From the IMG/VR virus record IMGVR_UViG_3300010354_000413, positions 1 through 29,443 of that record: a stretch of DNA of 29,443 nt. One strand, written 5' to 3'. Source of the DNA: a virus. Every line of letters begins with the position of its first letter. The first letter of the stretch is position 1. Position numbers and translations under genes: made by a program. This document shows, one piece after another, positions 1 to 29,443 of the stretch. The notes beneath the pieces were generated by a model, which searched no databases, was not told where the DNA came from, and worked only from the letters and a program-made list of their open reading frames with translations.

Positions 1-60
1 ATTTAAAAAAATAAAAAATTTGTCGTGCTTTGTATTGTAAAAATACACATTATTAGTGTT
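1..60. other. AT-rich gap at window edge
   Basis: These bases follow the stop codon of the ATPase gene on the minus strand. They contain an ACTAATA element directly followed by ATG (start at 50 on the minus strand), the same arrangement seen before several genes of this operon. The frame closes after 15 codons in a run of A/T homopolymers at 3-5. It could be the head of the next operon gene with a homopolymer error, or a leftover start. I cannot support a real CDS here. Confidence 0.3.
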
Positions 61-924
61 TTATCCAAAATTAACTGACTTGTTTTCTTTAATTTCTGGA
101 AATATTTTATTCCAAAATACTGTAATATTTCCTTCTTTGTCTTTTTCTGATATTACAATCTTTTTACCTTCTAGTGCTGGTATTCTACAGCCTGATATTG
201 CATCATCAATAGAAAAATCTGCAACTACTTTATCACCATCACGTCTTAGAAAACAACAAGCATCACACATACCTGCAAGTATTGGACCTGCCTGGCCTGT
301 AAGATTTACAGATCTAACTGTAGTTTCTTGTCCATCTTTTTCTAAAGTTTTATCTTTGACATGGCAAACATAAATAATTTTATCAGCAAAATAAGGTAGT
401 GTGTTTAACAATCTTTTAAAAGCATTACGCAACCAGTAATAACCTGCACCACGAGGTAATGTTATAACTGATTTACGATGCTTTCCTGTTTTTTCAGCAC
501 CTACTTGTATTTTACCGGTTAGATTTTCTTTCTGTAATTCTACAGCAGTCCATCTATTAAATGCTTTACCAGTTTCTGATTCCATATAGTCTGTAGTAGC
601 TTGCTCTTCAGACCAATCCTCAAAAACATCCATGTTGTCGATGATAAAATATTCGTAAGGTTTTTTATTATCATTTGCCTTACTCCATGTAATAGCTTCT
701 GTAACAAGTCTTTTAAATTCATCTAATGATTTAATATCATTAGTTACTGCTACATGTTTTAGAAATCTGTAACCATCAATTCCTCCAGGCTCTATATTTA
801 ATATGCCTGAATTAGGTAACAAAGCCATAATAGTTGATTTACCTGTCTTAGGTGCACCAATTACCATGAGATGTTGTGGAGATGGTAACTCTTGTTTGTC
901 TTTTTCTGGAACAAATTTTAACAT
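61..924 (-). CDS. Sak4-like RecA-fold ATPase
   Basis: P-loop NTPase of 287 aa, probably in phage recombination or replication. Visible motifs are a Walker A (GAPKTGKST, residues 23-31), a Walker B strand ending in aspartate (YFIIDNMD, D96) and a downstream beta strand with a polar tip (IIYVCHVKDK), the layout of compact RecA-like ATPases. Phage Sak4 proteins, which help single-strand annealing with an SSB, have this size and this kind of motif spacing. The start is set at the internal methionine (MLKFVPEKD) because an AAACTAATA element overlapping the upstream stop lies just before it. The longer frame up to 969 would run back into the helicase gene with an implausible hydrophobic leader. It lies immediately downstream of the DnaB-like helicase in the same operon. 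The NTPase call is strong; the Sak4 assignment is inference. Confidence 0.75.
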   Translation of the reverse strand: MLKFVPEKDKQELPSPQHLMVIGAPKTGKSTIMALLPNSGILNIEPGGIDGYRFLKHVAVTNDIKSLDEFKRLVTEAITWSKANDNKKPYEYFIIDNMDVFEDWSEEQATTDYMESETGKAFNRWTAVELQKENLTGKIQVGAEKTGKHRKSVITLPRGAGYYWLRNAFKRLLNTLPYFADKIIYVCHVKDKTLEKDGQETTVRSVNLTGQAGPILAGMCDACCFLRRDGDKVVADFSIDDAISGCRIPALEGKKIVISEKDKEGNITVFWNKIFPEIKENKSVNFG

Positions 925-934
925 AAATATTAGT

Positions 935-2005
935 TTATATACGTACTGCAAGATTGTTATAAATATCATTCATTGCAGTTGATGTAGGATTAGGTAATTC
1001 TTTTATTAATCCTACCTCACCATTAAAAAATACACCGACTTTTTTATCAGTTTCTCCATAACGATTTTTAAGAACTTCTATTGATCTAAACCAAGTTCTT
1101 AATTTTGTAATATCATATCCAGAATAAGCAAGTTGAGAAAACATTGCAGGATTATGTAATGCAATTACAATTTCTGTATCTCTTGATATTTTTTTACTGT
1201 CGCCAAAATCAGATAACATTGGACCTACTCTACCTATTTTTACCCTTACCGGGTCAAATAAATCCATATTAAGCTGTTGAATAGCAACAAAAGTCATGTA
1301 ATAAGTATTACGTGCTTTAACAAATACGTGAGATAAATCCTCCATTGTTTGTACAAGATTACTTCCTCTTGATATTTCTGTCAATGCAAAGTGATCCAAA
1401 TATACAATTAAATATTTATTTGGATTACTAGGTAAATAATAAGAAAACCCATCATTGTTTTTAAATAATTGACCATTACGTAAAGCAAGATTATGTATTT
1501 CTTGCTTTATCGTTTCAATAGACAATGAATTATCAATGAATTTTACTTTTGATTCAATCCATTCCCAATATCTAAAATAAGATCTTACAAGTTGATAGTC
1601 TTCTTCAGATATTCTGTTTTTACCACGTGACATAATGTAGTTTACATTAAGTGTTTTTGCATTACCTCTTGCCCATGTATCTATATAAATCTTTCTTGCA
1701 ATTGTACCTGCAATAAGACTTTCTACATCCATCTCAAATGATAAATACAAGCATTCTACATCAATGTTACGTGGATTATCTGTTTCAAGTTGTAGCATTC
1801 TAACATGCTCTAAAGGAGTTAAAAAGAATTTATCTTTTAACAATGTAGTTTTACCTGAACCTGTATTACCACCAATTAGATAATAATGTTTCTTTTGTAA
1901 ATTAGGAACAAAATTCTCTAATGCTGGCATATTTATAGGTAAACCTTCATTATCACCTTTTTTACCACGTTCAACGCTATCTATAAACCTGTTAAATCCC
2001 TGCAT
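935..2005 (-). CDS. DnaB-like replicative helicase
   Basis: Hexameric replicative helicase of the DnaB/Twinkle class that unwinds DNA ahead of the phage polymerase. At 356 aa it corresponds to the RecA-like motor domain without the usual N-terminal primase-interaction domain. Visible in order are Walker A (GGNTGSGKTT, residues 45-54), the catalytic glutamate strand LYLSFEM (E91), Walker B LIVYLDHF (D204), the motif H3 glutamines in VAIQQLN (Q243/Q244), the H4-like block DFGDSKKISRDTEIVIAL (residues 266-283) and a C-terminal KNRYG (residues 313-317) in the place of the arginine finger. The start ATG sits 4 nt after the stop of the upstream gene, within an AAACTAATA context. It neighbours the polymerase and Sak4-like genes. 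The family call is firm; the exact oligomeric role is inferred from relatives. Confidence 0.88.
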   Translation of the reverse strand: MQGFNRFIDSVERGKKGDNEGLPINMPALENFVPNLQKKHYYLIGGNTGSGKTTLLKDKFFLTPLEHVRMLQLETDNPRNIDVECLYLSFEMDVESLIAGTIARKIYIDTWARGNAKTLNVNYIMSRGKNRISEEDYQLVRSYFRYWEWIESKVKFIDNSLSIETIKQEIHNLALRNGQLFKNNDGFSYYLPSNPNKYLIVYLDHFALTEISRGSNLVQTMEDLSHVFVKARNTYYMTFVAIQQLNMDLFDPVRVKIGRVGPMLSDFGDSKKISRDTEIVIALHNPAMFSQLAYSGYDITKLRTWFRSIEVLKNRYGETDKKVGVFFNGEVGLIKELPNPTSTAMNDIYNNLAVRI

Positions 2006-2009
2006 AGTA

Positions 2010-2489
2010 TTAGTTTATTGAGTCAAAAAAGTCTTTACTTACATACTGTTCTGGGCCATCTTCTAACCAGGTTAATAGTTTGCTTGTAATCATTTCTTTA
2101 TTCTGATGTCTTACTTGCTTAAAGATAAAATAATCTGCTTGCATCATGTAAGTATGATCAGAATTAAAAGATTGAATATAAGCTTTTGTAGCTGTAATTA
2201 TATCATCAGTACTGTATTCAGGATGTACAATCATGAACAAAGCCATTTTTTGAATACATCCGTATCTGTCACCCATAGAACCTTGTTTTAAATTTTTAAA
2301 CATAGGTCTGTAAACATCAATCACCCATTTCTCAATTTCCTGTATTTTTTCATTTAAAGATGTTTCTACTTTAAATTTAACAGGAATAGTAAAACTATTA
2401 TTGGATTCATCAAATAATGATTTTAACTCGTTAATATCATTTTCAGTACCAACAATTTGTAATTTATCATTTGTAATTTTAATATGCAT
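2010..2489 (-). CDS. Unknown replication-operon protein
   Basis: 159 aa, not recognised as a named family. The N-terminal third is a small mixed segment (MHIKITNDKLQIVGTE). The rest looks all-helical, with a block of aromatic and charged residues (KWVIDVYRPMFKNLKQGSMGDRYGC, split around residue 70; then MMQADYFIFKQVR). No catalytic motif is visible. It lies directly upstream of the helicase and ends 4 nt before the helicase start, so coupling is likely and a helicase loader or accessory role is possible. That is a positional guess only. Confidence 0.7.
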   Translation of the reverse strand: MHIKITNDKLQIVGTENDINELKSLFDESNNSFTIPVKFKVETSLNEKIQEIEKWVIDVYRPMFKNLKQGSMGDRYGCIQKMALFMIVHPEYSTDDIITATKAYIQSFNSDHTYMMQADYFIFKQVRHQNKEMITSKLLTWLEDGPEQYVSKDFFDSIN

Positions 2490-2490
2490 G

Positions 2491-2679
2491 TTATTTTTTG
2501 TTCATAATTACAACTGAATCTTCAATAATCATTATTTTTAATGTATCAGCTCCATTCCATTTATTAGTGGATTGGTCTATCTTTTTTGATTCTTTGCAAC
2601 TTATTAACATTAAATTCCAACATACAAATGCCAGTATCACTACGGCAAATAATTCTACCATAAATTTTAAATCTTTCAT
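2491..2679 (-). CDS. Small membrane protein or lipoprotein
   Basis: 62 aa with a long hydrophobic stretch (FMVELFAVVILAFVCWNLML, residues 6-25) followed by ISCKES. The cysteine could be a weak lipobox (LISC) or simply sit at the membrane edge. The C-terminal half is polar and ends in a short beta-like strand (TLKIMIIEDSVVIM). It lies between the polymerase gene and the helicase-adjacent gene with gaps of about 1 and 12 nt, so it is co-transcribed with replication genes. One possible role is anchoring replication factors to the membrane, but nothing in the sequence proves it. Confidence 0.6.
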   Translation of the reverse strand: MKDLKFMVELFAVVILAFVCWNLMLISCKESKKIDQSTNKWNGADTLKIMIIEDSVVIMNKK

Positions 2680-2691
2680 AATAATAAGGGT

Positions 2692-4635
2692 TTATTTTGT
2701 CCAACTTGGCCCTATTTCAATAGAGCATTTTAAATTAATTCCTGGAACATACTTTTGAGCAACAGATTCCATAATATGAATTAGTTGTTCTGCATATTCA
2801 GGTTTGTTTTTAGGTGCTTGAAATACTATCTCATCATGAACAGTAAGTAATATTTGAACATCAAGATTATTCTTTTCTATGTAATAATCTAATGTGCATA
2901 TAGCTTCCTTAATTAAATCAGCATTTGTAGATTGCATAGGATAATTCTTTGCTTCCTTGGCAATTTTGTAATCTTCTTTATAAGGATCTGTAAATATTTG
3001 CTTTCTTTTAGTTACATGATTAGATGTAATAAATCTATTTCTTATTGCAGATTTACTTGAGTTATCTAAATATCTAAATAATACAGGTAATTCATCTTGC
3101 AATGCTTTATAAACACGTTTTGCTGTATCTATTTCAATATTTAATACAGATGCAATTCTTGATGGGCCTGCTCCGTACAAAATACCAAATAATACAGGTT
3201 TATGTTTATTTCTGTATTGTGCATTTTGATGCTTAGAAACTACAAAATTAGGATCATTCATAATAATTTTATAACTAATTGTAGCCATAAAACTATGAAG
3301 ATCTGTTCCTTCATTAATAGAACTTGATATTGTAGGACATTTACTTTGATATGCACAAATAGCCAATTCACAACCGGTAAAATCTATCGTATAAATTTCC
3401 TTATCATCATCAGCAACAAATGCATGTCTAAATGTCTTTATTGCAGGTATGTTTTGAAGATTAGGACTATTAGAAGATAATCTACCTGTCTTTGTTTCTA
3501 TCAATCCAAATTCAGTATGAATGTAGTAATGACCATTATTATGAATTATTGCATGCTCTTTGATAAAATTTTCACCATAAGTTGATAAAGACTTTTCATA
3601 GAATTTGTAACAAGGTCCGTGTTTAGATTCATCACCTACTAATAGTTGAATGAAATTAGCAAGAGGAGTATTTGGATTTTTAGTTCTATACTCTTTTAAA
3701 GTATTGGCATTAGTATCAAATACAGTTACACCACAAGCTTTAAATATTTTGTGAATGTGGTCTGAACTATTTAGATTTATTTGCTTTAGTACAGCATTTT
3801 TATCAAATGCAAAATCCATTTCAGTCTGATATTGTTCATATCCTTTCTTAATATGTTTAGGTGTATATGCTTTATATCTTTGACTTAGTAATGGATAATG
3901 TTCATCAAGACGTTTAATTTCTTCATAAAGAAGTTCTTCGTACTTTTTTAATTCTAATAAATTTATCTTGATATTTTTACGCCATACTTCTGGATCAAAC
4001 CTAATACCTCTCATTGACATTCTTACTGCAGATGATATAAACTTACGTTCTACATAAACAAGATATTCTATGTCTTTAATATTAGATTCTTGTGCATAAA
4101 ATAGTTTATGTAAATGTATTACGTCATTTGCAGCATACAGAATCTCTTTCTCATTAAATGGTTCTATATCAGGTTTATTTATAAAACTATTTCTTGTTTG
4201 TTTATTCATTTCAATGTTTAGGTATTTTTTCATTAGAGTTGCTAATGAATATTTTCCCGGCTCATCGTAATCTGAATTAAAAGCAAGTTTTTCTCTTTGA
4301 TAAGTACAGTGAACATTCTTTAGTATTATTCCTGTAGACTTATAAATAAATCCTAAGTCAAATTGTGCATTATGAAATGTCCATTCACAATTTTGCCATT
4401 CTGTTATTACTTTTATATGTTCATCTGTAGTTCTACAATCAATTACAAATGTGTCAATATTATCAATTGTAAAAATTAATAACAGTATTTTATTATAATG
4501 AGGACTTAATCCTGTAGTTTCAGTATCTGCATAAACTTTAACAGGCACTGAATTAAATAAATCATTTGGTAAACATTTGATTGTTTTAATGTCAGCACCT
4601 GCAAAGTTTAAATCCCCAGTCACAAAATAAATCAT
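2692..4635 (-). CDS. DNA polymerase, family A, with exonuclease
   Basis: Phage replicative DNA polymerase of 647 aa. The N-terminal 3'-5' exonuclease is intact: Exo I D37/E39 (YADTETTG), Exo II N89/D93 (FHNAQFD) and Exo III Y167/D171 (YAAND). The polymerase domain shows TGRLSSNSPNLQNIP (383-397), motif A with D418 and E423 (TIDFTGCEL), motif B with R475, K479 and YG at 487-488 (KPVLFGILYG), a QST segment near 568, and motif C HDE at 600-602 (TVHDE). All expected catalytic residues are present, so the enzyme should be active with proofreading. The N terminus lacks a 5'-nuclease domain, as usual in phage PolA proteins. The start ATG overlaps the stop of the upstream gene by 4 nt (ATGA), indicating translational coupling. 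Confidence 0.96.
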   Translation of the reverse strand: MIYFVTGDLNFAGADIKTIKCLPNDLFNSVPVKVYADTETTGLSPHYNKILLLIFTIDNIDTFVIDCRTTDEHIKVITEWQNCEWTFHNAQFDLGFIYKSTGIILKNVHCTYQREKLAFNSDYDEPGKYSLATLMKKYLNIEMNKQTRNSFINKPDIEPFNEKEILYAANDVIHLHKLFYAQESNIKDIEYLVYVERKFISSAVRMSMRGIRFDPEVWRKNIKINLLELKKYEELLYEEIKRLDEHYPLLSQRYKAYTPKHIKKGYEQYQTEMDFAFDKNAVLKQINLNSSDHIHKIFKACGVTVFDTNANTLKEYRTKNPNTPLANFIQLLVGDESKHGPCYKFYEKSLSTYGENFIKEHAIIHNNGHYYIHTEFGLIETKTGRLSSNSPNLQNIPAIKTFRHAFVADDDKEIYTIDFTGCELAICAYQSKCPTISSSINEGTDLHSFMATISYKIIMNDPNFVVSKHQNAQYRNKHKPVLFGILYGAGPSRIASVLNIEIDTAKRVYKALQDELPVLFRYLDNSSKSAIRNRFITSNHVTKRKQIFTDPYKEDYKIAKEAKNYPMQSTNADLIKEAICTLDYYIEKNNLDVQILLTVHDEIVFQAPKNKPEYAEQLIHIMESVAQKYVPGINLKCSIEIGPSWTK

Positions 4636-5213
4636 TTTATTATATATTTTACTCCATCAATGATTAACCAATTTAATGTTCTTGGGTCAATTTGACGAAT
4701 ATTGTTTTTAGTATCTTCTATTTCTAAATCAACAACAGATAATCTACCTCTTAATCTATCAATAGAAAGAATACGACAAGTAATTGTTCTTTCTTCACCA
4801 TCAATTAAGATTCCCACAGCATCTACAACAGCTTTATTATAATCATCACGTTTTGCAATACCTACTCCTCTAATTCCTTTATTTGGATATAAATCTTGTA
4901 GTTTTTTAATTGCTACTTTTGGATCAGGTTTCTTATTAAAGTTTGCAGTAAATACTTTGTGACCAGCTGCAAGTATCAATTCAATCATATCAGATTGAGA
5001 TACTTTTTCAACTATTTCATATTGAGATGCTGAAACACATTCATTATCTAATACATCTTTAGACATAACCCATTCAAAACCAAATGTATTTCTAACAGAT
5101 ATTCCAAATTGATTATTACCCATGTGTACATTGTCATCAAGAACAGTAAGGTAAGAAAGTCTTGCAAGCTTTTCTCCTTTTTTAATCTTTTGACTGAGTT
5201 TTATTTTTGACAT
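4632..5213 (-). CDS. Unknown protein upstream of polymerase
   Basis: 193 aa from the chosen start (MSKIKLSQK). A longer frame up to 5264 exists but would overlap the upstream gene by 83 nt; the chosen ATG overlaps it by 32 nt. I do not recognise the family. The protein has a lysine-rich N terminus, a middle part with FGFEWVMSKDVLDN and a C-terminal beta-rich half (ERTITCRILSIDRLRGRLSVVDLEIED). It resembles small phage proteins of the replication module in size and position. The stop overlaps the polymerase start, so the two are translated together. Confidence 0.7.
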   Translation of the reverse strand: MSKIKLSQKIKKGEKLARLSYLTVLDDNVHMGNNQFGISVRNTFGFEWVMSKDVLDNECVSASQYEIVEKVSQSDMIELILAAGHKVFTANFNKKPDPKVAIKKLQDLYPNKGIRGVGIAKRDDYNKAVVDAVGILIDGEERTITCRILSIDRLRGRLSVVDLEIEDTKNNIRQIDPRTLNWLIIDGVKYIIK

Positions 5214-5529
5214 TTTTCTTATTGTTTGTTGGTGAGTAAGATAATAGTCTAATATCATCGTCATTTGGATTTTCCATTATAATTTTTCTAATTCTTCTAT
5301 GAGTTATAAAATCTTTAGAAAATTTATCATTGTATTTTCCCGGCCTAAGATTTTCTAATTCATTGTAATTTAGAAATCTTATTTTAACTCTAATGACTTG
5401 ATATAAACTATTTGCTTCACTTAAAAAAGTTTCATGCAATTCAGGTTCATCAAGTATAATTGCCCATCCTTCAAATTCTACTAGTAAATAAGGATTTAAA
5501 TATACTGGTATGATATCACCTTTTTTCAT
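5182..5529 (-). CDS. Hypothetical protein
   Basis: 115 aa, family not recognised. The N-terminal half is beta-like with KKGDIIPVYLNPYLLVEFEG (residues 2-21) and could be a small barrel such as an SH3- or OB-like fold. The middle contains YQVIRVKIRFLNYNEL, and the C terminus is lysine/asparagine-rich and probably disordered. It overlaps the next gene downstream by 32 nt and the upstream gene by 14 nt, so it belongs to the compact replication operon. A nucleic-acid-binding role is possible from the basic tail but unproven. Confidence 0.65.
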   Translation of the reverse strand: MKKGDIIPVYLNPYLLVEFEGWAIILDEPELHETFLSEANSLYQVIRVKIRFLNYNELENLRPGKYNDKFSKDFITHRRIRKIIMENPNDDDIRLLSYSPTNNKKNVKNKTQSKD

Positions 5530-5947
5530 TTTTTATCAGAAGGTTTACTTTTGATTTATTATTATTAATATTATCAATCTCATTATTTGCAATTTCTATT
5601 AATCTTTTCAAAGTTACAGGATTTAGTCCTGAAAACTTATTAGAATTTAACCAGGAAAGCAGTAATGTATTAATTGCATTTGGAGATGCTGTTGAAAAGA
5701 ATTTATCAAATGCTTCAGGAAATGAGTATTTGCTTATGTATTCAGGTAAATTCTTCTCTTTCAATATGTGATTACTAATTCTTGTTTTAGCAGTTTTTGT
5801 TATAATATATGAATTACCAGATTGACTGTAGATTAATCCTTTATTAATCAATGAATCAATAATTTCATTATAATCATCAAATAATATTTGATTATTATCT
5901 ATGTGAATTAGTAGTAATACAATAACTTCTTTTGTAGTTAAGTCCAT
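5516..5947 (-). CDS. Hypothetical helical protein, possibly winged helix
   Basis: 143 aa, not recognised. The first 60 residues (TTKEVIVLLLIHIDNN, then IIDSLINKGLIYSQSGNSYIITKTA) read like a winged-helix unit: two helices followed by a short beta wing ending in a lysine/threonine turn. The rest is helical (PNAINTLLLSWLNSN). The C terminus is rich in Asn and Lys. This would fit a DNA-binding accessory or regulatory protein, but the assignment rests only on the predicted pattern. It follows a perfect 11-bp hairpin located between it and the SSB-like gene. Confidence 0.62.
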   Translation of the reverse strand: MDLTTKEVIVLLLIHIDNNQILFDDYNEIIDSLINKGLIYSQSGNSYIITKTAKTRISNHILKEKNLPEYISKYSFPEAFDKFFSTASPNAINTLLLSWLNSNKFSGLNPVTLKRLIEIANNEIDNINNNKSKVNLLIKNEKR

Positions 5948-5963
5948 ATTTAATCTGTAAAGA

Positions 5964-5993
5964 GTGGTGCATAACTTTTACATTATGCACCAC
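5964..5993 (-). terminator. Perfect 11-bp hairpin between operon genes
   Basis: GTGGTGCATAA (5964-5974) and TTATGCACCAC (5983-5993) are perfect reverse complements around an 8-nt loop. It fills the 53-nt gap between the stop of the SSB-like gene and the next start. No clean T-run follows on the minus strand, so it may be an attenuator, an mRNA processing site or a stability element rather than a full terminator. Confidence 0.55.
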
Positions 5994-6000
5994 AAGTAAT

Positions 6001-6474
6001 TTAGAATGGCATTTCTGAATCAATTCCCATATTTTCTGCAATATCTCTAGCCAACATTGTAATTGGATCTACAACATTACTTTCTATTAAAGATTTAATA
6101 GTAATAGGATTGTTTACTGTAAGTTTGTTCATCTCAACAATACGAAAATCTTTGTTTTGTCCTTTATGAGTAGGAATATAATCTACAATTATTTCTACAT
6201 ACTCATTTGATTCAGGAATAAATGACATCTTTCCTGCAAAAGACAATTGACAACGATTTACTTCATATTGAAGATTGTCATTAGAAGCTTGATTATAAAC
6301 ATCAAGTTGCATTTGGGTACAAGCATTAATGTTTACAATTAGTTTTCTATCTTTTGTAAAGGCAGAATTTTTTACTTTTACAATGTATTTACCGGCTGAA
6401 TTAATTAACTTTCTTGAGTTAATGATATTATCAGCTGATTTTTTAGACAGGGTTTTTTTAATTGTTAGCTTCAT
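6001..6474 (-). CDS. Probable single-stranded DNA-binding protein
   Basis: 157 aa. The C terminus ends in GIDSEMPF, which matches the acidic-hydrophobic tip (D/E-rich followed by P-F) by which bacterial-type SSB proteins recruit partner enzymes. The body is lysine-rich and beta-like (KYIVKVKNSAFTKDRKLIVNINA, residues 29-51; EYVEIIVDYIPTHKGQNKDF, 92-111), compatible with an OB fold, though I cannot confirm the fold by eye. SSB proteins coat unwound DNA at the fork and stimulate Sak4-type annealing, and candidates for both the fork enzymes and Sak4 are in this operon. The start ATG follows an AT-rich gap. SSB identity is an inference from tail plus context. Confidence 0.6.
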   Translation of the reverse strand: MKLTIKKTLSKKSADNIINSRKLINSAGKYIVKVKNSAFTKDRKLIVNINACTQMQLDVYNQASNDNLQYEVNRCQLSFAGKMSFIPESNEYVEIIVDYIPTHKGQNKDFRIVEMNKLTVNNPITIKSLIESNVVDPITMLARDIAENMGIDSEMPF

Positions 6475-6495
6475 GATAAATGATTTTAGTAATTA

Positions 6496-6951
6496 TTATT
6501 GATTTACAGCTTCGTGGAATTTAGAGAACACACCTTGTTCTACAACATTTTTATTTGAATCTACTATGTCATAAAATGGAGGAAATGATACATCCATCAT
6601 GTATGAATCAAGATCATTTAAATCTTTGATACCATAGATGTCGATTGCAAGATTTTTTATGTTGTTAATGTACTCTCTTTCAGTTATTGTAGCATTAATA
6701 CAATCACCTTTTCTTGTATCACGTGAAGTGTTTCTTGCTTTGTCATCATGTTCTGTAGTATTAGCTACATGAGCAACTAATAATGGAACACGTTTCATTA
6801 CAGATTTGTAGTGTTTTACTACAGGAATTTTTACTTTTTCTCCTTCTTCTGTAAGTTTTTCAGAATAAGCAATTGTTTTAGTTTTGTTGACATAGAATAC
6901 AATTGCACCAATTTTTTGAATCATTTGATTCGATGTGAGAACTCTTTTCAT
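6496..6951 (-). CDS. Hypothetical protein
   Basis: 151 aa, not recognised. It has a beta-rich first half (GAIVFYVNKTKTIAYSEKL) with a polar middle (HVANTTEHDDKARNTSRDTRKGDC) and a helical/aromatic end (MMDVSFPPFYDIVDSNKNVVEQGV). No enzyme motif is visible. The region before the ATG, AATATTTATCAACATG, is identical for 16 nt to that of the small gene starting at 9830, so both probably share a translation start signal. It sits just upstream of the SSB-like gene. Confidence 0.65.
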   Translation of the reverse strand: MKRVLTSNQMIQKIGAIVFYVNKTKTIAYSEKLTEEGEKVKIPVVKHYKSVMKRVPLLVAHVANTTEHDDKARNTSRDTRKGDCINATITEREYINNIKNLAIDIYGIKDLNDLDSYMMDVSFPPFYDIVDSNKNVVEQGVFSKFHEAVNQ

Positions 6952-6962
6952 GTTGATAAATA

Positions 6963-7331
6963 TTAGCGATTAGGTAATACCCAATTATTAACTAATTGAG
7001 TTAAATTATTAAAATAGTCAATTACTTGAGATGATGTTATTTTTTTATCTGTTACACCATCTTCACTGTCAAATGGAACAACTTTTTTCGATTTTTGAAT
7101 TATCATAGTAAATTGTTCTATGATACCAGCAATTCCATACTTTTTGTAAGCACGTTTTAATCTTCTGTAAAGATTTACTTCTACTTGCATTGGAAATCCT
7201 TTGTACATTATTACTTCTGTTCTCGTATTTACAGGACCATAAGTTTGAATTTCAGCTGCAAGAAGTCTTAAATACTTCATAGGATTTTTGTGAGATTTTA
7301 GATTTGGAAAATCTTTAAATTTAATTTCCAT
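6963..7331 (-). CDS. Hypothetical basic protein
   Basis: 122 aa, not recognised. It is rich in Lys and Arg, with a probable helical core (NLYRRLKRAYKKYGIAGIIEQF) that could bind nucleic acid. The C-terminal part is helical (SSQVIDYFNNLTQLVNNWVL). The start overlaps the end of the lysin-like gene upstream by 11 nt. The stop (CGC TAA) merges with the AATATT start-proximal element of the next gene. No function can be assigned. Confidence 0.65.
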   Translation of the reverse strand: MEIKFKDFPNLKSHKNPMKYLRLLAAEIQTYGPVNTRTEVIMYKGFPMQVEVNLYRRLKRAYKKYGIAGIIEQFTMIIQKSKKVVPFDSEDGVTDKKITSSQVIDYFNNLTQLVNNWVLPNR

Positions 7332-7935
7332 AATGTTGTTTTACTGAGTTATAAATAGATATCCAATAATCATGATACCCTGTTTCACCACCATCGTAGT
7401 TTAGTTCTTTTAATCTTTTTAGATATGTTTCTGCAGACACGGCATGATGATCTTTGATATACAATCTTTGATATTCACCTATGTCTTTAGCACAATCTTC
7501 AGGCGTTACAAATATTGCCCAACGATTAATGTAAGCTACTAATGTATCTCCGCATTTATTTTTGATTACTGTGTTGTTTATTCTGTAAATGTCATAATCT
7601 TTTTTAAATTCAAGATTTAACATTTCTTTTAGCATTGCAGTATCTTTTAATGTTGCAGAATTACATCTTGATATTGGAACAGTCATACCGGTATTGTTAT
7701 TAAATCTTTTTGCTAAATTAGATTTATGCCTTTCCCATCCTGATTCAGCAACTACGGTTGTATATGCTAATAAAGGATATGGAGAATGCTTTTTAAGCAT
7801 TTCAAATGAAACATGACCTGTAGTAGCTTTCTTTTTAGCTTTAATTACTACAGGTACATGTTTTATTGAGTTGTTGGAGTTTAAATCTATATTTAACATT
7901 GTAAGTATAATAACGATAATAGTTAATCTTATCAT
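7321..7935 (-). CDS. GH73-like peptidoglycan hydrolase candidate
   Basis: 204 aa with an N-terminal hydrophobic segment (MIRLTIIVIILTMLNI), which suggests export or membrane anchoring. The body resembles glucosaminidase (FlgJ/GH73) domains: a helix PLLAYTTVVAESGWE with a candidate catalytic glutamate E64, a following RFNNNTGMT in the place of the family's SNNLFGIK-type loop, then RWAIFVTPEDCAKDIGEYQRLYI and a final DYWISIYNSV helix. GH73 enzymes cleave the GlcNAc-MurNAc glycan backbone, so this could be an endolysin or an exported wall enzyme. Its position in the leftward operon, rather than beside capsid genes, is notable. It overlaps the upstream gene by 4 nt (ATGA). The assignment is by pattern only. 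Confidence 0.55.
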   Translation of the reverse strand: MIRLTIIVIILTMLNIDLNSNNSIKHVPVVIKAKKKATTGHVSFEMLKKHSPYPLLAYTTVVAESGWERHKSNLAKRFNNNTGMTVPISRCNSATLKDTAMLKEMLNLEFKKDYDIYRINNTVIKNKCGDTLVAYINRWAIFVTPEDCAKDIGEYQRLYIKDHHAVSAETYLKRLKELNYDGGETGYHDYWISIYNSVKQHYGN

Positions 7936-8165
7936 AGTACAATTTTGTACATCTTATTAGTTGACTGGAATAATCTTATTACAGTTTCATTATCACAAGA
8001 TGTTGTGTTAAATAATTCAGGTAGTACATCGTCAATACAGATTATATCTGCTGAACTGTAAGTTTTACATTTGCTGTAAAATCTGTTGTTTGTAAATTCG
8101 TGTGCAATCCACCACTTTTCAAATTTAGTTTTGTAGTTTGATTTTGCACAAACAAATTTATTCAT
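7932..8165 (-). CDS. Hypothetical small protein
   Basis: 77 aa from the chosen start (MNKFVCAKSNYKTK). The frame extends further upstream, but this ATG overlaps the preceding stop codon (ATGAATAA), which is the typical coupled start in this operon. It contains four cysteines, at SKC, the CAK near the N terminus, IIC and TSC, plus a WW pair. A small metal site is possible but the spacing is irregular. Function unknown. Confidence 0.55.
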   Translation of the reverse strand: MNKFVCAKSNYKTKFEKWWIAHEFTNNRFYSKCKTYSSADIICIDDVLPELFNTTSCDNETVIRLFQSTNKMYKIVL

Positions 8166-8349
8166 TACCTCTGAAGACTGCCGGCTGTTCATGCAATGCA
8201 TTAAATTCAGACGATGCTAAATCATCTGTATTTACATTTTCATTTGTTATTGCATTTACTAAAATGCTTTCTTCAAAGAAATATCGGCATAGTAGTAAAA
8301 TGCCTGTGTTTTTTCTTACTACTCCTAGAAAATATTTTTTGTTGTACAT
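8158..8349 (-). CDS. Hypothetical small protein
   Basis: 63 aa, not recognised. It begins MYNKKYFLGVVRKNTGILLL with a moderately hydrophobic segment and ends in a polar tail (HEQPAVFRGNE). The ATG is preceded by the AAACTAATA element that overlaps the stop of the upstream gene, as at the helicase and ATPase genes, which supports it as a real start. Its stop overlaps the start of the next gene. Confidence 0.55.
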   Translation of the reverse strand: MYNKKYFLGVVRKNTGILLLCRYFFEESILVNAITNENVNTDDLASSEFNALHEQPAVFRGNE

Positions 8350-8355
8350 AACATA

Positions 8356-8808
8356 TTAGTTTAATGAGAAATTGTTAAAAAATTTGCCAGATTGGTTATC
8401 AAGTGACAATAATAATTCTGATATAATATAAGAAACTTGAAATTCAGTCATTTCTTCACCTTCTACTATTTCGTTTAGTAATTTACAGAGACTGTAATAT
8501 TCATCTAAACATTCTTCAAATTCAATCTTTGAAGTTGTAGTTTTGATTTTTGCTGTATTTATTTTAAAGTTTCTTATTAGAATTGCAGCAGTGTATAAAA
8601 CTTTAAGACTTTCATCTGTAGCATTATATAAACTTACTGCTAATTCTGATGTAGATAACTCGTTAAGGTATATTCCATCTATTTTTGATGAATTTATTTT
8701 ATTTATCAAATCTATAGAATTACCTCCGAATAGTGCAATAGTTAAAGTACTGTCGTTACTTATTACAGCTATTGCTACTTTTTTGTAATGAATTTCTTCT
8801 ACCATCAT
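8356..8808 (-). CDS. Hypothetical protein
   Basis: 150 aa from the first ATG (MMVEEIHYKKVAIAV); an upstream TTG at 8829 is less likely. The first half alternates hydrophobic strands (VAIAVISNDSTLTIALFGG) and the second half is helical and acidic (EECLDEYYSLCKLLNEIVEGEEM). The family is not recognised. It overlaps the upstream secreted-protein gene by about 50 nt. Confidence 0.55.
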   Translation of the reverse strand: MMVEEIHYKKVAIAVISNDSTLTIALFGGNSIDLINKINSSKIDGIYLNELSTSELAVSLYNATDESLKVLYTAAILIRNFKINTAKIKTTTSKIEFEECLDEYYSLCKLLNEIVEGEEMTEFQVSYIISELLLSLDNQSGKFFNNFSLN

Positions 8809-9145
8809 TTCTATTTGATTTAGTTGCAATTATTATTTTGTATGCACCTGTCATAGGATATTCTTGTACATATATGGTATCTTTATCTTTCATGATAATT
8901 ACTTTAGAATATTCATTTTCATAGGAATACATTTTGTAAAACTTGTCATAATATACTCCATAGTAATTATCTGTGGAAAACTTATTAGAAATAGATAACC
9001 CTGATTTTTTTATCTTTATAGTAGTTTTTATACTATCTATTGATGATTCATGAATATCACGGTAAAGTACAATATCACTTGTATAAGTTTGTCCTACTAC
9101 AGACAAAGATAATAAGATTGCAAAGATTATTATAATGTTTTTCAT
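8756..9145 (-). CDS. Small exported protein
   Basis: 129 aa with a clear signal-peptide-like start (MKNIIIIFAILLSLSVVGQ), probably cleaved near VGQ. The mature part is beta-rich with many Tyr and Lys (YYGVYYDKFYKMYSYENEYSK), a composition common in periplasmic or surface proteins of Bacteroidota phages. No enzymatic motif is visible. Export during infection could serve host-envelope modification or superinfection control, but that is speculation. The ATG overlaps the stop of the upstream gene by 4 nt. Confidence 0.62.
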   Translation of the reverse strand: MKNIIIIFAILLSLSVVGQTYTSDIVLYRDIHESSIDSIKTTIKIKKSGLSISNKFSTDNYYGVYYDKFYKMYSYENEYSKVIIMKDKDTIYVQEYPMTGAYKIIIATKSNRNDGRRNSLQKSSNSCNK

Positions 9146-9675
9146 TTTGTAAGAAGTTTTATGTTTTTATAAATTTCATTAACTGTTATGACATTTTTAC
9201 ACAATAATGCTGCTTCTATTATTGTTCTTAATTTACCGGTAGTATGGTAATGCATTAACAATTCAGCTGCATTAGATAGTATATCTCTTTCATCAAATGT
9301 AAATTCTTTGTATGCATGATCATACCAGTAGTTTTCAAATATGTATTCAAGTATCATAAATTCTTTAAACGTAAAGATATTTTCTTCTGCTAAATACTCT
9401 TCTATATTTGAAAAATTTATAATTTCATCAAGCTTTGCATCGTAGTTGTAAGATTGAAATTCTTTATCTTTAAAGGTTTCTCTATCTTTCATTAATGCAC
9501 TGTATATGATTGAACCTCTTAAACACACGTAACATACATTGTCAATGTAGTCATTACATTTACCTGTGATTTTAGATGTTTCATCTGCTGTACCAATTAA
9601 CCTATTATTCTCAGGGATAATTAATCCCTGAGATAAATAAGTTAGTACGTCTTTTAATATCTCTTTCCTATCCAT
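9142..9675 (-). CDS. Hypothetical acidic helical protein
   Basis: 177 aa, not recognised. The sequence is mostly helical with many Asp/Glu and aromatic residues (FKEFMILEYIFENYWYDHAYKEFTF). Two cysteines occur close together in YIDNVCYVCLRG. It overlaps the small basic gene upstream by 22 nt and the exported protein downstream by 4 nt, so it is part of one transcript. No function can be assigned. Confidence 0.62.
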   Translation of the reverse strand: MDRKEILKDVLTYLSQGLIIPENNRLIGTADETSKITGKCNDYIDNVCYVCLRGSIIYSALMKDRETFKDKEFQSYNYDAKLDEIINFSNIEEYLAEENIFTFKEFMILEYIFENYWYDHAYKEFTFDERDILSNAAELLMHYHTTGKLRTIIEAALLCKNVITVNEIYKNIKLLTK

Positions 9676-9830
9676 CCTGTTTTAGGATTTTGGTAGTAGT
9701 TGTGTAATGCTGATTTTGTATAATCAACTTTCTTTTCTCTTACAAAACACTCAAACGATTCTGCTAAATACTCTTTTAGCATTACTTCTTCTTTTCGTTT
9801 TGCAATTTTTTCTGCTGTCATTTTTTGCAT
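9654..9830 (-). CDS. Small basic protein
   Basis: 58 aa, beginning MQKMTAEKIAKRKEEVMLKE and ending QNPKTGWIGKRY. The N-terminal half is a charged helix. The start is supported by the same 16-nt AATATTTATCAACATG context as the gene at 6951, a strong argument that it is real in spite of its size. It overlaps the next gene by 22 nt. Function unknown; the charged helix would suit a nucleic-acid or protein partner. Confidence 0.6.
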   Translation of the reverse strand: MQKMTAEKIAKRKEEVMLKEYLAESFECFVREKKVDYTKSALHNYYQNPKTGWIGKRY

Positions 9831-9854
9831 GTTGATAAATATTTAAAAAGTGAT

Positions 9855-10199
9855 TTAATAATCAAAAGAATCTTGAAAATAATCATCTAGTTCTTCTACC
9901 TCACAACCAACTATTTTTGCTATTTCACACAAGTCTGCCATTTCTTGTGCTATTTCACCATTGAATTGCATTCTTTTTGGTTGTGGTTTAGGTGTAGGTG
10001 TAAATTCGTTTAGTACAATGTATAGGTATGAAATGCAAGAAGATTTAGATAATATGTCTAAACCTATGTTCATTTTAGACATTTCGTCTTTTAACCAGGT
10101 GTTTTGTCGCCACAACATCTTAATGATGTTTTGAAGATGGCTATGCTCTAATTTATTAATGGGATATTTCTTCCCATTAGATGTCCATGTAACTTTCAT
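9855..10199 (-). CDS. Hypothetical protein
   Basis: 114 aa, not recognised. The first part is helical (HLQNIIKMLWRQNTWLKDEM), the middle has a short proline-rich linker (TPTPKPQP) and the tail is acidic (EVEELDDYFQDSFDY). It begins 1 nt after the stop of the small membrane protein upstream. An acidic tail after a basic domain is seen in many phage host-takeover proteins, but no family can be named. Confidence 0.58.
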   Translation of the reverse strand: MKVTWTSNGKKYPINKLEHSHLQNIIKMLWRQNTWLKDEMSKMNIGLDILSKSSCISYLYIVLNEFTPTPKPQPKRMQFNGEIAQEMADLCEIAKIVGCEVEELDDYFQDSFDY

Positions 10200-10200
10200 T

Positions 10201-10338
10201 TTAGTTTTTGCAAGCTGGTAAAATGAATAAAAATCCGCTTAGTAATTGTGCAATTGGATTTGTCCAATTTAAGTAAATGAATACACACAATGCAACTGTT
10301 GCAATTATACCCCAGTTGTCTGATAAAATTTGTTTCAT
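10201..10338 (-). CDS. Single-pass membrane microprotein
   Basis: 45 aa: starts MKQILSDNWGIIATVALCVF and ends LFILPACKN. Nearly the whole chain is hydrophobic, with one or two membrane segments and a conserved-looking NWTNP turn between them. It is followed directly by the next gene (1-nt gap) and preceded by a strong terminator at 10377-10407, so it would be the first gene of a new transcript. The reading frame is open and continuous, with hydrophobic codons favoured throughout. It is part of a set of tiny membrane proteins in this region. Confidence 0.5.
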   Translation of the reverse strand: MKQILSDNWGIIATVALCVFIYLNWTNPIAQLLSGFLFILPACKN

Positions 10339-10376
10339 GATAGGTTATTGTTATTGTAAGTTAATAATTAGTAAAT

Positions 10377-10407
10377 AAAAAAACCTGCTGTCATTTCTAA
10401 CAGCAGG
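10377..10407 (-). terminator. Rho-independent terminator
   Basis: On the minus strand CCTGCTGT-(8 nt)-ACAGCAGG forms a perfect 8-bp GC-rich stem (10384-10391 with 10400-10407) followed by seven T (10377-10383). It lies just after the exported-protein gene ending at 10441 and closes that transcript. Confidence 0.85.
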
Positions 10408-10440
10408 CCTCCTTTAAAACCAAAACTAAAACGATGAAAA

Positions 10441-10818
10441 CTATTCTTTTATATCATAATGAAACAGAGTTTTTTCTTCTGTATCATTATCTACATTATT
10501 TATTTTTTTCCATTGTTCTTTGGTTACGATGTTACCATTTTTATCAAATGGTATTTTAAAATCTATTAATTTTTCCAGGTTAGTTGGATTCCAACCTGCT
10601 TTTTTTAATTCCATTGCAAACTTTAATCTAAATTTGTCAATGTTTTTTTTTATTATACTAGGTCTTATATCAAAAAACATTGCAAAGCATTCTATTTCAT
10701 TGTTAGTTGATATAAGTTGCTTTAAAGATTTTACTGATACATCAGTAGTTTGTGTTTTACCTGTCACGCAAATGCATAACATTGTAAAAAACAATACAAA
10801 GATAATAGTTTCTTTCAT
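10441..10818 (-). CDS. Small exported protein
   Basis: 125 aa with a signal-peptide-like N terminus (METIIFVLFF-type stretch, residues 1-20, ending in TGKTQ). The mature part has two helical segments (KSLKQLISTNNEIECFAMFF; KFRLKFAMELKKAG) and the motif KEQWKKINNV near the end. Not recognised. It is the last gene before the terminator at 10377-10407 and begins 12 nt after the stop of the upstream gene. Confidence 0.58.
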   Translation of the reverse strand: MKETIIFVLFFTMLCICVTGKTQTTDVSVKSLKQLISTNNEIECFAMFFDIRPSIIKKNIDKFRLKFAMELKKAGWNPTNLEKLIDFKIPFDKNGNIVTKEQWKKINNVDNDTEEKTLFHYDIKE

Positions 10819-10830
10819 TTTTAAAGTTTT

Positions 10831-11130
10831 TTATTGTTTTATAATTAATGATGCTATAAATATTCCATATTCAGCATCAAAACCCCACACTTCACAAGAA
10901 GGTAGGCTACAAGAATCTGTTGGTTTAAACCATCCTTGTAATCTAACTTCTTCTGAATCACGTTCATAAGTATCAACGTGTGTGAAATGTTTTATAAATT
11001 CGGGTAAGAAAATATTCTTACCCCAATCACAATTACCATCATCATCTATCGTTAAATCACGATAGTATTTTTCAGATAGTAATAACTCATTTATTTCAGG
11101 TGAGTTAGCCTGTTTTGTTTTGTTAAACAT
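10831..11130 (-). CDS. Hypothetical acidic protein
   Basis: 99 aa from MFNKTKQANSPEINEL. A longer frame to 11160 exists, but the chosen ATG lies one base after the upstream stop in the context AGCTAATATG, which matches the start element seen elsewhere. The chain contains many Asp/Glu and aromatic residues (DDDGNCDWGKNIFLPEF) and several cysteines (SCSLPSCEVWG). Function unknown. Confidence 0.55.
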   Translation of the reverse strand: MFNKTKQANSPEINELLLSEKYYRDLTIDDDGNCDWGKNIFLPEFIKHFTHVDTYERDSEEVRLQGWFKPTDSCSLPSCEVWGFDAEYGIFIASLIIKQ

Positions 11131-11131
11131 A

Positions 11132-11416
11132 TTAGCTTGATTTGCGAAGATATAGTACATCTTCGTGAATTGAAAAATAGATTTTATAACCTTGGATTAT
11201 AAGAAATCCTGTGGATTCACTTTGGAATCCGCCAATAGTTACATTGCCAAGTTTCTCAATAGGCATTGCTACAAACAATGCTTTATTAGGAAACATAGCA
11301 ATTACACTACATTCTTGTGGTTCACACTGAATTGTCAGTGAACTGTTATTCACTACATATCTTAAATTGTCGAAGATATGCTTTAGCTGTTTTGTTTCAA
11401 AGTTGTAACTGTACAT
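11132..11416 (-). CDS. Hypothetical beta-rich protein
   Basis: 94 aa, not recognised. It alternates strands (SLTIQCEPQECSVIAMF; KLGNVTIGGFQSESTGFLII; YKIYFSIHEDVLYL), compatible with a small beta barrel or sandwich. A 23-bp direct repeat (11425-11447) lies immediately before the start, and a copy lies before the gene at 11897, suggesting shared promoter control. Confidence 0.55.
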   Translation of the reverse strand: MYSYNFETKQLKHIFDNLRYVVNNSSLTIQCEPQECSVIAMFPNKALFVAMPIEKLGNVTIGGFQSESTGFLIIQGYKIYFSIHEDVLYLRKSS

Positions 11417-11424
11417 AATTATGT

Positions 11425-11447
11425 GTTTTTAAATGTTTAAAAAATAA
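11425..11447 (-). promoter_or_regulatory. Repeated AT-rich upstream element, copy 1
   Basis: A 23-bp stretch identical to 11906-11928, with the palindromic core TTTAAATGTTTAAA (11428-11441). Both copies lie within about 40 nt upstream of a minus-strand ATG. It does not match the host-type TAnnTTTG signal, so a phage-specific promoter or operator is the likeliest reading. Confidence 0.5.
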
Positions 11448-11647
11448 TTTCCCTCTGCACTCAGTTGTAATCCTAATCTATGGTTTCATCAACTTGCTCC
11501 TATAAAAGGTCTTAAAGACCTAAAAGGTTTTAAACAAGAGAACTCTACAATAAAAATTGCTTGTTCATTTTAACGTGTCCAACACTTGGTGAATTACAAC
11601 TGCTCACCCTTGGGAAGTGAGTTGTGGTGCATTAAAATTATAAATAA
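11448..11647. ncRNA. Structured non-coding segment R1
   Basis: A gap without a supportable gene. CAGTTGTAAT (11462-11471) pairs perfectly with ATTACAACTG (11593-11602), enclosing further hairpins: AGGTCTT-A-AAGACCT, an AACAAG/CTTGTT stem holding CAAT/ATTG, and GTGT/ACAC. A fifth hairpin (CTCAC/GTGAG) follows at about 11603-11620. The multibranched layout suggests a folded RNA, most likely read from the minus strand like its neighbours. No known RNA family was recognised. Confidence 0.5.
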
Positions 11648-11679
11648 AAAAGAATAAGGGATTTATTCCTTATTCTTTT
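11648..11679 (-). terminator. Rho-independent, possibly bidirectional, terminator
   Basis: AAAAGAATAAGG (11648-11659) and CCTTATTCTTTT (11668-11679) form a perfect 12-bp stem that includes the stop of the gene ending at 11670. T-rich arms lie on both strands. It closes the 75-aa gene on the minus strand. Confidence 0.78.
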
Positions 11680-11897
11680 GGATGTGACTGACATGAACCA
11701 TGCCAGTCACAGTTGTGACAAAATTCATCATTTTCATCTTTTTCATCCCAGTCAATTAAATCTGAGACTAAAAGTTGCATTTGCCAAGCTTCTTTTAGCT
11801 CAGCTTCTATTTCTTGTTTCTCAAAAGAATCAGCATTTGCTAATTCTTCATTTAATTTTGAAATGTGGTTTTGAAACCATAGGTGTACTTTTTTCAT
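11670..11897 (-). CDS. Small acidic cysteine-containing protein
   Basis: 75 aa: a coiled-coil-like helix (residues 10-45, NEELANADSFEKQEIEAEL) followed by an acidic segment and CHNCDWHGSCQSH, where C-x2-C-x5-C plus two histidines could bind zinc. Not recognised as a family. It has its own upstream element (11906-11928) and its own terminator, so it is an independently transcribed unit, a pattern typical of phage host-takeover genes. Confidence 0.6.
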   Translation of the reverse strand: MKKVHLWFQNHISKLNEELANADSFEKQEIEAELKEAWQMQLLVSDLIDWDEKDENDEFCHNCDWHGSCQSHPKE

Positions 11898-11905
11898 TGT
11901 TTTAT

Positions 11906-11928
11906 GTTTTTAAATGTTTAAAAAATAA
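11906..11928 (-). promoter_or_regulatory. Repeated AT-rich upstream element, copy 2
   Basis: Second copy of the 23-bp element described at 11425-11447, core TTTAAATGTTTAAA at 11909-11922. It lies 9 nt upstream of the ATG at 11897 on the minus strand. Confidence 0.5.
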
Positions 11929-11936
11929 AATAAATA

Positions 11937-11992
11937 TAACAATAAGCACAAGTTTAGCAATCTTGTTTGATATTTAAATCAGCTTATTGTTA
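11937..11992. ncRNA. Structured segment R2, 11-bp closing stem
   Basis: TAACAATAAGC (11937-11947) is perfectly complementary to GCTTATTGTTA (11982-11992). The enclosed 34 nt carry an inner ACAAG/CTTGT hairpin. This is the first of several folded elements in the 430-nt gene-free stretch 11898-12329. The 12000-12070 part adds one more clear hairpin, CGTGAT/ATCACG (12028-12033 with 12039-12044). Confidence 0.45.
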
Positions 11993-12076
11993 CATTTACG
12001 GATATACCTTATCATAATCAATCAACTCGTGATAGCTAATCACGCTTCATGTTTTAATCAAAGTTAATCCTGTACT

Positions 12077-12172
12077 GTTCTCGGAATGAGTATCGAACTC
12101 ATATCATTGTTAATGATATTAACCAATTTGAAGGTAGCTGTACTAATGCGCCTTCCTTTCTACCCTGAGAAC
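12077..12172 (-). tRNA. tRNA-like element with long variable arm
   Basis: On the minus strand the sequence has an excellent T arm, ATGAG-TTCGATA-CTCAT, with the invariant TTCGA loop. Before it is an 8-bp variable arm (ATATCATT-AAC-AATGATAT), as in tRNA-Ser/Leu, and around it an acceptor-like helix (GTTCTC with GAGAAC, extended by one mismatch and more pairs). The D and anticodon arms are not convincing: the loop-like TTCAAAT near 12125 lacks a proper 5-bp stem, so no amino acid is assigned. It may be a degenerate phage tRNA or a tRNA mimic. No CCA end is encoded. Confidence 0.42.
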
Positions 12173-12196
12173 TCCTGATGTGTTTTACACCTAAAA

Positions 12197-12280
12197 CTTT
12201 GATATCAAGGCTGTCATCCTTAAACTTTTCCAGATATGTATTACTACATAATTGACTTTACTGGAATGTCACTATCAAAG
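12197..12280. ncRNA. Structured segment R4, nested hairpins
   Basis: Three nested perfect stems: CTTTGATA/TATCAAAG (12197-12204 with 12273-12280), TTCCAG/CTGGAA (12228-12233 with 12261-12266) and TATGTA/TACATA around a TTAC tetraloop (12235-12250). Such nesting is unlikely by chance in a non-coding stretch and suggests a folded RNA. The strand of transcription cannot be decided. A T-run with a weak AACTT/AAGTT hairpin at about 12299-12322 could end a plus-strand RNA. Confidence 0.45.
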
Positions 12281-12329
12281 AAACTGGTGCCCTCAACAAC
12301 TTGGGAAGTTATTAAGTTTTTTATAATAT

Positions 12330-12599
12330 TTATTTGTAAAACTCTTGCCAAACTAATTCATTACTAGTTTCGGCATTTATGATTTCAATCTGGTTCCAGA
12401 GATTACCCTGGAATTTTACTTCATCTATTTCTTTTTCAGAAACAGATTTAATGATTTCATATTTTCTATATGATTCGTTTGTAGTAATTAAGTTTTCTGA
12501 TACAGTTTTTGCATCATCAATAGTACCGCATACTACTACGGTACAATAGTGCTGAAAATCTTGGTTAACATAGTAACCAATGATGAAGAAGTTTTTCAT
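12330..12599 (-). CDS. Hypothetical small protein
   Basis: 89 aa, not recognised. It starts MKNFFIIGYYVNQDFQHYCTV and shows the pattern strand-helix-strand (GTIDDAKTVSENLI, then KYEIIKSVSEKEIDEV), which resembles small ferredoxin-like folds. Upstream lies TATTGTTTTATAA (12606-12618), seen again at 10832-10844, possibly part of a promoter motif. Function unknown. Confidence 0.55.
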   Translation of the reverse strand: MKNFFIIGYYVNQDFQHYCTVVVCGTIDDAKTVSENLITTNESYRKYEIIKSVSEKEIDEVKFQGNLWNQIEIINAETSNELVWQEFYK

Positions 12600-12632
12600 G
12601 TTTGTTATTGTTTTATAAGATTAAATAAAAGA

Positions 12633-12653
12633 CTTTTTGTAACTCACAAAAAG
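12633..12653 (-). terminator. Probable terminator hairpin
   Basis: CTTTTTGT-AACTC-ACAAAAAG is a perfect 8-bp stem with a 5-nt loop, followed on the minus strand by a TCTTTT tract. It lies downstream of the 65-aa membrane protein and the R5 element, and could end their transcript. Confidence 0.5.
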
Positions 12654-12664
12654 GATAAAAAGAG

Positions 12665-12711
12665 ATTCTCATATAAAGCTTAACCATTAAGGAAAATCTA
12701 ACTTTGAGAAT
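12665..12711. ncRNA. Structured segment R5
   Basis: ATTCTCA (12665-12671) pairs with TGAGAAT (12705-12711) and encloses the hairpin CTTAA-CCA-TTAAG (12679-12691). It fills most of the gap between the genes ending at 12732 and starting at 12599, in the same style as the other folded gaps of this region. Confidence 0.38.
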
Positions 12712-12731
12712 GGTGTTACATTTTTATAGGT

Positions 12732-12929
12732 TTAATCTGTTAATTTTTTAGCTGTTACTACAGCATAAGTGAAACAGATTAAAGAGATTCCTACTAATGC
12801 TGTAGGAAAAAGAATTGTACCCCATATTCCCATATCATAATTTGCAGGGAAAAAGAATCCAGTTACTAGTGAGATTACGCTTACTATTGCAGAAAGCATG
12901 AATGTTAATATTTGAATTGCTGTTTTCAT
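12732..12929 (-). CDS. Two-pass membrane microprotein
   Basis: 65 aa with two hydrophobic segments (residues about 5-27, ILTFMLSAIVSVISLVTGFF, and about 38-58, TILFPTALVGISLICFTYAV) separated by a short loop (PANYDMGIWG), and a short charged tail (KKLTD). It is a probable inner-membrane protein. Small phage membrane proteins often act in superinfection exclusion, lysis or lysis inhibition. None of these can be chosen from sequence. It is one of four tiny membrane proteins between 10.2 and 13.6 kb. Confidence 0.6.
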   Translation of the reverse strand: MKTAIQILTFMLSAIVSVISLVTGFFFPANYDMGIWGTILFPTALVGISLICFTYAVVTAKKLTD

Positions 12930-12940
12930 TGTTGTTTTAT

Positions 12941-13015
12941 TTACTTTTGTGATGGATATAATTCTACAGTAACCATGAAATAAATCATGGCTACGATTAC
13001 TAATGCTGCTATCAT
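12941..13015 (-). CDS. Possible 24-aa membrane microprotein
   Basis: A 24-codon frame, MIAALVIVAMIYFMVTVELY then PSQK, forming one hydrophobic helix with a polar end. It lies 11 nt upstream of the 65-aa membrane protein. The upstream bases AATCTAATAAAAC resemble those before neighbouring small genes. Size makes chance possible; the ideal transmembrane pattern and its position argue for translation. Confidence 0.4.
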   Translation of the reverse strand: MIAALVIVAMIYFMVTVELYPSQK

Positions 13016-13046
13016 TTGTCTATATAGTTTTATTAGATTAAAAATA

Positions 13047-13211
13047 GAGGATGTAAGATAATGTGTAAAAATGTGTGGTAGAGGACTACCACCATCTTAC
13101 ATCCTCATAATCAATAGTTTAAATAGGATTGCTAATCCAACTTTCGGCACTTACATCACCAAAGCAATAAGGTGAACGGCACTTGTCTACCTACAATTGT
13201 AGGATTTTTTT
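13047..13211 (+). ncRNA. Putative plus-strand structured RNA
   Basis: A perfect 13-bp stem (13047-13059 with 13094-13106) contains a second perfect hairpin, GTGGTAG-AGGA-CTACCAC (13075-13092). GGATT/AATCC and TCACC/GGTGA hairpins follow, with CGGCACTT repeated twice. The segment ends in a palindromic stem CCTACAATTGTAGG (13190-13203) plus seven T (13205-13211), a good rho-independent terminator readable only on the plus strand. All flanking genes are on the minus strand, so this would be an independent small RNA. No promoter was recognised. Confidence 0.5.
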
Positions 13212-13281
13212 AATTTGAAATTTTCATAATATTACTACACATATATTATACGTGTAGCTTAATTTAAATGTGAAAAAAAAT

Positions 13282-13354
13282 GACAATAATATTTCCTTCA
13301 AGATTACTCTTACACGTTGGAATAAAAGGTATGCGAAATCCTAATATTATTGTC
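13282..13354. ncRNA. Structured segment R7, 12-bp closing stem
   Basis: GACAATAATATT (13282-13293) and AATATTATTGTC (13343-13354) are perfectly complementary and enclose 49 nt. The whole unit is 73 nt, tRNA-sized, but no T loop or anticodon arm could be found. A separate hairpin CTACAC/GTGTAG lies just upstream (about 13236-13258). Confidence 0.4.
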
Positions 13355-13363
13355 TAGTTTGTT

Positions 13364-13558
13364 TTAATCTTCAAATGCACCTACTGTGTAGCAGGCGCAG
13401 ATGAAACAGCAGATAATCATTAATGTAAAAAATGTACTGATGATTACTCCTACTAACAGTGATGGGAATGATGGTATAATAGTAATTAATAGTATCATAA
13501 ACCATACGATGCAGCTCACAAAGAAGCTAACTGTTAATGCTTTGAGAAAATTTTTCAT
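13364..13558 (-). CDS. Two-pass membrane microprotein
   Basis: 64 aa with two strongly hydrophobic stretches (about residues 9-31, VSFFVSCIVWFMILLITII, and 34-58, LLVGVIISTFFTLMIICCFI) and an acidic tip (AFED). Several cysteines lie in the second helix (ICCFICACY). It is similar in design to the 65-aa protein at 12732 but with no clear sequence identity. The start is preceded by the same AATCTTATAA-type sequence seen at 12599. It is a probable membrane protein of unknown role. Confidence 0.58.
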   Translation of the reverse strand: MKNFLKALTVSFFVSCIVWFMILLITIIPSFPSLLVGVIISTFFTLMIICCFICACYTVGAFED

Positions 13559-13616
13559 GATTTTTAGTATTATAAGATTTTAAAAATTAAATGCTAGTTT
13601 AAGTCTGATTTGAAGT

Positions 13617-13644
13617 AAAAAAAGGGAGGAGCAGTGCTCCCCCC
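13617..13644 (-). terminator. Strong rho-independent terminator
   Basis: On the minus strand a G/C-rich stem (GGAGC/GCTCC at 13628-13640, extended by three more G-C pairs after one mismatch) is followed by seven T (13617-13623). It comes 9 nt after the stop of the 105-aa gene and isolates it from the genes downstream. Confidence 0.88.
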
Positions 13645-13649
13645 AAATG

Positions 13650-13967
13650 CTACAAAGCGACAGCTTTGAAGCAGTTTGAACGATCAGTCTTGTCGCCTGT
13701 GTAGACGAACAATACTATCTCGTATGCAGTTGCATCCTCCTGAAATTCGGAGAAAGCAAAGTAGAGAGTAACCTCTCTATCGCCATCCATACCAGCTACA
13801 GCAAGACGCTTGCCGTACTCAGTACTAATAACAGAAACACCCTTATCGCCAAGGGTAATAACTTCTCCCGTAGGAGTTTTTTTCCAGTTGGAAATACCAG
13901 TACCCAATTTGGCACCGTTAGCAGCTGCGATTTGCTGCAAATTCTGAAGCATTGTTGCGAAACTCAT
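13650..13967 (-). CDS. GC-richer small protein, own transcript
   Basis: 105 aa, not recognised. The chain starts MSFATMLQNLQQIAAANG, then a beta-rich body (GEVITLGDKGVSVISTEYGKR; REVTLYFAFSEF; YEIVLFVYTGDK). There is no signal peptide, so it should be cytoplasmic. One 60-nt line counted here is 48 percent G+C, clearly above the roughly 30 percent of neighbours, and it uses codons such as CTG-free but GCC/ATC-rich sets and a TAG stop. It is the first gene leftward from the strand switch and has its own strong terminator, which indicates a separately and probably strongly expressed early gene, or a recent import. A host-takeover or counter-defence role is conceivable but unproven. Confidence 0.72.
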   Translation of the reverse strand: MSFATMLQNLQQIAAANGAKLGTGISNWKKTPTGEVITLGDKGVSVISTEYGKRLAVAGMDGDREVTLYFAFSEFQEDATAYEIVLFVYTGDKTDRSNCFKAVAL

Positions 13968-14260
13968 AATCTTATTTTTTTGAAAAAATGAATAAACCCG
14001 GGGGTATTCCCCTATCGTAGTTTAGTAGGGGTCTTTGATTGTGGATGGTACCACTGAATGTACTGAAAACTACTTTTATAAAATAAAGGGTGGGGTATAA
14101 TATGGTAGGTACGTAGGAGGAGGGGGGGGGTATTATATAGAAAGGTAGTACTATATGTGGTACTAAGATTTAATGTGTAATGTACAGTGTACTTAGATAT
14201 AAAAAGAATTATAGAATAAGGAAGAACTAGATAAAAAATTAAAACTAGATTTGTTTTAAA
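13968..14260. promoter_or_regulatory. Divergent strand-switch region, G-rich
   Basis: No gene is visible between the leftward gene starting at 13967 and the rightward leader. It holds a CCCCTA/TAGGGG inverted repeat (about 14009-14031), several G tracts on the plus strand ending in nine consecutive G (14122-14130), short palindromes around GTAC, and then AT-rich DNA. TAGATTTG at 14246-14253 fits the Bacteroidota -7 consensus TAnnTTTG, giving a candidate rightward promoter. I saw no matching -33 TTTG. Divergent promoters, and possibly a replication origin, are likely here. Confidence 0.5.
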
Positions 14261-14321
14261 AAAAGTTTAAAAATTTTATAGTAAAAACATTCTAAATGTC
14301 ACAAAAATTCCTTACCTTAGC

Positions 14322-14418
14322 GTCCGTTGGCGGGCAAAGGAACAACGGACTTATTAAAGGGCTGCAGTATGCCCTCATTCTTCGGGCATTCTGGTGGCCA
14401 CCTTTAGATCCGGCCACC
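14322..14418 (+). promoter_or_regulatory. Structured GC-rich leader of the late operon
   Basis: Three or four consecutive hairpins in otherwise AT-rich DNA: GTCCGTTG/CAACGGAC (14322-14329 with 14343-14350), then two mutually exclusive stems sharing GCCC (AGGGC/GCCCT, 14358-14375, or ATGCCC/GGGCAT, 14369-14389), then GGTGGCC/GGCCACC (14393-14399 with 14412-14418). The competing middle stems are the layout of a switch. The first gene starts 30 nt later. It could be a regulatory leader, attenuator or antitermination site. Confidence 0.58.
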
Positions 14419-14448
14419 GCTTTTAATGACTAAGAAAGAAGTAAAACT

Positions 14449-14928
14449 ATGCAATCTAATCAAAAGATAGTTAAATATCCTGCATTAAATGAAAAAGAAT
14501 TTTATGAGGTATATTTAACTTTAGATAATTTACTGCGAACTAACGAAAAAATTTTGTCTGATAAAGCTATTAAATTATTAGCTGCATATATGGCAAAACC
14601 TCTTGAATTTGCAATACAGTTTAATAATAAGAAAACTATTGTAGATAGATCCACAGGAGAGAAAAAAACACTAGCAGTTGAATTAGGAGAAACTATAGGA
14701 ATACTACCAAGTTATACTTATTATTTGATGAAAGAGTTACGTGATAAAGATACTCTTGTTGTTGATGAAGATAACTTGTTAAGACCTAATGAGCAGTTAA
14801 CTAAATTACGGGTTGGTATAAAAGCAGCACTATCTAAGAATGATATTGTGCAATTTGATTATTTGTTTAAAGCTAAAATTGTAGAAGACGATGATGCAAA
14901 TGAATCAAATTTACCAAAAAGTAGCTGA
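14449..14928 (+). CDS. Unknown first late-operon protein
   Basis: 159 aa. The middle reads like a helix-turn-helix: LSDKAIKLLAAYMAKPLEF, then a strand with DRSTGEKKTLAVELGETIGI and a helix SYTYYLMKELRDKDTLVVDEDNLLRPN, which resembles a winged-helix unit with a recognition helix and wing. The C terminus is acidic (VEDDDANESNLPKSS). As the first gene after the structured leader it might be a regulator of the late operon, but the family is not recognised. It overlaps the next gene. Confidence 0.68.
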   Translation: MQSNQKIVKYPALNEKEFYEVYLTLDNLLRTNEKILSDKAIKLLAAYMAKPLEFAIQFNNKKTIVDRSTGEKKTLAVELGETIGILPSYTYYLMKELRDKDTLVVDEDNLLRPNEQLTKLRVGIKAALSKNDIVQFDYLFKAKIVEDDDANESNLPKSS

Positions 14929-15160
14929 TGAATTAGGTATAGATGTAGACAAAGTTAAATGTGTAGGAGAGCATGCATTTTCTTGGTTAAGATTACGAAT
15001 AACTAATTTGGATATTAAAGAATCTAAGATATTGTTTCCCGGTTTGGGAACTTTTAGTTTGATTATATCAAAGATGAAAAAGGTAGTTACTTCGGGTAAT
15101 CTATCTAAAAATGACAAAGATAAAACCATTACATTAATTAATAAATTTGACAAGAAATGA
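14900..15160 (+). CDS. HU/IHF-like small DNA-binding protein
   Basis: 86 aa from MNQIYQKVADELG (further in-frame ATGs at 14891 and 14894 are equally possible). The order is helix-helix followed by ILFPGLGTFSL (residues 44-54), which matches the HU/IHF signature of a beta strand leading into G-x-G-T-F. After this come short basic strands where HU has its DNA-gripping arms, but the arm is shortened. IHF-type subunits are known among crAss-like phage genes. It could compact or bend phage DNA during packaging. The stop overlaps the next ATG by 4 nt. Confidence 0.62.
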   Translation: MNQIYQKVADELGIDVDKVKCVGEHAFSWLRLRITNLDIKESKILFPGLGTFSLIISKMKKVVTSGNLSKNDKDKTITLINKFDKK

Positions 15161-15849
15161 AAGGTATAGTTTCAAAAGGAAGTGAGTATGAGTCTATGGC
15201 TACTCAAGATTTAAACGGAACAGCAAGTAAACTAATTGCTGATCCTACATCTAAAGAAGAAATAGAAAAAAGATTGTTAGAAGATTTGCATGTGCAGCAA
15301 GAAATTTCAGAATACAATATTGATTTACAAAATGCACACTTAGATAAGAGATTTACTGATAAGTTTTTTTGTGGTAAATTTGTAATTGTTAAACTTGAAA
15401 AGATAAATTGGATTATTCCATCAGAATATAATCCTGATTTACACACGGTAAATCCATTATATTATCTAACAGTAACAACACCAGATTTTCCTAAAGGTAA
15501 ACTTGTAAAAAATCCTTTACCTTATGGTTATAAAGGTACTGTTGTAGCAATAGGAGATGAGGTTTCTAAGTATAGAGATGATAATACTCTTATGCCTATT
15601 AGAGAAGGAGATACTGTTGAGTTATCTTGGTTTGATCTTAAAGAACATAGATACTATCCTGATAAACAAAAGGTAGATCAAATTACATTAGATAGTCCTT
15701 ATGCACCTAACTATGAAGGATTTGCTAAAATTCCTGCACAATTAATTGAAGTAATTGTTCCGGCCGGTGAATATCAAAATGTTTATGGTAATCCTAATGA
15801 ACTATTTAAAGTAGAAGTAAATAAAATTACTTTAGATGATATGATGTAA
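15157..15849 (+). CDS. GroES-like co-chaperonin, enlarged
   Basis: 230 aa. Residues 74-201 follow the GroES plan: a first strand KFVIVKLEK (74-82; compare the cellular DRVIVKRKE), a long loop in the place of the mobile loop (83-125), then KGTVVAIGDEVSKYRD (126-141), which parallels RGEVLAVGNGR, then IREGDTVELSWF (148-159), parallel to VKVGDIVIF, and a closing strand AQLIEVIVP (194-202). Cellular GroES is about 95 aa. This protein adds an N-terminal helical extension of about 70 residues and a C-terminal tail of about 28. Phage co-chaperonins such as T4 gp31 are also divergent and have enlarged loops. It would cap the GroEL-like ring encoded 1.4 kb downstream. The assignment is by motif alignment by eye, and the homology is distant. 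Confidence 0.66.
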   Translation: MKGIVSKGSEYESMATQDLNGTASKLIADPTSKEEIEKRLLEDLHVQQEISEYNIDLQNAHLDKRFTDKFFCGKFVIVKLEKINWIIPSEYNPDLHTVNPLYYLTVTTPDFPKGKLVKNPLPYGYKGTVVAIGDEVSKYRDDNTLMPIREGDTVELSWFDLKEHRYYPDKQKVDQITLDSPYAPNYEGFAKIPAQLIEVIVPAGEYQNVYGNPNELFKVEVNKITLDDMM

Positions 15850-15869
15850 ATTAAAATTAAATTATACTT

Positions 15870-16340
15870 ATGAAACAAGATGCTATTGATTTTACTCCAT
15901 TGAGTAAATTAAAAATGAAAAAGAAAGAAGTAGTAAAAGAAGATGAGTATGAGGATGATGATGAAACTGAAGTAAAATCTGCACAAGGTTATGCAAAGTT
16001 TTTAAGCATGCTTTATAAAGCTAAAGAAGATATTCATATAACTCATAATGTGCAAAAATCAAAAGATTTATCTATGCATGAAACATTAGGAGCATTGTAT
16101 GAAGCATTTGAAGACAACATAGATATTCTTGTAGAAACTGTGTTTGGTATTTATGGTGCAACTGAATTGTCTTTTACTGCAAAGTTAATGCAGAATCCTA
16201 TGGAAGATTTAAAAATGTTGTATAAACAAATTGAATCTGAGCGTAAAATGTTTAAAGAATCCTGGATTCAAAATCGTATTGATAATTTCCAAGAACAAAT
16301 TGCACTTGCGTTATATAAGTTACAGTATGTTACGTGTTAA
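15870..16340 (+). CDS. FTPLS-motif protein of chaperonin cluster
   Basis: 156 aa, not recognised as a family. Residues 8-12 are FTPLS, the same peptide found twice in the scaffold-like protein at 24401. It is followed by a lysine run (KLKMKKKE) and an acidic run (EDEYEDDDETE), then an all-helical body (SMHETLGALYEAFEDNIDILVETVFGIYG; MEDLKMLYKQIESERKMF). The tail-helix layout is that of a small scaffold or assembly factor. It is followed by a hairpin/T-run at 16375-16398. A role in capsid assembly or as a cargo protein is inferred from the motif and context only. Confidence 0.65.
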   Translation: MKQDAIDFTPLSKLKMKKKEVVKEDEYEDDDETEVKSAQGYAKFLSMLYKAKEDIHITHNVQKSKDLSMHETLGALYEAFEDNIDILVETVFGIYGATELSFTAKLMQNPMEDLKMLYKQIESERKMFKESWIQNRIDNFQEQIALALYKLQYVTC

Positions 16341-16374
16341 TAAAATCCATATAGTTTAGTTTTTATTTCGGTCG

Positions 16375-16398
16375 CCCGATCCATAAGGGTCGGGTTTT
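16375..16398 (+). terminator. Hairpin with short T-run, partial terminator
   Basis: CCCGATCC-ATAA-GGGTCGGG (16375-16394) is an 8-bp stem with one G-T pair and a tetraloop, followed by TTTT. It lies between the FTPLS protein and the cysteine-rich protein. The T-run is short, so it probably reduces rather than stops transcription, setting different levels for the genes on each side. Confidence 0.6.
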
Positions 16399-16410
16399 AA
16401 ATTATACAGC

Positions 16411-17196
16411 ATGAAATTATTAAATATATTAAATGGTTGGACTAACTTAATTCAAAGTAAAACAATTGGAGTAAAGTCTTACATAGAAGACCAAGCAGCT
16501 ATAAGATTAGAAATTTGTAATAGTTGTGAATTAAACGTAAGAAATATATGTGATAAGACTAAAGTAACTACACATGTAATTACAAATGAAGAAGTTTATG
16601 GGTGTAGTTGTCCGCTATCAGCAAAAACAATGGCACAAGATGATCATTGTCCGGCCGGTAAATGGATGCCAATGTTAAATGCAGAAGAATGGCAACATGC
16701 ATTACAAATAAGTAACTATGACAAATTATCAGTAGTTGTTGATAATAATATCATAATGTTTTTTAATAATAAAAAAGATGGTATATTTGTATCAATTGAT
16801 GGTAACATTGGTTATAGTTATAAACACATGGCTACATTAGCAAAAAAGAAAAAATTAATAACTGTAGCAATGTTAGATGCAACTAAACTACTAACAGTTA
16901 ATGAAACAACAAATAGTTTTAAATTTGATGATAGTTTAATAAGTTATGTAAAAACCATAACTAATACAGATATTATATTTTGGGTTCCTAAATCTATGAT
17001 GTCTAATATTTCTATGGGAGCATTTATACAAAAGTGTGAGTTATTCACGGCAAATCTTACAAATGCAACTAATAAGAATATAAAATATTTCTGTGGATTA
17101 ACCAATGATACAAGATTATTAGTAGAATTTTTTGAAAACCGTGGCATATATAAGGAAGGAAGTATTATTTCAGAATCAATAAAAGACAAGATTTAA
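16411..17196 (+). CDS. Cysteine-rich putative metal-binding protein
   Basis: 261 aa. The N-terminal part has six cysteines in the pattern C36-x2-C39-x7-C47-x17-C65-x-C67-x12-C80, ending in HCPAGKW, which suggests a zinc- or iron-sulphur-binding domain. Similar cysteine-PAGKW segments occur in several Bacteroidota phage proteins of unknown role, as far as I recall. The C-terminal two-thirds is a mixed alpha/beta domain (KLSVVVDNNIIMFFNN; DIIFWVPKSMMSNISMGAFIQKC) with no catalytic signature. It ends 3 nt before the GroEL gene, so the two are translated together. Function unknown; a substrate adaptor or virion component is conceivable. Confidence 0.68.
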   Translation: MKLLNILNGWTNLIQSKTIGVKSYIEDQAAIRLEICNSCELNVRNICDKTKVTTHVITNEEVYGCSCPLSAKTMAQDDHCPAGKWMPMLNAEEWQHALQISNYDKLSVVVDNNIIMFFNNKKDGIFVSIDGNIGYSYKHMATLAKKKKLITVAMLDATKLLTVNETTNSFKFDDSLISYVKTITNTDIIFWVPKSMMSNISMGAFIQKCELFTANLTNATNKNIKYFCGLTNDTRLLVEFFENRGIYKEGSIISESIKDKI

Positions 17197-17199
17197 ACC

Positions 17200-18852
17200 A
17201 TGATGATTGATCCAAATCCAAGACAATTAAAGTATGGCAATGATGCTAGACAAGCTTTAATTAAAGGAGCAAATGCAGTAGCTAAAGCTGTTGCAGTAAC
17301 ATTAGGCCCAAGAGGAAGGCATGTTGTTATTGACAAATCTCCTCGTTCAGGTATTATAGTAACAAAAGATGGTGTAACTGTAGCTAAAGAAGTTAATCCA
17401 ATTGACATTACTGAAAATACAGGAGCACAATTGTTTAAAAAAGCTGCAATACACTCGGTAAATTATGCCGGGGATGGTACAACTACTGCTACAGTATTAG
17501 CTCACTACCTTTTAAATAAAGGAATGGAAGCTGTAGAAGAAGGAGGTAATCCTGTTGAAATTGCAAGAGGTATGCAAAAAGCATTATTGAGTGTAGTAGA
17601 ATATGTTAAATCTATAAGTACATCAATAACTACATTAGAAGAAATACAAAAAGTAGCTTATATATCATGTAATAATGATAAATTGCTAGGAAATCTTGTA
17701 GCAGATGTATTATACAAAGTTACTAAAGATGGATTAGTGCATGTAGAAGAATCAGCTACAGTTAATTCTTCATTTGATATTGTTAAAGGTATGAAATTTG
17801 ATACTGGAACCAATACAACATCAAGATATTTTGTAACTGATGCTGAAAAAATGGTATGGGAAAAAGAAAAATGTATAATAATTGTATCAGAAGATTCAAT
17901 ATCAAGTATGAATCAACTATTACCATTATTAACAAAATCTAATGAATTAGGATTACCATTACTTGTTATTGCTAAAGACTTTGAAGATACTGTAATTACT
18001 AATGTAGTAGCTCAGTTTTTAAGAGGTCAGATAAATTGCTGTTTAGTACAAGCTCCTGGATGGGGTGATGTTCGTAGAGCAAGATTATTGGACATTGCTG
18101 CAGCTACAGGTGCTGTAGTATTTGGACCTAACACACCAATATCATTAAATCATGAAAATGCAATTGAATATGGTGGTAGTGCTAAAACTGTAATTGTAAA
18201 AGAAGATAGTTTAGTAATTATAGAAGGAGCTGCATTATCAGATAATGGTATTTACAAATCTAATTATGATAAACACGTAGAATTAATTATTAGTGAAATA
18301 GATATTACAGAAGATGAATATCAACTTGACATACTAAAAGGAAGATTGGCAACATTAGTTGGAGGCAGTGCTGTAATTAAAGTAGGAGGTTATACTAAGG
18401 AAGAAATAGGAGAAAAGAAAGATAGAATAGATGATGCAGTCAATGCTGTGAAATGTGCAATGAGAAAAGGAATTGTATCAGGTGGAGGATCTGCATTACT
18501 AAAAGCAATAAAATCTATTAATGTTAATAACTTTGATGTAGTAAATAATGATGAAAAAGTTGGTGCTCAATTGGTAATGCAGTCATTATACGAACCAATT
18601 AAAATAATATTATCTAATGCAGGACTTGATTATGAAAAAATTATTAATAATATTATGGAAAATTTGGATCAAGCTCCGTTATACGGATATGATGCAAAAG
18701 ATATGGAATATGTTAATGATATGATTAGTAAAGGAATAGTAGATCCAGCATTAGTAACTACAACTGCATTAGAAAGTGCTGTAAATGTAGCTGCAATGAT
18801 GCTTACTACTGATTGTTTAATTAACTACTACATACTTGATACAAATGGCTAA
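17200..18852 (+). CDS. groEL: Phage-encoded GroEL chaperonin
   Basis: 550 aa, full length compared with about 540-548 aa for cellular GroEL. It folds proteins inside a double- or single-ring ATP-driven chamber. All ATPase signatures are present: VTLGPRGRHVVIDK (33-46), TKDGVT with D57 (GroEL D52), AGDGTTT with D92 (D87), and RIDDAVNA with D412 (D398), followed by GIVSGGGSALL. The apical substrate/GroES-binding face keeps hydrophobic positions (RYF 209-211, LLPLL 240-244, TNVVAQFL 267-274) but has a changed, two-residue longer loop, GTNTTSRYF, where GroEL has GYLSPYF. The usual C-terminal GGM tail is absent; the chain ends YYILDTNG. Start at MMIDPNP. It lies in the virion operon, overlapping the next gene by 8 nt. 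Likely clients are capsid or other virion proteins. The identity is certain; the client is inference. Confidence 0.98.
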   Translation: MMIDPNPRQLKYGNDARQALIKGANAVAKAVAVTLGPRGRHVVIDKSPRSGIIVTKDGVTVAKEVNPIDITENTGAQLFKKAAIHSVNYAGDGTTTATVLAHYLLNKGMEAVEEGGNPVEIARGMQKALLSVVEYVKSISTSITTLEEIQKVAYISCNNDKLLGNLVADVLYKVTKDGLVHVEESATVNSSFDIVKGMKFDTGTNTTSRYFVTDAEKMVWEKEKCIIIVSEDSISSMNQLLPLLTKSNELGLPLLVIAKDFEDTVITNVVAQFLRGQINCCLVQAPGWGDVRRARLLDIAAATGAVVFGPNTPISLNHENAIEYGGSAKTVIVKEDSLVIIEGAALSDNGIYKSNYDKHVELIISEIDITEDEYQLDILKGRLATLVGGSAVIKVGGYTKEEIGEKKDRIDDAVNAVKCAMRKGIVSGGGSALLKAIKSINVNNFDVVNNDEKVGAQLVMQSLYEPIKIILSNAGLDYEKIINNIMENLDQAPLYGYDAKDMEYVNDMISKGIVDPALVTTTALESAVNVAAMMLTTDCLINYYILDTNG

Positions 18853-19384
18853 AATGTTTTCTGTTAATGGAAATTCAGTTGAACCTACGGCAGAAATTCT
18901 TTTAGTTCCTGAGTTTTCTAAGTTGTGGGATTCTGATACTACAGCTAGTAAGATAAAAGCAAGAATTGCATTTGCTTACATATACCATAGTCTTGATCCA
19001 AATAGTTTATATGTAAATTATTTTGATAGAGAAAGTCAGGCATTAAATGATTTCTTTGAAGGAAAGTCTATACCGGCTATAGTAAAAGAAGCATTTAATA
19101 AATACAAAGCATTAATAACAACACCAGAACAAAGATTACTTGAAGGTTCTTTATCTGCTGCTGATAAACTTGCTGATTATTTTAGTACAATTGATTTTTC
19201 TGAAATAGACGAAAAAGGAAATTTAGTTCATGACCCTCATAAATTAATGGCAAGTTTGCAAAAAGTTTCAGGAGTAATAAAGTCATTAAAAGAATTACGT
19301 GAACTTATGGAAAAAGGTCAAGATGAAAAAGAAAGTAATAGAGGTAATGCTAAATTAAATATGTTTGATGAATCTGATGATTGA
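18845..19384 (+). CDS. Putative small terminase-position protein
   Basis: 179 aa from MAKMFSVNGNSVE; a TTG 9 nt earlier is unlikely. The ATG overlaps the end of groEL (ATGGCTAA). The chain is largely helical, with PEFSKLWDSDTTASKIKARIAFAYIYHSL and a C-terminal coiled-coil-like helix (KLMASLQKVSGVIKSLKELRELMEKG) before an acidic tail (FDESDD). Its place directly before TerL, with a 1-nt overlap, is that of the DNA-recognising small terminase subunit in many tailed phages. No DNA-binding motif is evident, so this is a positional suggestion only. Confidence 0.6.
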   Translation: MAKMFSVNGNSVEPTAEILLVPEFSKLWDSDTTASKIKARIAFAYIYHSLDPNSLYVNYFDRESQALNDFFEGKSIPAIVKEAFNKYKALITTPEQRLLEGSLSAADKLADYFSTIDFSEIDEKGNLVHDPHKLMASLQKVSGVIKSLKELRELMEKGQDEKESNRGNAKLNMFDESDD

Positions 19385-21774
19385 TGAATATTGAAAAAAC
19401 TATAAGACAAGTTGCATATCCTACAAAATTTGCATACGAATGGATTGATAATAATGTAGCAGAATTGTATAAAAATTACAATTCTGAAATTCCATTAAAA
19501 CATATTGAGGAAAACAGAAATGAATATGGTGAATTAACTAAAATATCACTTGACAATCCTGTAAGAAACTTAATGTGGGAATGGATTAAGTTTAATGATA
19601 CATCTTATTTTACACCAGCTGCAAATTCATTTAGACATTCCGAAGAAGAAGTAAAAGGTACTAATTTAAAACCTAAATATACATCTCATTTACCTGGAAC
19701 TCAGAAATACAGGGATTTTTGGTTAGAAGAAAGAAAAAGATGTATAGAAGGATTTGAACCAATTATAAATGGTAAACCTTGTGGTATAAAAATATCAGGA
19801 GAATTATACTTTTATTGGAATTACTGCCGTATTGGTAGAGTGGCTACATTAAGTACAGGAGAAACAACAGAGATTGTTGATTTTCCATTACCTTGTGCAA
19901 TGGATTATTATTGGTTTATGGAGTTAGATGCAAGAGAAAATCCATCAAAATATGGATTACCTATTGCTTATAAACAATCTATAATACTTGCAAAAGCCAG
20001 ACGTTTAGGATTTTCTTATAAAAATGCTGCAGGAGCTACATACAAATATACATTCTATAAAGAAATCAAGGTAGCTATTGTTTCACAAACAGGTGAAAAA
20101 GGTGTAGAAACTTTTGAAAAATGTTTGCAAAATATTGATTTTCTTACTGAATATACAGAGTTTGGTGGTCCACATATTACACGTGTACTTGATAAAACAG
20201 CACAAAAAGGTGTAATTAAATCTGGTACTAAAGACAAAAAAGGAAATGAAAAAGGACGCAAGTCAATGATATATACTATATCATTACATAATAGACCTGA
20301 TAAAGCATCAGGTGCCGGTTGTGTACGTGTTATATTTGAAGAAGCAGGTATGATTAATAATCTTGCAAAAGCCTGGACATTTACAGAACCTACTTTAAGA
20401 TCGGGTAAAATTTATAAAGGAATTGCTATTATATTTGGTACTGGTGGTGATATGGTAGATGCAAAAGGAAATGCAGGAGCATCAAGAGATTTTGCTGAAA
20501 TGTTTTACAATCCAAAAGCTTATAAATTAGCATCATATAAAAACATATATGAAATTGGACCTGATTCAGGTGAATGTGGATTGTTTTTTAATATTACTTG
20601 GTTTCGAGAAGGTTCTACATTTACAGATCCTAATGGTGAATTACATCAGGCATTAGATAAAAATGGTAACATTAAACCTTGGGTTGCTGAAATAGATTTA
20701 AATCAAGAAAGAAAGATACAAGCCGATAAAGATAAAGATGCTTACGAAACAGAAATAACACAGTATTGTAAAACACCACGTGAAGCATTTTTAATAACTA
20801 GCGGTAATACATTTCCTACTGCAGATATTGAAGCAAGACTTGACAGATTATTAACTACAGATGATTTGAGATATTTAAGCACGGTTGGTAGTATTTCAGA
20901 ATCAGATGGAAATTACGAATTTAGGCCAGATATTGAAAGAAAGTATAAATCAATTGATAGATTTCCACATCCACATAATCTTAAAAATAGAGAAGGTGCT
21001 CTTGTTATCTATGAACAACCCAGAAAAATACATGGTGCTATTCCTTATGGTGCTTATATTGTAAGTGTTGACCCTATTGGTGAAGACTCAAATGGAGGTG
21101 AATCATTAATTGCAGTCTATGTATTAAAAACTGCAAAATATCCATTAGAAATTGGATATGATGAAGTAGTTGCTCAATATGTAGGAAGACCTGCAATAGA
21201 CCCAATAGCAGCACAAAATAATATAGTGTATAAACTTGCAAAATATTATAATGCATTAGTAACTCATGAAAATGATAGATCAGGTTCTGAAATTAGAACA
21301 TTCTTTTTAGAGAAAAATGCATTTGAATATTTATTAAAACCACCATCAGATATTGTAGAACAAGCTATACCAAATTCAAAAACTAATCTTCGTAAAACAG
21401 GTCACTCTATGTCATCTGAAAGAATGAAAGAACTAGGAGAAATGTATGTAAATAGATGGTTAAAAAAGAGTAGAGGTACAGATGAATTTGGAAAAACTAT
21501 TACAAATCTTGATTTAATACGTGATATTGCACTACTACAAGAGTTGCAAAATTACAATAGATATGGTAACTTTGACCGAGTAATGGCATTTATGGGTGCA
21601 ATATTACAGATGCGACAATTAGAATCAAATGAAATAAGAGATTCTAAAAATGCAGCCGAAGCTATGAGTTATTTTGATGCACATTTAACAAGATTTGCAG
21701 CAAAAAAAGAAAAACAATCATTAACTGATGAATTAAGTGGAATGACTGATTCAAGAAAACATTTATATAATTAA
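19384..21774 (+). CDS. terL: Large terminase subunit
   Basis: 796 aa from MNIEKTIRQV. It is the ATP-driven DNA-packaging motor with a nuclease domain. An N-terminal region of about 200 aa precedes the ATPase. The Walker A-like loop is ILAKARRLGFSYK (about residues 200-212), the variant form with R-R-x-G-x-S used by many TerL proteins. Walker B is VRVIFEEAG (about 314-322) with the catalytic glutamate pair. The C-terminal nuclease begins YIVSVDPIGED (about 558-568), providing the first metal-binding aspartate, with VTHENDRSG further on. It ends 1 nt before the portal gene. Crassvirales TerL proteins have this size and these motifs. The ATG overlaps the preceding stop (TGATG). Confidence 0.94.
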   Translation: MNIEKTIRQVAYPTKFAYEWIDNNVAELYKNYNSEIPLKHIEENRNEYGELTKISLDNPVRNLMWEWIKFNDTSYFTPAANSFRHSEEEVKGTNLKPKYTSHLPGTQKYRDFWLEERKRCIEGFEPIINGKPCGIKISGELYFYWNYCRIGRVATLSTGETTEIVDFPLPCAMDYYWFMELDARENPSKYGLPIAYKQSIILAKARRLGFSYKNAAGATYKYTFYKEIKVAIVSQTGEKGVETFEKCLQNIDFLTEYTEFGGPHITRVLDKTAQKGVIKSGTKDKKGNEKGRKSMIYTISLHNRPDKASGAGCVRVIFEEAGMINNLAKAWTFTEPTLRSGKIYKGIAIIFGTGGDMVDAKGNAGASRDFAEMFYNPKAYKLASYKNIYEIGPDSGECGLFFNITWFREGSTFTDPNGELHQALDKNGNIKPWVAEIDLNQERKIQADKDKDAYETEITQYCKTPREAFLITSGNTFPTADIEARLDRLLTTDDLRYLSTVGSISESDGNYEFRPDIERKYKSIDRFPHPHNLKNREGALVIYEQPRKIHGAIPYGAYIVSVDPIGEDSNGGESLIAVYVLKTAKYPLEIGYDEVVAQYVGRPAIDPIAAQNNIVYKLAKYYNALVTHENDRSGSEIRTFFLEKNAFEYLLKPPSDIVEQAIPNSKTNLRKTGHSMSSERMKELGEMYVNRWLKKSRGTDEFGKTITNLDLIRDIALLQELQNYNRYGNFDRVMAFMGAILQMRQLESNEIRDSKNAAEAMSYFDAHLTRFAAKKEKQSLTDELSGMTDSRKHLYN

Positions 21775-21775
21775 C

Positions 21776-24298
21776 ATGAATACAATTTTAGCAGCCAGAC
21801 CAGATGACAGAAAAAAAGAAAAAGATGAAGAATGGGGTAAACAATATGTTGCCTTCATTGCAAGTCATGCTAACAATAATTATGATTCTGATTGGCAAGT
21901 TAGATATCGTAATTATAGGTATATAAATAATCAATTGTATCAAGAAGAGTTTCAACAATACTGTGATCCGTTTGATTGGGATAAAGGCAAAGGACTTGAC
22001 TATGTCCAACCGCTTAATAAATTACACAATGTTGTAAATGTTTTACGTGGAGAAGAACTACGCAGATTGTTTAAATATTCTGTAGTTGATGTGTCACCAA
22101 ATGCAACAAATGAAAGATTACGTAAAGAAAAACGTGATTATGCTAAACGTATTGAATTTGAATTAGAGAAAGCTGTTAAATTGCAACAAGCAGAAATGCA
22201 AAAAGAAGCTGCAATTAAAATGAGTGAGTATGGTGATATTCAAAATCCAGAAGAACTGAAGCAAATTGAACAACAAGTTATGCAAGAACTTCAGGCAAAA
22301 GAACAATACATTGCTAATTTTGATGAAATTAGAGAAAAATATAAAAACTACATTACTGCTCAAGAAAAAGCAATGAATAAACTGCTAAAACAGTTTATAA
22401 ACCATAAGCAGATAAAGTTTAAAAAGAATACAGGATTTTTTGATGCTGTAGTTTCTGCCGGAGAATTTATAAAAGTAGAACTTGTAAATGGAATGGTAGA
22501 ATTAGAACTATTAAATCCATTAGGAGTTACATATCATAAATCACCTGAAATAGAATGGGTACATAAAGGAGATTATGCATGTTATAAACGTGAGATGTCA
22601 ATAAAAGAAGTTAAAAGATTGTACGGTGATTACCTTAGTGATGAAGATGTAAAATTATTAACTAATATTAGTCAAACTGTTTATGGTCTTGACGCAAGAG
22701 TTCATAGTAGAGATGCAGAATCTCCTTCGCATTTTCAAAAATTGAACTCAGGTTACATGTCACAATACTATAATGCAAACGTAATTCATCCTGGCGGATT
22801 TGGATATGGTAATGCTACAAGTGATACTGTAAATATGTGTACAGTTTATGATTGTTTTTGGGTTACTGAAAGATACGTTGGATTGTATACTTACCTTGAT
22901 GAGTTTGGTTACGAACAAGCTGAATTTGTTGACCATAAATTTAAGGCTCCTAAAACTGCAACTAAGTTTAAAGAAACTGATGAACTAGGTATTACTAAAT
23001 TTTACTGGGAATGGGAAGATGAATTAGGACCACATAAATTATACTACACATGGATTCCATATTTGTACAGAGGGTCTGTAATTAACAATAATATTTATTG
23101 TAAAATTGAACCAATGCCTGAGATATTTCAGGTTACTCCTGATAATCCTTACGATATAGAATTGCCAATATATGGTGCATCTTATAATAATAGAAATGCT
23201 CCATTTATGTCAGTAGTTGATTACATGCTACCTTGGTATAAAATATATCTAATCATAATGTCAAAGTTTTTAGCTAATGTTGCTAAAGATCATGGAGGAT
23301 TTACGGCTATTAATACTTTATTTCTAAGTGATAAAGTAGATGTAGAAACATCTATACAATATGCAATGAAAATGGGATTTTTGCCATTTAATCCTTTGCA
23401 AAATTCACAAGGTGCAGGTTTAGTAAATAATATTAAGCCGGCCGAGTATGTACAAGTATCTAATGTTCAAAATATAAGATACTATGCAGAACTTGCTAAG
23501 TTTATTGAAGATGAGATATTTAAAGCAGGTGGTGTTCCAAGAGAAAGATTAGGACAAACTGCACCAGGTACTAATGTATCAGATAATAGACAAGATTTAA
23601 TGCAATCTGCTTATATTACAGAATACTTGTACTATACACATGAACTTATATGGGAAGCTGCATTACAATCTGTTACATTATTACTAGCTGCAACTGTTGA
23701 TAGAAACCATCCGTATGTACGTGACATACTATCAGATGACGAAATTTCTATAATTGAAGCAGGAACTATTACAAAAAATTCAAAATTTAGATTTCAATTA
23801 TCTAATAATAGTGAAAGTACTCGTATTAAAGATATAAGTGAACAGTACATGCAAGCAATGATTCAAAATGATAAAACTAATTTATCAACTTTCCTTAAAA
23901 TGTTACGTAAAGGTGATATTAGTGGAGAATTAATTCAAGAAATAGAATTAATGGAAAAGAATGTTGCGGATCGCCAACAACAAATGGAGCAACAACAAAT
24001 GCAGTTACAACAACAGCAAATTGAAGCTCAAAAAGAAGCTGCTGATAAACAATACAAACAATTGTACGATCTTAAACGTATGGAACTTGATACTAAAGAA
24101 CGCATAGCTATGATTGGTTCATTCTCACGTCAACAAGATCTTGATGTAGATGATAATGGTATATATGACCAAATGGAAGCAGCTCTTGCTATGAAAGAAA
24201 CTCAACAAAAAGATAGAGAATTAGATTTAAAAGAACGTGAAATTGAAAATAAACGTAGAATTGAACAAAGTAAACTTAATTCAAGTAAATCTAAATAA
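21776..24298 (+). CDS. Portal protein
   Basis: 840 aa, the ring through which DNA enters the capsid and to which TerL docks. The N-terminal half contains the segment WQVRYRNYRYINNQLYQEEF and the block LNKLHNVVNVLRGEELRRLFKY, typical of crAss-like and P22-like portals. The large central portion carries aromatic-rich strands (FYWEWEDELGPHKLYYTWI). The end is a long, glutamine-rich coiled coil (ADRQQQMEQQQMQLQQ at about residue 730-745) and a basic-acidic helix rich in Lys/Glu, which is the barrel/crown part. It starts 1 nt after the TerL stop, the conserved TerL-portal order. The assignment rests on order, size and composition. Confidence 0.88.
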   Translation: MNTILAARPDDRKKEKDEEWGKQYVAFIASHANNNYDSDWQVRYRNYRYINNQLYQEEFQQYCDPFDWDKGKGLDYVQPLNKLHNVVNVLRGEELRRLFKYSVVDVSPNATNERLRKEKRDYAKRIEFELEKAVKLQQAEMQKEAAIKMSEYGDIQNPEELKQIEQQVMQELQAKEQYIANFDEIREKYKNYITAQEKAMNKLLKQFINHKQIKFKKNTGFFDAVVSAGEFIKVELVNGMVELELLNPLGVTYHKSPEIEWVHKGDYACYKREMSIKEVKRLYGDYLSDEDVKLLTNISQTVYGLDARVHSRDAESPSHFQKLNSGYMSQYYNANVIHPGGFGYGNATSDTVNMCTVYDCFWVTERYVGLYTYLDEFGYEQAEFVDHKFKAPKTATKFKETDELGITKFYWEWEDELGPHKLYYTWIPYLYRGSVINNNIYCKIEPMPEIFQVTPDNPYDIELPIYGASYNNRNAPFMSVVDYMLPWYKIYLIIMSKFLANVAKDHGGFTAINTLFLSDKVDVETSIQYAMKMGFLPFNPLQNSQGAGLVNNIKPAEYVQVSNVQNIRYYAELAKFIEDEIFKAGGVPRERLGQTAPGTNVSDNRQDLMQSAYITEYLYYTHELIWEAALQSVTLLLAATVDRNHPYVRDILSDDEISIIEAGTITKNSKFRFQLSNNSESTRIKDISEQYMQAMIQNDKTNLSTFLKMLRKGDISGELIQEIELMEKNVADRQQQMEQQQMQLQQQQIEAQKEAADKQYKQLYDLKRMELDTKERIAMIGSFSRQQDLDVDDNGIYDQMEAALAMKETQQKDRELDLKEREIENKRRIEQSKLNSSKSK

Positions 24299-24375
24299 GT
24301 CTATATAAGTAAGTTTAAAAATATAAACCATTAATTAAATTAATTTTATAATTTATATCCACAAACATTATTTAA

Positions 24376-24383
24376 TAAATTTG
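24376..24383 (+). promoter_or_regulatory. Candidate promoter before the capsid genes
   Basis: TAAATTTG fits the Bacteroidota -7 consensus TAnnTTTG. It lies 18 nt upstream of the scaffold-like ATG, in a 102-nt gap after the portal gene, the largest gap of the late operon. I found no clear -33 TTTG. A separate promoter here would allow extra scaffold and capsid transcription. Confidence 0.4.
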
Positions 24384-24400
24384 CACAAATAAGAAAGAAT

Positions 24401-25633
24401 ATGAAAAGACCAGAAGAACAATTGATAATGAGTGAAGAAGACAAGTTCACTCCATTATCATCAATATTAAACGAAGAGTCTTATGTAAAACCGGAAGAAC
24501 CTTCAGTAGTTGATAGTGATAATTCTAAAAAAGAAGTTACAAAATCTACTGAAAATATTCCAAATGAGGCTGATAAGTTTACACCATTATCTGAGGTAGG
24601 TAAAAATAAACCTAAAAATGAAGATAATGAAAATATTGATGAAGATGTAGAAGAAGATACAACTGAAGAAGATTCTGACGTAATTGAAAATGAAGAAGAG
24701 GAAGAATCTAAATCAGTTAATATTGAACTTTCAGAAGTATTTGATTTTTTTGTAAATAATAATCTATTAAATGTACCTGAAGATTTTAAATTTGATGGTA
24801 CAGAAGAAAAGTTTAATCAAGCATTGCAATATGATCAGTTGTTACGTGATCAAATGGCATTAGCTAAAATTGAACAAAGTATTCAAGATGAAAATGTATA
24901 CAAATTAATTGAACACGGTATAAATGGTGGTAAATTTTCTGATGTTAGTTCATTGTTTAATGCAATGCAACAACAAGTTAATTTAGAAAATATTGATATA
25001 TCTAATGAAAAACAAGCAGAAGATATATTATACAAATATTATACTGAAGTAAATAAGTTTACACCAGAACGTGCAAAGAGATTTGTAACAATTACAAAAG
25101 AACAAGATATTTTAGAAGAAGAAGCTAAAATTGCTGTAGATCATTACAAAGAGTTCTATCAAAAAGAACAAGTTCGTATTGATAAAGAAGCAAAAGAGAA
25201 AAAAGCTTATTCTGAAAAAGTATTTCAAGAAAAAGTTAAAGGAGTACAATCAGCTGCTAGAGAATATGGTTACAATGGAACAGTAGCTAAAAATTTAGTA
25301 ACTCTTATGTCACCTGTAATTGATACTGAAAATAGTAACAAACCTGTATATAAAGAAGATGGTCAACCGATGTTGTGGTATGAAGTAGTATTAGATCAAA
25401 TTCAAGATAATCCTGCACATCTAACTCAACTTCTTGGAATTATACAAGGATATGATGCTAAAGAAGGTTTTGCATCTATAAAGAAACAACAAGAAAAAGT
25501 TAAAGAATCAACAAATAATAAATCTACTTTTGACATGTTTAATAAAATTAAACGTACTAAAGGTGGAACAGCTATAGGAGGAGAAAATGTTAAATATGTT
25601 CCTCCAGCACCTAATTCGTATGAAACTCAATAG
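24401..25633 (+). CDS. Scaffold-like protein with FTPLS repeats
   Basis: 410 aa between portal and major capsid protein, the classical place of the scaffolding protein. The N terminus has two DKFTPLS motifs (residues 14-20 and 58-64), joined by a very acidic, disordered segment (EDDNENIDEDVEEDTTEEDSD-like, residues 73-100). The rest is a highly charged helical region with coiled-coil character (AVDHYKEFYQKEQVRIDKEA) and a basic C terminus (KIKRTKGG). This acidic-helical-basic plan matches scaffolds, which steer capsid assembly and are later removed. Start at MKRPEEQLIM; an internal ATG (MSEEDKF) lies 9 residues in. It ends TAG, 24 nt before the capsid gene. Confidence 0.78.
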   Translation: MKRPEEQLIMSEEDKFTPLSSILNEESYVKPEEPSVVDSDNSKKEVTKSTENIPNEADKFTPLSEVGKNKPKNEDNENIDEDVEEDTTEEDSDVIENEEEEESKSVNIELSEVFDFFVNNNLLNVPEDFKFDGTEEKFNQALQYDQLLRDQMALAKIEQSIQDENVYKLIEHGINGGKFSDVSSLFNAMQQQVNLENIDISNEKQAEDILYKYYTEVNKFTPERAKRFVTITKEQDILEEEAKIAVDHYKEFYQKEQVRIDKEAKEKKAYSEKVFQEKVKGVQSAAREYGYNGTVAKNLVTLMSPVIDTENSNKPVYKEDGQPMLWYEVVLDQIQDNPAHLTQLLGIIQGYDAKEGFASIKKQQEKVKESTNNKSTFDMFNKIKRTKGGTAIGGENVKYVPPAPNSYETQ

Positions 25634-25657
25634 TTCACTTAAACGTATTAATAAACA

Positions 25658-27169
25658 ATGAATTTTACTCTTAGAGATCTTCGCCCTACGGAGGTAACTT
25701 CAGGTCTTGCCGGATCAAGTTTTAACTCCACTCACCTTATCCGTACTTATGGTGTGGATAAACCTCATGATCTATCAGCCAATGCACAAAACATTGCTAT
25801 GATGTTTGCAGGTACTGACCGTTACAATGACAAACCTTACGTAGGTATGTTAGAAGGTAAAGGTAAAAAGTTGGCACTAACATCACGTGATTACACTTGG
25901 AAATTGACAGGTCACATGAAACAAAAAGCAACTGTAGTTGAAGTATTAGAAACTACAGATCGCCCAGGCCAAAATTTTCAAGAATTTAAAGTAGTTCTTG
26001 ATACAGACCAGTATAAATATCCTGATGTTCTTATTGGAGAAAATGAGGATTATCCTGTAGAAATCGTAGGTAAACCTGAACGTGCTGGTTTGGGATATAT
26101 CTATACATTAGTTATTCAAACTGATGATCCCGCACTTTACTTTCCTGTTGACTTGCTTCAAGTTGGTAAAAGATTCCACAAAGTATCTACATCTGTAGCA
26201 GATGAGATGAATCAGGATTATGGTACTATTCAGTTTAACACTATTTTTGAACTTCGTTCTCAAATGGGTAATGTTGCTGAAGAACTACAATTTACTGATA
26301 AAGCTCTACGTGTAGATAAAAACAGTGGTGACCAAGTTCAAGTATTGAAACACTGGCGTGTACCTTATCTTGATAATCAAGGTAAAACATATTACAACTT
26401 TATGCCATTGGCAGAAGCTGAAATGTGGAATCAAATCTATGCTGATATTGAATGGGGTCTTGTATTTGGTAAGTCAAGTACTCGTCAAGTAAAAGGTTAT
26501 CTTAAAAAGACTGGTCCTGGTTTGCGTCAGCAATTAGATTCTTCTAATAAACTTTACCATAATGGTAATCTTACACTAATTAGACTTGAAGAATTTCTTT
26601 CTTCTATCTATCGTGGACGTACTGATGCTAATCCAAGTCAACGTAAAGTAACTCTTGATACTGGTGAGATGGGTGCATTGCTTTTTGACCGTATGGTTGC
26701 ATCTGAAGCATCATCTTTCACAACTGTTGATAGCTACTTTATTTCAGGTAAAGATCCTCGTTATCTTTCTTACGGTGCACAATATACTCACTATCGTGGT
26801 AAAAACGGTCTTGATGTAACTGTAATGCTTAATCCAGGTAAAGATAATTCAGACATCTCTACTAACATGCATCCACGTTATCCAAATATTCCTGTAAATT
26901 CTTGGAGAATGGATATTCTAGATCTTGGTACAACTCGTAACTACGATGGTGATATTAAAGATAATATGCAAATGGTTTGTGAAAAATTTGCTGACTACTA
27001 TTATGTATCTACAGGTAAATGGGATAAGAAAACCGGTATGCCTATTTCTGATGGTGGTGAAGGTAATTCTGCAATTGGTGGTTACACTTGTAAAGTAGAA
27101 AAATCTTTTGGTCTTATGATTCGTGACCGTTCTCGTATGGCAGTAATTGATATTAAATTTGACGTATAA
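25658..27169 (+). CDS. Major capsid protein
   Basis: 503 aa, the HK97-fold shell protein of a crAss-like phage. It opens MNFTLRDLRPTEV, a start resembling other Crassvirales capsid proteins, and is close to their usual length of about 490-500 aa. The chain has the expected mixture of long strands, loops and a late conserved core (RYPNIPVNSWRMDILDLGTTR; VEKSFGLMIRDRSRMAVIDIKFDV at the end). Codons such as CGT, ACT and CTT are more frequent than in the minus-strand genes, as expected for a very highly expressed protein. It follows the scaffold-like gene and precedes other virion genes. It is the likeliest client of the GroEL/GroES-like pair. Confidence 0.92.
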   Translation: MNFTLRDLRPTEVTSGLAGSSFNSTHLIRTYGVDKPHDLSANAQNIAMMFAGTDRYNDKPYVGMLEGKGKKLALTSRDYTWKLTGHMKQKATVVEVLETTDRPGQNFQEFKVVLDTDQYKYPDVLIGENEDYPVEIVGKPERAGLGYIYTLVIQTDDPALYFPVDLLQVGKRFHKVSTSVADEMNQDYGTIQFNTIFELRSQMGNVAEELQFTDKALRVDKNSGDQVQVLKHWRVPYLDNQGKTYYNFMPLAEAEMWNQIYADIEWGLVFGKSSTRQVKGYLKKTGPGLRQQLDSSNKLYHNGNLTLIRLEEFLSSIYRGRTDANPSQRKVTLDTGEMGALLFDRMVASEASSFTTVDSYFISGKDPRYLSYGAQYTHYRGKNGLDVTVMLNPGKDNSDISTNMHPRYPNIPVNSWRMDILDLGTTRNYDGDIKDNMQMVCEKFADYYYVSTGKWDKKTGMPISDGGEGNSAIGGYTCKVEKSFGLMIRDRSRMAVIDIKFDV

Positions 27170-27183
27170 AAATTAACAGCAAC

Positions 27184-28242
27184 ATGGCAAAGATTTATAT
27201 TAAACCAAATCCTGAAGTAAATCCTCTCGTAGGTTTTATTAAAATTGAAGAAAAACGTACTACTAAGGACAACAAAGGTAATGAAGTTACCGAAACTGAT
27301 TATATTCAAAACAAATTTACACGTGCTCCAGGAACTTCCGTGCGTATTTGTGCAAACCCAAGTATGAGTAGGCACGGAAACCTGAATCATGGTATGGAAC
27401 ATGAAATACCAAATCCTTATAAGGATTATGATTCATTTACCGATGTTAAATTTGAAGCTGTATTAAAAGGTAGAGAAAAAGCTAAAGTTCAGCACATTCT
27501 TGAATTTAAATGGAGCAAACAATTTAATTATTTGACTAATCAGTTTGTAGATCCTACAGAAGTATCAGATACTAAAGAAATACCTGCTTTAATGAAAGGA
27601 GATTATACTCTTGAATTATCTGATGGTGCTACTATTCTCGATACAGATACAGAATTTGGAGAAATTATGTCTTATATCATAAGAGCCAATAGTCTTATTG
27701 CAAACTCTTATGAGGAAAGAAACTCAACAACACCGTTTTATATTGCTCATGAAGCAGAAGAAGCTAAAGTAAAACAACAACGTGAAGCAGTATCAGATAG
27801 GTCTTTAGCAAAACTTGTTGATCTTTATGATAATAATAAAGAAGAACTTGGTAAGTTTTGTAAAGCACTTGATATTCCTAAACGTGCAACTACAGCTGAA
27901 GCTGCATATAATGAACTTAAAAACTACATTAAACGTAGTTTGGATAATGCTAAATTGTTTGTTTCGTTGTACACAATGTGGTCCGAACCTGCAACTAAAA
28001 ATGAATTTCAAGCTCGTGTGCTTCTTTATGAAGCACGTTATCATGGAATTATTCTTAAAGATGGTGCTACTTATACGTGGCAACGTCCTAAAGCAGAAGA
28101 TGGTACACCACAAAAACCAATGGAATTTACAAAATACACAGGAGAAAATTCTATTATTGAATTTTTGTCGCATCCAAAGTTTGGTAATGAGCAAAATGAA
28201 CTATTAGAACAAGTAGCAAGATCTACACAATATCGTAAATAA
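27184..28242 (+). CDS. Putative virion structural protein
   Basis: 352 aa, placed directly after the major capsid gene with a 14-nt gap. The N-terminal half is beta-rich (KIYIKPNPEVNPLVGFIKIEE; DFKFEAVLKGREKAKVQ-like segments), the middle has a helical bundle (LAKLVDLYDNNKEELGKFCKALDIPKRATTAEAAYNELKNYI) that resembles a small SAP/HeH-type unit, and the C terminus is a charged helix. Crass-like genomes usually have auxiliary capsid or head-tail connector genes here. The exact role is not clear. It overlaps the next ATG by 1 nt. Confidence 0.7.
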   Translation: MAKIYIKPNPEVNPLVGFIKIEEKRTTKDNKGNEVTETDYIQNKFTRAPGTSVRICANPSMSRHGNLNHGMEHEIPNPYKDYDSFTDVKFEAVLKGREKAKVQHILEFKWSKQFNYLTNQFVDPTEVSDTKEIPALMKGDYTLELSDGATILDTDTEFGEIMSYIIRANSLIANSYEERNSTTPFYIAHEAEEAKVKQQREAVSDRSLAKLVDLYDNNKEELGKFCKALDIPKRATTAEAAYNELKNYIKRSLDNAKLFVSLYTMWSEPATKNEFQARVLLYEARYHGIILKDGATYTWQRPKAEDGTPQKPMEFTKYTGENSIIEFLSHPKFGNEQNELLEQVARSTQYRK

Positions 28243-29009
28243 TGCACATAGCAAGAGCACATTTTGAATTTCAAGAAAGGCTAAATAAGCTGCATACATT
28301 TGGTAATCCTAATTTTTATGATTACGAAATTGATGCTTTGTTTGATAGAGCACAACTTGAACTATTAAAAGGTTATTATAGCTTTGGTGTAGAGAAAGGA
28401 TCAGGATTTGAAGTAAATCAGTTTGCAATTTCTGCTTTATCGAATCTTGTAATTAAATCGCCTGGAGTTCAAAATGTGCTTTATTCTACTGAATATCAGA
28501 ATGGATTATATGAATTAAATTTAGGAAACTTACTTTATGACATAGCTTTTCCGGTAAAAGTAGAAGTAGAAATAAAAAAAGGAGTATGTAAAAAAAAGAT
28601 TACTCTAAAACAATGGCAACATGATGATGTCAAAAATAGGATTAATCAACCTTCATGGAATTATGGTAAAGTTCACGGTAATTTTGCTAAATCTTTGACA
28701 GGTACTACATTACCAAAATTTAGTTCTTTATATCTTGATACATTAAATGTAAAAGGAGAAAAAGAATTTGATGTTTTAGGAGTATTTATTACTTATATAA
28801 AAAGACCTCGTATTCCGTGGTTAGGTACTTATGACTTAACTACAAATTTACAAACTCTTACAACATCCAACGTAATTTATGAAGCTGGTGTAGATGCTCC
28901 AGTAGATTTTGAACTTGAAGAAATTTATCACAATCAAATCGTGGATATGGCTGCATCATTTGCTGCAAGAGATTTGCAAATTATGACAGCTGCTCCATCT
29001 AATTCTTAA
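28242..29009 (+). CDS. Putative ring/tail-stabilisation protein
   Basis: 255 aa. The helical opening (MHIARAHFEFQERLNKLHTF, then YEIDALFDRAQLELLKGYYSFG) and the mixed remainder fit head-tail connector or P22 gp4-like tail accessory proteins, which form rings below the portal. Crassvirales encode such a protein shortly after the capsid genes. I base the call on position and fold impression; no diagnostic motif is visible. It is separated from the following gene by 5 nt. Confidence 0.6.
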   Translation: MHIARAHFEFQERLNKLHTFGNPNFYDYEIDALFDRAQLELLKGYYSFGVEKGSGFEVNQFAISALSNLVIKSPGVQNVLYSTEYQNGLYELNLGNLLYDIAFPVKVEVEIKKGVCKKKITLKQWQHDDVKNRINQPSWNYGKVHGNFAKSLTGTTLPKFSSLYLDTLNVKGEKEFDVLGVFITYIKRPRIPWLGTYDLTTNLQTLTTSNVIYEAGVDAPVDFELEEIYHNQIVDMAASFAARDLQIMTAAPSNS

Positions 29010-29014
29010 TTAAA

Positions 29015-29443
29015 ATGAATAACGGAACTTACTCAAACAAACCTCGTACTCATTTGTACTTTGTTTCTGAAATTCTTGCAAATTTACCAAACACGACTGC
29101 ATTTCAGCCTGTAGGTACTGCATTTCAGAATAAAACAAATGCACCTGTAACTGTAAATACTGTAGCTTATCAGCCTGGCAAAGTTATGCTAGCTGATGGT
29201 CAAATTCAGTTTTACAACGGTGACACATCACAAGCAGTAACTGCTGCAAGTAATGCTCTTACAATGAAATCATATTTTATTGCTCAAGGACGTAGTCAAG
29301 TAGATGATGTTGCTGCACTTCCTGAAAGACCTTTTTGGCAATCAGAAAAAATTCCTACAAGTGCTCCTACAACTGTAAATGCACGTTTGTGTCAAATGGA
29401 TCGTAACTGTTCTTGGGTACTTGGTGTACCTAATGCAGCTACA
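29015..29443 (+). CDS. Virion-type protein, partial at window end
   Basis: First 143 codons of an open frame cut by the window edge. It begins MNNGTYSNKPRTHLYFVSEIL, followed by a Thr/Ala/Asn-rich beta-like chain (TAFQPVGTAFQNKTNAPVTVNTV, split near residue 35; QIQFYNGDTSQAVTAASNAL). The composition is that of secreted or virion surface proteins such as head fibres or tail components. No family is recognised. It starts 5 nt after the stop of the gene before it, within the same late operon. Confidence 0.68.
   Translation, partial: MNNGTYSNKPRTHLYFVSEILANLPNTTAFQPVGTAFQNKTNAPVTVNTVAYQPGKVMLADGQIQFYNGDTSQAVTAASNALTMKSYFIAQGRSQVDDVAALPERPFWQSEKIPTSAPTTVNARLCQMDRNCSWVLGVPNAAT

Follow-up and report, generated by a model that had tools for sequence, protein, structure and literature searches.

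A GroEL gene and a divergent GroES gene in the late operon of a crAss-like phage

The window analysed here is the whole 29,443-nucleotide stretch (29.4 kb) of the virus record IMGVR_UViG_3300010354_000413, and it carries two divergent gene blocks. The minus-strand block encodes a DnaB-like helicase, a DNA polymerase, and a Sak4-like protein. The plus-strand block begins at ~14.4 kb, and its genes for the terminase large subunit (TerL), the portal protein, and the major capsid protein (MCP) match crAss-like PHROGs, in agreement with the crAss-like packaging and virion operon recognized in an earlier note on this DNA. Together with an HU/IHF-like gene, a gene-86 family member, and the two divergent blocks themselves, these matches place the window in the Crassvirales, according to a published list of features (PMC7886860). 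Its TerL is only about 25-32% identical to those of all named crAss-like genomes.

GroEL, GroES, and the virion genes are all carried by one strand, the plus strand. The small HU/IHF-like gene (14891-15160), which precedes GroES in the cassette described below, was assigned to its family by profile and position, its profile finding crAss001 gp14, "protein HU," at 1.7e-11. The next ORF (15157-15849) starts within the stop codon of this gene, with a 4 nt overlap, and encodes a divergent GroES/Cpn10-like co-chaperonin of 230 aa. It is followed by a gene for a DUF5856/phrog_858 protein (15870-16340); its profile weakly matches crAss001 gp7, annotated as a putative DpsA (7.9e-4), and the placement of this gene relative to TerL differs among lineages. 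A Cys-rich small-domain protein with homologues in relatives is then encoded at 16411-17196; it is 261 aa long in the window versus about 86-95 aa in near relatives, its C-terminal 170 aa forming an unexplained extension. The GroEL gene (17200-18852) overlaps, as the earlier note had reported, the gene preceding TerL, a member of the gene-86 family (18836-19384; phrog_16390 and profile family) for which a role as small terminase subunit, TerS, has been proposed (PMC7886860). This overlap is 8 nt if the putative TerS starts at its likely ATG (18845), or 17 nt if it starts at TTG 18836. The putative TerS gene directly precedes that of TerL (19381-21774; phrog_6681; likely start ATG 19384), the two meeting in a TGATG overlap. 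Further downstream lie the genes for the portal protein (21776-24298; phrog_6547), a structural-block protein conserved in near relatives (24401-25633), and the 503-aa MCP (25658-27169; phrog_11589).

The ORF at 17200-18852, open across 550 aa on the plus strand, encodes an intact group I chaperonin, GroEL (Cpn60), in a late operon with the TerS, TerL, portal, and MCP genes. It matches Pfam Cpn60_TCP1 (PF00118; 8e-60, 203 bits for a cut-off of 34.3), phrog_5725, chaperonin groEL (3e-122), and the NCBIfam GroEL subfamily NF000592 (504.7 bits, cut-off 397), and falls below the stricter TIGR02348 equivalog cut-off (498 vs. 582), as expected for a divergent member. The equatorial, intermediate, and apical domains are complete, residues 8-542 aligning to E. 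coli GroEL, and the AF2 model covers the full length with confidence (mean pLDDT 86). The earlier description of a full-length class I chaperonin with its ATPase residues was right in both coordinates and residues, as judged from the profiles and the alignment to the E. coli protein: D57, D92, and D412 align with E. coli D52, D87, and D398, and the TTT motif (E. coli 89-91) corresponds to T94-T96.

The earlier note had overlooked a GroES gene in the same operon. The unannotated ORF at 15157-15849, which lies 1.35 kb upstream of GroEL and is separated from it by two genes, belongs to a Cpn10 family and encodes a divergent GroES. Taken alone, its product matches Pfam Cpn10 with an E-value of 0.041 (14.4 bits, below the 21.1 cut-off) and phrog_3188, co-chaperonin GroES, with an E-value of 0.0055, and these are its best interpretable Pfam and PHROG matches. 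Searching the phage collection with tblastn gave no match for this candidate, and phmmer against the PDB returned a chance hit alone. An iterated profile from the ORF reaches the annotated Elemovirus GroES and a Cpn10-like ORF that neighbors GroEL in Bacteroides phage DAC23 (6e-4 to 8e-4). Moreover, a profile of the window-type family, built from homologues in near relatives, aligns with 47 ordinary Cpn10 sequences over 99 columns (hhalign probability 96.5, P 1e-9), and one family member (L186:407-778) scores above the Pfam Cpn10 cut-off on its own. The AF2 model of the protein, of moderate confidence (pLDDT 74), has T4 gp31 as its top structural match (Z 8.1 and 7.1; rmsd 2.9 over 80 residues), followed by GroES chains; the thirteen best chains found with VIA-align are all gp31, GroES, or Cpn10 (Z 6.2-8.1), the best Z of 8.1 being at the edge of the values given by common folds. 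The model displays an N-terminal helix and, in a stretch of moderate confidence, a long loop (residues about 83-122) that exceeds that of GroES and contains no clear IVL tripeptide.

A second, shorter GroES family (~120 aa) is encoded at this position in some 36 loci, including Cellulophaga phage phi14:2. Its members carry a GroES-like mobile loop, DGGLVLSDN, with an LVL/IVL-like motif, and the family matches Cpn10 with a probability of 96.4; crAss001 gp15, annotated as "putative 10kDa chaperonin," is one of its members (9e-14). The window-type and phi14:2-type profiles match each other weakly when compared directly (probability 65), each reaching ordinary Cpn10 separately. The gene between GroEL and TerL, another candidate for GroES given the Elemovirus annotation, was ruled out, as it matches the gene-86/TerS family and not Cpn10. 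Elemovirus itself (L006:5580-6122) has two Cpn10-like genes, one beside GroEL and the other directly before TerL on the opposite strand.

The same genes recur in other crAss-like phages, usually in the order HU/IHF, GroES, (Cys-rich small gene), TerS, [GroEL], TerL, portal, and MCP. While a scan of viral contigs with the window GroEL as a single protein found no relative, so that alignment-based scans were needed, a search of crAss-like genomes for GroEL of the kind proposed in the earlier note did find it in two annotated records and in many environmental loci. Its suggestion that GroEL is unusual in a crAss-like packaging operon does not hold, since both phi14:2 and the uncultured phage cr108_1 have a GroEL annotated upstream of terL. 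IMG/VR loci were selected by TerL alone. With the TerLs of the window, phi14:2, and cr108_1 as queries, GroEL was found at most 6 kb upstream of TerL in 39 of the 47 loci that had TerL and at least 4 kb of upstream sequence, a share that is no census because the query set contains two other GroEL-bearing genomes, and GroEL and a GroES-family gene occurred together in 37 of the 47. A second scan, centred on nearer TerLs, found GroEL in 3 of 36 loci. Some lineages thus commonly have the GroEL arrangement, whereas in others it is rare. Of the two genes, GroES is the more constant, being present without GroEL in several lineages, while GroEL comes and goes. In the nearest relatives of the window by TerL (49-54% identity), GroES is present and Cpn60 was detected nowhere in contigs of 58.9, 59.6, and 83.5 kb, which are possibly incomplete; as a rule, this virion type therefore probably does not require GroEL. 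The MCP encoded by L248 is 60% identical to that of the window, yet its GroEL is just 30% identical. In four other loci (L061, L273, L283, and L077), GroEL is intact and TerL is split into several ORFs, which could reflect introns, frameshifts, or stop-codon reassignment.

Two of the named genomes allow a closer comparison, both from the Asinivirinae (Steigviridae, Crassvirales). In phi14:2 (Akihdevirus), the annotated GroEL g105 is encoded on the late strand, ahead of TerS and TerL, as in the window, and a GroES-family ORF, g096, lies just before TerS; however, eight or more small genes separate GroEL from terL, and g105 is 34% identical to the window GroEL and lacks part of the region corresponding to E. 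coli 460-480. The annotated GroEL of cr108_1 (Pipoluvirus rarus), gp_22570, is likewise found upstream of TerS and TerL in a genome with the IHF-GroES-TerS cassette, and is 33% identical to the window GroEL, with a shorter equatorial domain. In crAss001, the GroES-family gene gp15 immediately follows HU and precedes the TerS-family gene and TerL, as in the window, but it is of the shorter family and no GroEL was found in the 49 kb examined.

The position of GroEL is labile: depending on the locus, the gene precedes TerS, lies between TerS and TerL, or follows TerL. In L178, L179, and L185, it lies ~2.4 kb downstream of TerL. This lability would fit a reading in which GroEL served early or general host takeover, through stress protection or the folding of replication enzymes or injected proteins, the vicinity of TerL being a permissive insertion slot. 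Consistent with this explanation, GroEL is outside the packaging block in Callevirus and elemo phages, and in near relatives the slot that separates the Cys-rich gene from TerS is filled by other ORFs (L170:6364-9453, L172:8427-9214, and L173:5133-5627), two of which begin like phage lysins as judged from reading their sequences. Against it speak the large environmental clade, where GroEL sits between TerS and TerL in 37 of the 38 ordered cases of the first scan, and genes that overlap on the same strand, so that we consider a takeover role improbable.

As to the origin of the window GroEL, its closest single sequences are bacterial, with 43-44% identity, which could suggest a recently captured host gene, or an assembly join, with no function in the phage. 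In two trees, however, it forms a long branch beside the crAss-like L129 and L130 (support 0.63 and 95), outside all sampled bacterial GroELs, and it is thus not nested within a single host genus; such nesting, with host flanks, is what the earlier note had named as a refutation. In addition, its GC, GC3, and codon usage resemble those of TerS and TerL, its gene overlaps its neighbor, and homologous arrangements are present in independent contigs, making a chimeric join unlikely; capture or artifact is by now largely refuted and very improbable. One large crAss-like GroEL clade is well supported in both trees (1.0 and 100), and the data are also compatible with grouping all crAss-like GroELs in a single clade (AU p 0.55), while constraining the window GroEL among the Bacteroidota is 47 log units worse, though not formally rejected (AU p 0.11). 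The tree shows the absence of a close or recent donor rather than an origin. MT835992 (L003), the best BLAST match among phage records, was rejected as an example of a phage GroEL, since it clusters with a Eubacterium GroEL (support 100) and its record probably consists of bacterial DNA.

Both the apical and the inter-ring surfaces of the window GroEL are altered. Relative to E. coli, an apical segment reads GTNTTSRYF, with Y199 and L200 replaced by T, P202 replaced by R, and a two-residue insertion, a loop seen in none of the other crAss-like GroELs displayed; V264 is A and L259 is I, whereas F204, L234, L237, and V263 are kept. Inter-ring positions differ as well (A109E, R452K, E461D, S463E, and V464K). 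Finally, the GGM tail is absent. The earlier note had read the apical loop and the tail loss as adaptation to a specific client. Both features are real, but the latter is no sign of a special client, since it is general in crAss-like GroELs (49 of 50) and also occurs in some bacterial ones, the tail being present in 50 of 59. As for the loop, the apical surface of GroEL binds both substrate and GroES, and client adaptation is hence just one possibility.

The T/T pair at Y199/L200 could indeed point to a GroEL that works without a lid, holding or unfolding virion proteins, while the phage GroES partners the host GroEL. A precedent exists in Pseudomonas phage EL, whose gp146 is a phage-encoded group I-like ring, as the window GroEL would be; this protein is 22% identical to GroEL, has no known GroES partner, and does not use E. 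coli GroES (PMC7185714). The relatives that commonly have GroES without GroEL would also fit. Conversely, of the hydrophobic apical positions through which E. coli GroEL touches the lid, most are preserved (L241, L244, I266, V270, and F211), and the co-occurrence of GroEL and GroES in the first scan argues for a pair. A lid-free GroEL is accordingly judged unlikely, if somewhat less so than a role in host takeover.

The explanation that we favor, and consider fairly probable, is that the phage GroEL and GroES constitute a two-part folding chamber acting on virion proteins late in infection, with the MCP as main client. The window GroEL would form the ATP-driven ring and the product of 15157-15849 its lid, the two binding each other, and the longer lid loop and the altered GroEL apical loop may be matched to one another. 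As both genes belong to the late operon with TerS, TerL, portal, and MCP, the chamber would be supplied while virion proteins are produced in bulk. Arguing against this explanation are the sub-threshold Pfam score of the window GroES, its lack of a clear IVL tripeptide, the moderate confidence and borderline Z of its model, the two genes that separate it from GroEL, and the near relatives in which no GroEL was detected. Phage GroES/GroEL pairs are already known (PMC7185714), and T4 provides the precedent: gp31, the best structural match of the window GroES, stands in for GroES and provides a larger chamber for the capsid protein gp23, of roughly 56 kDa (PMC3012670; PMC6318259). By analogy, the longer lid loop would fit an enlarged chamber, and the 503-aa MCP is most likely its main client, much as gp23 is for gp31. 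T4, however, borrows the host GroEL, whereas the window encodes its own, and the window GroES differs from gp31 by its 230 aa, with an N-terminal helix and a longer loop.

A wider scenario is put forward more tentatively, as somewhat short of probable. A steady, gp31-like GroES would be ancestral in the packaging-operon cassette of a large part of crAss-like phages, while GroEL would be a modular addition that has repeatedly been gained, lost, relocated, or replaced. In one clade, the GroELs devoid of the inter-ring segment (E. coli about 461-482) would form single-ring chambers matched to their own lid and MCP. In the large crAss-like clade, the 22 sequences sampled are indeed missing E. coli positions 463-467, together with most of 461-482, a segment with inter-ring contacts, and judging from this deletion these proteins may be single-ring chaperonins; the GroEL ORFs of L010-L065 (e.g., L019:8277-9746) are in this clade.

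The two cassette genes are already annotated separately in a few genomes, and crAss-like GroEL has been annotated before. Among the open full texts searchable for GroEL or chaperonin with crAss-like phages, no paper describes the cassette; its spread, and the identification of the conserved gene after IHF as GroES in the lineage of the window, thus appear to be undescribed in the searchable open literature. These observations raise the question of why close relatives, whose capsid proteins are about 60% identical, differ in whether they require a GroEL of their own, and the cassette would be a source of natural GroEL/GroES pairs in which the apical and inter-ring surfaces are altered. More generally, they suggest a testable rule for a very abundant group of phages, namely that crAss-like phages supply their own lid, and in many cases the complete chamber as well, for the folding of their virion proteins, which would explain the conserved "hypothetical" gene that follows IHF.
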